A DNA stretch of 64,000 nt from an uncultured Pelagibacteraceae bacterium (GTDB lineage Bacteria; Pseudomonadota; Alphaproteobacteria; Pelagibacterales; Pelagibacteraceae), in contig CABYFN010000002.1 in NCBI GenBank assembly GCA_902518235.1, positions 1 through 64,000 on the forward strand, given 5' to 3'. The first letter of the stretch is position 1, and the number at the start of each line of letters is the position of its first letter. The position numbers and the translations under genes are program-made. Below, piece by piece: positions 1-64,000 of the stretch. Below the pieces are notes generated by a model. It was given only the letters and a program-made list of their open reading frames with translations. It did no database searches and was not told where the DNA came from.

Positions 1-1143
1 GGACAGAGTTTTTTTATCGGCTTGTTCAATTCTAGTATTAGAGAAACTCTTTCTATTAGTCATGGCCAATTTGGAACGATTTATGCATCTGCAACTCTTT
101 GTAGCAGCTTACTTGTTATTTGGATTGGAAAAAAAATTGATGATGTAAATGTACTGAAGTTTGCTATTTTCGTAACAATACTCCTCTCATTTTCAAGCTT
201 TTTCTTTTCAAAAATCTCATCAGTAGTTTTTTTATTTGTAGCGATATTTTTAATGAGATTTTCTGGTCAAGGAATGATGTCTCACACAGCGTCAACTACA
301 ATCTCTAGATATTTTACAAAGTCTAGGGGACGAGCGTTAAGTATGATTTGGTTTGGTTTATCTTCAGCGGAATTTATTCTACCAGTTCTCATAGTTTATT
401 CTTTAACATTAATGGCTTGGCAAAATATTTGGATTATAATTTCAATATTAGTTTTAATAATTTTACCCTTAGCATCTTATTTTTTAGTCAAAGATGTAAA
501 ACTAGATACCAGAGAAATAGATCAAGATGCAAAATTCAAAGAAGATAAAATTAAACAGTGGAAAAGAATAGAAGTTTTGGGAGATTATAGATTTTATATT
601 ATATCACTTAATATGTTAGCAATGCCGTGGATTGCTACGGGTGTCTTTGTTTACCAATCATTTATCGTAAATTCTAAAGGGTGGGGTGAGTACACAATAG
701 CACAATCTTTTATGTCCTACTCGATTTGTTCTGTTATCACTTTATTAGTCTCTGGATATTTAATTGATAAATTAACGAGTAGAAAATTACTTATATACAT
801 GAACATTCCCTTATTGCTTGCAACATTTGTTATTATGTATTTTGATGCCGCGCAATCAGCTTTCTTATTTTTAGGTTTAATTGGAATATCCAACGGTTTA
901 GCTAATTTATTGGGATCTTCAACTTGGGCTGAAATATATGGAGTAAAATACATTGGCTCAATTAAAGCTTTAACAACTGCTTTGATGGTTTTTGCTACTG
1001 CGTTTGGCACTGCTTTATTTGGAATTTTGATTGATGTTGGCTATTCTATTGAAAAAATAGCAATAATATCTGCAGTATCGATTTCATGTTCTATAGTCTT
1101 ACTTTTCACTGTTAGAAAAAAACTAAATCCAGTTTATCTTTAA
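1..1143 (+). CDS. MFS transporter, 5' truncated by window edge
   Basis: Frame is open from base 1 (GQSFFIGLFNSSIRE...), so the TTG start at 22 in the track is probably not real; many hydrophobic helices with MFS-like pattern. Confidence 0.8.
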   Translation, partial: GQSFFIGLFNSSIRETLSISHGQFGTIYASATLCSSLLVIWIGKKIDDVNVLKFAIFVTILLSFSSFFFSKISSVVFLFVAIFLMRFSGQGMMSHTASTTISRYFTKSRGRALSMIWFGLSSAEFILPVLIVYSLTLMAWQNIWIIISILVLIILPLASYFLVKDVKLDTREIDQDAKFKEDKIKQWKRIEVLGDYRFYIISLNMLAMPWIATGVFVYQSFIVNSKGWGEYTIAQSFMSYSICSVITLLVSGYLIDKLTSRKLLIYMNIPLLLATFVIMYFDAAQSAFLFLGLIGISNGLANLLGSSTWAEIYGVKYIGSIKALTTALMVFATAFGTALFGILIDVGYSIEKIAIISAVSISCSIVLLFTVRKKLNPVYL

Positions 1144-1185
1144 TACTGCTTGATTTTTTTATATTCGGGGTGTATCTAACCGACC

Positions 1186-1710
1186 ATGGCAAGAGTTACA
1201 GTTGAAGATTGTATTGATAAAGTTGATAGTCCTTATGAATTAGTATTGGTTGCAAAAGAAAGAGCAACACAGCTAAATTCAGGATTAGAGCCAACATTAG
1301 ATAGAGATAACGATAAAAACACCGTTATAGCATTAAGAGAAATAGCTGAAGAAACAATTAAAGTTCCAGATTTAACTGACGCAGCAGTATATAAATTAAG
1401 AAAACATGTTGAACAAGTTGATGACTCATCTGAAGATGAAGATGATATAGGCGATGATTTTGAAAATCTTTACAAAGGTGAAATTTCAAAGAGTGGTGTT
1501 CCAATACTACCATCTAAAAGAGCAAGAAAAATTCCAGAAAAAATCCAAGTATCAAAAGATGATTTAGCGGAATTACAAAATACTACTGAACAACCGAGTT
1601 CTGATCCAGTTGAAGAAGCACAAGAAGAAGAAGTTGATGTTTCTTTAGACGAAATGAAAGATCAAGAGGAAACTGTATCTGAGGCTTCAGAAACAGAAAA
1701 TCAAGAATAG
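1186..1710 (+). CDS. rpoZ: DNA-directed RNA polymerase omega subunit with long acidic C-terminal extension
   Basis: N-terminus [30 protein letters not shown] is typical of RpoZ. Confidence 0.9.
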
Positions 1711-2853
1711 TTAACCAAATTCTTTTATTATCTTTTCTCTGTGTTCATCTAAATCAGGTATATCTCCTCTAGTTTCCTCGTCTTTGTAAGTAGACATTTT
1801 TATAGGATTTCCTGCTGATTTAAATTCTCCAATTACTTTATGATAAGATTTTATAATCATATTCCTCTCTTTGATTTGAGGATTTTCAACGGCCTGTTTA
1901 ATGTTAAAAATTGGCCCACAAGGAATTTTTAATTCCTCCATTTCTTTCACCCATTCATCTGTAGTTTTTAAACTTAATTTTTTTTCAAAAATTTCTTTTA
2001 ACTGATCCATATTTTCACATCTTAATGAATTAGTATTAAATCTTTCATCGTTCGTTATTTCAGAAATTTTTAATACGTCGCAAAGTTTTGAAAAAAGTTT
2101 GTCATTCCCAGCTGCAATGATTATGTAACTATCTTTTGTTTTGAATGCTTCAAAGGGGGCGATAGAGGGATGTCTTGAACCCATCGGACTAGGAATTTCC
2201 TTTTTAGAGAGATATCTTGCAATTGCATTTTCTAAAATTGCAATCTGACAATCTAACATAGAGACATCAATAAAAGCTCCTTTACCCGTTTTCTGTCTAT
2301 CGTACAAAGCTGCATTTATTCCTATTGCAGTAAACAATCCAGCAGTTATGTCCCCAATCGACGTCCCAACTCTGGTAGGTTCAGAATTTGGATGACCTGT
2401 TACACTCATTAAACCACCCATTCCTTGAACCACCATATCGTATGCAGGTAATTCCTTTAAAGGTCCAGTTTGTCCAAAACCGGATGCAGATGCATAAATT
2501 AATTTAGGATACTTTTTACTCACTTCTTTCCAACCAAAACCCCATTTATCTAATGTGCCAGGCTTAAAATTTTCGACTAAGATATCAGCTTTAGATAATA
2601 TTTTTTCAAATATTTTTTTGTCATCTTCATTCTTTAAATTTAAAGCAATACTTTCTTTTCCTCTATTTAGAGACATAAAGTATGCAGAATAATCTTTAAC
2701 AAAAGGACCAAATTTTCTCGAGTCGTCACCTATTTCTGGGGCTTCAATTTTAATAACTCTCGCACCTAAATCCGAAAGTATCATTGTACAATAAGGTCCA
2801 ACTAAAACCCTTGTTAAATCAACAACTAATAAATTTTTTAATGGTCCATCCAT
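1711..2853 (-). CDS. CaiB/BaiF family CoA transferase
   Basis: MDGPLKNLLVVDLTRVLVGPYCTMILSDLGARVIKIEAPEIGDDSR..., LVENFKPGTLDKWGFGW; start moved to the internal Met. Confidence 0.9.
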   Translation of the reverse strand: MDGPLKNLLVVDLTRVLVGPYCTMILSDLGARVIKIEAPEIGDDSRKFGPFVKDYSAYFMSLNRGKESIALNLKNEDDKKIFEKILSKADILVENFKPGTLDKWGFGWKEVSKKYPKLIYASASGFGQTGPLKELPAYDMVVQGMGGLMSVTGHPNSEPTRVGTSIGDITAGLFTAIGINAALYDRQKTGKGAFIDVSMLDCQIAILENAIARYLSKKEIPSPMGSRHPSIAPFEAFKTKDSYIIIAAGNDKLFSKLCDVLKISEITNDERFNTNSLRCENMDQLKEIFEKKLSLKTTDEWVKEMEELKIPCGPIFNIKQAVENPQIKERNMIIKSYHKVIGEFKSAGNPIKMSTYKDEETRGDIPDLDEHREKIIKEFG

Positions 2854-2946
2854 AACTTCAATTATATGACAAATACTTATATTGACTCTTAGACTTAAGT
2901 TCAATTTAATATAATTTATTAAATTAATCTAAAGAGGGGAAATAAT

Positions 2947-3957
2947 ATGTTTAAAAAAATTAGTTTTTATTTCGCAACATTATTTTTAGCTTTCTCATTG
3001 ATCGGATCAGCTTATGCTGTGACATTAAAAGCAAGCCACCAATGGCCAGGAACGCCTAGAGCGGATGGCTCATATGATCCAAGACACGAGATGGTTCAAA
3101 TAATTGCTGATGAAGTTAAAAAAGCAGGTGTGGATATAGATATCAGAATTTATCCTGCAAAATCACTTTACAAACCAAAAGAACAGTGGAAACCAATGAC
3201 TACAGGTCAATTGGATATATCTGCTTTTCCATTAGGATACGCTGCAAAATTCCATCCAGAATTTGATGCAACTCTTATGCCTGGCACTGTAAAAAATCAT
3301 GACCATGCATTACGTTTTAATAAATCACCTATGATGGTGGAAATTAAAAAAATTATTAATAATGCTGGTGTAGTTGTTTTATCTGACGCCTGGTTAGGTG
3401 GGGGTTTTGCCTCTAAAACTAACTGCATAACAAATCCATCTGATGTTAAAGGACAAGTTATGAGAGCTGCTGGTAAAGCATTTAACCAAATGTTAGCTGG
3501 TGCAGGTGCTGGAATACAAAGTATGCCATCTTCTGAGATTTATACTGGTCTACAAACTGGTGTATTAACGGGTGCAAACACAAGTTCTGGAAGTTTTGTA
3601 AGTTACAAAATTTACGAACAAGTGACTTGCGCAACTCCTCCAGGAGAATATGGTCTATGGTTTATGTATGAGCCAATTTTAATGTCAAAAATGAGTTTTG
3701 ATAAACTTAATGCAAAGCAACAAGATGCTTTAATGAAAGCAGGAAAAGTTGCAGAGAAATACATGACAGCACAAGTAGCAAATCTAGATAAAAAATTTGA
3801 AGATGCTTACAAAGCTGCAGGTGTTAAATTAGCTTACATGACAGCAGAAGACCATGCTGCATGGATTGAAATTGCAAAACAAACTTCGCATAAAGAGTTC
3901 GCCAAAAAAGTACCAGGTGGAGACAAACTTATGGAAATGGCTTTAGCAGTTAAGTAA
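2947..3957 (+). CDS. TRAP transporter solute-binding protein (DctP family)
   Basis: Signal peptide, DctP-like body, followed by small and large TRAP permease genes. Confidence 0.88.
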   Translation: MFKKISFYFATLFLAFSLIGSAYAVTLKASHQWPGTPRADGSYDPRHEMVQIIADEVKKAGVDIDIRIYPAKSLYKPKEQWKPMTTGQLDISAFPLGYAAKFHPEFDATLMPGTVKNHDHALRFNKSPMMVEIKKIINNAGVVVLSDAWLGGGFASKTNCITNPSDVKGQVMRAAGKAFNQMLAGAGAGIQSMPSSEIYTGLQTGVLTGANTSSGSFVSYKIYEQVTCATPPGEYGLWFMYEPILMSKMSFDKLNAKQQDALMKAGKVAEKYMTAQVANLDKKFEDAYKAAGVKLAYMTAEDHAAWIEIAKQTSHKEFAKKVPGGDKLMEMALAVK

Positions 3958-3970
3958 AACAATATATAAA

Positions 3971-4006
3971 GAACCCCTACTTAAAATATTGAGTGGGGGT
4001 TTTTTT
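3971..4006 (+). terminator. Rho-independent terminator/attenuator between the TRAP binding protein and the permease genes
   Basis: Stem ACCCCTACT (3973-3981) / AGTGGGGGT (3992-4000), 9 bp with one G-U, followed by a T tract that abuts the dctQ ATG at 4007. Confidence 0.85.
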
Positions 4007-4501
4007 ATGAAAGAACAATATTTAAAATTTTGTAGTTTTTCCTCAAAGGCATGTGGTGCCTTTGCAGTTCTAGCCTTAATATTATCAATTTTGGTAATCG
4101 TTGAATTAGTATTTGAAAGATACTTTTTTCAAAGAGCAATCACATGGCAAACTGAGCTAGTCACAATGCTTTTAGTTGCTTCAACATTTATTGGTAGTGC
4201 TTATGTCTTAAGTGAGAAAGCGCATGTTAGCATGGAGTGGATTTATGATTTTTTATCAAAAAAAAGTATTCTAAGACTTAAAATATTTACCTCATTAATT
4301 AGCTTATTATTTTTTATAATTTTATTCTATTTTGGTTATTTAATGGTTGAAGAAGCTTTTACTAAAAATTATTCAACAGGAACAGTTTGGGACCCTCCTT
4401 TATGGATACCTTATTCATCAATGATGATTGGAGCTGTACTAATGATACTTCAATACATTGCAGAAATTATTAAGCTTATTGACGAGGAGGATGGTAATTA
4501 A
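4007..4501 (+). CDS. TRAP transporter small permease (DctQ family)
   Basis: About 165 aa with four TM segments; starts at ATG 4007 (the TTG at 3989 lies inside the terminator stem-loop). Confidence 0.87.
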   Translation: MKEQYLKFCSFSSKACGAFAVLALILSILVIVELVFERYFFQRAITWQTELVTMLLVASTFIGSAYVLSEKAHVSMEWIYDFLSKKSILRLKIFTSLISLLFFIILFYFGYLMVEEAFTKNYSTGTVWDPPLWIPYSSMMIGAVLMILQYIAEIIKLIDEEDGN

Positions 4502-5832
4502 TGGATCCTTTATTAATAGCAGTAATTGTTGCAGTTTTCACGTTGGTAGTTTTATTTTCTGGAATACCAATTGCTTTTGGTTTAAGTTTTGTCTCAATAG
4601 CACTTCTAGTTACATTTGAAGGCTTTCAAATGTTAGATGTTTTTGCAGAAACATTTTATGCTGGATTAAATTCTTTTGTTTTACTTTCAATACCAATGTT
4701 TATTTTAATGGGAATGGCTGTTGCCAACTCTCCAGCGGGAAAAGATTTATATACCGGTTTAGATAGATGGCTTTGGAGAGTTCCAGGTGGACTTGTAATT
4801 TCTAATATTGGCGCTTGTTCAGTTTTCGCTGCCCTAAGTGGATCAAGTCCTGCAACTTGTGCAGCAATTGGAACTATGGGTATACCTGAAATGAGAAAAA
4901 GAGGGTACTCAGATCAAATAGCAACAGGAACAATAGCAGCCGGTGGAACTTTAGGAGTTTTAATCCCACCAAGTATTGTTCTAATTGTTTATGGAATTGC
5001 AACTGGAACATCAATAGGAAGATTGTTTTTATGTGGTTTGATACCAGGGTTCATGTTGGCAGGTATGTTTGCAATATGGGCTCTTATACATAGTTATTTT
5101 ATTGATAAAGATTCTGCGAGAGCTTTAAAGAATAGAACACCCCCAACATTAAAAGAAAAAATTGAGGTGTTGCCAAGAATTCTTCCTTTCTTAGCTATCA
5201 TAGCTGGTGTCCTATACGTGCTATATGGTGGAGTTGCGACACCTTCAGAAGCTTCAGGTGTTGGAGCATTTTTAGTTTTTGTATTGATCGCTGTTGTTTA
5301 TAAAATTTATCAACCAAAAAAAATATGGAATATTGTTAAAGTTTCAATGAAAGAAAGTGTGATGATAATGTTTATTATCGCTGCATCCTACCTTTTTGCT
5401 TTTACCTTATCACAACTTTACGTAACACAATCTTTAGCCCAGAGTATGGTCGAGTTAAGCTCTAACAAATGGGTAGTATTTATTTTAATTAATATTTTTT
5501 TACTTATAGCTGGTTTCTTCTTACCACCAGTTGCCGTTATAGTAATGACGTCTGCAATATTGTTACCAGTTATAACTACTTTAGGATTTGATCCGTATTG
5601 GTTTGCAATTGTATTTACGATAAATATGGAAATTGGTCTTATTACTCCACCCGTTGGACTTAACCTTTATATTATCAAGGGTATTACGCCAGACGTTAGT
5701 TTATCTGAAATATTAAAAGGATCTATACCATTTATGATAATTATGGCTTTAGCTATATTAATTTTGTGTATTTTTCCTGAAATTGTTACTTGGCTTCCTG
5801 ATAAAATAATGGGCAAAAGTTTAGGTTTTTAA
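4501..5832 (+). CDS. TRAP transporter large permease (DctM family)
   Basis: 443 aa, SIPMFILMGM, SGSSPATCAAIGTMGIPEM, PPSIVLIVYG motifs. Confidence 0.93.
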   Translation: MDPLLIAVIVAVFTLVVLFSGIPIAFGLSFVSIALLVTFEGFQMLDVFAETFYAGLNSFVLLSIPMFILMGMAVANSPAGKDLYTGLDRWLWRVPGGLVISNIGACSVFAALSGSSPATCAAIGTMGIPEMRKRGYSDQIATGTIAAGGTLGVLIPPSIVLIVYGIATGTSIGRLFLCGLIPGFMLAGMFAIWALIHSYFIDKDSARALKNRTPPTLKEKIEVLPRILPFLAIIAGVLYVLYGGVATPSEASGVGAFLVFVLIAVVYKIYQPKKIWNIVKVSMKESVMIMFIIAASYLFAFTLSQLYVTQSLAQSMVELSSNKWVVFILINIFLLIAGFFLPPVAVIVMTSAILLPVITTLGFDPYWFAIVFTINMEIGLITPPVGLNLYIIKGITPDVSLSEILKGSIPFMIIMALAILILCIFPEIVTWLPDKIMGKSLGF

Positions 5833-5847
5833 TATATAAAAAACACC

Positions 5848-7155
5848 ATGTTGAATATAAAAAGAATTTTTGAGACCATTGCTGATGCTGGACAAAAGAT
5901 TTTAGAAAAAAAATCCTTTAAAAGTATTGCAAAAAAAAGAGATCTATTAGATCTTTGTGATGACCTGTTGTCTACTAAAGGAGCAGCTTTTGGAATTACA
6001 TTGGCAAGAGATATATTATTTAGATATCAAAATTTATCTAATGAAGAAAAAAATAAATTTTTAATTGACGTTAATGAAAAGTATAAACCAGATCCATTAA
6101 AAATTGATGAGGCTATTAAGAAATACAGCGTTGCCCAAGATGATTACTCAATTTTAAATTTATCAAAAGTTACCTCTGGCATAAGAAAAGAACTATTTGT
6201 TAGATTAAATATGGCTCCCAATGGTACATCTGAGATTGTTTCATTAAGAGAAGATTTAGTAAAATTAATGAAGGATAAGCCAGAATTAAAAAGTTTGGAT
6301 TATGATCTAATCGATATATTTAAAAATTGGTTCAACCCTGGCTTCCTGAAGCTAAGAAAAATAACATGGGACACAAAAGCAAATATTTTAGAAAAATTAT
6401 TAAAATATGAAAAAGTTCATTCAATGAAAGATATGAATGAATTAAAAAGAAGACTTGGAAAAGATAGAAGATTCTTTGCATATTTTCATCCTGCTTTAGA
6501 AGACGAGCCTATAATATTTGTTGAGATAGCTTTAACCAAAGGATTAAGTCAATCTATACAAGAATTAACAAGACCTTCAAATGAAAACCTAAAAAAATAT
6601 GATACAGCAACTTTCTATTCAATAAGTAACTGCCAAGATGGTTTATCAAGAGTAACTCTAGGAAATTTTTTAATTAAAAGAGTTGTCTACGAACTTCAAG
6701 AAGAACTTCCAGATATAAAATATTTTGGAACTTTGTCACCAATGGTTGGATTTGCCAATTGGTTTAAAAAAATGGATAGCAATCAAGCAGCAGAGATTTT
6801 AGGTGAAGCTAATAAAAACAGTTTAGATTTTTTAAAATCATCTGATTTAAAAATAGGAGATAAACGAATAGCTGATAGTAAGCAGATGATAAGCAAACTT
6901 GCAGCAAATTATTTAGTAAAACAGAAAAATAATTTTGGATTTCCAATTAATGATGTTTGTAGATTTCATCTTAAAAACGGAGCTGATATCGATGATATTG
7001 CCATAAATGCAAACGTTTCAGAGGTAGGTTTTAAAAGGTCTTTTGGCGTAATGGTTAATTATAGATATGAATTAGCAAAAATTGAGAAAAATCACCAAGA
7101 ATATGTAAACGAGAAGAAAGTTAATATATCCAATAAAGTTAAAAAATATGTCTAA
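5848..7155 (+). CDS. Malonyl-CoA decarboxylase
   Basis: RRFFAYFHPALEDEPIIFVEIALTKGLSQSIQ, FYSISNCQDGLSRVTLGNFLIKRVV, FGTLSPMVGF are MCD-family motifs. Confidence 0.9.
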   Translation: MLNIKRIFETIADAGQKILEKKSFKSIAKKRDLLDLCDDLLSTKGAAFGITLARDILFRYQNLSNEEKNKFLIDVNEKYKPDPLKIDEAIKKYSVAQDDYSILNLSKVTSGIRKELFVRLNMAPNGTSEIVSLREDLVKLMKDKPELKSLDYDLIDIFKNWFNPGFLKLRKITWDTKANILEKLLKYEKVHSMKDMNELKRRLGKDRRFFAYFHPALEDEPIIFVEIALTKGLSQSIQELTRPSNENLKKYDTATFYSISNCQDGLSRVTLGNFLIKRVVYELQEELPDIKYFGTLSPMVGFANWFKKMDSNQAAEILGEANKNSLDFLKSSDLKIGDKRIADSKQMISKLAANYLVKQKNNFGFPINDVCRFHLKNGADIDDIAINANVSEVGFKRSFGVMVNYRYELAKIEKNHQEYVNEKKVNISNKVKKYV

Positions 7156-8149
7156 GATTAATAGATTGGTGTCAGTTGCCCCTATGATGGATTGCACTGA
7201 TAGGCACGAAAGATACTTTTTAAGATTGATAAGTAAAAATGTGCTTCTTTACACTGAAATGGTTGTTTCAGAGGCAATCGATAGAGGAGATAAGGATAGA
7301 CTGTTATCCTTCGACCTAAGAGAAAAACCAGTAGCCTTACAATTAGGTGGTTCTACACCAAGATTGTTAGCAAATTCTGCAAAAATTGGTGAGGATTATG
7401 GATATGACGAAATTAATTTAAACTTAGGTTGTCCAAGTAAAAAAGTTCAAAAGAACAAATTTGGTGCATGTTTAATCAAAGAGCCAAATTTAGTTGCTGA
7501 TTGTTTGTCAGAAATGATTAATTCAACGTCTTTACCAGTCACTGTTAAGACTAGAATTGGTTATGACGACGTAGAGGATTACGAACATCTTTATAATTTT
7601 ATAAATACTTTAAAAGACACAGGAGTTAAAACTTTTATAATTCATGCAAGAAAAGCAATGCTTGGTAAATTTACACCTAAACAAAATCTCAATATACCTC
7701 CACTAAAATATGATTATGTATATAAACTAAAGCAAGATTTCAAAGATCTAGAAATAGTCATTAATGGCGGTGTCACCTCTGTAGAGGAAGTAAAAGATCA
7801 TTTAGAAAGAGTAGATGGAGCAATGATTGGCAGATCTGTTTATCATTCGCCTTACCTTTTAGCTGATATTGAAAAAGAGATATTCAATAATCAAAATATA
7901 AAAGATCGAGAAGAAATCGTTGAAGATTTAATTGACTACGTTAAAGCTGAAGTGAAAAAAGGTACAAGAGTAAATCAAGTTATGAGACATACACTTGGTT
8001 TATTTCATGGACAAACTGGCTCTAGTCACTGGAAAAGATACTTAAGTGAAAATATGTGTGTAAGAGATGCTGACGTAAAAAAAATTGATCATATTATGGA
8101 TAAAGTTAGACTTTCTCCTAAATTACATTCTTCAGGTCGAATTGATTAA
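7148..8149 (+). CDS. dusA: tRNA-dihydrouridine(20/20a) synthase
   Basis: SVAPMMDCTDRHERYFLRLIS, NLNLGCPSKKVQKNKFGACLIKEP, VTVKTRIGYDD. Confidence 0.93.
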   Translation: MSKINRLVSVAPMMDCTDRHERYFLRLISKNVLLYTEMVVSEAIDRGDKDRLLSFDLREKPVALQLGGSTPRLLANSAKIGEDYGYDEINLNLGCPSKKVQKNKFGACLIKEPNLVADCLSEMINSTSLPVTVKTRIGYDDVEDYEHLYNFINTLKDTGVKTFIIHARKAMLGKFTPKQNLNIPPLKYDYVYKLKQDFKDLEIVINGGVTSVEEVKDHLERVDGAMIGRSVYHSPYLLADIEKEIFNNQNIKDREEIVEDLIDYVKAEVKKGTRVNQVMRHTLGLFHGQTGSSHWKRYLSENMCVRDADVKKIDHIMDKVRLSPKLHSSGRID

Positions 8150-8972
8150 TACTATTCTCTCTAATCAGTATTATTTATTAATTTTATTAATGATAATAAC
8201 TGCTTTTCCTGTAGGATTTTTTGCAGGCTATTTTGGAATAGGTGGAGGTTTAATTTCTGTTCCTGTTCTTTTTTTTATTTTTGAAACAGCAAATGTTGAT
8301 AAATCTTATTTGATGCATCTATCAGTAGGAACCGCTTTTTCAATTACAATTTTTACATCCACTGTTTCAGTTATGACACACAGAAAGCATAAAGCTGTAG
8401 ATATAAATATTTTAAAAACTTATGGAGTATTTGTAATATTGGGAGTTTCACTCGGCACGTATATGGCAGCAATGCTAAATACAAAATCATTAGTTTTATT
8501 TTTTGCCGTTGTTGTTTATTTTTTTGGTGGGTATTTGCTATTAATAAAGCAAGAATTAAAAAAAAATAAAAGTTTTAAATTACTTCCAAAGGCTACCTTT
8601 GGTTTCTTGTCAGGTTTTATTTCTGCACCCATGGGGATAACAGGAGCAATGATGAACGTGCCGATATTAAGATATTTTGGATATCCAATTAGTAGAGCCA
8701 TAGGAAGTTCTGCAGCTATAGGACTTGTAATAGCGTCCATTGGATCTATTGGTTTTTTAACTTCAGGTTTTTTATTAAAAGCAAATCTTCCTATGAGCTT
8801 AGGTTTTGTAAATATTCCTGCATTCTTGATATTCATCCCCATCACATCTTTCATGGCTCGGGTTGGAGCTAATATGGTTCACACTTCAGATAAAAATAAA
8901 ACACAAAGAATGTTTGGGGTATTTTTATATGTTATAGGAACTCTGTTTTTGATTAGGTTTTTAGACCTCTAA
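8085..8972 (+). CDS. TauE/SafE family sulfite exporter-like permease
   Basis: FFAGYFGIGGGLISVPVL and C-terminal repeat; exact start uncertain (8085 overlaps dusA; ATG at 8190 is an alternative). Confidence 0.85.
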   Translation: MIILWIKLDFLLNYILQVELINTILSNQYYLLILLMIITAFPVGFFAGYFGIGGGLISVPVLFFIFETANVDKSYLMHLSVGTAFSITIFTSTVSVMTHRKHKAVDINILKTYGVFVILGVSLGTYMAAMLNTKSLVLFFAVVVYFFGGYLLLIKQELKKNKSFKLLPKATFGFLSGFISAPMGITGAMMNVPILRYFGYPISRAIGSSAAIGLVIASIGSIGFLTSGFLLKANLPMSLGFVNIPAFLIFIPITSFMARVGANMVHTSDKNKTQRMFGVFLYVIGTLFLIRFLDL

Positions 8973-10427
8973 TTAAATTTTTTGATCATATTCACCAATT
9001 TTGCCTGTTTTCTCAAGCAATTGATCAATGAAATCAAAGATCTTTTTCTTTCTTTCATCAGATGTTGGACTTTCTGTAACAACTACCAATGAGGGCTTGT
9101 TAGATGAGGCCCTTATTAAACCCCAGGAGCCATCTTTAAAAGAAAATCTAATTCCATTTACAGTAAGTATATCATCGATTATTTGACCATCAATTTGTAC
9201 ATTATTTGATTTTAAATCTTCAATTTGTTTAATTATTTCTTCAACAACCTGATATTTTTCATTATCTTCACAAAAGGGGGCCATAGTTGGAGATTGATAT
9301 GTATTAGGCAATTCACTAATAATTTCACTCATATTTTTTGTGTTATTATCAAGCAAATGACAAACATGTATAGCTGAATTTATACCATCATCATATCCGT
9401 AACCTAAAGGTTGGTTGAAAAAGAAATGACCACTTTTTTCAAAACCAGCCAAAGCTTTTTCCTGATTTACTTTCCTTTTTATGTGTGAGTGTCCAGTTTT
9501 CCAATACAAAGTTTCACAGGAATTATTTTTTAAAACTTCATCTGTTGAATACAATCCAGTTGATTTAACATCTACAACAAATTTAGATCCTTTGTGATTT
9601 GAAGATAAATTTCTTGCAATCAATAATCCTATTTTATCAGAAAAAATTTCATTACCACCGTTGTCTATTACACCTACACGATCACCATCACCATCAAATC
9701 CAAATCCAATATCAGCATTATTTTCTTTCACAGATTTACTTATTGCATGCAACATTTCAAGATCTTCAGGGTTAGGATTGTACTTTGGAAAAGTATAGTC
9801 CAAATTACAATCTAGCTCTATTACTTCACATCCTATTCCCCTTAATATGTCTGGTGCAAATATTCCTGCAGTTCCATTTCCACAGGCAACAACAGCCTTG
9901 ATTTTTTTCTGAATTTTATTTTTATTTATAAGATCATCTTTATAAATGCTTTGAAAATTACTTATTTCTTTTTCACTTCCTTCTCCTTCAACAAATTTGC
10001 TATTTAAGGTTATATCTTTTAATTCCTGCATTTCCTCCGGTGCATGAGTTAAACCTTTTTTGATACCCATTTTTACTCCAGTCCATCCGTTTTCATTATG
10101 ACTAGCAGTAACCATTGCAACGGCATCGCTATCTAAATTGAATTGTGCAAAATAAACCATTGGCGATAAAGAGAGACCAATATCTTCGATATAACAGCCT
10201 GTTGATATAAGTCCTTTTTTCAGAGCTGCTTTAATTTCTTCACTGTAAGACCTGTAGTCATGCCCAACAATGATTCTTGGATTTTTTTTATTTGTGTGCT
10301 TGATTACTTGTGTTCCCAAACCTTTGCCTAAATTTGCCACACCTTCTAAATTGATATTTTCAGGGTACAACCATCGCGCGTCGTATTCTCTAAAGCCAAA
10401 AGGGTCAATTTTTATTGAATTTTTCAT
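8973..10427 (-). CDS. Phosphomannomutase/phosphoglucomutase
   Basis: FREYDARW, VTASHNENGWTGVKMG, GFGFDGDGDRVGVID motifs. Confidence 0.92.
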   Translation of the reverse strand: MKNSIKIDPFGFREYDARWLYPENINLEGVANLGKGLGTQVIKHTNKKNPRIIVGHDYRSYSEEIKAALKKGLISTGCYIEDIGLSLSPMVYFAQFNLDSDAVAMVTASHNENGWTGVKMGIKKGLTHAPEEMQELKDITLNSKFVEGEGSEKEISNFQSIYKDDLINKNKIQKKIKAVVACGNGTAGIFAPDILRGIGCEVIELDCNLDYTFPKYNPNPEDLEMLHAISKSVKENNADIGFGFDGDGDRVGVIDNGGNEIFSDKIGLLIARNLSSNHKGSKFVVDVKSTGLYSTDEVLKNNSCETLYWKTGHSHIKRKVNQEKALAGFEKSGHFFFNQPLGYGYDDGINSAIHVCHLLDNNTKNMSEIISELPNTYQSPTMAPFCEDNEKYQVVEEIIKQIEDLKSNNVQIDGQIIDDILTVNGIRFSFKDGSWGLIRASSNKPSLVVVTESPTSDERKKKIFDFIDQLLEKTGKIGEYDQKI

Positions 10428-10501
10428 GTTGATATTCTTATATTTTTTTTATTTTTTTATTGATAATTTTTTTTCAAGTTCTATAAATGTTCTATTGATT
10501 T

Positions 10502-10549
10502 GTTGGTTATATAGTGTAATTACCAAACCATCATACAACATCTAGTTGT
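10502..10549 (+). promoter_or_regulatory. Two possible NrdR-box-like sites upstream of nrdA
   Basis: gttggTTATATAGTGT (10502-10517) and ACAACatctaGTTGT (10535-10549), roughly three helical turns apart, upstream of the nrdAB start. Confidence 0.3.
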
Positions 10550-10586
10550 TTTACTAAATATAAGTATAATACAAAAAAGGAGCTAA

Positions 10587-12524
10587 ATGAACAAGATTTT
10601 ATCACAAGCTATCAGGAAAGCTGTCTCTGATTATACACCAGAAGTGAATCAGGATCCTAAAGATAAAAGATTAGATTTATTTTCTCTTAATAGTGAAACA
10701 GAACTATTTCAAAATTCAAAAGGCATAACAATTAAAATTGATAGAAGCAGAGATGATAATTTAACTGACTTTGGTAAAGCCACTCTTACAGATAGATATC
10801 TCGGAGCAAACGAGTCTTTTCAAGATTTATTTGCTAGAGTTGCAAGTCACTACGCTGATGACAATCTACATGCTCAAAGATTATATAATTATATTAGTAA
10901 CCTTTGGTTTATGCCAGCAACGCCAGTTTTATCAAATGGCGGAACAACAAGAGGATTGCCAATATCTTGTTTTCTAAATGAAGCTAGTGATAGCCTTAAT
11001 GGTATTCTTGATCTATGGAGTGAGAATGTTTGGCTTGCAGCTAGAGGCGGAGGTATTGGAAGTTACTGGGGAAATCTTAGATCAATAGGAGAAAAAATTG
11101 GAAGAGTTGGCAAAACTTCAGGAATAATTCCATTTATTAAAGTAATGGATTCTTTAACAATGGCAATTAGCCAAGGCTCACTAAGAAGAGGTTCAGCTGC
11201 CTGTTATATACCAATAGATCATCCAGAAATTGAAGAGTTTATTGAGATGAGAAGACCAACTGGAGGAGATCCGAATAGAAAATCTTTAAATTTACACCAC
11301 GGTGTTTTAGTTTCAGATGCCTTCATGAGAGCTGTTGAACTTGATGAACAATGGGGACTTAAAAGTCCAAAAGATGGAGCTGTCCAAGCAACAGTATCTG
11401 CGAGAAATTTATGGATAAGATTGCTTACAGCAAGAATAGAAACAGGAGAACCATATATTATATTTATTGACACTGTTAACAGACAAATTCCACAACATCA
11501 TAAGCTTGCAGGCTTGACTGTGAAAACCTCAAATTTATGTAGTGAGATAACTTTACCAACTGGAATTGACAAAGATGGAAGAGATAGAACAGCAGTATGT
11601 TGCTTATCATCTTTGAATATTGAAAAATATGATGACTGGAAAGACGATGAGAATTTTATTGGAGATGTCATGAGATTTTTAGACAATGTGATGACAGATT
11701 TCATTGAAAACGCACCTGAGCAATTCAGTGATGCTACCTACTCAGCATTAAGAGAAAGAAGTGTTGGCTTAGGTGTTATGGGTCTTCATTCTTATTATCA
11801 AAAGAAAATGATCCCAATTGAGTCTGTTATGAGTAAAGTTTGGAATAAAAAAATGTTCGAACATATTCAAAAACACGTTGATAAGGCATCAAAAGATTTA
11901 GCTGAGGAAAGGGGAGCATGCCCAGATGCAGCTGATTATGGAATAATGGAAAGATTTTCGAACAAAACTGCAATAGCACCTACGGCTTCTATCTCAATTA
12001 TATGTGGTGGAACATCTCCTGGTGTTGAACCAATTGCAGCTAATAGCTTTACCCACAAAACATTGTCAGGCTCATTTAATGTTCGGAATAAATATTTAAG
12101 ACAACTATTAGAAAAACATAGCAAAGATACAGATGAAGTATGGTCAAGTATTACAACAAATCAAGGATCTGTTTCACATTTAGATTTTTTAACTCAAGAA
12201 GAAAAAGATGTTTTCAAAACAGCTTTTGAGTTAGATCAAAGATGGCTTGTAGATTTAAGTGCAGACAGAACTCCGCACATTTCACAAGCTCAATCTATTA
12301 ATTTATTTTTACCTGCAGATGTACATAAAAAAGATTTACATCAAATCCACTTCCAAGCATGGAAGAAAGGTTTGAAGAGTCTTTACTACTGTAGGTCTAA
12401 ATCAATACAACGTGCTGAAAATGTTAATGATGCAAATTCAACCGACATTGCAGCAAACGTTTATAAATCAAAAGACGAAAGTAATAACCAACAAGATTAT
12501 GAGGAGTGTTTATCGTGTCAGTAG
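10587..12524 (+). CDS. nrdA: Ribonucleoside-diphosphate reductase class I alpha subunit
   Basis: NLWFMPATPVLSNGGT, SCFLNEASDSL, GLGVMGLHSYYQKK; C-terminal CLSC redox pair. Confidence 0.93.
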   Translation: MNKILSQAIRKAVSDYTPEVNQDPKDKRLDLFSLNSETELFQNSKGITIKIDRSRDDNLTDFGKATLTDRYLGANESFQDLFARVASHYADDNLHAQRLYNYISNLWFMPATPVLSNGGTTRGLPISCFLNEASDSLNGILDLWSENVWLAARGGGIGSYWGNLRSIGEKIGRVGKTSGIIPFIKVMDSLTMAISQGSLRRGSAACYIPIDHPEIEEFIEMRRPTGGDPNRKSLNLHHGVLVSDAFMRAVELDEQWGLKSPKDGAVQATVSARNLWIRLLTARIETGEPYIIFIDTVNRQIPQHHKLAGLTVKTSNLCSEITLPTGIDKDGRDRTAVCCLSSLNIEKYDDWKDDENFIGDVMRFLDNVMTDFIENAPEQFSDATYSALRERSVGLGVMGLHSYYQKKMIPIESVMSKVWNKKMFEHIQKHVDKASKDLAEERGACPDAADYGIMERFSNKTAIAPTASISIICGGTSPGVEPIAANSFTHKTLSGSFNVRNKYLRQLLEKHSKDTDEVWSSITTNQGSVSHLDFLTQEEKDVFKTAFELDQRWLVDLSADRTPHISQAQSINLFLPADVHKKDLHQIHFQAWKKGLKSLYYCRSKSIQRAENVNDANSTDIAANVYKSKDESNNQQDYEECLSCQ

Positions 12525-13522
12525 CAGAAAAAATTAATAAAGAAATAATTCAACCAAAAAAAATGGGTTTATTAGTTGAGAACCCAGTTTACAAACCTTT
12601 TAGATATCCATGGTGTTATGATGCATGGTTAACCCAACAAAGAATTCACTGGCTGCCTGAAGAAGTTCCATTAGGTGATGATGTAAGAGATTGGCAAAAA
12701 AATCTGTCACAAGCTGAGAAAAATTTATTAACTCAAATCTTTAGATTTTTTACACAAGCAGACGTTGAAGTTAACAACTGTTATTTGAGACATTATACAA
12801 CTGTATTTAAACCAACTGAAGTTTTAATGATGATGACTGCATTTGCATCTATGGAAACTGTTCATGTTGCAGCTTATTCACATCTCTTAGATACAATTGG
12901 AATGCCGGAATCAGAATATTCAGCTTTCATGAAGTACAAAGAGATGAAAGATAAATACGATTACATGCAAAACTTTAATGTAAATTCAAAAGAAGATATT
13001 GCAAAAACTGTTGCAGTATTTAGTGCTTTTACTGAAGGATTGCAGTTATTTGCTAGTTTTGCAATTTTACTTAACTTCCCAAGACACAATAAAATGAAGG
13101 GAATGGGTCAGATTGTGACTTGGTCAGTAAGAGATGAAACACTTCACTGTAATTCAATGATCAGAATCTTTAAGGAATTTATTAAAGAAAACCCTGAAAT
13201 CTGGACGCCACAACTTAAAAAGGAGCTTTATGAGGCTTGCAGAACAATTGTTGCGCATGAAGACTCTTTTATTGATCTAGCCTTTGAAATGGGTCCATTA
13301 GAAGGATTAACTGCTGCAGAAGTAAAAGGTTACATAAGGTTTATAGCTAACAGAAGATTAGACCAACTAGGTTTAGAGCCAATTTATGATGTTAAAAAGA
13401 ATCCATTAACATGGCTAGATACAATGCTAAATGCAGTTGAGCATATGAACTTCTTTGAAGGTAGAGCAACCGAATATTCAAAAGCATCTACAAGAGGTTC
13501 TTGGACAGAAGCATTTAGTTAA
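12515..13522 (+). CDS. nrdB: Ribonucleoside-diphosphate reductase class I beta subunit
   Basis: FASMETVHVAAYSHLLDTIG (di-iron and Tyr region), VRDETLHC. Confidence 0.93.
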   Translation: MSVAEKINKEIIQPKKMGLLVENPVYKPFRYPWCYDAWLTQQRIHWLPEEVPLGDDVRDWQKNLSQAEKNLLTQIFRFFTQADVEVNNCYLRHYTTVFKPTEVLMMMTAFASMETVHVAAYSHLLDTIGMPESEYSAFMKYKEMKDKYDYMQNFNVNSKEDIAKTVAVFSAFTEGLQLFASFAILLNFPRHNKMKGMGQIVTWSVRDETLHCNSMIRIFKEFIKENPEIWTPQLKKELYEACRTIVAHEDSFIDLAFEMGPLEGLTAAEVKGYIRFIANRRLDQLGLEPIYDVKKNPLTWLDTMLNAVEHMNFFEGRATEYSKASTRGSWTEAFS

Positions 13523-13560
13523 TAAAAACCACATGTGCGGAGGAAAGTAGCTGAGTAAGC

Positions 13561-14124
13561 ATGAGTGAGAATTTTTATTCAAAAAGACGATCAATTATGG
13601 CAAGGAAAATGTCACCTGAGCCAATTAAAGAAAGTGATTTAAATCAAATAATTCAAGCTGGAATTAGAGTTCCAGATCATGGCGCCCTAAACCCCTGGAA
13701 ACTAATTATAATTCAAGGTGAACAATTAGCTACAATCGATAAAGAAATAATATTAAAAGAATATACTAAAAAAAATCCTAACTCAGATAAAAAATTTCAA
13801 GAAATTGAATCAAAAAGACTTCAAAGAGCAGGGGCTGTAATAGCAGTTTTATCAACCCCTGTTGACCATCCAAGTATTCCATTGTGGGAAATGCAATTAT
13901 CTTCAGGGGCAGTATGTATGAATTTATTATCATGTGCTCAATCATTAGGATATGCAGCACAGTGGTTAACTGAATGGTATTCTTATAACGATACAATGTT
14001 AGCCTATCTTGGTGGAAGAGTAGGAATTGATAAAATATCAGGGTTTATTTATATTGGACATAAAACAGAGGAACCAAATGAAAGAAAAAGACCAAATCCT
14101 GCAGATGTAATAAATTACTTATAA
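13561..14124 (+). CDS. Nitroreductase family protein
   Basis: KRRSIMARKM...IRVPDHGALNPWKLIII; C-terminal GFIYIGHKTEEPNERKRP. Confidence 0.88.
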   Translation: MSENFYSKRRSIMARKMSPEPIKESDLNQIIQAGIRVPDHGALNPWKLIIIQGEQLATIDKEIILKEYTKKNPNSDKKFQEIESKRLQRAGAVIAVLSTPVDHPSIPLWEMQLSSGAVCMNLLSCAQSLGYAAQWLTEWYSYNDTMLAYLGGRVGIDKISGFIYIGHKTEEPNERKRPNPADVINYL

Positions 14125-14128
14125 TAAT

Positions 14129-14431
14129 ATGTATATAGCAATGAATAGATTTAAAATTGTTCCCGGTAAGGAAGACGAGTTTGAAAAAGTGTGGAGAGAA
14201 AGAGATACACACTTAAGTGATATTCCAGGCTTTAAAGAATTTCATTTGGTAAAAGGAAATAAAACTGATGAGTTTTCTTTATACGCTTCTCATAGTATTT
14301 GGAATTCATATGAAGATTTTATTAATTGGACTAAATCTGAGGCTTTTAAATTAGCCCATAAAAATGCAGGTCAACATAAAGATTTATATTTAGGCCCACC
14401 TCAATTTGAGGGATTTGAAAGAGTATTATAA
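14129..14431 (+). CDS. Antibiotic biosynthesis monooxygenase (ABM)/IsdG-like protein, copy 1
   Basis: MYIAMNRFKIVPGKEDEFEKVWRERDTHL...LYASHSIW...AHKNAGQHKDLYLGPPQFEGFE; near-identical paralogue at 52235. Confidence 0.82.
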   Translation: MYIAMNRFKIVPGKEDEFEKVWRERDTHLSDIPGFKEFHLVKGNKTDEFSLYASHSIWNSYEDFINWTKSEAFKLAHKNAGQHKDLYLGPPQFEGFERVL

Positions 14432-14453
14432 AATTAATGAAAGGAATAATAAC

Positions 14454-14636
14454 ATGAAAATATTAAAAGAATTAGATGATGCTAAATTAATCATTGTTGA
14501 TTTGGAAGTAAACTTGGGAAATGAGACAAGAAGTGCACCTACTTTATGTGCTAAGTATAAAGGAAAAATTATACCACTTAATACAGCTCATGATGGCAGA
14601 CCAATCCTGATGAGAGAAGAAAATTCTATAGAGTAA
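14454..14636 (+). CDS. Conserved small protein (60 aa) of unknown function, copy 1
   Basis: MKILKELDDAKLIIVDLEVNLGNETRSAPTLCAKYKGKIIPLNTAHDGRPILM; start set to the ATG conserved with the paralogue at 52571. Confidence 0.85.
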   Translation: MKILKELDDAKLIIVDLEVNLGNETRSAPTLCAKYKGKIIPLNTAHDGRPILMREENSIE

Positions 14637-15761
14637 TTATCGTTGATTTAATTGAAGAACTTTACGGTGTTTGCTACCTTTGTAACTAGCCAAAGGTCTA
14701 ATCAATTTATTTGCAGCATGTTGTTCTATTATATGAGCTGACCAACCTGTAATTCTTGAAATTACAAAAATTGGTGTGAAGAAATCAGTATCAAACCCCA
14801 TCAAATGGTAAGTTGGTCCAGTAGGGTAATCTACATTTGGATGGATATTTTTTCGATCTATCATTACTTTTTCTACAATGTCGTAAATTTTTTCAAATTT
14901 TTTATCTTTTTTGATTTTAGCAACTTTTCCAAAATATTCTCTCATTGTAGGAACTCTTGAGTCTCCACTTTTATAAACTCTATGACCAAATCCCATTACA
15001 ACATCTTTATTTTTTAAAGCCTTATTTATCCATTTAAGTGCATTTTCTGGTTTTTTGATTTTATTCATCATATGCATGACTTCCTCATTCGCTCCTCCGT
15101 GAAGAGGACCCTTCAAGCTTGCTATAGCGCCGGTAATTGCGCCATGAATATCGGATAAACTACTTGTTATGGTTCTGGCTGTAAAAGTTGAAACATTAAA
15201 ACTATGTTCTGCATATAAAATTAAAGATACATCAAAAGCTTTAACTATATCTTTGTTTGGTACTTTACCAAAACACATATGAAAAAAGTTTTCAGAAAAT
15301 GAAAGGTTTTTTTTTGGTGCAATGATTTTTTTTCCTTTTCTGGCTCTATAAAAAGCAGCCAAAGCAACTGGAGTTTTTGCAAAAATTCTCATTACTTTTC
15401 TCATATTAGCTTCTGGTGAATTATCTTTTGTCTCTCTATCTTCAAGACCCATAATACTCACAGCTGTTCTCGCAGCATCCATCGGGTGAGCTTTTTTTGG
15501 AAATTTTTTGATATCATCTAATAATGTTTTAGATAATTTTCTTTCTTTTCTCTCTTCTTTTTCAAATTTTTTTAATTGTTTCTTACTTGGAAGTTCACCA
15601 TTTAAAATTAGATACGCAACTTCTTCGAATTTACATTTTGCACATAGATCTTGAGCAGCATAACCTCTGTAAGTTAATGAGTTAATTTCAGGCATAACTT
15701 TGGAAACTTCTGTTTCATCAACGACAATGCCCAGTAGCCCTTTTTTGATTTCATCGCTCAT
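14637..15761 (-). CDS. prpC: 2-methylcitrate/citrate synthase
   Basis: GFGHRVYKSGDSR, LHGGANEEVMHMM motifs; adjacent to prpB and prpD. Confidence 0.9.
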   Translation of the reverse strand: MSDEIKKGLLGIVVDETEVSKVMPEINSLTYRGYAAQDLCAKCKFEEVAYLILNGELPSKKQLKKFEKEERKERKLSKTLLDDIKKFPKKAHPMDAARTAVSIMGLEDRETKDNSPEANMRKVMRIFAKTPVALAAFYRARKGKKIIAPKKNLSFSENFFHMCFGKVPNKDIVKAFDVSLILYAEHSFNVSTFTARTITSSLSDIHGAITGAIASLKGPLHGGANEEVMHMMNKIKKPENALKWINKALKNKDVVMGFGHRVYKSGDSRVPTMREYFGKVAKIKKDKKFEKIYDIVEKVMIDRKNIHPNVDYPTGPTYHLMGFDTDFFTPIFVISRITGWSAHIIEQHAANKLIRPLASYKGSKHRKVLQLNQR

Positions 15762-16657
15762 TATTCATGTCCATCTGTTTTAAAATTATAAATTTTTTCA
15801 TCTAAAGAATTGTATTTCTCGTATTCTACAAGATCATATAACCTTTTCCGCGTTTGCATTTTATCAATAATATTGTTTTGGTGTCCATCAGCAAAAATGG
15901 CACGTAAACCATCCTCTACATTTTTCATTGCCAATCTTTGTGTAGAAACAGGATATATGACGATATTATATCCAAGATCCTGTAATTGAGTGTAATTAAG
16001 TAATTTTGATTTACCAAATTCTGTCATGTTAGCTAAAAGATAACAATCTAAAGACTTTCTAACTAATTCAAATTCACTTTCATCTTTTAAAGCCTCAGGA
16101 AAAATTACTTCAGCACCAGCATCAATATATGCCTTACATCTATCAATCATGCTATCTATTCCCTCTACACTTTTTGCATCTGATCTAGCTATAATTTTGA
16201 AATGTTTGTCTTTTTTGGCACTAACGCATTCTTTTATTTTTGAGACCATTTTATCTTTAGATATGAGTTCTTTATTATCTAAATGACCACATCTTTTCTG
16301 CTCAATTTGATCCTCTAAATGAACAGCTGCAACACCAAACTCTTCAAATGTCTCAATAGTCTCTTTGCATGATTTAAATCCAGTATCTATATCAACAATT
16401 GTTGGAAGGTTTGTTACTCTTGAGATGAGATAAGATCTAGTACTTACATCCTGAAGTGTTGTTAGGCCAATATCAGGAAATCCTAAATCATTTGCCATAA
16501 CACCACCAGAAACATAAACTGCATCGTAACCAATTTCCTCTATTAATTTCGCAGTTAATGGATTGTAAGCACCAGGCACTCTAAGAATTTTATTAGACTT
16601 TAGTTTAGTATCTAAATCAATTCTTTTTTGTGTTAAATCTTTTTCAACAAAATGCAT
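15761..16657 (-). CDS. prpB: Methylisocitrate lyase (PEP mutase/isocitrate lyase family)
   Basis: VPGAYNPLTAKLIEEIGYDAVYVSGG, VDIDTGF, HLEDQIEQKRCGHLDNKEL. Confidence 0.92.
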   Translation of the reverse strand: MHFVEKDLTQKRIDLDTKLKSNKILRVPGAYNPLTAKLIEEIGYDAVYVSGGVMANDLGFPDIGLTTLQDVSTRSYLISRVTNLPTIVDIDTGFKSCKETIETFEEFGVAAVHLEDQIEQKRCGHLDNKELISKDKMVSKIKECVSAKKDKHFKIIARSDAKSVEGIDSMIDRCKAYIDAGAEVIFPEALKDESEFELVRKSLDCYLLANMTEFGKSKLLNYTQLQDLGYNIVIYPVSTQRLAMKNVEDGLRAIFADGHQNNIIDKMQTRKRLYDLVEYEKYNSLDEKIYNFKTDGHE

Positions 16658-18160
16658 TTAAAAAATTCCCTTTTTATTATTATTTTTTAAATATTTTTTA
16701 GTTACTTCAATATTTAATTTTTCAAGATTACCTTTTTTTAATTTTTTTAAATTTTGAACAGATTTCAAAAACCTATCGCTTTCTTTTTTGGATATAATAT
16801 TTTCAGTTAGTGTTAAAAATTTTTTAATATAGTCTTTTCTTTTAAAAGGTCTTGCACCATATGGATGTGCATCAGCTCTTTCTAATTCCTCAGATATTTT
16901 TTTACCATTATTTAAAGTTACAACAATTCTTGCGCCAAATGATTTCTTTTTTGGATCAGGATGATGATATTTTTTTGTCCATTTTTTATCTTCATGTGTA
17001 GTTATTGATTTCCATATTTTAATAGTACTTTTTTTGTTTGCTCTTGCTCTAGTGTAGGATTTTACATGATGCCAATCTGCATCCTCCAATGCTACAGCAA
17101 AAATATACATTATTGAGTGATCTAAGGTTTCTCTCGAAGAACTAGGATCCATTTTTTGCGGGTCATTCGCACCTGTTCCGATCACAAAATGTGTATGATG
17201 ACTGGTGTAAATATCAATTTTTTTTATACTTTTTAAATCTTGAATTCTACTATTTAATTTTTTGCCAATATCTATTAGTGCTTGAGCCTGGTATTCGGCT
17301 GAATATTCTTTTGTATATGTTTCTAGAATAGCTTTTTTAGGTTCATTTTTTTTTGGTAAAGGAACATAGTATTTTGCTTTTTTTCCATCTAATATTCTAG
17401 CAATAAAGCTATCTTCACCTTCATAAATAGGACTAGGTGCGCCTTCGCCCCTCATTGCTCTATCGACAGCTTCTATAGCTAATTTACCCGCATGTGCTGG
17501 CGCATATGCCTTCCAACTTGAAATTGCACCTTTTCTAGATTGACGAGTCGAAACAGATACATGAAGAGCTTGCTGAACAGCTTGATAAATAGTCTCTGTA
17601 TTTAATCTTAACATAGAACCGATTCCAGCAGCAACACTTGGTCCTAAATGTGCAATATGATCTATTTTATGTTTATGAAGACAAATTCCTTTCACTAAAT
17701 TTACTTGAACTTCATAAGCAGTAATAATTCCTCTTAAAAGATCGGGTCCACTTTTTTTTAGCTTTTGACCAACAGCTAAAATTGGAGGAATATTATCACC
17801 AGGATGACTATAATCAGCTGCTAAAAAAGTATCATGAAAATCTAATTCTCTTACAGCCGTTCCATTTGCCCAAGCTGCCCATTCTGTATCAAATTTTATT
17901 TTTGAATTAATTCCAAATATAGTTGATCCACCATTTCTTAAATGAGCTTTGGCCATCTCTCGTGCTGAAATAACCGGGTTTCTATTTAATGAGGCTATTG
18001 CAACAGATGCATTATCAATAATTCTATTAATTGACATCTCAATTGCATCACTATTTAATTTAACATTATCAGATGCAATCTCTGCAATTTTCCAAGCTAA
18101 TTGCTTTTTCTTTGGTAGAGCAATTTTTGATGGGTAAACTTTTATTTTATGTAATATCAA
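16658..18160 (-). CDS. prpD: 2-methylcitrate dehydratase (MmgE/PrpD family)
   Basis: [26 protein letters not shown] and operon context. Confidence 0.92.
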
Positions 18161-18174
18161 AATATTTCCTTTTT

Positions 18175-18861
18175 TTAATTAATATACGGCAAGACTAATT
18201 TTTCCAAATTAATAAAATCTTTAACAAGATGATTGTGATAAATTTCATCAGGATTTTTATCAGTATAACCACCTTCAACTAAAATAAATGGCATATTCGC
18301 AGCTTTTGCAGATTCAGCGTCTGTTTCACTATCACCAACCATAATTGTTTTTTTAACATCTCCTTGTAAAATTTCTACCACACTCGTTAAATGTCTTGGA
18401 TCAGGCTTGCAGTATTCAAAAGTATTATATCCAGCAACATATTCAAAATAATCATAAATCTTTATTTGCTTAAGAAGATCAACTGCCAAATGCTCTGTTT
18501 TGTTTGTACATACTGCCATTGATATATTATTGCTTTTACACCAAACTAAAAATTTATTTACTCCTTTAATCAGCTTGCTTTCATTTGCAATGTTTTTACC
18601 ATAATAATCTATGAATTCTTTTACCATTAGTGATTTAATTTCTTCATCATCAATTTTTTTTAATTCGTTCTTTGCTTGATTCCACATTGATCTACCAATC
18701 ATTGATGCAGCTCCTTTTCCGACTAAATTTCTTATTTCATCTGTTGATCTTGTTTCGTAGCCAAATTTTTTCATTACATGATTATGAGCATTCATTAAAT
18801 CAGGCGCAGTATCAATTAGTGTTCCATCGAGATCAAAAAGAATGGTAAGTTTTTGTGTCAT
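18175..18861 (-). CDS. HAD hydrolase, phosphoglycolate phosphatase-like
   Basis: [39 protein letters not shown]. Confidence 0.87.
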
Positions 18862-18929
18862 TTAAAAGTATTATTAAGAAATATATTGTGAATTAATTAA
18901 ACTAATACCCAAATATATACAAATATCAA

Positions 18930-19550
18930 ATGAAACAAAAAAAATTAATAAATCTTCAATTAAAGTTAAGAAACAAATTTTTAAAAAAAGGTGTCAAAAT
19001 GATTGCACCTGATACAGTTTTTTTTTCTGAGAATACAAAAATTGGAAAAAATGTAACCATAGAACCCTATGTGGTAATTTCTGAAGATGTATCAGTAGGG
19101 AATAATGTAAAAATTTTATCCTTCTCCCATTTAGAAGGTGTAAAAATCGAGAATAATGTAAATGTTGGACCATATGCCAGATTAAGACCTGGAACAGTTC
19201 TTAAGTCGGGATCAAAAGTTGGAAATTTTGTTGAGTTAAAAAAAAGTATTATTGGAAAAGACTCAAAAATAAATCATCTATCATATGTGGGAGATACTAA
19301 AATTGGAAAAAAAGTTAATGTTGGAGCTGGAACAATTACTTGTAATTATGATGGTATTAAAAAAAGTAAAACAATAATTGAAGATGGTGTCTTTGTTGGC
19401 TCAAATTCCTCATTAGTTGCCCCAATTAAGTTAGAAAAGAAAAGTATAGTTGGCGCTGGATCAGTTATAACTAAAAAAGTTTCAAAAAACTCATTAGCTC
19501 TTACAAGATCTGAACAAATAGAAAAAAAAAATTATAAAAGAAAAAAATAG
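18930..19550 (+). CDS. Left-handed beta-helix acetyltransferase resembling only the C-terminal half of GlmU
   Basis: ENNVNVGPYARLRPGTVLKSGSKVGNFVELKKS, GAGTITCNYDGIKK, FVGSNSSLVAPI; next to glmS. Confidence 0.87.
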   Translation: MKQKKLINLQLKLRNKFLKKGVKMIAPDTVFFSENTKIGKNVTIEPYVVISEDVSVGNNVKILSFSHLEGVKIENNVNVGPYARLRPGTVLKSGSKVGNFVELKKSIIGKDSKINHLSYVGDTKIGKKVNVGAGTITCNYDGIKKSKTIIEDGVFVGSNSSLVAPIKLEKKSIVGAGSVITKKVSKNSLALTRSEQIEKKNYKRKK

Positions 19551-21371
19551 ATGTGTGGAATTATAGGAATAATAAGTTCAAAAGAAGTTCCTAGTAGAAT
19601 TGTGAACTCATTAAAGAAACTTGAATATCGAGGATACGATTCTGCGGGGATAGCCACACTTGTAAATGGAAATATAAATGAAGTTAAATGTGAAGGTAGA
19701 GTTGATGTGTTAGAAAAAGACATATCTAAATTTAATCTTAAAGGAGATATCGGTATTGGCCATGTTAGATGGGCAACTCATGGTAAGCCTAGCAAAATTA
19801 ATGCACATCCTCACTCATCGGATCAAGTTTCAGTTGTTCATAATGGAATTATTGAAAACTCAACAATTCTCAAAAAATTTTTAGAAAAAAAAGGCTACGT
19901 ATTTAAATCACAAACAGATACAGAAGTTATTGCTCATTTAGTAACAGACTATCTAAAAAAAAACTCACTAAAAAGCACAATAATTAAAGTCCTAAAAAAA
20001 CTCCATGGAAGTTTTGCTCTAGGTATTATTATTAAAGATCAAAATGATTTAATGGTTGGTGCGAAGAGAGGCTCTCCACTTGCAGTTGGTTATGGTCCAA
20101 ATGAAAATTATATTGGTTCAGACTCTTACGCTTTAAAATCAATGACAAATAAAATTTCTTATTTAGAAGATGGAGAGTTTTGTATTGTAAAAAAAGATCA
20201 AATAGAATTTTTTGATACTGAAGGATCTCATATAAATAAAAAAGTAATGAATCTATCTAAAAATGAAATTGATTATAATAAAGGTGATTATAAATATTTT
20301 ATGGAAAAAGAAATTGACGAACAGCCATCAACTATTAGTGATTGTATAAACGAGTATATTGATAAGTATAATAACCAAGTTAATATTTTTAATTTTCCTT
20401 GGAAAATAAGCTCTATAAAATCTGTGATGCTAATTGGTTGTGGGACAGCATTCCACTCATGTTTAATTGCGAAATATTGGATGGAACAAAGTACTAACTT
20501 AGACGTAAGTGTTGATATAGCCTCCGAATTTAGATACCGAAAAGTAAAATTTAAAAAAGATTGTCTTTATATTTTCGTTTCACAGTCAGGTGAAACAGCT
20601 GATACCTACGCAGCTTTAGATTTATGCAAAAAGAATAAAATGAAAACTTGTGCTGTTGTGAATGTCGTAGAGAGTTCAATAGCAAGAGACTCTGATTTAG
20701 TTTTGCCTATTCATTGTGGCCAAGAAATAGGAGTAGCATCCACAAAAGCATTTATGGGTCAAATGTTAGTCTTATATATTCTATCTTTAAAGATTTCTTT
20801 TGATCAAAAGTCTATTACAAAAGAAGAATATAAATATAAGCTTAAAAATTTACAAAGCTTATCTAATTCTGCAAAAAAAACTCTAAAAGTAGACCAAAAG
20901 ATTTTTAATATTGCTAAGGTTTTTGCAGAAGCTAAAGGATCAATGTTTTTAGGTAGAGGTTATTCGTTTCCCATAGCCTTAGAGGGAGCATTAAAACTTA
21001 AAGAGCTGGCTTATGTTCATGCTGAAGGATATCCAGCTGGAGAAATGAAACACGGACCCTTAGCATTGATCGAGGAGGGTATGCCTGTTGTAGTCTTAGC
21101 CCCAAGAGATGAGCACTATAAAAAAACAATCTCTAATATGCAGGAGGTCATTGCAAGAGGTGCTAAAGTTTTACTGATTACAAATAAAAATAAAGATGAA
21201 ATAACATCAGAAAATATATGGGAAAAAATTGAAGTAGATAAGCTTGATCAAGACTTAATGCCTTTTTTGATGACAATACCTTTACAAAAACTAGCTTTTT
21301 ACTCTGCTTTAAAAAAAGGGTATGACATTGATAAACCAAGAAACTTAGCAAAATCTGTTACTGTTGAATAA
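19551..21371 (+). CDS. glmS: Glutamine-fructose-6-phosphate aminotransferase
   Basis: MCGIIGIIS, LEYRGYDSAGIA, C-terminal DKPRNLAKSVTVE. Confidence 0.97.
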   Translation: MCGIIGIISSKEVPSRIVNSLKKLEYRGYDSAGIATLVNGNINEVKCEGRVDVLEKDISKFNLKGDIGIGHVRWATHGKPSKINAHPHSSDQVSVVHNGIIENSTILKKFLEKKGYVFKSQTDTEVIAHLVTDYLKKNSLKSTIIKVLKKLHGSFALGIIIKDQNDLMVGAKRGSPLAVGYGPNENYIGSDSYALKSMTNKISYLEDGEFCIVKKDQIEFFDTEGSHINKKVMNLSKNEIDYNKGDYKYFMEKEIDEQPSTISDCINEYIDKYNNQVNIFNFPWKISSIKSVMLIGCGTAFHSCLIAKYWMEQSTNLDVSVDIASEFRYRKVKFKKDCLYIFVSQSGETADTYAALDLCKKNKMKTCAVVNVVESSIARDSDLVLPIHCGQEIGVASTKAFMGQMLVLYILSLKISFDQKSITKEEYKYKLKNLQSLSNSAKKTLKVDQKIFNIAKVFAEAKGSMFLGRGYSFPIALEGALKLKELAYVHAEGYPAGEMKHGPLALIEEGMPVVVLAPRDEHYKKTISNMQEVIARGAKVLLITNKNKDEITSENIWEKIEVDKLDQDLMPFLMTIPLQKLAFYSALKKGYDIDKPRNLAKSVTVE

Positions 21372-21406
21372 TATTAAAACTCTGCTAGAACACTCATAGG
21401 TTGAAT

Positions 21407-22786
21407 ATGAAAAAATGGAAAGCAAACAGTTGGAGAAATTATCCAGTTAAACACATCCCTGAGTATAAAGATGAGGGTGAGTTAAATGTTGTTTTAAGCA
21501 AATTAAAAAATTTTCCACCCTTGGTATTTGCAGGTGAAACAAGACATCTAAAGGAACAACTTGCTAACGTAGTTGATGGAAAAGCTTTTTTATTACAAGG
21601 TGGAGATTGTGCTGAAAGTTTTGCAGAATTTAATCCTGACAATATAAGAGACTACTTTAAACTAATGCTTCAAATGTCATTAGTGTTAACTTACTCAGCA
21701 TCTCTACCAGTTGTTAAACTTGGGAGAATTGCCGGCCAGTTTTCAAAACCTAGAAGTGCTCCTACAGAAAAACAAGGAGATATAGAACTTCCAAGTTATT
21801 TAGGAGATAATATTAATGGTATGGAATTTACAGAAGCTGCCAGAATTCCTGACCCAAAGAGATTATTTAGAGCTTACTCTCAATCTGCTTCTACAATAAA
21901 TTTAATAAGGGCTTTTTCTAATGGAGGTTTTGCTGATTTGAAAAAAGTTCATTTATGGAATTTAGGATACATTAAATCTGCGGCGCAAGCCAAAAAGTTT
22001 AAAGAATTAGAAGATAAAATTGCTGATGCCCTAGCTTTTATGGAAGCCTGTGGTATTACATCTGACTTTAATAGAAGACTGTATACAGTAAATTTTTGGA
22101 CATCCCATGAGGCTCTGCATTTGCCATTTGAAGAAACTATGACTAGGGTAGACTCTACAACAGGTGAATATCACGATACATCTGCTCATTTCGTATGGAT
22201 AGGTGATAGAACAAGACAAATTGATGGTGGTCATGTTGAGTTTTGCAGGGGAATAGAAAATCCAATTGGTATAAAATGTGGTCCAACTTCAAAACCTGAA
22301 GAAATAGCTAGAATTTGTGAATTGATTAATCCTAAAAATGAAAAAGGTAAAATTACATTAATTTCTAGATTCGGCCATGATCAAGTAGAAAAATATTTAC
22401 CAAAACTTATTAGAGGAATTAAAAAAGAGGGACTAAATGTTATTTGGTCTTGTGACCCAATGCATGGAAATACAATCAAATCAACTACTGGATTTAAAAC
22501 AAGACCTTTTAACAATGTTTTAAATGAAGTAAAGAATGTATTTGGTGTTCATCAAAGTGAAGGTTCTTACGCCGGTGGTCTTCACATTGAAATGACTGGA
22601 CAAAATGTGACAGAATGTACTGGTGGAGCACAAAAAATATCAGACACAGATTTATCAAGCAGATATCACACTCAATGTGATCCAAGACTTAATGCCAATC
22701 AAGCCCTAGAGTTAGCTTTTTTAATATCAGACGAGATTAAAAAGAATACCTTGTATGCTAAAAATGGTATTAGAGCGGCATCTTAA
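21407..22786 (+). CDS. Class II 3-deoxy-7-phosphoheptulonate (DAHP) synthase
   Basis: LLQGGDCAESFAEF, GRIAGQFSKPRS, WSCDPMHGNT, GGLHIEMTGQNVTEC. Confidence 0.96.
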   Translation: MKKWKANSWRNYPVKHIPEYKDEGELNVVLSKLKNFPPLVFAGETRHLKEQLANVVDGKAFLLQGGDCAESFAEFNPDNIRDYFKLMLQMSLVLTYSASLPVVKLGRIAGQFSKPRSAPTEKQGDIELPSYLGDNINGMEFTEAARIPDPKRLFRAYSQSASTINLIRAFSNGGFADLKKVHLWNLGYIKSAAQAKKFKELEDKIADALAFMEACGITSDFNRRLYTVNFWTSHEALHLPFEETMTRVDSTTGEYHDTSAHFVWIGDRTRQIDGGHVEFCRGIENPIGIKCGPTSKPEEIARICELINPKNEKGKITLISRFGHDQVEKYLPKLIRGIKKEGLNVIWSCDPMHGNTIKSTTGFKTRPFNNVLNEVKNVFGVHQSEGSYAGGLHIEMTGQNVTECTGGAQKISDTDLSSRYHTQCDPRLNANQALELAFLISDEIKKNTLYAKNGIRAAS

Positions 22787-22823
22787 TCATTTAATTTTTT
22801 AAATTAATTATTATATTTCTATT

Positions 22824-23561
22824 ATGGATCCGAACCAAAAAGTTACATTTATTAAAGATTGGATACTGAATTATGTTAATTCAATGCCAAAAAAAGCTGA
22901 GTCTTTGGTAATTGGAATATCAGGTGGAATAGACTCGTCTGTTTCAAGCACGTTAAGTGCAATGACAGGACTTAAAACTATTGTTTTATCCATGCCTATA
23001 AAACAAAAAAGTGCACAACATGATTTAAGTTTAAAGCATCAGGAGTGGTTAAAGCAAAATTTTCAAAATGTTGAAGGTATTACAGTAGAGCTAGACAGCC
23101 TTTTTTCTTCATTTGAAAATACTTTAAAAAATTTTAATAGTTTGCATGGAATGGCAAACTCTAGAGCAAGATTAAGAATGACTACTCTTTATCAGGTTGC
23201 AGCGGCAAACAATGGAATAGTGGTTGGTACAGGAAATAAAGTTGAAGACTTTGGTGTAGGTTTTTACACAAAGTATGGTGATGGTGGAGTTGATATATCA
23301 CCAATAGCTGATTGTAATAAGACAGAAGTTTGGCAATTAGGAAAAGAATTAAAAATTTTACAAGAGATCATAGATGCTCCTCCAACTGATGGTTTATGGG
23401 ACGATGGTAGAACTGATGAAGGTCAGTTGGGTTTAAGTTATAAAGAACTTGAAGAAGCAATGGAAAATGAAAATTCAAAAAATAGAGAAAAATATATCCA
23501 AATAAGAAACGCAAATTTGCATAAAATGGATCCTATTCCAGTTTGCAAGATTCCTAACTAA
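22824..23561 (+). CDS. nadE: NAD+ synthase (ammonia-dependent type)
   Basis: LVIGISGGIDSSVSS, GTGNKVEDFGVGFYTKYGDGGVDISPIADC. Confidence 0.95.
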   Translation: MDPNQKVTFIKDWILNYVNSMPKKAESLVIGISGGIDSSVSSTLSAMTGLKTIVLSMPIKQKSAQHDLSLKHQEWLKQNFQNVEGITVELDSLFSSFENTLKNFNSLHGMANSRARLRMTTLYQVAAANNGIVVGTGNKVEDFGVGFYTKYGDGGVDISPIADCNKTEVWQLGKELKILQEIIDAPPTDGLWDDGRTDEGQLGLSYKELEEAMENENSKNREKYIQIRNANLHKMDPIPVCKIPN

Positions 23562-23606
23562 TCAAATAGATTCACAAATCTATAATTAAAGTATATTCCT
23601 AGAATA

Positions 23607-24968
23607 ATGAATAAAGATATTTTTTTAACAAATAGCTATGGTGGAAAAAAAGAAAAATTCCAACCAATTGATGAAAATAATATCAAAATGTATGTCTGTG
23701 GCCCAACAGTTTATGATGATCCACATATAGGTAATGCAAGACCATTAGTTGTATTCGATTTACTTTTTAAGGTCCTAAAGTGCAAATATGGTAATGACAA
23801 AGTTACATATGTAAGGAATATTACAGATATTGATGATAAAATAATTCAATCTGCAAAAGAAAATAAAATCTCAATTAAAGATCTAACTAATAAAATTAAT
23901 AATAATTTCCAGGAAGATTGTAATTATCTTATTTGTGAAAAACCTAGCTTTCAACCTAAAGCAACAGAAAATATTAAAGAGATGATAGAGATGATCAGTA
24001 TTTTAGTAGAAAAAGGTTTTGCATATGAAAGTGAGAACCATATCTATTTTGAGGTTAATAAATTTAAAGATTATGGAAAATTATCTAATAAAAAAGTTGA
24101 TGCTTTAATATCAGGATCTAGAGTAGAAGTATCAAGTAATAAGAGAAATGCTGAGGATTTTGTATTATGGAAACCCTCAAAAGAAGATGAACCAAGTTGG
24201 TTATCACCTTGGGGAAAGGGCAGACCGGGCTGGCATTTAGAATGTTCAGCAATGTCTAAAAAATATCTTGGTGATAAATTTGATATTCATGGAGGTGGTA
24301 GAGATCTATTATTTCCACATCATGAAAATGAAATTGCACAATCATGTTGTGCTAATGGAACCGAAGCCTTCTCTAATTATTGGGTTCATAATGGATTTAT
24401 TACGCAATCAAATGAAAAAATGTCTAAATCGCAAGGCAATATTTTAAAAATAAGTAGTTTTAAAGAGAATGTTAACGGTCAAGCTTTAAGATTAGCACTA
24501 ATCAGTTCACATTATAGACAGCCATTAGATTGGAATGACAAACTTTTAGAGGAAAGTCATAAAACAATTGACAAATGGTACAAAAGCTATGTTGAGTTAG
24601 ATAAGCCTAAATTAATCTCTGACGACGATCTTCATCCTTTGTATGATGATTTAAATACACCAAAGTATATAGCTAATCTTCATAAGCTATACGAAAAATC
24701 ACAATCAGGAAATTTAGAAGATAAAAAAGAATTTGTATCTGCATGTAATTTTGTAGGACTACTAAATGAAACAAAAGAAGAATGGAATAATTTTAAAAAA
24801 AATAAATCCAATTTAAGTAATGAGTTAATTGAAATAAAAATTAAAGAAAGAAATAAGGCTAGGGATGACAAAAATTACGAATTAGCTGATAAAATCCGTA
24901 ATGAGCTTTTGGAAAAAGGAGTTCAAATAGAAGATAAAGATGGTAAAACCACTTGGAAATTTAAATAA
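23607..24968 (+). CDS. cysS: Cysteinyl-tRNA synthetase
   Basis: YVCGPTVYDDPHIGNARPLVVFD, GWHLECSAMS, EKMSKSQGN. Confidence 0.97.
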   Translation: MNKDIFLTNSYGGKKEKFQPIDENNIKMYVCGPTVYDDPHIGNARPLVVFDLLFKVLKCKYGNDKVTYVRNITDIDDKIIQSAKENKISIKDLTNKINNNFQEDCNYLICEKPSFQPKATENIKEMIEMISILVEKGFAYESENHIYFEVNKFKDYGKLSNKKVDALISGSRVEVSSNKRNAEDFVLWKPSKEDEPSWLSPWGKGRPGWHLECSAMSKKYLGDKFDIHGGGRDLLFPHHENEIAQSCCANGTEAFSNYWVHNGFITQSNEKMSKSQGNILKISSFKENVNGQALRLALISSHYRQPLDWNDKLLEESHKTIDKWYKSYVELDKPKLISDDDLHPLYDDLNTPKYIANLHKLYEKSQSGNLEDKKEFVSACNFVGLLNETKEEWNNFKKNKSNLSNELIEIKIKERNKARDDKNYELADKIRNELLEKGVQIEDKDGKTTWKFK

Positions 24969-26566
24969 TGCCAGACAAAATATACATATTTGATACAACT
25001 TTACGTGATGGAGCACAGACGCAAGGAGTTGATTTTTCTTTAGATGATAAAGAAAAAATCTCAGTAGCATTAGATAATCTAGGCGTAGACTATATTGAAG
25101 GTGGTTGGCCAGGAGCAAATCCAACCGATACAGAATTTTTTAATAAAAAACACAATTTTAACAATTCCATATTGACAGCTTTTGGGATGACCAAAAAGTC
25201 TGATCATAGCGCTGAAAATGATCCAATGATTTCGTCATTAATAAATTCTAAGGCAAATTCAATTTGTTTATTTGGAAAATCTTGGGATTTCCATGTTGAT
25301 GTAGCTTTAGGCATTTCAAAAGAACAAAATTTAAAAAATATTAGCGAAAGCGCAAAACACATTATTAATTCTGGTAAAGAATTTATGTTTGATGCTGAAC
25401 ATTTTTTTGATGGTTATAAAGCTAACAAAGAATATGCGTTAAGTTGTATTAAATCTGCATACGAGCAAGGAGCAAGGTGGATTGTTCTATGCGATACTAA
25501 TGGTGGAACGCTACCTCATGAAATATCTAAAATAGTTGCAGACGTAGCAAAACAAATCCCAGGCAAAAATTTAGGAATTCATGCACATAACGATACAGAA
25601 AATGCAGTTGCCAATTCATTAGTCGCAATTCAAGCTGGTGTTAGACAAGTGCAGGGAACTATTAATGGTTTAGGAGAAAGATGTGGCAATGCTAATTTAA
25701 TGTCACTAATCCCGTCTTTATATTTAAAACATGAATTTTCTAATAATTATGAAATAAATATAAATGAAGAGAATATTAAACATCTTACACAATGCTCTAG
25801 ACTATTAGATGAAATTTTAAATAGAAAACCAAATAAACATTTACCTTATGTTGGGGCTGCAGCATTTTCACATAAAGGTGGGATGCATGTTTCTGCAGTA
25901 CAAAAGAACCCAAAAACTTATGAACACATTGATCCCAAAGAAGTTGGAAATACAAGAAATATTGTTGTTTCAGATCAAGCTGGACAATCAAATATTTTGT
26001 CTAGATTAGAAACTATAGGAATTGGCATAGAAAAAAATGATCCAAAAATAAAACAACTCTTAGAAGAGGTTAAAGGAAGAGAATTTATTGGTTATAGCTA
26101 TGATGGCGCAGATGCTTCGTTTGAATTATTAGCTAGAAGAATAGTAGGAGAAATTCCAAGGTATTTAATCATTAAAGCTTATGATGTTTCTGTTAAGAAA
26201 AATTCATCTGGAGAAATCGTTTCATCAGCTAAAGCCGAATTAGAAGTCGATGGTGAAACAATTGTTTGTGAAGGTGAGGGTAATGGTCCAGTAAATGCTC
26301 TTGATAATGCAATTAGAAACAACATAAAAAAGATTTCTAAATATTCTGATTATCTTAAAGATTTAAGATTAGTTGATTATAAAGTAAGAATATTAAATAC
26401 AGGAACAGAAGCTGTAACTAGAGTTTCAATTGAAAGTACAGACTCCCAAGGTAAGAATTGGTTTACAATAGGTGTATCACCAAATATTATTGATGCTTCA
26501 TTTAAAGCATTAATAGATAGTCTTGATTATAAGTTATTTAAAGATAATGCACCAGCAAGTGCTTAA
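24968..26566 (+). CDS. cimA: Citramalate synthase (CimA, LeuA family)
   Basis: IFDTTLRDGAQTQGVDFSLDDK, GLGERCGNANL; C-terminal regulatory domain. Confidence 0.9.
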   Translation: MPDKIYIFDTTLRDGAQTQGVDFSLDDKEKISVALDNLGVDYIEGGWPGANPTDTEFFNKKHNFNNSILTAFGMTKKSDHSAENDPMISSLINSKANSICLFGKSWDFHVDVALGISKEQNLKNISESAKHIINSGKEFMFDAEHFFDGYKANKEYALSCIKSAYEQGARWIVLCDTNGGTLPHEISKIVADVAKQIPGKNLGIHAHNDTENAVANSLVAIQAGVRQVQGTINGLGERCGNANLMSLIPSLYLKHEFSNNYEININEENIKHLTQCSRLLDEILNRKPNKHLPYVGAAAFSHKGGMHVSAVQKNPKTYEHIDPKEVGNTRNIVVSDQAGQSNILSRLETIGIGIEKNDPKIKQLLEEVKGREFIGYSYDGADASFELLARRIVGEIPRYLIIKAYDVSVKKNSSGEIVSSAKAELEVDGETIVCEGEGNGPVNALDNAIRNNIKKISKYSDYLKDLRLVDYKVRILNTGTEAVTRVSIESTDSQGKNWFTIGVSPNIIDASFKALIDSLDYKLFKDNAPASA

Positions 26567-27279
26567 TGAATTTTAATAATATTTCATTTATTCTTCACAA
26601 GCCTCAGCTATCTGAAAATATTGGGTTATGTGCAAGGGCTATAAAAAATTTTGGTTTCAAGAATTTATCAGTAATAGATCCAAAACCAATATTTCCAAAT
26701 GACAAAATTATAGCAACTTCTGTTGGAGCAAAAGATATTATAAAAAAAACTAAAGTTTATATAAATTTAGAAAAATCATTAGCCAAAACTGATATTTTAA
26801 TTGCAACTTCAGCAAGGTTTAGAAATAAAAATATTAAACATATTTCATTAAACGACTTAAAAAAAATAAACTTTACAAAGAGAGTTAGTTTTTTGTTTGG
26901 TTCAGAAGCTTCTGGATTAACAAATGATGAAGTAAGTTATGCTGATTATACATTGCAAATTCCAAGTAATAGTAAATTTAGATCACTAAATTTATCACAC
27001 AGCTTAGTAATTGTAGCTCAAGCAGTTTCAAACTTAATATCAATAAGTAAAGTTGATTTTCAAAAGTCAAAAAAAATACAAAAAGCTACTAAGAAAGAAA
27101 TATCTAGTATGCTTAATTTCTGTCTATCCACCTTAGAAAACCAGAATTTTTTTAAACAAAAGGCAAAAAAACCAATAATGATAGAAAATTTAAGGAGTAT
27201 TTTTTATAAAATGGAACTCTCAAAAAAAGAAATACGCATTTTATCAAGTGTATTTGCTGGTCTAACCAATAAACCTTGA
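26566..27279 (+). CDS. SpoU/TrmJ-type RNA methyltransferase
   Basis: LHKPQLSENIGLCARAIKNFG, FLFGSEASGLTNDEV, IPSNSKFRSLNLSHSLVIVAQ. Confidence 0.9.
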   Translation: MNFNNISFILHKPQLSENIGLCARAIKNFGFKNLSVIDPKPIFPNDKIIATSVGAKDIIKKTKVYINLEKSLAKTDILIATSARFRNKNIKHISLNDLKKINFTKRVSFLFGSEASGLTNDEVSYADYTLQIPSNSKFRSLNLSHSLVIVAQAVSNLISISKVDFQKSKKIQKATKKEISSMLNFCLSTLENQNFFKQKAKKPIMIENLRSIFYKMELSKKEIRILSSVFAGLTNKP

Positions 27280-27322
27280 TTGACAAAAATATTTTGATGT
27301 CTATAAACCCCATTACCACAAT

Positions 27323-27940
27323 ATGACAAAACGATTAAACTCAAAACATAAAGTAGATAGAAGACTTAAAGTTAATTTATGGGGTAGACCTAAAAGTCCT
27401 TTTAATACTAGAGCTTATCCTCCAGGTCAGCACGGACAAACCAAATCATCTAAACCATCAGATTACGGTATTCAACTTCAAGCTAAACAAAAACTTAAAT
27501 GTTACTATGGTAACATGAACGAAAGACAATTTCGTAATATGTATAAGAGAGCCATTATGAAAAAAGGTGATACTGCAGAAAATTTAATTGGATTACTTGA
27601 GAGAAGGTTAGATGCGGTGATTTATAGATCAAAATTATCAAATACTATTTTTTCGTCTAGACAATTAATAAACCATGGACACGTTAGAGTTAATGGTAAA
27701 AAAGTAAATATTTCAAGTTACCAAGTAAAAGAAGAAGATAGTATTGAAATAAGAGATAAATCTAAACAATTAGCTTTGATAGATATAGCTCTTGCAAACA
27801 AAGAGAGAGAAGTCCCTGAGTATTTACAACTAGATGAAAAAAACAAAAAAGTTAAATTTGTAAGAATTCCAAAATTTGAGGAAGTTCCTTACCCTGTTGT
27901 GATGGAACCAAACCTTGTAATTGAGTATTATTCTAGATAA
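27323..27940 (+). CDS. rpsD: 30S ribosomal protein S4
   Basis: NERQFRNMYKRA, LLERRLDAVIYRSKL, INHGHVRVNGKKVNI. Confidence 0.97.
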   Translation: MTKRLNSKHKVDRRLKVNLWGRPKSPFNTRAYPPGQHGQTKSSKPSDYGIQLQAKQKLKCYYGNMNERQFRNMYKRAIMKKGDTAENLIGLLERRLDAVIYRSKLSNTIFSSRQLINHGHVRVNGKKVNISSYQVKEEDSIEIRDKSKQLALIDIALANKEREVPEYLQLDEKNKKVKFVRIPKFEEVPYPVVMEPNLVIEYYSR

Positions 27941-27964
27941 TTAATCTTTAAGACTAAAGTAACC

Positions 27965-28303
27965 TTAGCTTTTCTTTTTAAATTCTATTCCATTGTCTTC
28001 AAGAAGTTTTGCTAATTCTCCACTTTCGTACATTTCTTTAACAATATCACATCCGCCAATGAATTCATTTTTTACATAAAGCTGTGGAATTGTAGGCCAG
28101 TCACTAAAAACTTTAATTCCTTCTCTAAGTTTTTGATCAGCTAAAACATTTACACCTTTAAAATTTACCTCAAGCATTTTTAAAATATTTGTAACAGCCA
28201 TAGAAAATCCACACTGTGGAGCGTCTGGGGTTCCTTTCATGAATAAGCACACATCGTTACTTTTAATTTCGCTATTAATTAATTCATTAGTTTGATTATC
28301 CAT
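27965..28303 (-). CDS. grxD: Monothiol glutaredoxin
   Basis: VCLFMKGTPDAPQCGFS; WPTIPQLYVKNEFIGGCDIVKEMYESGEL. Confidence 0.95.
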   Translation of the reverse strand: MDNQTNELINSEIKSNDVCLFMKGTPDAPQCGFSMAVTNILKMLEVNFKGVNVLADQKLREGIKVFSDWPTIPQLYVKNEFIGGCDIVKEMYESGELAKLLEDNGIEFKKKS

Positions 28304-28534
28304 TTAGTTCTCCTTAGTTTTAACTGCTAGTGCATGTAATTCGTTGCCCATTTTTCCTTTGAGTGAATTATATACCATTTTGTGTTGTTGAATTTTACTC
28401 TTTCCTGCAAATTGCGACGAAATTACTGTGGCAGAGTAATGATTACCATCTCCTGCAAGATCTTGAATTTCTATTTTAGCATCTGGTAATGCTTCTTTTA
28501 TTAAGCTTTTAATTTCTTTTAAATCCATTGCCAT
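28304..28534 (-). CDS. BolA family protein
   Basis: DGNHYSATVISSQFAGKSKIQQHKMVYNSLKGKMGNELHALAVKT. Confidence 0.95.
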   Translation of the reverse strand: MAMDLKEIKSLIKEALPDAKIEIQDLAGDGNHYSATVISSQFAGKSKIQQHKMVYNSLKGKMGNELHALAVKTKEN

Positions 28535-30729
28535 TAGTTAACCATATATTCCTTTAACCATTTTTTATAGTCTTCTTTGATATCGTCAATTGATAATTTT
28601 ATATCATTTTCTAATGTAATTTTATTGCCTTCTACTAAACCCACCCTGTCAAAATGAATAGAGTCCTTTTTAAGCATATTTTCAACATTTTCTAAATTTT
28701 CTGGCTTGATTTCAATAATATATCTTCCTTGGTCTTCACCAAAAAAATACTCAAATTTATTTACTAAGCCCTCTAGAGGAAATAATTTCACCCCTTTACC
28801 ACTTTTAATACTCATTTTAGATATAGCAGTTAAAATTCCTCCTAAAGACACGTCATGACAGGTTTCTATTAAATTTTTATTTTTTAAACTTAAAACACTC
28901 ATTCCATTTTGTTTTTCATTAAATAAGTTAACTTCTGGTGGAGGACCATTAAATTCAGATAATATATTTCTTGCAAATATTGTTTGATCTAAGTGTCCTT
29001 CAGTTTTACCTATTACTATAAGATAATTACCTTCATTCTTTAATTCCATTGTCATCATTTCTTTGTAATTAGATAATAATCCTATACCTCCAATTGAGGG
29101 TGTCGGTTTAATTCCCTTATCTTTTGTTTCATTATAAAAAGAGACGTTTCCTGAAACTACTGGGTAATTTAAATATTTAGATGCCTCTGTAATGCCTTCT
29201 ACACATTCAACAAATTCACCCATATTTTTCTCTTTTTCTGGGTTACCAAAATTTAGGCAATTTGTAATTGCTATTGGTTTTGCACCTACTGAAATCATAT
29301 TTCTCCAACTTTCACAAACTACTTGTTTACCTCCTGTTAATGGGTGTGCATGACAATAAGTTGCCGAAGAGTCTATAGATGCAGCAACAGCTTTATTTGT
29401 GCCATGAACTCTAACAACACCAGCATTTCCTCCAGGTTTTTGTATAGTATCGCCCATAACAGTATGATCATATTGGTCCCAGATCCATTCTTTATCTGCA
29501 ACATTTGGATCAATTAAAATTTTTTTTAAACAATCACCAAGTTTTAAAGATTTAAATTGTTCCTTTGAAAAATTATTTTCTTTTGAAAGTTTTGCTTTTA
29601 TCCATTTTCGATCGTACATAGGAGCATTCTCTGCTAAAAAATCAATCGGAATTTCAGCAACTTTTTCATTCTTAAAAAACAATTCAATATTTTTACTATT
29701 TGTTGTTTTTCCAATTACAGCGAAGTCTAGGTTCCACTTATCAAATATTTTTTTTGCTTCATTTTCTTTTCCTTCCTCTAAAACAATAAGCATTCTCTCT
29801 TGGCTTTCTGAGAGCATTATTTCATAAGGTGTCATATTTTCTTCTCTACAAGGAACTTTTGTTAAATCTATTTCAATACCTAAATCACCTTTAGATGCCA
29901 TTTCAATGCTAGAGGATGTTAAGCCTGCCGCACCCATATCCTGAATTGATATTATTGATTTACCAGCCATTAGTTCAAGACAAGCCTCAAGAAGAAGTTT
30001 TTCTGTAAATGGATCTCCAACTTGAACAGTAGGTTTTTTTTCTTCTATTTTGTCATCAAAAATAGCGGATGCCATACTTGCACCATGTATCCCATCTCTT
30101 CCTGTTTTTGAGCCAACATAGATTACTGGTTTGTTAATTCCTGCAGCTTTTGAATAAAATATTTTATTTTTATTAACTAAACCCAATGTCATTGCGTTTA
30201 CTAAAATATTTCCATTATAAGATTCATCAAAGCACGTTTGACCAGCTATTGTTGGAACACCAATACAGTTACCATATCCACCAATCCCTTTAACAACTCC
30301 TCTTAATAGATTTCTTGTTTTTTCATGGTCTGGTGAGCCAAAATGAATAGAGTTTAAATTAGCAATGGGTCTCGCACCCATTGTGAATACATCTCTCATA
30401 ATCCCACCAACACCTGTAGCTGCTCCTTGATAGGGCTCAATAAATGAAGGATGGTTATGACTTTCTATTTTAAATACTATTGCATCATTGTCTCCAATAT
30501 CTACAACTCCAGCATTTTCTCCTGGACCCTGAATAACTTGTTCACCTTTTGTGTGTAATTTTTTTAAATGTCTTCTGGATGATTTGTAAGAGCAGTGCTC
30601 ATTCCACATTGCTGAAAAGACACCTAATTCAGTAATATTGGGTGTTCTCTTTAAAAGATCGCAGATTTTCTTATATTCATCACTTTTTAATCCATGCTCA
30701 ATTGCTATTTTTTCATTAACTTCAACCAT
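28534..30729 (-). CDS. purL: Phosphoribosylformylglycinamidine synthase subunit II
   Basis: [46 protein letters not shown]. Confidence 0.97.
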
Positions 30730-31409
30730 TATAAGCTTTCAATTAAATTCTCAAAAAATAATGACCCATCTTCACCTGAAAGAAATGGATCAATCATTCT
30801 TTCTGGATGAGGCATCATACCTAAAATATTTTTATTTTTATTGAATATTCCAGCAATATTTTTTAAGGCGCCGTTTGGATTATTTTTTTCATCATCATTT
30901 CCTTTATGGTCACAATAAGTAACAGCAATTTGACCATTATCTTCAATAGATTTTAATTCATCGTTTGAACAAAAATAATTTCCTTCGTTGTGAGCAATAT
31001 GGAGTTCTAAAACTTCTTTTTTAATTTTTTTAAAATATTTGTTTTCTTTATTTTTAATTTTTACGAAAACATTTTTGCAAATAAAGTTTAAGTATTTATT
31101 TTGTTGAAGTATTCCAGGTAATAAACCTGTCTCAGTGAGTATTTGAAAACCATTACAAATTCCAAGAACTAATCCACCTGAATTTGCAAAATCAATTACT
31201 GATTTTATTATTCTTGATTTACCAGCAATACTTCCACATCTAAGGTAATCGCCGTAAGAAAAACCTCCTGGCAGTACAATTAAATCACTTTTAGGTATTT
31301 TAGCATCGTTATGCCAAACCATTTGATTCTCAAAACCAAATTTCTTTAAAGCCACATCCATATCTCTATCACAATTTGAACCAGGGAATATAATTACAGA
31401 CGATTTCAT
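30729..31409 (-). CDS. purQ: Phosphoribosylformylglycinamidine synthase subunit I
   Basis: [32 protein letters not shown]; start set to MKSSVIIF. Confidence 0.96.
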
Positions 31410-31416
31410 TAAGTAG

Positions 31417-31650
31417 TTACAAGATTTTATAATCCTCAATAACTAGATTAGCTAAAAGCTTTTTACACATTTCTTCTGCTTGAGATTTAGCTTTAGTCTC
31501 ATCACTTTCGTTTATCTCAATGTCAAAAAATTTTCCTTGTCTAACCTCTGAAACATTACCAAAAGCCATTCCATTCAAAGTTTGCTGTATTGCTTTACCT
31601 TGGGGATCTAGCACACCTTTTTTTAGAGTGACTATTACTTTTACTTTCAT
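31417..31650 (-). CDS. purS: Phosphoribosylformylglycinamidine synthase subunit PurS
   Basis: VIVTLKKGVLDPQGKAIQQTLNGMAFGNVSEVRQGKFFDIEI. Confidence 0.95.
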   Translation of the reverse strand: MKVKVIVTLKKGVLDPQGKAIQQTLNGMAFGNVSEVRQGKFFDIEINESDETKAKSQAEEMCKKLLANLVIEDYKIL

Positions 31651-32432
31651 TTTTTCTTAATTTTAACAGCTTTTGGTTTAGGATAGGTTAATGGTCTTAT
31701 GTTTGATTGTTCGTGTAATATATTTAATCTAACAGCTACTTCTTGATAAGCTTCAACTAAGTTACCCAAGTTATTTCTAAATCTATCTTTATCTAGTTTT
31801 TTATCCGTTCGCATGTCCCAAAGTCTACAAGTATCAGGACTAATTTCGTCAGCAAGCATGATTTCTCTTTTGCTATCAATCTCACTTCTTCCAAATTCAA
31901 CTTTAAAATCTACTAATTTAATTCCAACACCTCTAAACATACCTTGAAGAAAATCATTTATTCTTCTTACTTCTTCGTAAATAAAATCTAACTCAAATAC
32001 ATCCATCCATTTAAAAGCTAAGATATGTTCTCTACTTACTAATGGATCGCCTAAATCATCATTCTTTAAGCAATATTCAACTAATGGATAATCTAATACT
32101 GTACCATCTTCTATCCCCAATCTTTTTGTTAACGATCCTGTAGCAATATTTCTTACAATAAATTCAATTGGAATAATTTCAACCAACTTTACAAGTTGTT
32201 CTCTCATATTAAGTCTTTTTACTAAATGATTTTTTATACCAACATTGCTTAATTGAGTAAGAATATGTTCTGAAATTCTATTGTTTAAAATTCCTTTACC
32301 TTCGATGATATCTTTTTTTTGATTATTGAAAGCGGTAGCATCATCTTTGAAGTGCTGAATTACTAAATTCTTGTCATTTGTAGCATAAATTATTTTTGCT
32401 TTACCTTCGTATAATTTCTTCCCTTTTTTCAT
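31647..32432 (-). CDS. purC: SAICAR synthase
   Basis: KKLYEGKAKIIYATND, SPDTCRLWD. Confidence 0.96.
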   Translation of the reverse strand: MKKGKKLYEGKAKIIYATNDKNLVIQHFKDDATAFNNQKKDIIEGKGILNNRISEHILTQLSNVGIKNHLVKRLNMREQLVKLVEIIPIEFIVRNIATGSLTKRLGIEDGTVLDYPLVEYCLKNDDLGDPLVSREHILAFKWMDVFELDFIYEEVRRINDFLQGMFRGVGIKLVDFKVEFGRSEIDSKREIMLADEISPDTCRLWDMRTDKKLDKDRFRNNLGNLVEAYQEVAVRLNILHEQSNIRPLTYPKPKAVKIKKK

Positions 32433-33724
32433 TATTTAAACACCCTATTGAAAATTAAATTAACATTCTTAAAGTGTGAGGAATAATCAAATATTTTTTT
32501 CATTTTTTTACTTGAAACCCTAGATGTAATGTTTTTATCACTCATCACAACATCTAAAAGGTTAAGATTATCTGCTATGCATTTTTTAGCGTGTGATTGG
32601 ACTAATCTATATGATTTTTCTCTTGTTAAACCTGATTTAGTTAATTCGAGCATCAATTCTTGTGAGAAAATGGTACCCTTTGTGATATTAAGGTTATTAA
32701 GCATTTTTTTTGGATAAACTATCATTTTATTTAAAACACTAGCTAACCTCACTAATGCAAAATCTAATGTTATATTTGCATCTGGTCCAATGTTTCTTTC
32801 TACACTTGAATGTGAAATATCTCTTTCGTGCCAAAGTGCAATATTTTCTAAAGCTGGAATGGTATAGCTTCTAACCATTCTAGCTAGTCCAGTTAGGTTT
32901 TCACTTAGTATAGGATTCTTCTTGTGAGGCATTGCACTTGACCCTTTTTGTTTTTTTGAAAAAAATTCCTGCACTTCATAAACCTCTGTTCTTTGTAAGT
33001 GCCTAATTTCAGTTGAAACTCTCTCAATTGATCCTGCAATAATTCCTAGTACTGAAAAATAATATGCATGTCTATCTCTTGGAATAACTTGTGTAGATAC
33101 AGGCTCTGCTTTTAATCCCAGTTTTTTAGCAACATGTTTTTCTACATTAGGATTGATGTTTGCAAAAGTACCTACAGCACCAGATATTGCGCATGTTGAT
33201 ATTTCATCTATAGCACAAATTAATCTTTTTTTATTTCTTTTAAATTCTTCGTAATAAGAAGCTAATTTAAGTCCAAATGTTATAGGTTCAGCATGTATCC
33301 CATGACTTCTACCCATACATGGTGTGAATTTATATTTTTTAGCTTTTGATTTTAAAACTTTTAATATTTGATCAATATCCTTTACCAAAATCTTGCCAGA
33401 CTGGACTAATTGAATATTAAAACTTGTATCTACTACATCTGATGAGGTCATTCCTTGGTGTAGGTATCTAGCTTTAATACCTACTTTTTCAGTAACTGAT
33501 GTAAGAAATGCTATAACATCGTGTTTTACTTTCTCTTCAATATTATGAATTCTTTTAACATTAATTTTAGCCTTTTTTCTAACAGCACTTGCTACACCTT
33601 TTGGAATAGTTCCTAATTTTTCCATTCCTTCAGCTGCAGCAATCTCTACATCTAACCAGATTTGATATTTGTTATATTCGGACCAGATATCCGTAAGTTC
33701 TTTTCTAGAGTATCGTGTTATCAT
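32432..33724 (-). CDS. purB: Adenylosuccinate lyase
   Basis: QKGSSAMPHKKNPILSENLTGLARMVR signature; MGRSHGIHAEPITFGLKL. Confidence 0.96.
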   Translation of the reverse strand: MITRYSRKELTDIWSEYNKYQIWLDVEIAAAEGMEKLGTIPKGVASAVRKKAKINVKRIHNIEEKVKHDVIAFLTSVTEKVGIKARYLHQGMTSSDVVDTSFNIQLVQSGKILVKDIDQILKVLKSKAKKYKFTPCMGRSHGIHAEPITFGLKLASYYEEFKRNKKRLICAIDEISTCAISGAVGTFANINPNVEKHVAKKLGLKAEPVSTQVIPRDRHAYYFSVLGIIAGSIERVSTEIRHLQRTEVYEVQEFFSKKQKGSSAMPHKKNPILSENLTGLARMVRSYTIPALENIALWHERDISHSSVERNIGPDANITLDFALVRLASVLNKMIVYPKKMLNNLNITKGTIFSQELMLELTKSGLTREKSYRLVQSHAKKCIADNLNLLDVVMSDKNITSRVSSKKMKKIFDYSSHFKNVNLIFNRVFK

Positions 33725-34494
33725 TAATTATATGGAGGCCTCTTATAACCTTTAACAGATTCTGTGAAAATTTCATAAGAGTCTTCTGTAATTCCTATTG
33801 TATGCTCAAATTGTGCAGATAAAGACTTATCCTTTGTTACTGCTGTCCATCCATCATTTAGAACCTTGACATCTAATTTACCAACATTGATCATTGGTTC
33901 TATTGTAAAGGTCATACCAGGTATTAACTCATAACCTGTATTTTTCTTTCCATAATGAAGAATATTAGGTTGTTCATGAAAGGTGTTACTAATGCCATGA
34001 CCACAAAAATCTCTTACTACTGAAAATCCTCTCTCTTCAACAAAGGATTGAATTTCATAGCCAATGTCACCTAATTTTATTCCTGGTTTTAAAATTTCTA
34101 TCCCTTTCATCATAGACTCGTAAGTTGTCTCAATTAAATTTTTTGCTTTAACTGGTATATCTCCAATCGTAAACATTCGACTAGTATCACCATAGTATTC
34201 ATTCACTATTGCTGTTACATCTATGTTAACTGCATCACCATCAATTAATACTCTATCAGAAGGGATGCCATGACAAACAACATGGTTTAAAGATGTACAC
34301 AAAGATTTTTTAAAACCCCTATAGTATAATGGAGCAGAGTGTCCGCCATTGTCTCTAATAAATTCATATCCAAGCTGATCAATTTTATCTGTAGACACAC
34401 CCTCCTTAACCTCATTTGTTAGCATATCTAAAGTTTGAGATGCAAGTTTTCCAGCAATCCTCATTTTTTCAAATTTTTCTGAATAATTACTCAT
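33724..34494 (-). CDS. map: Type I methionine aminopeptidase
   Basis: VVCHGIPSDRVLIDGDAVNIDVTAIVNEYYGDTSRMF, GHGISNTFHEQPNI. Confidence 0.96.
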   Translation of the reverse strand: MSNYSEKFEKMRIAGKLASQTLDMLTNEVKEGVSTDKIDQLGYEFIRDNGGHSAPLYYRGFKKSLCTSLNHVVCHGIPSDRVLIDGDAVNIDVTAIVNEYYGDTSRMFTIGDIPVKAKNLIETTYESMMKGIEILKPGIKLGDIGYEIQSFVEERGFSVVRDFCGHGISNTFHEQPNILHYGKKNTGYELIPGMTFTIEPMINVGKLDVKVLNDGWTAVTKDKSLSAQFEHTIGITEDSYEIFTESVKGYKRPPYN

Positions 34495-35173
34495 CTAAAA
34501 TTTTTATTTTCTTTTCAATTTTTATTTCTTTAGAATTTAAACTGCATCTGTAAGCAAGAAAGCTTACACCAGATTTTTTAGCATCTAAATATTCTTTATA
34601 ATACGTAGAGTCTATATCTTTTGCTATTCTAAAATTATTTATATCCTGAATTTGAGTTAAAAATAAGACATAAGGTTTATATCCTTTTTTAATAGATTCC
34701 TTTAATTTTTGCAGGTGTTTTGTACCCCTGGAAGTTACAGCATCAGGAAATTCTGCAATATCGTCTTCTCTTATAAGTGTTGTATTTTTTACCTCTAATA
34801 TTTTTTTATCACACAAAAAATCAAATCTAGTATCGTCAGAATACTTAAATTCTGCTCTGATATTTTTAATCGAACTAAATTCTTTTATTAATTTATTCTT
34901 TAAAGCATGCTCAACAATTCTATTTGCTCTATGAGTATTTACTCCAATTGTTCTTTTTTTTACCTTCAGCATCTCAAGGGTAAATTTTAATTTACGTTTT
35001 GGATCATTATGTTCGCTAATCCAAGCTTCATTTCCTTGATCTAGTAAACCCATCATAGAGCCTGTATTTGGGCAATGCGCCACAACAGTTTTATTATTTA
35101 CTTCTATATCAGTGAAAAATCTCTTATATCTCCGGATAAATTTGCCTTTTAATAAAGTGTTGGTAAATTTCAT
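34487..35173 (-). CDS. sfsA: SfsA-family DNA/RNA nuclease
   Basis: GKFIRRYKRFFTDIEVNNKTVVAHCPNTGSMMGLL; VFLTQIQDINNFRIAKDID. Confidence 0.94.
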   Translation of the reverse strand: MKFTNTLLKGKFIRRYKRFFTDIEVNNKTVVAHCPNTGSMMGLLDQGNEAWISEHNDPKRKLKFTLEMLKVKKRTIGVNTHRANRIVEHALKNKLIKEFSSIKNIRAEFKYSDDTRFDFLCDKKILEVKNTTLIREDDIAEFPDAVTSRGTKHLQKLKESIKKGYKPYVLFLTQIQDINNFRIAKDIDSTYYKEYLDAKKSGVSFLAYRCSLNSKEIKIEKKIKILDE

Positions 35174-35195
35174 ACAGTTTTATTTATATTTAGAA

Positions 35196-35948
35196 ATGAC
35201 TAATAAAAAAGAAATATCTGCATCAATTATTATCATAGGTAACGAGGTATTGTCTGGCAGAACTAAAGATCTGAATACAAGCACACTTGCAACTTGGTTA
35301 AATTCATTAGGAATTATGGTAGGTGAGGTGAGGGTTATACCTGATATAGAGCAAACAATAATAGATACTGTTCATGAGTTAAGAGTTAAATACAACTATG
35401 TGTTTACTACTGGTGGTATTGGACCAACTCATGATGATATTACTGCAGAATCAATTTCAAAGGCGTTTAATATTGAGTATGGGTTTCATAAAGAAGCATT
35501 TGCTATTTTAGAAAAATATTATGAACCTGGTAATTTTAATGATGGAAGACAAAAAATGGCAAAGATGCCTGTAACAGCTAATTTAATTTTAAACCCTTCA
35601 AGTGGTGCACCGGGATTTTACGTTGAGAACGTTTTCTCACTTCCAGGGGTTCCATCAATTTTAAAAGCAATGATAGGTGGATTAAACAATGTATTAGTTG
35701 GTGGAGATCCAATTTTAAGCAAAACAATTAATTTAAGAACGTATGAAAGTGAAATTGCAAGCTCATTAACAAATGTTCAAGATAATAATAAAGATGTTGA
35801 AATTGGTAGTTACCCTTTTTTTAGACAAGGTAAATTAGGTGTATCAATTGTATTAAGATCTAAACATCAGGATAAAATAGATCTCTGCAATTCATTAATT
35901 CTTGAGTTTGTAAAGGCAAAAAATATTGAAGTAGTTGAATTAGAGTAA
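35196..35948 (+). CDS. Molybdopterin-binding/CinA N-terminal-like protein
   Basis: ASIIIIGNEVLSGRTKDLNTSTLATWLNSLG, VFTTGGIGPTHDDITAESI. Confidence 0.9.
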   Translation: MTNKKEISASIIIIGNEVLSGRTKDLNTSTLATWLNSLGIMVGEVRVIPDIEQTIIDTVHELRVKYNYVFTTGGIGPTHDDITAESISKAFNIEYGFHKEAFAILEKYYEPGNFNDGRQKMAKMPVTANLILNPSSGAPGFYVENVFSLPGVPSILKAMIGGLNNVLVGGDPILSKTINLRTYESEIASSLTNVQDNNKDVEIGSYPFFRQGKLGVSIVLRSKHQDKIDLCNSLILEFVKAKNIEVVELE

Positions 35949-36352
35949 TGTTATATTTTGCTTACGGGAGTAATCTTAATCTTTTTCAAATGAAACGGAG
36001 ATGTAAAGACTCTGTATTCTTGAGGAAATATGAACTTAAAGGTTACAAGTTAAACTTCAGAAGCAAGTATAGAGCAGCAGACATTGAAAAGAGTAAAAAT
36101 TCCATAGTTCCTGGTGCATTGTTTGAAATATCAAAAAGTGATGAAAAAAAACTGGATGTGTATGAAGATTTTCCAATTCTTTATAAAAAACTATACTTTT
36201 CTTATTATAATAAAACAGTCATGACTTATATTATGGTTAACAAAACAGAATTTAGATATCCTACGGAGAGGTATCTTAATGTTGTAAAACAAGGGTATAA
36301 AGATTGTAAACTTGATAATAAATTTTTAATCAAAGCTTTAAATCAATTTTAG
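35948..36352 (+). CDS. Gamma-glutamylcyclotransferase-like (AIG2/GGCT) protein
   Basis: LYFAYGSNLNLFQMKRRC. Confidence 0.85.
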   Translation: MLYFAYGSNLNLFQMKRRCKDSVFLRKYELKGYKLNFRSKYRAADIEKSKNSIVPGALFEISKSDEKKLDVYEDFPILYKKLYFSYYNKTVMTYIMVNKTEFRYPTERYLNVVKQGYKDCKLDNKFLIKALNQF

Positions 36353-37315
36353 AACATCTTTTTCAGATATTTTAGAAATATCAGTAGAGTTATATAATTT
36401 GTTACTATTTAATATTTTTACACTTGAGTGTTTTGGCGCAAACTTTTCTTCTTCTTTAGATCCCCCAGATCCAAATAAAAGAATCATTGGTGTTTTAGCT
36501 AAGCTAATCATATGCATAATTCCGTTATTTATTGTTACACTTGAGCTTAATCTAGTAGCTAAAGCAGTGACAAATGCAGGTTCTGAATATTTTGCATTCT
36601 CCTCAGGAATAATGGCTTCTTTAATCTCATTTTTTATATTGGAAATTAATTCTGTATCATTTTTTCTAATCAAAAAAACTGGAATTTTATTAATTTCTAC
36701 AATTTTTTTTCCTAAATTTATAAATTTATCCATTGGCCAATTTTTTTTTCTATAAGTGTTTCCTTGAGTTACAGATAATCCAACGTAATTATTATCAGGA
36801 AGGATTCTTTTAGCTTCGTCAAAATATTTTGGGTTTATGCTTTTAATATCATAATTTTGAATAATTAATTTTTTATCAATTAACTTCTCAAGATTTTTTA
36901 AAATCATTCTCAAATTATTTTTTGTACTCACATAATTTTTTTTCTTTGTTGAGAAAAAATAATTTAATGAAGAGGAATAAAAAGTGTCGCTAGGTATCTG
37001 TTTTAAAATTAAAGTATTTCTAATTTTTGACTGAAGGTCTATTATTAGATCAAATTTATCTATTGATTTTTGATTAAATATTTTTTTTGCTAAAAATAAA
37101 TGTTTCCATCTAAAACCAAAATATTTAAGGTTCATCTCAAAAGTTGGTATGTCAATACCATATTCTTTTAAGCTTCCTTGGAAGTGGTTCTCATGCGCAC
37201 CTAAATATAATAAAGAAGCATCTTTAAAATTATTTTTTAAACTTGTGACTAGATCAAATAATTGGATGCTATCTCCAAGTCCACCTCCAGAATTATAAAT
37301 GAGAATATTTTTCAT
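36338..37315 (-). CDS. Glycosyltransferase family 9 (heptosyltransferase-like)
   Basis: NSGGGLGDSIQLFDLV; SVTINNGIMHMISLAKTPMILLFG. Confidence 0.85.
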   Translation of the reverse strand: MKNILIYNSGGGLGDSIQLFDLVTSLKNNFKDASLLYLGAHENHFQGSLKEYGIDIPTFEMNLKYFGFRWKHLFLAKKIFNQKSIDKFDLIIDLQSKIRNTLILKQIPSDTFYSSSLNYFFSTKKKNYVSTKNNLRMILKNLEKLIDKKLIIQNYDIKSINPKYFDEAKRILPDNNYVGLSVTQGNTYRKKNWPMDKFINLGKKIVEINKIPVFLIRKNDTELISNIKNEIKEAIIPEENAKYSEPAFVTALATRLSSSVTINNGIMHMISLAKTPMILLFGSGGSKEEEKFAPKHSSVKILNSNKLYNSTDISKISEKDVLKLI

Positions 37316-37374
37316 TTTATTGATATTTAAAGATATAATTTAAAAAAAATATAATATAATTTTCTCTATCAAAA

Positions 37375-38061
37375 ATGCTTACAAAAACACAACTATTTTC
37401 AAAGGGTTTTCTTGCTGTTGCGCCTCACATGTTTTCAGTTATCCCATTTGGCATAATATGTGGTGCAATAGGTATAGAATTAGGTTTTGATCCTGTTTTA
37501 GTTTATGCAATGTCTATTATTATCTTTGGTGGTGCATCTCAAATAGTATTTCTTCAATTGTTATCAGGTGGGGCTTCAGCCTTGATCGCAATTACTTCAG
37601 TTGGTGTCATAAATTCAAGACATTTATTATATGGCGCAGTTTTATCTGAGTACCTTGAAAAATTATCATTTATTAAAAAATTATTAATTTCCTACATTGT
37701 AGTCGATCAAGGATTTGCTGAGAGTAATAAATTTTTTATGAAAAATAAAACCGAGCAACATTTACATTATCATTTAATTGGGAGTGGAGTCACACTTTGG
37801 ATTTTTTGGCAGCTATCAACTTTAGCAGGTATAGTTTTAGGATCATTTGTACCAGAGGAATTAGGTTTAAAATTTGCAATTCCTTTAACCTTTATAGCAA
37901 TTGTTGTTCAAGATTTTAAAAAATTAGATCACGTAATAGTAATGATTACATGTGGGTTAAGTTCATTATTATTTTTTGATGCACCCTTTAAATCATACAT
38001 AATCATTTCACCTATAATTGCATTATTTGTTGCAGCTTTAGTTTTGAGGTTAAAAAAATGA
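37375..38061 (+). CDS. AzlC family branched-chain amino-acid exporter subunit
   Basis: APHMFSVIPFGIICGAIGIELGF, FGGASQIVFLQLL; followed by AzlD. Confidence 0.9.
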   Translation: MLTKTQLFSKGFLAVAPHMFSVIPFGIICGAIGIELGFDPVLVYAMSIIIFGGASQIVFLQLLSGGASALIAITSVGVINSRHLLYGAVLSEYLEKLSFIKKLLISYIVVDQGFAESNKFFMKNKTEQHLHYHLIGSGVTLWIFWQLSTLAGIVLGSFVPEELGLKFAIPLTFIAIVVQDFKKLDHVIVMITCGLSSLLFFDAPFKSYIIISPIIALFVAALVLRLKK

Positions 38062-38369
38062 CTTGGTTAACAATCATAATTGCAGGAATAATTACTTACT
38101 TTACCAGAATGACCATGGTTGCTTTAGTCGATAGGGATTTATTAGGTGAAAGAGTAAAAGAGGTTTTAGCATATGTTCCATCAGCAGTATTTCCAGCAAT
38201 AATATTTCCTGGAATATTTATTAATGATTATGGAGCTTTTATAGAAATGAATGACCCTAAAATCTTTGGAGCAATAGTTGCAATATTAGTTGGTTACTTT
38301 TCTAGAAATGTAATAGCGACAATATTATCTGGATTATCCTCTTACTGGGTTATTATTTTCTTATTATAA
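38058..38369 (+). CDS. AzlD domain protein
   Basis: Overlaps azlC stop; ~100 aa, YVPSAVFPAIIFPGI. Confidence 0.88.
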   Translation: MTWLTIIIAGIITYFTRMTMVALVDRDLLGERVKEVLAYVPSAVFPAIIFPGIFINDYGAFIEMNDPKIFGAIVAILVGYFSRNVIATILSGLSSYWVIIFLL

Positions 38370-38397
38370 AATTATTTTATCCATTACTAATTGTTTA

Positions 38398-38640
38398 ATG
38401 AAATTTTTTACATACATATTATTTTTTATATTTATTTATGGTTGTGCAGCACAAGAAGTAAACACTATTAAGTATAAATTTAGAACCGAAGATGTTGTTA
38501 AAAAACAGTGTAAAATAGCTGTTGAGCAAAAAAAATTAAGTAGAAGAAATGACGTAACCTCAAAAAATTTTATTACCCATTATGCCAAAGCTTTTAATGC
38601 AAATAATAAAGTTAAAAGAGCTTGTGATCCTTATAGATAA
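38398..38640 (+). CDS. Hypothetical small lipoprotein
   Basis: MKFFTYILFFIFIYGCAAQEV: lipobox-like signal. Confidence 0.6.
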   Translation: MKFFTYILFFIFIYGCAAQEVNTIKYKFRTEDVVKKQCKIAVEQKKLSRRNDVTSKNFITHYAKAFNANNKVKRACDPYR

Positions 38641-38681
38641 TTAATCTATTAAAAATAATAATTTTATTATAAAATTTATAT

Positions 38682-39581
38682 ATGAGTATCACTAGATCAG
38701 AGATAAACTTTTATAAAAGGAATGGCTATTTAGTTAAAGATCAGCTTATTTCAAAGAAAGATATCAATAAATTAAATACTCTCATTAATAAGATTGTAAC
38801 TAAAGAAAAGAACAGTAGTAGAAAAGTTAAAGATCAAGGTGGAATTCAAAGTTACGATAACTACCACTTTGTATTCAATAGCAACTCTTCCAAAAATAAA
38901 GAAATTTTAAGATTAAATAACCCTCAAAATAACAATAAATTATTTTATGATTTATCAAGAAATAAAAAGATAATTGAAATAGTTAAAAAGCTAATTGGTG
39001 GGACGGTAAGATTTCATCTTGGTAAATTAAACTTTAAATTACCCAATAAGAAAAAGGGGAGTTTAGTTGAATGGCATCAGGACTTTGCGTTTTATCCACA
39101 TACTAATGATGATTTAATTACAGTAGGTATTTATCTTGAAGATTGTAATGAAATAAATGGTCCATTAAAGGTTATTAAAGGTTCTCATAAAAAAGAGCTA
39201 TTTAGTCATCATAGTAATGATAATTACTTTGTAGGTAAAATTAATACAAAAAAAAATAAGATTAACTTAAAAAAATCAATTTCTTTAACTGGAAAAGCAG
39301 GTTCAGTTGCATTCTTTCATTGTCGTACAATTCATGGTTCAGGCTTAAACCATACTAATGGATCAAGACCTTTAATACTATTTGGTTATAGAGCCTGTGA
39401 TGCTTGGCCAATTATAAATGATGGTAATCCTCATCCAGAAACAAACTTTGAAAATTATGATGCAAATATTATTTATGGAAAAAAATCAATTGTTCCAAGG
39501 TGCGCTGATGTACCTATTATAATTCCATTACCTAAAAAGAAACACTACGTTTCAATTTATCAACTACAGAAAAGTATATAA
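38682..39581 (+). CDS. Phytanoyl-CoA dioxygenase family protein
   Basis: VEWHQDFAFYPHTNDDLITVGIYLEDC, NGPLKVIKGSHK, FFHCRTIHGSGLNHT. Confidence 0.9.
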   Translation: MSITRSEINFYKRNGYLVKDQLISKKDINKLNTLINKIVTKEKNSSRKVKDQGGIQSYDNYHFVFNSNSSKNKEILRLNNPQNNNKLFYDLSRNKKIIEIVKKLIGGTVRFHLGKLNFKLPNKKKGSLVEWHQDFAFYPHTNDDLITVGIYLEDCNEINGPLKVIKGSHKKELFSHHSNDNYFVGKINTKKNKINLKKSISLTGKAGSVAFFHCRTIHGSGLNHTNGSRPLILFGYRACDAWPIINDGNPHPETNFENYDANIIYGKKSIVPRCADVPIIIPLPKKKHYVSIYQLQKSI

Positions 39582-39584
39582 TAG

Positions 39585-40157
39585 TTATCCTTGAAGAACT
39601 TCATCAGGTTTTCCTGTGCACATTTGATATGCCTCAGTAATCTTTTCTGGAAGTTTATCTATTTTCCAATTGTTATAAAAAAGATCAAAATATTCTTCTG
39701 GATCAAAATCATCAGACTTTGCTAACATTATACTGAACACTTTATCTTTTTTATAATCCCTCATAATTCCTTCAGTAAATTTGTTTAATGGATAATATTT
39801 TGGAGCAGCAAACATTACAAAAAATGCCATATTACTAAAGGCTGGTTTAACAAGTAATACATCTGCAACATTTAATGTCTCTGATCCATTTATTTTTATT
39901 GGAACCTTTCTTCCTTGTAATTCAGGTACTTTTGAATTTTTATAAGTAAGAAAAGAAAACATTACGCCAATTTTATTGCAGTCTTTTTTTTCAAGAACAA
40001 ATCTCATTTTATCTCCATGTGATATTTCTCCAGGTACACTAGTTACTATATAGCTGCCAAAATCATGTACATTCCATTCATCCTCACTAGCGTAAGTATG
40101 CGTTGTTAAAATAGTTGTAATTAACAACAAATATTTGAGAATTTTAAAAAATACCAA
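39585..40157 (-). CDS. Exported protein of unknown function, tandem paralogue A
   Basis: Signal peptide; KMRFVLEKKDCNKIGVMFSFLTYKN parallels KLVFSMSYKDCNTIHQLFTVLTTKN of the neighbour. Confidence 0.75.
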   Translation of the reverse strand: MVFFKILKYLLLITTILTTHTYASEDEWNVHDFGSYIVTSVPGEISHGDKMRFVLEKKDCNKIGVMFSFLTYKNSKVPELQGRKVPIKINGSETLNVADVLLVKPAFSNMAFFVMFAAPKYYPLNKFTEGIMRDYKKDKVFSIMLAKSDDFDPEEYFDLFYNNWKIDKLPEKITEAYQMCTGKPDEVLQG

Positions 40158-40209
40158 AGAACAAACCTGCTATTTTAATTATTACTAAAGCTTCCATTCC
40201 AGCAAACAT
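40144..40209 (-). CDS. Candidate 21-aa hydrophobic microprotein MFAGMEALVIIKIAGLFFGIF
   Basis: ATG overlaps the upstream stop as TAATG (40211-40207); not in the ORF track because of length. Confidence 0.35.
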   Translation of the reverse strand: MFAGMEALVIIKIAGLFFGIF

Positions 40210-40781
40210 TAACTCTCCTTATGAGTTGTCTTTTCCAAACAACGTTTGTAAGTCTCATCAAATTTTTCTGAAAAATTATCTAAAATCCATTTATTTTTAG
40301 TGATATCGAAATATTTTTTTACTTCAAAGTTCAATCCATTTGAAAGTGATATTTCATATGCTTCATTTTCCTCTAAGAAACCCTTTAATAATTTTACATA
40401 TTTTTTAGTTTCATATGTACCAAGTTCAAAAACTATCCAATAAGCTTTATCATCTAATATTGGTTGAATATAAATTAGTTCAGCTGATAACTCATTATTA
40501 TTGAGGGATATCGGTATTCTTTTATTTTTTAAATGACTAATATCATTAATGTTTTTTGTAGTTAAAACAGTGAATAATTGATGAATAGTATTACAGTCCT
40601 TGTAGCTCATAGAGAAAACTAATTTATCCCCATAAAGAAATTCACCATTTTTACTCAAATAGATATATTCCTTGCTCTTTTGATCAATCGTCCACCCATC
40701 ATCTGCACGGGCATGTGGGTGAACAATTAAAAGGATTACTAAGGCAACTAAATGAAGAAAAAAGAATAACGATAATCTCAT
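40209..40781 (-). CDS. Exported protein of unknown function, tandem paralogue B
   Basis: Signal peptide ending ARA|DDGWTID; paralogous to 39585-40157. Confidence 0.75.
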   Translation of the reverse strand: MRLSLFFFLHLVALVILLIVHPHARADDGWTIDQKSKEYIYLSKNGEFLYGDKLVFSMSYKDCNTIHQLFTVLTTKNINDISHLKNKRIPISLNNNELSAELIYIQPILDDKAYWIVFELGTYETKKYVKLLKGFLEENEAYEISLSNGLNFEVKKYFDITKNKWILDNFSEKFDETYKRCLEKTTHKES

Positions 40782-40855
40782 TAAAATAAACTAAATGATT
40801 CATATGTTTCAAATTGGTCATAAAATAGATTAAATTATGTTTAAAAATTATTTTT

Positions 40856-43800
40856 ATGAACGATAAAATTGATCCAAAAACTAAACTTGCTAAAGAAAAT
40901 ATTAAAAAATTAAGGCAAAAAATATTAGAGGGATCTACAACAAATAGAAATAAATTAATTAACTTTAAACATAATGATAAACTAAGAACTCAAGTACGAA
41001 TTGTTGATGAAATTCCAAATGAAATTTTTAAAGGATTGATAGATGGAAAGACATATTCATTTAAATCATTACCAGAGGAAGAAAAAGAACCAAAAGATGA
41101 AAAAACACCTGAATTTAAAACTGAATATGAAATAGCTCAAAAAGAAGATGAAGTTTATTTAAAATTAATTGAAAAAATGGGCGATGATTATGATGCCAGC
41201 AGCAAAGAGTCATTACAAATTGAAAGAGATCTTAAGGATAGGGTAAGAAAAAAATTAGACCTTGGAAACAGAAATACAATAGAGGTGTTAGGAATTGAGG
41301 AATATGCCAGAAAGCACGGCATTAATCCAAATTTTGAATTACCAAAAGAAGCAAAGGATTTATCGGAAAAACATAAGGATAAAGACTTACAAACCATACT
41401 AAAGCCAGATCAAATGGATAAAAAACTTTCTGGTATTAAAAGTAGAGTTAGATCAGCATTAAATGAAAAAGGCATCAATACATTATACTTAGCATTCGGA
41501 TTTATTGAGTGGGTTGAAAGCGAAAGTAGTGATATTAAAATTCTCTCTCCATTAATTCTTTTACCAGTAGATTTAGAGGAAAAAAGATCAAAAAAAGGGT
41601 CACAATTTTTAGTATCTGGTAGCGACAATGATCCTCAAATAAATATTGCATTAAAAGCAAAATTTGAAAGAGACTTTGGAATTATATTAAATGATCTAGA
41701 GGAAGACGAACTACCAGAAAAATATTTCTCAAAACTTGAAGAGCAAATTAAAGGTAAAGACCGATGGATTATTAAAAGAAATATAACAATTGGATATTTT
41801 CAATTTCCACGAATGGCCATGTACTATGATTTAGATCCAGAAAAATGGAACGATCTTGGTGAACAAGAAACTTTGAAAGATTTATTTTCAGGCACAGGTG
41901 AAGGAGATGGAACACCAGCTGAGGATTATGATGTGGATGATAAAAATATTAAATCAAAAGTACCATTACTCTTAAATCAAGCTGATGCATCTCAATATAG
42001 CACAATAGTGGATGTCATGAATGGCAAAAACCTTGCTATACAGGGCCCACCAGGAACAGGTAAATCTCAAACTATTGCAAATATTATAGGGTCAGCATTA
42101 CATGAAAAAAAAAGAATTTTATTCTTAGCTGACAAAAAAGCAGCACTTGATGTTGTTTATAAAAAACTTGTTGATGCAGGTCTTGGAGATTTTTGTTTAC
42201 AAATTGAAAGCGCAAATAAAAAAAAATCAGATGTAATCGATGATATAAAAAAAAGGCTTAATTTATCAAAAAAAAATGATCAAAGTGGAAATTCATCTGT
42301 AATTATTCAGAAAGAAGAAATAGTAAAACAAAAATTGATTCAATACGCCAATTTAATTAGTAAAAGCATTGGAAACTCTAAGAAAAATATTTATGAATTA
42401 AATGGACTAATTTCAAAGTATAAAGAATGTGAAAACGATGCATTTATAGAAATCTTTAATAATAAAATCGATAAAATTTCTAAAGAGCTTGTAGATCTAG
42501 ATCCTCCAAAATATGATCAAGTATGTGAAAATCTCAGTAAATTAGACACTCAAGCAAAAATAATTACATTGAAATTTAATGCAATATCTAAACACCCTTG
42601 GTTTGGTTTTATAAACAACCAAGTAAACCCTTATGACAAGTCTAAATTAGTTGGTGATTTTAAGGATATAAATAATATTATTAGTGAATTATTAAATATT
42701 GTTAATAATTTAAAAGAAAAATTACCTGATACTAAAGTACTACAAAACATAAACTTAATTAATGATTTAGATAAACTTAGGAATTTAGGTAAAATTGAAA
42801 ACCTAGATAAAACTTTACTATATTTAGAGTATATAAATACAGTAAATGACGTCGATGCGATTGAAAATCTTCTTAAACTAATCAATGAAAATAAAGAAGA
42901 TTTGAATTTTGAAATAAATTTACAAAAACGTTTAAAAATAAAAAGAACAGACTTTAAATTAATTAAAAAATATACTGAAATAATTAAGAACTCTAATTTT
43001 TTTTCATTTGCCTCTTCATCATTTAGAGAAGCTAAAAATTTTTATAAAAATATTTCAAAGAATAGTAGTTATAATAAAACAACAGCTATTAACGATTTAA
43101 AGGATTATGCCAAGCTTATATCAATGTACGAAAAAATTCAAAATATAAAAAAAATATTTAAAGATAATAATGAATACCAAAAAATATTAAAAGATGAGTA
43201 CAAAAAAGAAAATACATCGGTAAAACTTTTAGAAAATATAATTAATCATACAAAAAATGTTATTAAAAGTTTTGACAAGGAAACTGTCCAAAATATTTTA
43301 TCTGATAAAAATATTCTTCAAAGAATATGCGGTGCATCTTTAGAATTAGATAAAAATTTTGATAAATTTAATAAAAAGCTAGATAATTTAAAACCTAATA
43401 TAAATATAAAAGAATTTTATTCTGAAGATTTAAATATCAAATCAATAATCAATAAAAATCAAGAACTAGACGAGTATTTACTAAATGAATGGATTGAATT
43501 TTTGAATTTAAAGTCATCATTTACTAAACTTGAGAATAAATTAATAAAAATTTATGATGACAATGAACTTAAATATGAGAATCTAGAAAATGTCTTTAAA
43601 GCAATATATTTTAATTATTTGCTTAAATATGCATATTATGAGCACCCTGAATTAACAGAATTCAATGGAGAAACACTTTCAAAATTAAGGGTAGAATTCA
43701 AGGATCTAGATCAACAAATCTTTAAAATAAATAAAATAAATTTATATAATTCCCTACTGAATATAAGAGTAAAAAGAGGTGTAACTACTGGCGCTACAAA

Positions 43801-45184
43801 AAAATTAACTGAAAAAGGGTTGCTTGATGTTATAACAAAACAGTCACGACCCAGAATATCTTTAAGACAATTAATAAAAAAGTCATCAGAGGCTTTAGCT
43901 GATTTAAAACCGTGCTTTATAATGTCGCCAACAACTCTTGCAGAACTAGTTAGACAACAAGAGAATTTATTTGATATTTTAATAATTGATGAAGCCTCTC
44001 AGATGAGAATGGAAGATGCAATAGGAGCAATGGCGAGAGCTAAACAATCGGTTATAGTTGGTGATCCAAAACAACTTGCTCCAACAGGATTTTTTGATTT
44101 ATCAGATGAAAATGAGGATGAAGAAATTGATGAAGAGTCGATCCTTGATAAAGCTATATCTAGATTTCAGCCACACAGACTCTTAAGATGGCATTACAGA
44201 TCTAAAAATGAAAAATTAATAAATTTTTCTAATCACCATTTCTATGATGATCGTTTGATAATTCCTCCATCACCTAGCTTAAAGAAAGCAATATTTTCAA
44301 ATAAAGTTGAAGCTGTATATAAAGGTAAAGTTAATCACCATGAAATTGATGCTATGAAACCTGATTTAATTAATTTTATGAAACAAAATATAAGAAAAAA
44401 TGAAAATGATAAAACTTCAAAAAGTTGTTTGATAGTGACGATGAACACAGATCAAGCACAGTTGATAGAAGATGAGCTGAGATTTATGGAGATTAATGAA
44501 CCAGCAATCACCGAATATAAAAACTCATGGAATGGAACTTTAGAAGAATTTACAATCAAAAATTTAGAAAGAGTCCAAGGTGATGAAAGGGATGTTATTT
44601 TTATATCTACATTATTTGGACCAAGGGAAAAAAGTGGAAAGGTTCAAAATACGTTTGGACCGATAAATTTGGCTAACGGTCATAGAAGGTTAAATGTTTT
44701 ATTTTCTAGAGCAAAAAGAGAAGTTCATCTTTATACCTCAATGAATCCAAATGATATCCTTGTTGAAGGCGCGCCTCTGGGAAGACAAGTTTTAAAATCA
44801 TATTTGGAGTATGCTAAAACTGGAAAACTTGAAATAGGAGACATAAATCATAACAAAGAACCAATGAGTGAATTTGAGATATTTGTTATGAATGGTCTGA
44901 AAAATATGGGCTATCAGGTAGACCCACAAGTAGGAGTATCTGGTTTTTTTATAGATCTTGGAGTGAAACATGAAAAGTTTCCTGATGGTTATATTTTAGG
45001 AGTAGAATGTGATGGTAGAGCCTATCACTCATCAAGATCTGCAAGAGATAGAGATATATTAAGACAAAGTGTTTTAGAAGATATGGGATGGAAAATATAT
45101 AGAATATGGTCTACAGACTGGTTTAAAAATCCACAAGCTGAACTAAAAAAACTTGATAATCACATAAAAAGAATAATTAACTAA
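40856..45184 (+). CDS. DUF4011 + SF1 helicase + C-terminal Vsr/MTES_1575-like nuclease fusion (HheA-like candidate defence protein)
   Basis: N-terminal KLRQKILEGSTTNRNKLINFKH and LAFGFIEWVESESSDIKILSPLILLPVDLEEK (DUF4011-like); Walker A GPPGTGKSQT, Walker B LIIDEASQMRMEDA, C-terminal GYQVDPQVGVSGFFIDLGV...LGVECDGRAYHSSRSARDRDILRQSVLEDMGWKIYRIWSTDWFKNP. Confidence 0.85.
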   Translation: MNDKIDPKTKLAKENIKKLRQKILEGSTTNRNKLINFKHNDKLRTQVRIVDEIPNEIFKGLIDGKTYSFKSLPEEEKEPKDEKTPEFKTEYEIAQKEDEVYLKLIEKMGDDYDASSKESLQIERDLKDRVRKKLDLGNRNTIEVLGIEEYARKHGINPNFELPKEAKDLSEKHKDKDLQTILKPDQMDKKLSGIKSRVRSALNEKGINTLYLAFGFIEWVESESSDIKILSPLILLPVDLEEKRSKKGSQFLVSGSDNDPQINIALKAKFERDFGIILNDLEEDELPEKYFSKLEEQIKGKDRWIIKRNITIGYFQFPRMAMYYDLDPEKWNDLGEQETLKDLFSGTGEGDGTPAEDYDVDDKNIKSKVPLLLNQADASQYSTIVDVMNGKNLAIQGPPGTGKSQTIANIIGSALHEKKRILFLADKKAALDVVYKKLVDAGLGDFCLQIESANKKKSDVIDDIKKRLNLSKKNDQSGNSSVIIQKEEIVKQKLIQYANLISKSIGNSKKNIYELNGLISKYKECENDAFIEIFNNKIDKISKELVDLDPPKYDQVCENLSKLDTQAKIITLKFNAISKHPWFGFINNQVNPYDKSKLVGDFKDINNIISELLNIVNNLKEKLPDTKVLQNINLINDLDKLRNLGKIENLDKTLLYLEYINTVNDVDAIENLLKLINENKEDLNFEINLQKRLKIKRTDFKLIKKYTEIIKNSNFFSFASSSFREAKNFYKNISKNSSYNKTTAINDLKDYAKLISMYEKIQNIKKIFKDNNEYQKILKDEYKKENTSVKLLENIINHTKNVIKSFDKETVQNILSDKNILQRICGASLELDKNFDKFNKKLDNLKPNINIKEFYSEDLNIKSIINKNQELDEYLLNEWIEFLNLKSSFTKLENKLIKIYDDNELKYENLENVFKAIYFNYLLKYAYYEHPELTEFNGETLSKLRVEFKDLDQQIFKINKINLYNSLLNIRVKRGVTTGATKKLTEKGLLDVITKQSRPRISLRQLIKKSSEALADLKPCFIMSPTTLAELVRQQENLFDILIIDEASQMRMEDAIGAMARAKQSVIVGDPKQLAPTGFFDLSDENEDEEIDEESILDKAISRFQPHRLLRWHYRSKNEKLINFSNHHFYDDRLIIPPSPSLKKAIFSNKVEAVYKGKVNHHEIDAMKPDLINFMKQNIRKNENDKTSKSCLIVTMNTDQAQLIEDELRFMEINEPAITEYKNSWNGTLEEFTIKNLERVQGDERDVIFISTLFGPREKSGKVQNTFGPINLANGHRRLNVLFSRAKREVHLYTSMNPNDILVEGAPLGRQVLKSYLEYAKTGKLEIGDINHNKEPMSEFEIFVMNGLKNMGYQVDPQVGVSGFFIDLGVKHEKFPDGYILGVECDGRAYHSSRSARDRDILRQSVLEDMGWKIYRIWSTDWFKNPQAELKKLDNHIKRIIN

Positions 45185-45256
45185 TACAAAAATATTTTTT
45201 AGTTGTAGAGCAGAACCCCCCAAAAAATAAAAAGTGATATAATGGAAAATGTTTAA

Positions 45257-45288
45257 AGGATTATATAGGACTATCTAGGACTATAACT
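45257..45288. repeat. 10-bp-phased AGGAYTAT array (minus strand: AGTCC array)
   Basis: aggattatat|aggactatct|aggactataa; AGGA at 45257, 45267, 45277. Confidence 0.75.
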
Positions 45289-45371
45289 TTAAAAGGCTAA
45301 TATTAATCTAAAAAAAAAACTTAATTAAAATTGTTAATCATGTATTGAAAAAAGATTTTATTATATTATAT

Positions 45372-45473
45372 TAGTGTCAGGTAGAGATTGACGAAAAACG
45401 GAAGGCAAGTTATATAAATTTAATTTCTAACTTTGTGAGTTTATATTACCTGCCTTCTAATAAGATGACACTG
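45372..45473. other. Long imperfect stem-loop nested inside a second stem; possible structured RNA
   Basis: GAAGGCAAGTTATATAAA (45401-45418) pairs with TTTATATTACCTGCCTTC (45440-45457), 16/18; flanking AGTGTCA (45373-45379) pairs with TGACACT (45466-45472). Confidence 0.55.
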
Positions 45474-45662
45474 CCAATGACTATGCCGAAAGCGACTTAT
45501 TTATGCCTAGGCTGGTTAGCTAAAACTTGGTGAACTCTCTTTCATAATTTTTACCTATAAATTAATTATGAGCAAAAGTTAGAATGGAGATTAAAAACAA
45601 TCATTACAATTTGATATTTAGATTTATCTTTAGAGAACTTTTGTTCAAGAAAGGTAAATATA

Positions 45663-46052
45663 ATGAACAAGAGAAAGTACAAATCAATAGCTATTGACAT
45701 TAACTGCTATAGAAAAATAGACGACCTATCAACAACATTAACTCCAGGACTTAAACTATCAAAAGCACAAGTAGTAAGGACTTTAGTTAATCAAAAAAGC
45801 TCTGGAAGAAAAGATACAAGTTATACAATAGTGAGCTTATTTTCTGAGTACACTCCACAAGAAAGGCAAGAAATTCTACAGGATATTGATAAGAAAATAT
45901 TAATGCTACTGGATCTGTCTGAAGGTGAGCTTCCATGGTTAAATTCAAACGAAAACTTCGATGAAAAATGGTCATCCATAATGAATGACTTAAGACTTAT
46001 TGTAAGTAAATTTAAGTATGATCTGCTTCAAAATGAAAGGAGCATAAATTAA
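45663..46052 (+). CDS. Ribbon-helix-helix-like regulator, first gene of accessory operon
   Basis: YKSIAIDINCYRKIDDLSTTLTPGLKLSKAQVVRTLVNQK resembles beta-helix-helix (CopG/Arc-type) fold. Confidence 0.55.
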   Translation: MNKRKYKSIAIDINCYRKIDDLSTTLTPGLKLSKAQVVRTLVNQKSSGRKDTSYTIVSLFSEYTPQERQEILQDIDKKILMLLDLSEGELPWLNSNENFDEKWSSIMNDLRLIVSKFKYDLLQNERSIN

Positions 46053-46214
46053 ATGGACAAAATACATGAGATAAGAATTGAGGAAGTATTTGATGAAGAA
46101 AATAGCAATCACTACTATTGGATTTATTATTTTAAAAATGATGAAGTAAAAATAATAGGTAAATCATCAATTAAGCCAAAATGTTTTAGTCAAATAGCGA
46201 GGTATTTAAAATGA
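46053..46214 (+). CDS. Small ORF (53 aa) of unknown function
   Basis: MDKIHEIRIEEVFDEENSNHYYWIYYFKNDEVKIIGKSSIKPKCFSQIARYLK; starts directly after the TAA at 46050-46052 and overlaps the next gene by ATGA; missing from the ORF track. Confidence 0.7.
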   Translation: MDKIHEIRIEEVFDEENSNHYYWIYYFKNDEVKIIGKSSIKPKCFSQIARYLK

Positions 46215-46507
46215 CAAATTATTTCAAGAATAAGATGAAAGATAGGCTAACTTATTGTAAAGAATGGCAAAATTCTGTAGAGATTTACTGGGCTAATAAG
46301 GAAATTACAAAAAAAGCTGAATATGAGTATTACAAATCTTGGCCAATTCTTAAATTAATTTTAGATTTTTATTTCATTCCATATAATATTTTAAGGCTAA
46401 TTAAATATTTAAGGATGTTACATGAATATAACAAAAATAAAATTGAGATAAAAGTTTTAACTAAGGAAATTCATGACGATAATAATACAGAAAGGCCCAA
46501 ACAATGA
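46211..46507 (+). CDS. Hypothetical protein (98 aa), possible membrane segment
   Basis: ATGA overlaps on both sides; hydrophobic stretch WPILKLILDFYFIPYNILRLI. Confidence 0.7.
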   Translation: MTNYFKNKMKDRLTYCKEWQNSVEIYWANKEITKKAEYEYYKSWPILKLILDFYFIPYNILRLIKYLRMLHEYNKNKIEIKVLTKEIHDDNNTERPKQ

Positions 46508-47217
46508 ATTTAAGTAGATCGAAATGGGATAGTTTCATAAAGTGTCCCCATTGTTTTTATTTGAAAGAAAAATATAATATTAATCCCCCTAGCACTCCTG
46601 GCCACCCAATTAATTCTAGAGTAGATGCTTTATTAAAAGAAGACTTCGATAATTTAAGAGCAAAGCAAGAACCACATCCTATATTCAAGGAGTATAATTT
46701 AAATTTTGTTCCTTATAATCTTGATAAAGAAACTTTAAATAAATATAGATTTAATCGACATGGGGTGAGAGCAATTTCTAAAAAAACAGGAATAGAACTT
46801 TATGGTGCTCTTGATGATTTATGGTTGAATATTGATACAGACGAGATAGTAGTTCTTGATTATAAAGCAACATCAAATAAAAAGCTTGAAGACTATACAA
46901 AATCTAAAAGACATTATCATAAAGCTTATTTAAGACAGCTTGATTTTTACTCATACCTATTAAAGCTTAATAATTATAAAGTTCATGACACGGGATATTG
47001 GCTTATTTGTAATGCTGCAAATGGTGAACAAAATGAATTTAAAAATAACTTAAAATTTAAAACTACATTGTTGTCATACAAGTTAAAGACAGACTACATA
47101 GAAGACACATTGGTAAACCTAAATGATTGTTTAAAGTCAGATAAATCGCCAAAAACAGGCGATGATTGTGATAATTGTAGATGGTATAATGAAAAAAAAA
47201 TAAAGGAGAATGGATGA
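46504..47217 (+). CDS. PD-(D/E)XK nuclease family protein, Cas4/RecB-like with possible Fe-S cysteines
   Basis: LSRSKWDSFIKCPHCFYLKEKY; ELYGALDDLWL...IVVLDYKATSNK; YHKAYLRQLDFYSYLL; C-terminal CDNCRWY. Confidence 0.78.
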   Translation: MNLSRSKWDSFIKCPHCFYLKEKYNINPPSTPGHPINSRVDALLKEDFDNLRAKQEPHPIFKEYNLNFVPYNLDKETLNKYRFNRHGVRAISKKTGIELYGALDDLWLNIDTDEIVVLDYKATSNKKLEDYTKSKRHYHKAYLRQLDFYSYLLKLNNYKVHDTGYWLICNAANGEQNEFKNNLKFKTTLLSYKLKTDYIEDTLVNLNDCLKSDKSPKTGDDCDNCRWYNEKKIKENG

Positions 47218-48341
47218 GCCAAAATATAATATGCCCAGAATGTAAGGCTGAATTTCCAATGGAAGAAGGTGCAAAATCCCATTTTCAATCTCTTGAAAAT
47301 GAACTTAGAGATAAAGTCAAAAAAGAAGAAACTGAAAAATTAAAAGATGATTTAAAAAAACTTAAAGTGTTAGAAAATAAAGATAAAGAAAATCAAGAAA
47401 AATTAAGTTCCTTAAAAAATGAAAATAAAGAGCAAGAAGATAAAATAAAGTTGATTAATGAACAAAAAGATCAAAAAATAAAAGACGCTGTTAAGAAGCA
47501 ATTGGAGTCTAAAGAAAAAGATTTAGATAAACAATATAAAGAACATTACGAAGCTTTTTATGAAACAAAATTTAAGGATCAAAAAGAAAACCTAGAAGAA
47601 CAAAACAGCGAAAAACAAAAACTTTGGGAATTAAAAGAGCAAAGATTTGTTGCTACAATTGATGATCTTAAAAAAAAAGCAACTCAAGGAACAACTGTAG
47701 ATCAAGGTTCTTCTGCAGAAATGCAATTAGGTGATTTTTTAAAAAAAATATTTAAGGATAAAGACGATAAAATTTCAGAATATGCAAAAGGTGTTGCTGG
47801 TGGTGATTGGCTTCAAGAAATAATAGAAAATAATCAAACAATTTGTAAAATTTTATATGAAAATAAAAATACTAAAAATTGGAGTAATGAGTGGATAAAA
47901 AAATTGCAATCAGACATGAAAGACTCCAAATCAGATGTTGGAATTATATTTACACGGGCTACACCAAAAGATTTTCCAAAAGATGTTTCATGGGATCACA
48001 AAGGAAATATATTTATTTGTAAATATGATTTTACATCATTAAGAGCTCTAGCGACTACTCAAAGATGGTACTTGTCAGATAAAAATAAACAAAAAGATAG
48101 CAGTAAAGAAAATGTTTTATCAGCTATTGAATTTATTGAAAATCCAATAATTAAAAACTTATTGATGCAAAAAATTAATATTTCTGACAAACAGAGAAAA
48201 AAATTAGAATTAACAAAAAAAAATCTTGATGATGCTATAGATTTAAATGAAACCATGGATGACAGTCTAGAGGAATTTTTTGAAGAAATTGAAAAAATTG
48301 GTGTTGAGGATTTTTTACTTAAATGGAAAAAAAATAAATAA
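47214..48341 (+). CDS. DUF2130 domain protein
   Basis: IICPECKAEFPMEEGAKSHFQSLE; SSAEMQLGDFLKKIF...GVAGGDWLQEI; VGIIFTRATPKDFP; FTSLRALATTQRW. Confidence 0.82.
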   Translation: MSQNIICPECKAEFPMEEGAKSHFQSLENELRDKVKKEETEKLKDDLKKLKVLENKDKENQEKLSSLKNENKEQEDKIKLINEQKDQKIKDAVKKQLESKEKDLDKQYKEHYEAFYETKFKDQKENLEEQNSEKQKLWELKEQRFVATIDDLKKKATQGTTVDQGSSAEMQLGDFLKKIFKDKDDKISEYAKGVAGGDWLQEIIENNQTICKILYENKNTKNWSNEWIKKLQSDMKDSKSDVGIIFTRATPKDFPKDVSWDHKGNIFICKYDFTSLRALATTQRWYLSDKNKQKDSSKENVLSAIEFIENPIIKNLLMQKINISDKQRKKLELTKKNLDDAIDLNETMDDSLEEFFEEIEKIGVEDFLLKWKKNK

Positions 48342-48345
48342 TTTA

Positions 48346-48531
48346 ATGGATAAGAAAGACAGAAATAAGTGGACTAATAAATTTAGAGATTTAGGAAAAA
48401 AGAAAGGCTCCAGGCAAGACTTCATTAAACTTTATAAAGAAATGAAAAAAACAAAAGAAGAAAAAAATCAAGATTATTTAGAGACTGAAAATCAAAGTTG
48501 GAAAGATTTAGTCGATGATAATGAAAAGTAG
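48346..48531 (+). CDS. Small hypothetical protein (61 aa)
   Basis: MDKKDRNKWTNKFRDLGKKKGSRQDF...; start at ATG 48346 after the DUF2130 stop rather than 48280. Confidence 0.65.
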   Translation: MDKKDRNKWTNKFRDLGKKKGSRQDFIKLYKEMKKTKEEKNQDYLETENQSWKDLVDDNEK

Positions 48532-48976
48532 TGAAAATTATAATCGTAATCCTAATGGATATAATCAGTGGGGAACTAGGTCTGATGAGGAATTACAAAA
48601 ATTAATAAATAGATATCCAAAAAACTGGACAAAAAAAGACTTTAGAGGTGAAGGGAAAAATAATCAAAAGAAGATACTAACACGCAATGAAACTGAACGG
48701 CCTGGGTTATTTTTTGGAAAAAGGGGCAAAAGCAGGCAATCATTAAAAGATGTTTATAAATACTCAACGCAGGAAAGTATTTTAGAATTTGAAAAAAAAC
48801 TAATAGATGAGGAAACTTTAAGAAATAGGGCTAGAACAAAAAAACAAAGAGACTTAATGCCTAATTATAAAAAAAGAGCATTGTATAAAAGAAGGCATGC
48901 TAATCTTACAGAGTCTGAATTAGAATTAAAGAGACAAAGAGATAAAATTTACAAAGAAAGTTTAAAAGTTAATTAG
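48515..48976 (+). CDS. Hypothetical basic protein (153 aa)
   Basis: Overlaps upstream ORF; Lys/Arg-rich; no family recognised. Confidence 0.65.
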   Translation: MIMKSSENYNRNPNGYNQWGTRSDEELQKLINRYPKNWTKKDFRGEGKNNQKKILTRNETERPGLFFGKRGKSRQSLKDVYKYSTQESILEFEKKLIDEETLRNRARTKKQRDLMPNYKKRALYKRRHANLTESELELKRQRDKIYKESLKVN

Positions 48977-50248
48977 TTGACAAAATTAAAATATAAAATT
49001 GAAAAATTTATTCATATTGGCAATTTATATACTTCTATTGCCCAATTAGGATTTGCAGATCTTTTAGAACAGTATCGAAACCCCATAAATCTTGGTGCCG
49101 GATTAGGTGGCAATCAAAAAGAAGTATTATCTGATTTAGCAGATAAATATGGAAAATATAAACTTTCTGATTTTAAGAAGCTAAATTCCTTAATATTTAA
49201 TAATGGGGCTGATGGTTCTTATCCTATGTGGATTGGTGTTGATAAAAAAAATAAAATTAAGAAAATAATTCTTGAATTGAATGTATCAACTTATGAAGAA
49301 ACCCCCTTTAATGATCCTAACGATCGAAAAGAAATTCATGACCAATTCTTTGATAAAAAAATAAAATTTACAAATGTAGGTAATCTAAAAAGATTAAAAT
49401 TTTTTGATTTTAAATTACATTCTGGCTATTTATTTTTCTCTTGCGGAGGAATGTATGATTTTGGTCTATATTACGATGAATTAATGTCTAAATGGTTAGA
49501 TAAAAAATTTTTTGTAGATAATAGTTATCCAATAGGTCTAATGAATTTTGTTTATTCTGATAAAGATATTTATTCTCATTCCAAAGTGTCAAACTATATT
49601 GAACCATTGAGTATATTGTTAGAGGAAAAACATTATCCAACAAAATATCTTTTTGAGGGATATTTTAAAGATGATTACAATTGGGGAATTCTTGAAAATT
49701 ACAAAGAAGACTATCCAAAAATTAGTATTGATAATAAAAAAAAATTGTCTCCTGTAGTTTTGAAAAAGAGGTTAAATAAAACATATAAAATTTTAGAAAA
49801 TCAAACAAAAATTCTCTTTAAAGAAAAGTTTAAAGATGTATTTAAAATAAGAAAAAAAGAATTAGAAAATTTTATACAAAATATTTTAAATAATTTAGAA
49901 AACAAAAATGAGAAAAAAATATTACAAATCTTAGGCAATAAATGGGACCAGCAAAATGATATAAAGGAAATTTTTTACAGAGGTTATAAAAAGATTAATT
50001 TAGACACTTTATATTTCAAAAAAACTAAAGATATATTTGATAAAATAATTATGCCATTTAAGGATAAAAAATATCCTGTTTACCTTCATTTTTATTCAGT
50101 ATCAGATAACGATAAAATTACTTCTCAAAGCTTTGGAAGAGACGATGATGTAACAGACTACGTTAAAATTGTAATTGAAGATTTAGAAGGATGTGAATTG
50201 ATGCATAATTATGATAAAGGATATTACTTTAAAAAAAGTAAAAATTAA
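48977..50248 (+). CDS. Hypothetical protein (423 aa), last gene of accessory operon
   Basis: TTG start immediately after the preceding TAG; DGSYPMWIGVDKKNKIKKIILELNVS; no confident family. Confidence 0.65.
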   Translation: MTKLKYKIEKFIHIGNLYTSIAQLGFADLLEQYRNPINLGAGLGGNQKEVLSDLADKYGKYKLSDFKKLNSLIFNNGADGSYPMWIGVDKKNKIKKIILELNVSTYEETPFNDPNDRKEIHDQFFDKKIKFTNVGNLKRLKFFDFKLHSGYLFFSCGGMYDFGLYYDELMSKWLDKKFFVDNSYPIGLMNFVYSDKDIYSHSKVSNYIEPLSILLEEKHYPTKYLFEGYFKDDYNWGILENYKEDYPKISIDNKKKLSPVVLKKRLNKTYKILENQTKILFKEKFKDVFKIRKKELENFIQNILNNLENKNEKKILQILGNKWDQQNDIKEIFYRGYKKINLDTLYFKKTKDIFDKIIMPFKDKKYPVYLHFYSVSDNDKITSQSFGRDDDVTDYVKIVIEDLEGCELMHNYDKGYYFKKSKN

Positions 50249-50251
50249 TTT

Positions 50252-50320
50252 ATGAAATATATTTTATTAGGTGCTGCTATCGCTTTTGCAATGTATTTGG
50301 GTGACAAATACATTCTTTAG
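50252..50320 (+). CDS. Candidate 22-aa hydrophobic microprotein MKYILLGAAIAFAMYLGDKYIL
   Basis: Complete ATG-to-TAG ORF in the gap between two genes; below track length cutoff. Confidence 0.35.
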   Translation: MKYILLGAAIAFAMYLGDKYIL

Positions 50321-50373
50321 GATACGTCAATTTTATACACAAAAAATTCAATTAATTTTGATAAGAAGAATTA

Positions 50374-50817
50374 ATGAGTGCTGAAACAATAAGTTTTAAT
50401 TGGAAATGTAAACATACTTGGAGAAGAAGTGCCAAGAATACAGCTTGGTGCTTGTTAGGTTGTGCAATTGGTGATTTTGGAACTATATTATTTTTTCAAA
50501 TAACTAAAATCCCTTTCCCGGTATTAAGTATTATGATTTTAGCAATAATTAATGGTTTAATTACAAGTGTAATTTTAGAGACATTTATTTTAATTAAACA
50601 AAACTTTACTTTTCAAAAAGCATTAAAGACTGCACTAGGAATGAGCTTTATTTCTATGATTAGTATGGAAGTTGCTATGAATATTACAGATTATGTATTA
50701 ACTGGTGCTGCAATGCTTACTTGGTGGGTTGTGCCAATAATGTTAGCGGTTGGATTTGTTACTCCTTGGCCTTACAACTATTGGAGGCTTAAAAAGCATA
50801 ATCAGGCCTGTCATTAA
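50374..50817 (+). CDS. DUF4396-like membrane protein
   Basis: SFNWKCKHTWRRSAKNTAWCLLGCAIGDFGTILFFQ; MEVAMNITDYVLTGAAMLTWWVVPIMLAVGFVTPWPYNYWRLKKHN. Confidence 0.75.
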   Translation: MSAETISFNWKCKHTWRRSAKNTAWCLLGCAIGDFGTILFFQITKIPFPVLSIMILAIINGLITSVILETFILIKQNFTFQKALKTALGMSFISMISMEVAMNITDYVLTGAAMLTWWVVPIMLAVGFVTPWPYNYWRLKKHNQACH

Positions 50818-50818
50818 T

Positions 50819-51427
50819 TTATAAACTTCTCGCTAATTTTTTTACTTTTTCCATATGTTTTTCAAAAACTTCTTTTTCCATATTTGGCAATACTGAGTAA
50901 AATCTTAGATATTTTGTTTTAAGACCACCTAATTTGAAGACAATTTTTTTTATTCTTCTAAATGGGATGTTATCGAAAATTGAAAAATTTTGATAAGTAA
51001 TCATTGGACCACCATATGTAATAGAGACAATACCAAGTTTACCTTTCATAGCTCCTGGTACTGGATATCCATAATTTTTAAAATACTTATTACCTGGAAC
51101 TAGTGACCTATAAGAAAAAAACCATTTAGGATGTAACACCCAGTCAACCCAATTTTCTAAAATTGCATTTAATCTTAAATTATGACAACTTCCTATTAAC
51201 ATCATAACTGAACATTCCTCTAGTCTTTTACGATAGTCTAATACCAATTGAGGTGGTGGATTTACATTTTGATTATAAAATGGAAGTTGTTCTTTTTCAT
51301 CAAATAGATTTATTAAATCAACTTTGTAACCATTTTTTTTAACTTCTGTGATGAAAGTATCTCTTATAGCTGCATTAAAGGAATTAGTTGTATTGTGATG
51401 CCCGTAAGCAATAAATATTTTTTTCAT
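50819..51427 (-). CDS. Flavodoxin-like NAD(P)H dehydrogenase/oxidoreductase
   Basis: KKIFIAYGHHNTTNSFNAAIRDTFITEVKKNGYKVDLINLFDE; ENWVDWVLHPKWFFSYR. Confidence 0.8.
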   Translation of the reverse strand: MKKIFIAYGHHNTTNSFNAAIRDTFITEVKKNGYKVDLINLFDEKEQLPFYNQNVNPPPQLVLDYRKRLEECSVMMLIGSCHNLRLNAILENWVDWVLHPKWFFSYRSLVPGNKYFKNYGYPVPGAMKGKLGIVSITYGGPMITYQNFSIFDNIPFRRIKKIVFKLGGLKTKYLRFYSVLPNMEKEVFEKHMEKVKKLARSL

Positions 51428-51442
51428 TCTTGACTTAAAGTC

Positions 51443-52105
51443 TTAAATTTTTTCTTTTTCTTTTATTTCCTCCTCTTTGACCATTTTAACATTTTTTTTG
51501 ACATTTAAAATGTCTGCAAAGCTATGATTCACATCTCTATGACCCGCTTCGTCGTCTCTGATTACCTCAACAACATCCTTTAACCTAGAATTAAGTGGTA
51601 AATTCCAGTAATTTATAGCAATCTCTGGAGCTTTAATATTTTCAATTTTGCCCTCTTCGATTTCTTTTAAATATTCTGTATAACTTATAACTGCTTCCTC
51701 CTCAAAATACCCAACGATTCTATGTGCTGTTCTTTGTGATAATAGATAAATAATCAAGTACATAAGTATAAATATAAATTGTGCTATCATTATAATTATT
51801 CTCTCAATAAAAGTAGGTTTTGCAATTTGAATAAAAGTCATTAAGTGCATTCTTTCATTTGCAGCTTCGTCCAAAAGGATTTTTATCCATCCTCTATCAT
51901 CTTGCATCTTTCTCAATGATTTTAAGTGCAGCAACATTCCTGCAACCATTCCAGGAACAGCTGCGACCGTCTCTAAAACAACTGCTCTGTGTCCATACTT
52001 TTTTTTAAAAAATGTATCAGCTAGAAATCTTAAAAATTTAGTAAACCCTAATGCTACACGATCACTAAAATTTTGAGGTTTGTGATGTCTAATTAAGTTT
52101 TCCAT
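51443..52105 (-). CDS. Alternative oxidase (di-iron ubiquinol oxidase)
   Basis: VVLETVAAVPGMVAGM, EAANERMHLMTFI, GYFEEEAVISYTEYL, VIRDDEAGHRDVNH. Confidence 0.93.
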   Translation of the reverse strand: MENLIRHHKPQNFSDRVALGFTKFLRFLADTFFKKKYGHRAVVLETVAAVPGMVAGMLLHLKSLRKMQDDRGWIKILLDEAANERMHLMTFIQIAKPTFIERIIIMIAQFIFILMYLIIYLLSQRTAHRIVGYFEEEAVISYTEYLKEIEEGKIENIKAPEIAINYWNLPLNSRLKDVVEVIRDDEAGHRDVNHSFADILNVKKNVKMVKEEEIKEKEKI

Positions 52106-52234
52106 ACGATATATATAGTCATAAAAACTTTTTTTTTAAGATACTAAATATCTACTTAATTATTTGAAATATAGATTGTTTGCTGCGACAAACTGTTAGC
52201 AATTACTTTTTATAACATCAATTAATATAAACTT

Positions 52235-52537
52235 ATGTTTATAGCAATGAATAGATTTAAAATTGTACTAGGTAAAGAAGCCGAGTTTGAGAAAGTTTGG
52301 AGAGAAAGAGATACTCATCTTGATGGCGTAAATGGTTTCAAAGAATTTCATCTGGTTAAGGGTGAAAAAAATGATGAATTTTCGTTATATGCTTCTCACA
52401 GTATATGGAATTCAAAAGAGGATTTTATTAACTGGACTAAATCAGAGGCATTTAGACTAGCTCATAAAAATGCAGGCCAACATAAAGACTTATATCTTGG
52501 AGCGCCTAACTTTGAGGGTTTTGAAGTTGTACTTTAA
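52235..52537 (+). CDS. ABM/IsdG-like protein, copy 2
   Basis: MFIAMNRFKIVLGKEAEFEKVWRERDTHL...; near-identical to 14129-14431. Confidence 0.82.
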   Translation: MFIAMNRFKIVLGKEAEFEKVWRERDTHLDGVNGFKEFHLVKGEKNDEFSLYASHSIWNSKEDFINWTKSEAFRLAHKNAGQHKDLYLGAPNFEGFEVVL

Positions 52538-52570
52538 AAATATTTTAAATTTTAATTATAGGAGTGATAT

Positions 52571-52756
52571 ATGAAAATATTAAAAGAACTAGATGACGCA
52601 AAACTAGTAATTGTTGATTTGGAAGTAAGGTTAGGCGAAGAAGTTAGGAGTGCGCCAACTTTATGTGCAAAATATAAAGGTAAAATAATACCTCTTAATA
52701 CCGCACATGATGGTAGACCAATATTAATGAAAGAAGAAAATTCAATAGAGAACTAA
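52571..52756 (+). CDS. Conserved small protein (61 aa), copy 2
   Basis: MKILKELDDAKLVIVDLEVRLGEEVRSAPTLCAKYKGKIIPLNTAHDGRPILMKEENSIEN. Confidence 0.85.
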   Translation: MKILKELDDAKLVIVDLEVRLGEEVRSAPTLCAKYKGKIIPLNTAHDGRPILMKEENSIEN

Positions 52757-52759
52757 TGT

Positions 52760-53149
52760 ATGATTGAACAAATTAGTATTTACTTAATTGCAATGATTTT
52801 GGGAATAATGCTATTTTTTTCATTCGTAATTGCTCCAGTAGTATTCACCACCTTAGATGAAGACAATGCTCGAAAGTTTATTAGAAGGATATTCCCTTTT
52901 TATTATAATGTTAATTTAGGAATTAGTTTAATTGTTTTAATAATATTTTTAATTCTAAGTAAAATAGGTTTAGATTTTTACTTAATACTAGCAATCACTT
53001 TGTTGTTTGCTACATCTAATTATTTATTAATGCCTATGATCAATAAATATAGAGATGAAAAGCAGGATAAAAAATTTAAATATTCACACTTTATATCTGT
53101 TGTTATTAATTTTATTCAGATGATATTTTTAGTTGTTTTACTTATTTAA
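52760..53149 (+). CDS. DUF4149-like membrane protein
   Basis: Four TM segments; MLFFSFVIAPVVFTTLDEDNARKFIRRIFPFYY. Confidence 0.7.
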   Translation: MIEQISIYLIAMILGIMLFFSFVIAPVVFTTLDEDNARKFIRRIFPFYYNVNLGISLIVLIIFLILSKIGLDFYLILAITLLFATSNYLLMPMINKYRDEKQDKKFKYSHFISVVINFIQMIFLVVLLI

Positions 53150-53931
53150 TGAACAACTTATCTTCAAAAGAATTAGATCTATATTCAAACAAAATACTCG
53201 AAGATTATGATGCAAAAAATCCAAGTCAAATATTTACAAATAAAGTAAAAATAAGTAACGAAGATGCTTTACTTATTCAAAATAAAGTAAGTAAATTAAG
53301 AGTATCAAGAGGTGAAGAAATTATTGGTTATAAAATTGGCTGTGTTTCAAAAGATACTCAAAAAAAAATGGATCTTTCTCATCCAGCAAAAGGCACGCTT
53401 TGGAAGCATGAATTACATCAAAGTGGTGCTGAACTTAATAAAAAGGATTATTCTAACCCAGCTATGGAAGCAGAATTTGGAGTAATACTTAATAGAGATA
53501 TCAACCCAGATCTAGTTTCATTTGAGTATATATTAGAGTCTGTTCAATCAATTTATCCCCTTATAGAAATACATAATTTAGTTTTTAAGGGGGATGCTCC
53601 AAATGGTGCAGAACTTTTAGCAAATAATGCAATTCATGCAGGAGTTATTTTAGGACGAGAGAACAAAGTTCCAAACAGCAATGAAATCACTGATTTAAAA
53701 CTAGTCTATGACAATGAAGTAGTTGATAAATGGATAGATAAAAAATGGCCTTTTGATATGCTTGGAGAAATAGAGTGGTTAGTGAAAGATAAAGCAAAAA
53801 CAAATAATATCTTAAAAAAAAATGATTTAATTTTAACCGGAGCCTATGGTTTTCCTGTTCCAATTAATGAAAATAAGCTGATCGAAGTTACCTCATCAGC
53901 TTTTGGAGACGTATCCTCAACATTTATTTAA
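53149..53931 (+). CDS. 2-keto-4-pentenoate hydratase/fumarylacetoacetase-family protein
   Basis: IGYKIGCVSKDTQKKMDLSHPAKGTLW; MEAEFGVILNRDI. Confidence 0.82.
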   Translation: MNNLSSKELDLYSNKILEDYDAKNPSQIFTNKVKISNEDALLIQNKVSKLRVSRGEEIIGYKIGCVSKDTQKKMDLSHPAKGTLWKHELHQSGAELNKKDYSNPAMEAEFGVILNRDINPDLVSFEYILESVQSIYPLIEIHNLVFKGDAPNGAELLANNAIHAGVILGRENKVPNSNEITDLKLVYDNEVVDKWIDKKWPFDMLGEIEWLVKDKAKTNNILKKNDLILTGAYGFPVPINENKLIEVTSSAFGDVSSTFI

Positions 53932-53949
53932 ATCACGAAAGGAGAGATC

Positions 53950-54957
53950 ATGAGCGATATCATAACAATAGGTGTGATTGGCTTAGGGAATGCTGGTACA
54001 CCAATTTTAAATAATTTATTCAAAGCAAAGAAGTATAACCTTGTTGCCTTTGATGTTGATAAGAACAAACTTAATAATGTTCCAAAAGATGTTATTAAAG
54101 CAGTTTCTATCAAAGATCTTGCTGAGAAATGTAAGGTAGTGTTAACCTGTCTACCTAAGCCAGAACATATTCTAAAGGCTGCAAATGGTAAGGATGGTTT
54201 ATTACAAAATGCATCCCCTGGAATGATTTGGATAGAAACATCCACAACTGATTTTAAACAAACACAAGAGTTATCAGAAAAAGCAAAATCATATGGTGTT
54301 TCAATGTTAGAGGCCACGTTAACTGGCGGTGTTCATGCTCTACAAAATAATAATATGGTTTGTTTAGCTGGTGGAGATAAAGAAATTTTCAATAATTGGA
54401 AAGAAGTTTTACAGGACGCGATAGGTCAAGTAGTTGTTTTATGTGGAGAAATAGGAGCAGGGGCTATTGCAAAAGTTGTATCAAACATGCTCGCATTTAC
54501 CAATATGGTTGCAGCCTCAGAATGTATGATGATTGCCAAAAGGGCAGGATTAGATTTAGAGAGTTTTTTTGATGCAATTCGAGTTTCCGCCGGAAACTCC
54601 TTTGCTTGGGAAACAGTTGTGCCTCACATTTTTAATCGAAAATATGAAGCTGGATTTACAATGGATTTAGCGTGTAAAGATATGAACTTAAGTTATTTAC
54701 TTGGGCAACATTTAAATGTTCCATTAGATTTACATATGGAAGTTAAAAAAAAAATGGAAGAAGCGAGAGTTCAATATGGAGATAGTGAAGGCTGTTATGT
54801 TTACCCGCGTATTTTGGAAGATAAACTTGGCGAACCATTATCATTGAAAGGTTGGGATAATTGGGGTTATGATATTAAGGTTGTTGATGGATCAATAGTG
54901 GTAAAACATAAAAATCGTCCTGAGTCTAAACATCCTCAATATAATTCAAAAGATTAA
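53950..54957 (+). CDS. NAD(P)-dependent beta-hydroxyacid dehydrogenase family
   Basis: IGVIGLGNAGTPILNNL; LEATLTGGVHALQNNNMVCLAGGD. Confidence 0.9.
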   Translation: MSDIITIGVIGLGNAGTPILNNLFKAKKYNLVAFDVDKNKLNNVPKDVIKAVSIKDLAEKCKVVLTCLPKPEHILKAANGKDGLLQNASPGMIWIETSTTDFKQTQELSEKAKSYGVSMLEATLTGGVHALQNNNMVCLAGGDKEIFNNWKEVLQDAIGQVVVLCGEIGAGAIAKVVSNMLAFTNMVAASECMMIAKRAGLDLESFFDAIRVSAGNSFAWETVVPHIFNRKYEAGFTMDLACKDMNLSYLLGQHLNVPLDLHMEVKKKMEEARVQYGDSEGCYVYPRILEDKLGEPLSLKGWDNWGYDIKVVDGSIVVKHKNRPESKHPQYNSKD

Positions 54958-54962
54958 TTAAT

Positions 54963-56183
54963 TTAAATGTAGCGCATGTTATCTTCGTTAACTGCTTTTT
55001 CTAATCTTACTAAAAAATCTGGTATTGCACTTTTAACTCTACTCCACGTCGGAATAAAAGGTGTATCCATTGGGTTTTGATTGAAAGCATCACCAGCCTT
55101 CATGATATTGGCTGCAAATAATTCAACTGCTTTTTCTTCTGTATGAGAGTCAAATTTTAACCCATTCATTTGTGCATCATTTCTATATGCATCTATTAGG
55201 TCTAAAGCTTCTCTGTAGTAAGTTGCTTTTAAAGATCTAAATTGTTCTTTGCTAAAAGAGTGACCTTGAGTTGCTAGTTTTTTTATAAATGTTTTAATTA
55301 TATCGATAGACATTCTTGATAGACCTTGCTTTTCATCATTTATAGATAAATTTTGATGCTTATGATCATATGTGTCAGCTAAATCTACCTGACAAATGTT
55401 TTGAGGAGAAAAATTTCTTTGCATTTCGGATAAAATTCCAATTTCTATTCCCCAGTCAGATGAAATTCTTAATTCTGGTAAAATATTTCTACGAAATGAA
55501 AATTCTCCAGCTAAAGGATATTTAAAAGATTTCATAAAGTTTAAGTAATCGCTATTTCCTATCGTTTTTTCTAATGCATTTAAGAGTGGAAAGACTAGCA
55601 ATCTTGCAACCCTTCCATTCATTTTATTATCTGCAACCCTTGGGTAGAAACCTTTGCAAAATTCAAAATTAAATAATGGATTTACAACAGGGTAGAATAA
55701 TTTAGCCAACATTCTCCTATCATATGTTTTTATATCACAATCATGTAGTGCTACAGACCTTGCACTATCTCTTGCAATAGACATTCCAATACAATACCAA
55801 ACATTTCTACCTTTTCCGTACTCATTTGGAGCAAGACCTAATTTTTTTAATTCCTTGTCCAATTTTTTAAGGTTAGGACCATCATTCCAGAGAATTGTAA
55901 AAGGAGTTTCTAATTTTTCAAAAAATATCCAAGCTTTTCTGGCTTGAGCCTCTGTTGCTTTGTCTAATCCAATAATTATGTGATTTAAATAATTTGTTTT
56001 GCTTATCTCACTAACAATTTTAGGAAGAGCATCACCTTTTAGTTCTGAATAAAGGCATGGTAAAATAAGTTCCATTTTTCTTTCTTTGGAAAATTTTAAT
56101 AGATCTTTTTCTAGATCTTTGGTTGACTTAGTGCCAAAGTCATGAAGCGTTGATATAGTGCCATCCTGATAGAAATCACTCAT
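54963..56183 (-). CDS. gpgS: Glucosyl-3-phosphoglycerate synthase-like glycosyltransferase
   Basis: LILPCLYSEL, HIIIGLDKATEAQARKAW, VALHDCDIKTYDRRMLAKLFYPVVNPLFNFEFCKGFYPRV; paired with a GpgP/MPGP-like phosphatase. Confidence 0.82.
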   Translation of the reverse strand: MSDFYQDGTISTLHDFGTKSTKDLEKDLLKFSKERKMELILPCLYSELKGDALPKIVSEISKTNYLNHIIIGLDKATEAQARKAWIFFEKLETPFTILWNDGPNLKKLDKELKKLGLAPNEYGKGRNVWYCIGMSIARDSARSVALHDCDIKTYDRRMLAKLFYPVVNPLFNFEFCKGFYPRVADNKMNGRVARLLVFPLLNALEKTIGNSDYLNFMKSFKYPLAGEFSFRRNILPELRISSDWGIEIGILSEMQRNFSPQNICQVDLADTYDHKHQNLSINDEKQGLSRMSIDIIKTFIKKLATQGHSFSKEQFRSLKATYYREALDLIDAYRNDAQMNGLKFDSHTEEKAVELFAANIMKAGDAFNQNPMDTPFIPTWSRVKSAIPDFLVRLEKAVNEDNMRYI

Positions 56184-56197
56184 GGCGGGAACTTATC

Positions 56198-57001
56198 CTA
56201 AGTTTCAATTTTTTGTATAGCCGTTTTGATCACATCAGCCCATCCTAAAGGAGATGGCTCAGAAGATTTGATTAAATTTTCTATGTTTACCAACGAACTA
56301 TTAAAATTATCATTTTTAACCAAACAAGCATAATCACTCTTATTTAGCATCTCTATATCATTGTGATTATCACCAACTCCAATGGTGATTATTTCATCAT
56401 CCATTTCTTCTTTAATTAACTCAATAGTTTTCAACATGGCTTTAGATTTATTAGTGTTATCACAAATATTCATTATTCTTCCCCCATATTGAATAGTTAA
56501 TCCTGAGTCAGTCATAATGTTAATAAATTCATTTTTTTCACTTTCAGTTCCATTAAATTGAATTGGAATAGAATGATATCTTTTTTTAGCAAGCATCATT
56601 TTATCCAATGGAAGACCAAATATTTCTTTTTGCTCTTTTGATTTCAATTTCAAAACAAAAGTAATTTTTTGTTTTAAACCAGAGGGAATGTTTTCATTAT
56701 AAACTTTATAAATTTGATCACTAGATCTACTTAATGATATTTTTTCAGGCAGATTTTTATGTATCAAGTTTAAACCATGAATTGACGAACCATTTTCTGC
56801 AACAAAACTTAAATTTAAATTATATTGTTTATTAAAGTCTGATAATTCGGCTTTTGTTTTACTAGAGTTTGGAATTATTTTTATGCCCTGTGAGACTAAT
56901 TCTCTGAAGTAATCCTCAATCTCATCAAACTTAAATGTATCTTTGTTTAGCAGAGACCCATCTAAATCAGTAAAAATTATAATTTGTTTTTTTTGTTTCA
57001 T
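56198..57001 (-). CDS. Glucosyl/mannosyl-3-phosphoglycerate phosphatase-like HAD-IIB hydrolase
   Basis: IIIFTDLDGSLLNKDTFKFDE; ITIGVGDNHNDIEMLNKSDYA; start set to MKQKKQ (57001), since the upstream residues in the track derive from the tRNA-promoter repeat. Confidence 0.82.
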   Translation of the reverse strand: MKQKKQIIIFTDLDGSLLNKDTFKFDEIEDYFRELVSQGIKIIPNSSKTKAELSDFNKQYNLNLSFVAENGSSIHGLNLIHKNLPEKISLSRSSDQIYKVYNENIPSGLKQKITFVLKLKSKEQKEIFGLPLDKMMLAKKRYHSIPIQFNGTESEKNEFINIMTDSGLTIQYGGRIMNICDNTNKSKAMLKTIELIKEEMDDEIITIGVGDNHNDIEMLNKSDYACLVKNDNFNSSLVNIENLIKSSEPSPLGWADVIKTAIQKIET

Positions 57002-57042
57002 TAAAGTAAATATTAGCATAAATACTCATGAAAATAACTAAT

Positions 57043-57089
57043 GCCCTCGTGGTGAAATTGGTAGACACAAAGGACTTAAAAGCCGAGGG
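57043..57089 (+). pseudogene. Internally deleted tRNA-Leu copy 1 (5' acceptor, D-arm, anticodon 5' half, then directly 3' acceptor strand)
   Basis: gccctcgtggtgaaattggtagacacaaaggacttaaaa|gccgaggg; identical to the intact tRNA minus 34 nt (60501-60534). Confidence 0.85.
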
Positions 57090-57100
57090 ATAGAAGTTAA

Positions 57101-57128
57101 AGTCAGTCCATAGTAGTCCAAGGTAGTC
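57101..57128 (+). repeat. Phased AGTCC array, cassette 1 left
   Basis: AGTCC/AGTC at 57105, 57115, 57125 (10-bp spacing), preceded by AGTC at 57101. Confidence 0.75.
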
Positions 57129-57208
57129 TTAAACATCCTGTAAAATCTCATAACTTTGAATTAGCTTTCAATTAAGATTAGAAAACAAGGCTCAATTAAT
57201 TTGCTCAA

Positions 57209-57228
57209 ACTATTACAGGACTATTACA
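57209..57228 (+). repeat. Cassette 1 left paired repeat ACTATTACA gg ACTATTACA
   Basis: Matches 58761-58780 (actattacaaggctattaca) on the far side of the ORF. Confidence 0.75.
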
Positions 57229-57267
57229 CAGATAGATATTATTATATGGTTCATTTAAAGGCTCTAT

Positions 57268-58725
57268 ATGAAAAAATATAAATGGTTGTTATCAATCTTT
57301 CTTACATTTACTGTCTGTATAAATGCTGAGGCATGGATAAATCCTCCATCATCAGCAATGGAGCCGTATATTGCAAAAAAGGCGAGTCAGCAAAAAGGCT
57401 TTTTTTGTATTGTAGCAAAACAAGTTCCAGGCAATACATTTCCTAGGGAGCTTTTAAATGAAGCATATATTAATTTAAGCATAATGGATAGAACTAAGAC
57501 ACATCCATGTACATTAAGAGCACATTATATAGTTACCAGAGAAGATCATAGAGATTTATTTTTTAAAATTCATTTAAGATTAAAAGACCCGAGTAGAAGA
57601 ACAAAAAAAATTCCAACTTCACTTTTAAAAAGAATAAAAGCTGAAGCGCACGAAGTTACTAAAAAAGATACACAGCTTCATACTTTAAAAACAAATATTA
57701 TTAACGAATTTACAAATCTTTCAGATCAGGTTCTATACATTAAAAGAGAGGAATTAAGTGACAGAAAAATTATTTTGAGTGAAGGATATGGCTCAAGGTG
57801 TCGATCGGTTGCTGATTCAATGGAGTTTAAAATATCTAGCGATATTCAAAATGATCAATTAAATTTATCCTTATCTATCGCAGAAGCAAATTCAAATACA
57901 AAAAATACTGTAACATTTTATTATTCTGCAGAAATTAAAAGTGATGGCTCAAATGGTAAAATTTATCTAAGTAATAAAAGAATTGAAGGAACTAATAAGT
58001 TCAAAAAACAAGTAAAGAAAAATGAAGGTGCATATCTCTATATTGGTTGGACTCTAATGTCTGATTTTTCACCACTTTCACATTATGGAACTAATAATTC
58101 TTTATTTTTAGAAAAAAAACTTGATGGTGGAATGTTTCTTTCAGAACTTTTATCTATCCTATCCCAAAATAAAATGTTGGATGGTAAAACTGTAGAAGTA
58201 TTTAAATCACAACTTATAAATAATTCAGATATTGATATCACAAAAAAATATGTTGGATTTACAGAAATTGATAACGAAAAATATGATATATTCAAACATT
58301 CTTTTAAAACAAACTATTTTGGCAATGATGCTAGAGTAAAACAATTTCTAAAACAAAATATGATGATGAACCAAGAAATTTATATTTTTGTTCATTCAAA
58401 AAGTGGTTTACCAATTGTCTTTTATACAGATAAAATGTCGAAGCCAACAATGTATACACAAATGAGATGTAGTCTATATCAAGATGATACTCTTATAAGC
58501 TCGTACTCTTCTCCAGGAAAAATTGAGTTTGAAGGTGAACAAACGTTAAAAAAAGAAAAAAAAGAAAAACCCAAAAAACTAGTAAACACAAAACAAAATG
58601 ACTCTAAAAACAGTGCTGGAGATGAAGATATTGTTACTAAAATTGAAAAACTTAATAATCTTTATAAAAGTGGCGTATTAACTAAAGAGGAATTTAAAAA
58701 GGCTAAAGAAAAATTACTAAATTAA
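57268..58725 (+). CDS. Exported protein of unknown function with C-terminal SHOCT-like segment (cassette 1 cargo)
   Basis: Signal peptide MKKYKWLLSIFLTFTVCINAEAW; C-terminus IVTKIEKLNNLYKSGVLTKEEFKKAKEKLLN. Confidence 0.75.
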   Translation: MKKYKWLLSIFLTFTVCINAEAWINPPSSAMEPYIAKKASQQKGFFCIVAKQVPGNTFPRELLNEAYINLSIMDRTKTHPCTLRAHYIVTREDHRDLFFKIHLRLKDPSRRTKKIPTSLLKRIKAEAHEVTKKDTQLHTLKTNIINEFTNLSDQVLYIKREELSDRKIILSEGYGSRCRSVADSMEFKISSDIQNDQLNLSLSIAEANSNTKNTVTFYYSAEIKSDGSNGKIYLSNKRIEGTNKFKKQVKKNEGAYLYIGWTLMSDFSPLSHYGTNNSLFLEKKLDGGMFLSELLSILSQNKMLDGKTVEVFKSQLINNSDIDITKKYVGFTEIDNEKYDIFKHSFKTNYFGNDARVKQFLKQNMMMNQEIYIFVHSKSGLPIVFYTDKMSKPTMYTQMRCSLYQDDTLISSYSSPGKIEFEGEQTLKKEKKEKPKKLVNTKQNDSKNSAGDEDIVTKIEKLNNLYKSGVLTKEEFKKAKEKLLN

Positions 58726-58744
58726 AAATAGTATTCTTATCTAT

Positions 58745-58785
58745 AGGATTTTATAGGATAACTATTACAAGGCTATTACACAGGG
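58745..58785 (+). repeat. Cassette 1 right repeats: AGGAtttt/AGGAtaac (10-bp) plus paired CTATTACA
   Basis: AGGA at 58745 and 58755; actattacaaggctattacacag 58761-58783. Confidence 0.75.
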
Positions 58786-58863
58786 AGATAAAATAAAAAA
58801 AATTTACTTATTAACCTTGTTCAATTATAAATATTAGCATAAATACTCATGAAAATAACTAAT

Positions 58864-58910
58864 GCCCTCGTGGTGAAATTGGTAGACACAAAGGACTTAA
58901 AAGCCGAGGG
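58864..58910 (+). pseudogene. Internally deleted tRNA-Leu copy 2
   Basis: Same 47-nt sequence as 57043-57089, with the same upstream aaatattagcataaatactcatgaaaataactaat. Confidence 0.85.
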
Positions 58911-58921
58911 ATTCACATTTC

Positions 58922-58950
58922 AGTCAGTCCATAGAAGTCCAAGGCAGTCC
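58922..58950 (+). repeat. Phased AGTCC array, cassette 2 left
   Basis: AGTCC at 58926, 58936, 58946 (10-bp spacing), AGTC at 58922. Confidence 0.75.
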
Positions 58951-59026
58951 AAACATTCTATAAAATAACATAACCTTAATTTAGTATAAAATTAGTATTA
59001 GAAAATAAGGTTTATTAATTTGCTCA

Positions 59027-59048
59027 GACTATAGCAGGACTATAGCAT
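59027..59048 (+). repeat. Cassette 2 left paired repeat GACTATAGCAG GACTATAGCAT
   Basis: Matches 60358-60380 (aactatagcaagactatagcatg) on the far side of the ORF. Confidence 0.75.
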
Positions 59049-59075
59049 GAGGAGATAATATAGTAATATATTTTT

Positions 59076-60311
59076 ATGAATAAAGTATTTTATATTTTAA
59101 TAATTTTTCTTTTAGGATTTAATACTTCATTAGCTAGTGAAAAAAATTATATAATTAAATGTGATAACGATGAAATTACATTAACCAAAAAAGTCAAAAA
59201 AAATTCAAATGAAATTTATGCTTTAGTTAAAGGGGACAATAGTCCTAAATTAACCACTTATCCTAAATTTAATGAAGGTTTAATAAATTGGTATTATATG
59301 AGAGGTGGAGATGAACCAATTGGTGTAAAATTTGAATTGAACATTTTAGATAAAACCTTTGAATTTTATGCTCATAAAATTACCACAAAACAATTAAATA
59401 CTCTTAAAATTAACTTTGAAAAACTAAAGAATAAAAAAATCAATATTACAAAATTTGAAGAATCAAAAAAAAATATATACGAAGAAGCTAAAAAATTTAA
59501 TGAACCTTTGAAAAAATTAAAACAATATTGTGAGGGTGAGTTTTTTAAAGAATTTGCCCAAGATAAATTTTTATTGCCAATAAACATAAGTGATGGAGTA
59601 TTAGAATTAAATAAAGAAACAAAAGATAGATATGATTTAGACTATACTTTTGTAGTTAAAAATCTAAGTGATAGCAAAAGATATAAAACAACAGCTTGTG
59701 TTATACTTTATGATAATAATAATTTAGAGATAGATAAATATCCAGCGTATGATCAAATATCAATAGGTCCAAGGGGTAATAAAAAATTTATTAGCAAGGC
59801 GAATAGAATAAAAAAAGATTTTTGGAACGAAGTCGACTTAATTAAAATTTATATGTCTAGATTTGATTGTGGCACACCTATAGATAAAAGATTTGAAAGT
59901 ATTTCTGAAGGAAGTAATTTGCTGATATTCAAAAAAAATGAGATAAAAATAAAAACAAACAAATCTTCTAATAGCAGTCAAAGTTTTGTTTTTAATGAAA
60001 AAAATAAAGATTTTCCATGGTGTTTTGGCTGGATAAGTGAAAAAATTGTAAATGAAGGTCAATCTTCAGTTAATTCAATGAATAGAAAAATATTAAATAG
60101 TCCAATAATTAAAAAAATATTTAATAGATTAAAATTGTATAAAAATAATGATGGAAATTATTTAAATATAAAAAATGAATTTGATAAAAATTTAGTCAAA
60201 GAGTATCAAGCAGGAAGATCAACATACTTAGGTTATGTTGCAAATTATTCTGGTAGCAAACTTGAGGCATGGAAAACAATAGCAGAAGGTAAATGTATTG
60301 TTATTGAGTGA
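59076..60311 (+). CDS. Exported protein of unknown function (cassette 2 cargo)
   Basis: Signal peptide MNKVFYILIIFLLGFNTSLASEKNY; no family recognised; not obviously homologous to the cassette 1 cargo. Confidence 0.72.
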   Translation: MNKVFYILIIFLLGFNTSLASEKNYIIKCDNDEITLTKKVKKNSNEIYALVKGDNSPKLTTYPKFNEGLINWYYMRGGDEPIGVKFELNILDKTFEFYAHKITTKQLNTLKINFEKLKNKKINITKFEESKKNIYEEAKKFNEPLKKLKQYCEGEFFKEFAQDKFLLPINISDGVLELNKETKDRYDLDYTFVVKNLSDSKRYKTTACVILYDNNNLEIDKYPAYDQISIGPRGNKKFISKANRIKKDFWNEVDLIKIYMSRFDCGTPIDKRFESISEGSNLLIFKKNEIKIKTNKSSNSSQSFVFNEKNKDFPWCFGWISEKIVNEGQSSVNSMNRKILNSPIIKKIFNRLKLYKNNDGNYLNIKNEFDKNLVKEYQAGRSTYLGYVANYSGSKLEAWKTIAEGKCIVIE

Positions 60312-60342
60312 AAAATCTAAAAATTCCTAAAAGTTTATTTCT

Positions 60343-60388
60343 AGGATAATATGGGACAACTATAGCAAGACTATAGCATGGAGAGATA
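60343..60388 (+). repeat. Cassette 2 right repeats: AGGAtaatat/GGGAcaac (10-bp) plus paired CTATAGCA
   Basis: Positions 60343 and 60353; actatagcaagactatagcatgg from 60359. Confidence 0.75.
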
Positions 60389-60461
60389 AAATAAAAAAAT
60401 TTTACTTATTAGACTTGTTCAATTATAAATATTAGCATAAATACTCATGAAATTCACAAAT

Positions 60462-60547
60462 GCCCTCGTGGTGAAATTGGTAGACACAAAGGACTTAAAA
60501 TCCTTGCCATTTATGGAGTGCCAGTTCGAGTCTGGCCGAGGGCACCA
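60462..60547 (+). tRNA. tRNA-Leu (anticodon TAA), CCA encoded
   Basis: GCCCTCG/CGAGGGC acceptor stem, D-arm gtgaaattggtagacac, anticodon arm aaggacttaaaatcctt, T-arm gccagttcgagtctggc, variable arm, A+CCA. Confidence 0.96.
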
Positions 60548-60551
60548 CTAA

Positions 60552-61322
60552 ATGTTAAAATCGCATATTCTTTTTGATCACACAAAAACATCAAAAAAAA
60601 TTAAAAATTTCTTAGATAATAAAATCAAAAATGTGTCTTTACATAAATGTAATCTAATAATTGTTATTGGAGGAGACGGTTTTATGCTTTCTGCACTTAA
60701 AAAGTATAACAAGTATAAAAAACCTTTCTATGGGATTAATGGAGGTAGTTATGGTTTTTTAATGAATAAATTTTCTTTGAAAAATACTATTAAAAACTTA
60801 TCAAAAGCAAAACAAGTTACAATCTCACCTTTAGAAATGACTGTAAAAAACAAATTTAATAAAATTAAAAAATCTATTGCTATAAATGAGGTATCAATTT
60901 TAAGACAAAGCAGACAAACTGCATCATTAGAAATTTCTAGTGGATCTCAAAAAATCATAAAAAAATTAGTTTCTGATGGGATATTAATATCAACGCCTGC
61001 GGGTAGCACTGCTTATAACATGTCAGTATATGGACCTATTTTAAACTTAGACTCTAGAAAACTCTCAATAAGACCTATCAGTGCGTTTAGACCAAGAAGA
61101 TGGAAAGGTAGAGTTGTTAGTGATAAATCAAAAATTGTAATTAAAAATCTTAATATTCAAAAAAGACCAATTAGCGCAGTAGCTGATAATTATGAAGTTA
61201 GAAATGCTAAAATTATTTCAATTATAACAAATAAAAAAATTAAGTTTAATCTTCTTTACGATTCAAATAAAAGTCTTCAAAAAAAAATTAAAATAGAACA
61301 GATCAGAAAAGAAACTAGCTAA
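60552..61322 (+). CDS. nadK: NAD kinase
   Basis: LIIVIGGDGFMLSALKKY, FYGINGGSYGFLMN, GILISTPAGSTAYNMSVYGPIL. Confidence 0.93.
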   Translation: MLKSHILFDHTKTSKKIKNFLDNKIKNVSLHKCNLIIVIGGDGFMLSALKKYNKYKKPFYGINGGSYGFLMNKFSLKNTIKNLSKAKQVTISPLEMTVKNKFNKIKKSIAINEVSILRQSRQTASLEISSGSQKIIKKLVSDGILISTPAGSTAYNMSVYGPILNLDSRKLSIRPISAFRPRRWKGRVVSDKSKIVIKNLNIQKRPISAVADNYEVRNAKIISIITNKKIKFNLLYDSNKSLQKKIKIEQIRKETS

Positions 61323-62474
61323 ATGAGTAATAAAAACTTTGGGTTTGGTACTCAAATAAGAAAATCTCCATATTTTGACTCAACAGTTAAATGGGGAGCT
61401 ACTGCTTTTTCTGTATATAATCATATGTATATACCTCGTGATTTCGGCGATCCTGAACAAAACTTTTGGAACTTAATTGAAACAGCAATTTTATGTGACG
61501 TTGCTGTTGAAAGACAAGTTGAAATTACTGGACCAGATGCATTTAAATTTATTCAATTATTAACCCCAAGAGATTTATCAAAATTATCAATTGGTCAATG
61601 TAAATATGTTTTAATTACAAACGCAGAAGGTGGGGTACTAAATGACCCAGTTCTTTTACGCTTGGGAGAAAATCATTTTTGGTTATCTTTGGGTGATAGT
61701 GATATTTTATTATGGGCTCAAGGAGTTGCAATCAACTCTGGGTTAGATGTGAAAATAACAGAACCAGATGTTTCGCCATTGCAATTACAAGGACCAAAGT
61801 CTGCTGAAATAATGATTAAATTATTTGGAGAAGGTATAAAAGATTTAAAATATTATTGGTTTAGAGAATTAGATTTAGACGGAATACCATTAATTGTTTC
61901 AAGAACTGGCTGGTCTAGTGAATTTGGTTATGAATTGTTTTTAAGAGATGGTACAAAAGGAAATGAACTATATGAAAAAATTATGTTGGCAGGAAAGGAA
62001 TTTGGACTTAAACCAGGTCACACGTCATCAATAAGAAGAATAGAAGGTGGGATGCTTTCTTATCATGCGGATGCAGATATTAATACTAACCCTTTTGAAT
62101 TAGGTTTAGATCGGTTAGTAAACTTGGATAGTGATATTAATTTTATAGGTAAAGAGGCGTTAAAAAAAATCAAAGATGATGGCGTAAAAAGATTGCAAAT
62201 TGGTTTAGAAATTAAATGTGATAATTTAAGTGGGCCAAACACTACATTCTGGCCTCTAAAAGCAAACAGTAAAAATATAGGCAAAATAACATCTGCTGTT
62301 TATTCACCACGCTTAAAAAAAAATATAGCTTTAGCTATGGTAGATATCGATTATTCTAAGATTGGTATAGAAATAGAGGTAATAATTAATGATAGAAATT
62401 ATAAATGCCAGGTTATTGAAAAACCTTTTTTTGATCCAAAAAAGTTAATCACAAACAAATCTTTAAAAGTTTAA
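61323..62474 (+). CDS. GcvT/DmdA-family aminomethyltransferase-fold protein
   Basis: CDVAVERQVEITGPDAFKFIQLLTPRDLSKLSIGQCKYVLITNAEGGVLNDPVLLRL; LQLQGPKSAEIM; RTGWSSEFGYELFL. DMSP demethylase versus another GcvT paralogue not resolved. Confidence 0.78.
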   Translation: MSNKNFGFGTQIRKSPYFDSTVKWGATAFSVYNHMYIPRDFGDPEQNFWNLIETAILCDVAVERQVEITGPDAFKFIQLLTPRDLSKLSIGQCKYVLITNAEGGVLNDPVLLRLGENHFWLSLGDSDILLWAQGVAINSGLDVKITEPDVSPLQLQGPKSAEIMIKLFGEGIKDLKYYWFRELDLDGIPLIVSRTGWSSEFGYELFLRDGTKGNELYEKIMLAGKEFGLKPGHTSSIRRIEGGMLSYHADADINTNPFELGLDRLVNLDSDINFIGKEALKKIKDDGVKRLQIGLEIKCDNLSGPNTTFWPLKANSKNIGKITSAVYSPRLKKNIALAMVDIDYSKIGIEIEVIINDRNYKCQVIEKPFFDPKKLITNKSLKV

Positions 62475-63997
62475 GTTTTTTTTCTGAAATAAAATAAACT
62501 TATTAAAAGTATAAATAAGATAGAGAAGTTAATAATAATACCTCTTTTTTTCCCAGGCACTTCATATTTAAGTGTTATATTTGGTTCTGTGATGTTAATG
62601 ATAAATTCCTTATTATGATCCCATATGTTATTTTTAGGAAATAAATCTTTATTATTTAATTTCCAACCTCTATTTGGACTCATATTTAATTTTAATTTTT
62701 TATTTAATTCAAGATTTTTAAAAATTATCAAATTAGGCGACCAATAACTCGGTTCAATAATTTTTTCATCAACAGTAAATTCTCCTTTATATTCAGCTTC
62801 ATCTTTTGCATAAGGTCCAAAATAACCATCCTCAATATAACTGGTAAAATTAAAGAATGATTCTCCATCCCATCTCATAACCCCAATATTTTGTTTTGTT
62901 GCTTCATAAGTAGGTAAAAGAGAGTAATTAAAAAATTTATCATTACTTTTGAAATTTTTTAAAATTTCATAATTTTTAAAAGGAACAAAATATTTTGAAA
63001 AAGTATTTACGTCTTTATAATCTTTATGTGTATTATAAATTAATAAATGGCTTGTTAAAAGTCTTTCAAGTATAACAAAAATTAATAAGTAATTTCTATA
63101 CTTGTAAAGTTTCTGTAATTTAGATTTAAAAACAGATTTATTTTGTGAAATATAATGAAATCCAAAAAGGATTAAAAAAGATAAATAAAAAGAATTGAAA
63201 CTTCTAACTCTATTGTAACAAACATGACTATCAAAAACAGGAAGGTTTTGTAAAATTCCGTAGGGTAAAAATGGTTTTGTTCCTAATTGTAGTAAAAACA
63301 AAAGTATAACAATATAATGAATTAAATTAAGGCTGTTTTTAAAAGAATAATAAATAAATATAAATCCAATTACTCCTATATAAACAGAATTTTCCCAAGT
63401 GGATTGACAAAATCTTCGACCAGGAAATGTATTGCCTGATAATTCGTAGTAAGGAATTAAATAAGATTTAACTAAACTAAATAAATTAGAATAATATCCT
63501 GATCCACCGTCATTTCTTGCAAATTCTCCCCGAATTTCTAATAATAAATTAAGTTTATATCCAACAACACACAAAGCAGTTAACGTAAAAAGATAAATCC
63601 AACGAATGAGTTTTTCTCGGCTTTTGTTCTTAAAATTTAAAAAAAAATAAATTATATAAATTACTAAAATTAGAGCACAATATGATGACATATACGCTAC
63701 ATCTGTATCAAGCATTAATCCATAAAAATATCCTGAAAATATTCCTGAATATTTCATGGATCTATGTTTGAGTAAAAAGTAAAGTATTAATGGGAAATAG
63801 CAAAAAGATAAAAAAACAAAATGTCCACCTTTTAATTGAAAGAGTAGTCCAATATTAAAAATACTAAGTAATGCAAATGAATATTTAAAAAGTTTTTCTT
63901 TAAAATAAAAACTTGATAATTTATACGAACCATAGAATAGAATTAAAAAACAAAATAATATATAATACGATATTGCTATTTTTGTTTCGAAGATCAA
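62471..63997 (-). CDS. Large multi-pass membrane protein, possible glycosyltransferase-type; start may lie beyond the window
   Basis: Around 12 hydrophobic segments followed by a C-terminal soluble segment and a final TM; runs to window edge. Confidence 0.55.
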   Translation of the reverse strand: MIFETKIAISYYILFCFLILFYGSYKLSSFYFKEKLFKYSFALLSIFNIGLLFQLKGGHFVFLSFCYFPLILYFLLKHRSMKYSGIFSGYFYGLMLDTDVAYMSSYCALILVIYIIYFFLNFKNKSREKLIRWIYLFTLTALCVVGYKLNLLLEIRGEFARNDGGSGYYSNLFSLVKSYLIPYYELSGNTFPGRRFCQSTWENSVYIGVIGFIFIYYSFKNSLNLIHYIVILLFLLQLGTKPFLPYGILQNLPVFDSHVCYNRVRSFNSFYLSFLILFGFHYISQNKSVFKSKLQKLYKYRNYLLIFVILERLLTSHLLIYNTHKDYKDVNTFSKYFVPFKNYEILKNFKSNDKFFNYSLLPTYEATKQNIGVMRWDGESFFNFTSYIEDGYFGPYAKDEAEYKGEFTVDEKIIEPSYWSPNLIIFKNLELNKKLKLNMSPNRGWKLNNKDLFPKNNIWDHNKEFIINITEPNITLKYEVPGKKRGIIINFSILFILLISLFYFRKKT

Positions 63998-64000
63998 GGC

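Follow-up and report, generated by a model that had tools for sequence, protein, structure and literature searches.

Candidate non-autonomous integrative cassettes in tandem at the tRNA-Leu(TAA) locus of a Pelagibacteraceae bacterium

Results

Organization of the tRNA-Leu(TAA) Locus

The 64-kb stretch of DNA that was analyzed (the window) contained two tandem units of 1821 and 1598 bp (cassettes 1 and 2; 57043 to 60461) upstream of tRNA-Leu(TAA). The features of the locus are as follows (+, forward strand; -, reverse strand).

56198..57019, -, left flanking host gene (ORF) for a HAD-type phosphatase, which from its sequence we take to be mannosyl-3-phosphoglycerate phosphatase-like
57008..57042, +, conserved promoter-like block of tRNA-Leu, now before cassette 1; the intact tRNA is preceded by a matching block
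57043..57081, +, putative attL of cassette 1, a tRNA-Leu 5' half whose anticodon loop CTTAAAA (57075-57081) is the presumed place of crossover
57082..57128, +, attL on the side of the element, comprising GCCGAGGGAT and an AGTC array (57101, 57105, 57115, 57125)
57131..57207, +, conserved leader of cassette 1 (direct-repeat family)
57209..57228, +, putative left arm pair of cassette 1, core TATTA
57268..58725, +, cargo 1, 485 aa, exported-type N-terminus and C-terminal SHOCT domain
58742..58760, +, TATAGGATTT/TATAGGATAA decamers adjoining the right arms of cassette 1
58761..58780, +, putative right arm pair of cassette 1, core TATTA
58803..58863, +, copied tRNA promoter region that forms the right end of cassette 1, like the block upstream of the tRNA in the uninserted loci L214 and L229
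58864..58902, +, second tRNA-Leu 5' half, at the junction of cassettes 1 and 2
58903..58949, +, GCCGAGGGAT and AGTC array of cassette 2 (58922, 58926, 58936, 58946)
59028..59047, +, putative left arm pair of cassette 2, core TATAG
59076..60311, +, cargo 2 (ORF), 411 aa, exported-type N-terminus, no family
60359..60378, +, putative right arm pair of cassette 2, core TATAG
60401..60461, +, copied tRNA promoter region that forms the right end of cassette 2 and now serves the intact tRNA
60462..60547, +, intact tRNA-Leu(TAA) (ARAGORN, Rfam), putative target site and attR of cassette 2
60552..61322, +, host gene (ORF) on the right flank, presumably nadK, as named in the first-pass annotation

Both units share one architecture, as the first-pass annotation had proposed. 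Each unit begins with a tRNA-Leu(TAA) 5' half that runs to the anticodon loop and continues into GCCGAGGGAT; its other end is a copied tRNA promoter region, which precedes the next 5' half. The 39-nt 5' halves, as read from the sequence, start at 57043, 58864, and 60462; the last one is part of the intact tRNA with which the second unit had been said to end, and this tRNA was the only one called by ARAGORN and Rfam among the three copies. The AGTC arrays are located at equal offsets in both units (58, 62, 72, and 82). Among the direct-repeat families, the block-start repeat matched at 93% in its second copy and at 73% in the copy running into the intact tRNA, and the right ends of cassettes 1 and 2 showed 88% identity over 169 nt. 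Paired repeats were found at 57209/57220 and 58761/58772 in cassette 1 (ACTATTACA, with one copy being GCTATTACA), and at 59028/59039 and 60359/60370 in cassette 2 (ACTATAGCA); TATTA occurred exactly four times in cassette 1, and TATAG exactly four times in cassette 2. A chance origin of the layout was excluded because many other Pelagibacter units display it as well.

The earlier claims of one exported-protein ORF per unit and of no recombinase in the window were both borne out: each cassette carries a single ORF that opens with a signal-peptide-like N-terminus, and no PF00589 recombinase was detected in the 64-kb window by profile search, the sole match of this genome being on another contig (C27). 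The two ORFs contained no integration or transfer domain, and no integrase, replication, or regulation domain of their own. Cargo 2 had no relative in the 398 other genomes of the genus, and its fold prediction without an alignment was unusable (pLDDT 30). Neither an attC-like site nor an integron integrase was found at the tRNA-Leu locus. A sigma-70 scan detected promoters no more frequently than in shuffled sequences, as well as no terminator, and therefore does not establish promoters or terminators for the cassettes.

The upstream tRNA copies, which had been described as internally deleted tRNA-Leu, are better read as attL junctions, in which a 5' half up to the anticodon loop is followed by element DNA. 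This reading is preferred because CGAGGG, which could pair with the acceptor strand, is absent from several other element types, and because the fold is no better than that of shuffled sequences. The view that the copies are internally deleted tRNAs with a separate function was thus rejected, the GCCCTCG-CGAGGG pairing being confined to the main type; the upstream copies were also rejected as tRNAs, since Rfam detected the intact tRNA only.

Variability of the Locus among Pelagibacter Relatives

The locus is hypervariable in Pelagibacter relatives, in which 123 distinct units (median of approximately 2 kb, mostly with 1-2 ORFs) were identified, with cargo that changes in nearly every unit. The loci of relatives hold 0, 1, 2, or 3 recognizable units; in L214 and L229, the tRNA is intact and nothing is inserted between it and the flanking gene. 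L181 was rejected as an empty site, as its tRNA is interrupted after TCCTTGCCGCC. A unit is also present in a cultured strain, HTCC9565 (L136, L224). The left flanking phosphatase gene was found near the tRNA, at a variable distance, in 30 oriented loci, and nadK is located directly 3' of the tRNA in most oriented relatives. The comparison of related loci suggested by the first-pass annotation thus yielded empty sites, one to three units, and changing cargo between conserved ends, all of which support its proposal of serial site-specific insertion at one tRNA; the contrary outcome that it had named, the same two ORFs in all relatives without empty sites, was examined and did not occur. Among the 76 cassettes of the window type, 59 contained the leader motif, 68 the right-end motif, and 73 a copy of the tRNA promoter region at the right end. 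Cargo was enriched for exported-type proteins, pilins, trypsin-like proteases, and autotransporters.

Paired Repeats and Candidate Helper Elements

Clear pairs of repeats at both ends were obtained for 63 of the 123 units. The variable 5-bp core was the same at both ends in 62 of these 63 (shuffled mean of 7.7 and maximum of 18 in 5000 permutations), and a motif-free test agreed with the match. A total of 16 different cores occur, and in one locus, L204, the cores were read by eye as differing between the two ends. The pairs are located at fixed distances from the crossover that are nearly equal on both sides (about +126 and -142).

Rare satellite-like elements of 7.7-8.8 kb with genes for a tyrosine integrase and a primase occupy the same tRNA with the same arm geometry. 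The tRNA half of the cassettes, the AGTC array, this geometry, and an integrase gene were found in L183, L305, and L175, and in L243, L276, L284, and L290 from IMG/VR; GCCGAGGGAT with the AGTC array was shared by L183, L305, and many relatives. Their genes encode an integrase of 545-551 aa, a primase-helicase, and a RusA-like resolvase, and in L183, L243, and L284, these three were present and no structural family was recognized in the ORFs scanned; likewise, no conjugation gene was found among the candidate-helper ORFs scanned. These candidate helpers were seen as circular or permuted contigs that bear the attP junction, and this, together with their IMG/VR membership, is compatible with packaging in helper-phage virions. 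They were present in 6 of 399 genomes and absent from the (incomplete) window genome. An IMG/VR search with the L183 integrase as a single sequence gave no match, and the integrase family was recovered by an alignment search; a PDB sequence search with the integrase profile also gave no match.

The core of L183 (CAGCA) is the commonest cassette core, and that of L305 (CAGTA) is the third. Integrases from elements with different cores shared 54% or 76% identity at the N-terminus and 92-95% over the remainder, whereas those with a shared core were 96% identical at the N-terminus. The predicted fold of this domain resembles the solved arm-binding domains of HPI and HAI7 by structure comparison. 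The paired repeats are thus probably arm-type integrase sites, because the helpers share the geometry and because integrases with different cores differ mainly at the arm-binding N-terminus; this probable role and the candidate helpers go beyond the first-pass annotation. The arm geometry also argues for a lambda-like integrase rather than the host Xer recombinase as the mobilizer. The search for recombinases that had been proposed gave a candidate integrase-encoding family at the same tRNA, but no helper carrying the window cores TATTA or TATAG was found in the genomes or IMG/VR. Pattern matches L327-L335 were rejected as helpers for these cores, as they contained neither a helper gene nor a tRNA half.

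Discussion

Proposed Mechanism and Alternative Explanations

These units are likely to be non-autonomous site-specific integrative cassettes (attL-cargo-attR) that are moved in trans by matching integrases, a reading to which we assign a probability of roughly 0.77. From the anatomy, its recurrence, the cargo turnover, the core match, the helper geometry, and the attP observed in helpers, we infer arm function, action in trans, excision and transfer, and transcription from the tRNA promoter. In a circular form, the attP would run from the right arm pair through approximately 100 bp that include the tRNA promoter copy into the 5' half with the crossover, and then through GCCGAGGGAT, the AGTC array, and the leader to the left arm pair. 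The satellite-like elements at the same tRNA are candidate sources of a tyrosine integrase that would act in trans, bind the arm pairs via its N-terminal domain, and recombine attP with tRNA-Leu(TAA) at the anticodon loop. Because the promoter region and 5' half supplied by the cassette are identical, the tRNA would stay whole; the original copies of both would be displaced to a position before the cargo and may drive its transcription. Repeated insertion would build a tandem array, and the variable arm core would sort cassettes and integrases into compatible groups. Several observations count against this reading. A circular form of a cassette was not seen, and neither the junction signature nor the AGTC array had a match in IMG/VR. 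In addition, no helper with the window cores was found, the helpers are rare and absent from the window genome, clear pairs at both ends were limited to 63 of the 123 units, and outside the arms the right ends of the cassettes are unlike those of L183 and L305.

The units might instead be dead remnants of full satellites, similar to CIMEs, that lost the integrase and persist vertically at a site that accretes new elements. CIMEs do originate by such decay (PMC5704250), some loci contain long inserts without recognizable 5' halves, and some 5' halves are degenerate. However, the cassettes possess a leader and a right-end motif of their own around unrelated cargos, both absent from L183 and L305. 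Such cassette-specific ends suggest one lineage rather than repeated independent decay and speak against recent decay, and decay would erode the match of cores at both ends; this explanation is considered unlikely. Homologous recombination through the conserved flanks after DNA uptake, without an integrase, is distinctly unlikely as the main route of exchange. The 5' halves and promoter copies are conserved enough for it, L204 has the unlike cores expected of a hybrid, and the same protease family was found in units with different cores, but it leaves unexplained the matching 5-bp cores at fixed crossover positions, the geometry shared with the integrase elements, and the divergence of the arm-binding domains of the latter.

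Under a third possibility, which we regard as quite improbable, the trans-acting integrase is supplied by temperate pelagiphages located at the same tRNA rather than by satellites. Four IMG/VR phage contigs (L245, L249, L258, and L259) contain the same tRNA 5' half approximately 120 bp or less from an integrase gene, and two isolated pelagiphages have a tRNA-Leu-like stretch beside int; these integrases, on the other hand, are 282-297 aa long, which would leave too little room for the large N-terminal part that the satellite enzymes have, and the DNA past the crossover differs from GCCGAGGGAT and the AGTC array. It is very improbable that the paired repeats are replication-origin iterons or packaging signals whose match at both ends serves replication or packaging rather than integration. 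Although iterons, too, are short direct repeats spaced by about one helical turn and the helpers encode a primase-helicase, the near-equal spacing about the crossover and the covariation of the cores with the integrase N-terminus, but not with the conserved integrase body, favor arm sites.

SAR11 may possess an integron-like system of gene capture that has no integron parts, a wider view that we hold tentatively, at somewhat below even chances. A dedicated lineage of attP cassettes behind a tRNA promoter, sorted by arm codes, would exploit satellites that themselves exploit phages; cassettes of mostly 1-2 genes would circulate in the population, and their codes would be read by the fast-changing N-terminus of the satellite integrases.

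Comparison with Known Systems

Integrons serially capture cassettes of one gene each at one chromosomal site, on the same strand and possibly with a promoter at the site. The units described here similarly appear as one-gene units serially captured at one site, on the same strand, with a possible site promoter. However, they occupy the anticodon loop of a tRNA, with long arm sites on both sides; the units join at this loop of tRNA-Leu instead of at an attI beside intI or an attC, and there is no recombinase gene at the locus in the window. CIMEs (cis-mobilizable elements) are described as decay products of ICEs or IMEs, moving in cis with a neighboring conjugative element (PMC5704250). The cassettes resemble CIMEs in keeping attL and attR (each end has a tRNA 5' half and a matched arm pair), in lacking integration and transfer genes, and in forming tandem arrays by accretion at one tRNA, but differ in that they mostly hold 1-2 genes, possess conserved ends of their own and matched arm codes, and have satellite-like elements as candidate helpers. 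In the additive flexible genomic islands of Methylophilaceae, the final 20 bp of tRNA-Lys are repeated (PMC10872708). There, as here, partial tRNA copies recur and mark the serial insertions, and the bacterium is an aquatic one with a streamlined genome; in contrast, the present repeat consists of the 5' half and promoter, and the units are small and have arm sites.

The helpers have the genes of a phage satellite: an integrase and a replication gene in a small genome without structural genes. They resemble PICMI (PMC10803314) in having an integrase, a DUF5906 primase, a small size, a marine host, and no recognized structural genes, and they share these traits with VEIMEs and tycheposons as outlined in PMC10803314 and PMC11389934. 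The window cassettes, with one ORF each, differ from phage satellites and from all three groups, so far as the latter are outlined there, in lacking an integrase, a primase, and a regulator. Tycheposons, as summarized in PMC10872708, are tRNA-bordered, carry a tyrosine recombinase, and span 4-200 kb, a description that the helpers would fit and the window cassettes, at 1.6-1.8 kb and without a recombinase, do not. Furthermore, paired arm sites that flank the core and an N-domain fold like that of HPI and HAI7 are shared with lambda-like and P4-family integrases; in contrast to those, many arm codes occur here in one family and are reused by integrase-less cassettes.

Significance

What is new here is the role proposed for the paired repeats, that is, arm sites with end-matched cores. 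The matched cores provide a natural set of more than 12 candidate integrase/arm specificities for studying how arm domains read DNA. SAR11 cells are among the most abundant and most streamlined in the ocean. If the proposed mechanism is true, a cassette system with rare helpers would explain single-gene turnover at one locus. SAR11 genomes contained few classical integrases, mostly with one PF00589 match per genome.

The tRNA-Leu(TAA) Locus and Its Two Units

The source genome is a 69% complete assembly of 895 kb in 49 contigs, and the contigs related to the window carry the name Pelagibacteraceae, i.e., SAR11. Between a phosphatase gene and the nadK ORF, the first 39 nt of tRNA-Leu(TAA) (the 5' half) occur three times.

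Features of the tRNA-Leu(TAA) locus
56198-57019, minus strand: HAD-type phosphatase gene, left flank
57043: tRNA-Leu(TAA) 5' half, copy stopping at 39 nt
58864: tRNA-Leu(TAA) 5' half, copy stopping at 39 nt
60462: tRNA-Leu(TAA) 5' half, the only copy that runs on into an intact tRNA
60552-61322: nadK ORF (name from the first-pass annotation), right flank

The 5' halves bound two units (cassettes) of 1821 and 1598 bp. The layout described in the first-pass annotation was recovered in both, namely a 5' half, GCCGAGGGAT, an AGTC array (offsets 58/62/72/82), a leader, a repeat pair, one ORF, AGGA-containing decamers, a second repeat pair, a conserved promoter-like block, and the next 5' half. Its statement that the window lacks a recombinase also held, as a PF00589 search of the window returned none.

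Distribution of Units in SAR11 Relatives

With DNA of the cassette start as the query, 150 of 201 genomes of the genus gave matches, some of them to the intact tRNA only. For the junction GGACTTAAAAGCCGAGGG, 107 matches were obtained in genome contigs; nearly all are from SAR11, among them the cultured strain HTCC9565. Junction types beyond GCCGAGGGAT included AACATAGGGT, TAGTTTGAGT, CCCCAAGGAT, and others, several of which were followed by an AGTC-like array. The first-pass annotation had proposed serial insertion, to be checked by looking in relatives for empty sites and different numbers of cassettes, and variation of this kind was found. One to three extra 5' halves were present in 49 of the 99 oriented loci, a few of these halves (in L214, L215, and L229) lying beyond the flanking phosphatase gene, and the distance from phosphatase gene to tRNA ranged from <100 bp to 16.8 kb. 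In L214 and L229, the intact tRNA was ~98 bp from the phosphatase gene with no insert in the interval, and the block upstream of this tRNA was the same as that at cassette right ends. Altogether, 123 distinct units were collected (size quartiles of 1.5, 2.0, and 2.9 kb); those <6.5 kb mostly contained a single ORF (51 units) or two (35 units), counting ORFs of at least 60 aa.

The two host genes left of the tRNA, GPGS and MPGP-like, were flanked in L214, L215, L229, and another relative, L143, on one side by a decayed tRNA-Leu 5' half with TCCTTTAAAG or similar after it and on the other by the following 5' half; this 2.2-kb pair resembles an old unit acquired by capture. In the relative L181, a tRNA-Leu copy was broken after TCCTTGCCGCC, past the crossover of the cassettes, which would fit recombination by a different element further downstream in the same tRNA.

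Cargo Genes

Cargo differed widely between units: the 269 unit ORFs formed 178 clusters, of which 143 had a single member. The tRNA strand carried 248 of the 269 ORFs. By a simple heuristic, a signal-like N-terminus was present in 66 of 114 main cargos vs. 32 of 299 background ORFs. Pfam searches of 102 main cargos identified trypsin-like proteases (8), autotransporters (6), pilin N-terminal motifs (5), caspase domains (4), SHOCT (3), and a few methylases and helicases, while PADLOC additionally identified restriction-modification and candidate defence families. The largest ORF cluster was type IV pilin-like (31 ORFs). The units L155, L040, L121, and L125 consist of several such ORFs each, with about ten in the 5686-bp cassette of L155 (starting at 3829). 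Among 398 other genomes, a single match of the first window cargo was longer (30% identity, residues 158-485), its remaining matches covering the C-terminal end only, and the second cargo had no match.

Near-identical signal-peptide DNA, MKKLLGIVVLGLL, preceded differing cargos in five sequences (L152, L156, L160, L204, and L224) and also occurred as a remnant near the right ends of units, which suggests that cargos were exchanged within the signal-peptide sequence.

Paired Repeats as Probable Arm Sites

In all 123 units, the left end and the right end were searched separately for tandem 8-mers; 63 units had a clear repeat pair at both. Of these pairs, the left one begins ~126 bp past the presumed crossover in the anticodon loop and the right one 103 bp ahead of the next 5' half; a circular form would thus place the pairs at similar distances on either side of the crossover. 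Within the repeats, the variable 5-bp core was identical left and right in 62 of the 63 units (best of the pair combinations; 16 cores overall), compared with 7.7 matches on average and 18 at most in 5000 shuffles. In a motif-free test of 120 units, the longest string shared by the two ends averaged 13.4 bp vs. 7.4 bp for shuffled pairs (maximum 8.2). In this test, only 28 of the 120 units matched their own right end best, ties included, which is attributed to cores common to several units. The window cassettes have different cores, TATTA and TATAG, and each contains its own core exactly four times. Lambda-like integrases bind element-specific paired arm-type sites that flank the crossover on both sides, and by analogy we infer that the cassette pairs are sites of this type.

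In the L204 unit, the left arm core (ACTAGAGC) and the right one (CAGCAC), read by eye, were unlike, and this unit is probably a hybrid of two cassettes.

Candidate Helper Elements

The first-pass annotation had suggested a search for tyrosine recombinases targeting tRNA-Leu, and candidates were found in the IMG/VR contigs L243, L276, L284, and L290, where the same 5' half is followed by an AGTC array and which encode a tyrosine integrase of 545-549 aa. All four contain attP (the right-end/5' half/left-end junction), and the end of L243 (7.8 kb) repeats its start, as in a circle. Integrated relatives occupy the same tRNA in SAR11 (L183, 8806 bp; L305, the locus of L110, 8802 bp; L175, 7776 bp). 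L183 encodes an integrase, a primase-helicase, and a RusA-like resolvase, with no structural genes recognised in the ORFs scanned. Past the crossover, L183 and L305 are nearly identical to the start of common cassettes. Both lack the leader and TATAGGATAA, which were present in 59 and 68 of 76 cassettes, respectively; the cassettes therefore did not arise simply by recent deletion from the known helpers. Relatives of the helper integrase were encoded in only 6 of 399 genomes, and units occurred in about half of the sampled loci. No helper with the cores of the window was found.

As in the cassettes, the right-end repeat pair lay at -103 or -104 in L183, L305, L175, L243, L276, and L290, and in all six its core reappeared in the first integrase codons (CAGCA in L183, CAGTA in L305, TAGAA in L175, GGGTC in L243 and L290, and GGATC in L276). 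The same arm pattern was read by eye in L284. The integrases of L183 and L110, whose cores differ, were 54% identical in alignment columns 26-130 and 92-94% beyond. Those of L243 and L276, also with different cores, were 76% identical N-terminally vs. 93-95% in the rest; with the core shared by L243 and L290, the values were 96% vs. 93-95%. Judged from these sequences, the core follows the integrase N-terminus. In the predicted integrase structure (mean pLDDT 78, pTM 0.45), three strands and one helix make up the N-domain, whose structural matches include the arm-binding domains of the HPI (3jtz) and HAI7 (3ju0) integrases at weak E-values (0.19 and 0.18; TMt 0.74 and 0.67). The predicted body matched the Tn1549 and lambda integrases.

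On the viral contig L290, a 966-aa protein (9405-12305) that reads like a DEAD/DEAH helicase adjoins the satellite integrase and is perhaps a defence cargo. Three more distant satellite-like contigs (L283, L325, and L326; integrases about 30-35% identical) have their own repeats (GTTACCC, GTTAGCC) in the first integrase codons, and L283 has the same pair ahead of the tRNA half.

Proposed Mechanism and Related Systems

Cassettes would be excised and inserted by attP x attB recombination in the anticodon loop, using an integrase whose N-terminus fits the arms of the cassette and which would be supplied in trans by a co-resident or incoming satellite. The tRNA would be kept whole by the 5' half and promoter copy of the cassette itself, and the old promoter with its truncated 5' half would end up pointing into the cargo, in keeping with the strand bias of unit ORFs. 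Cargo transcription from the tRNA promoter and cassette transfer between cells would complete this scheme.

Like CIMEs, which have attL and attR and lack integration genes (PMC5704250), the SAR11 cassettes have both attachment sites and no integrase gene. In other aquatic bacteria, additive islands are likewise delimited by repeated tRNA ends (PMC10872708), and small marine satellites include PICMIs, VEIMEs, and tycheposons (PMC10803314, PMC11389934). No description of such cassette arrays with matched arm codes was found in the open-access papers searched, and priority is not certain.

Phages appear to use this tRNA as well. The 5' half adjoins an integrase gene in the IMG/VR phage contigs L245, L249, L258, and L259, with a phage RNA polymerase beside the integrase gene where scanned (L245), and the pelagiphages HTVC200P and HTVC119P (L295 and L296) contain a tRNA-Leu(TAA)-like stretch beside int. 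A single attachment site in this tRNA thus appears to serve three tiers of elements: phages, satellites, and cassettes.
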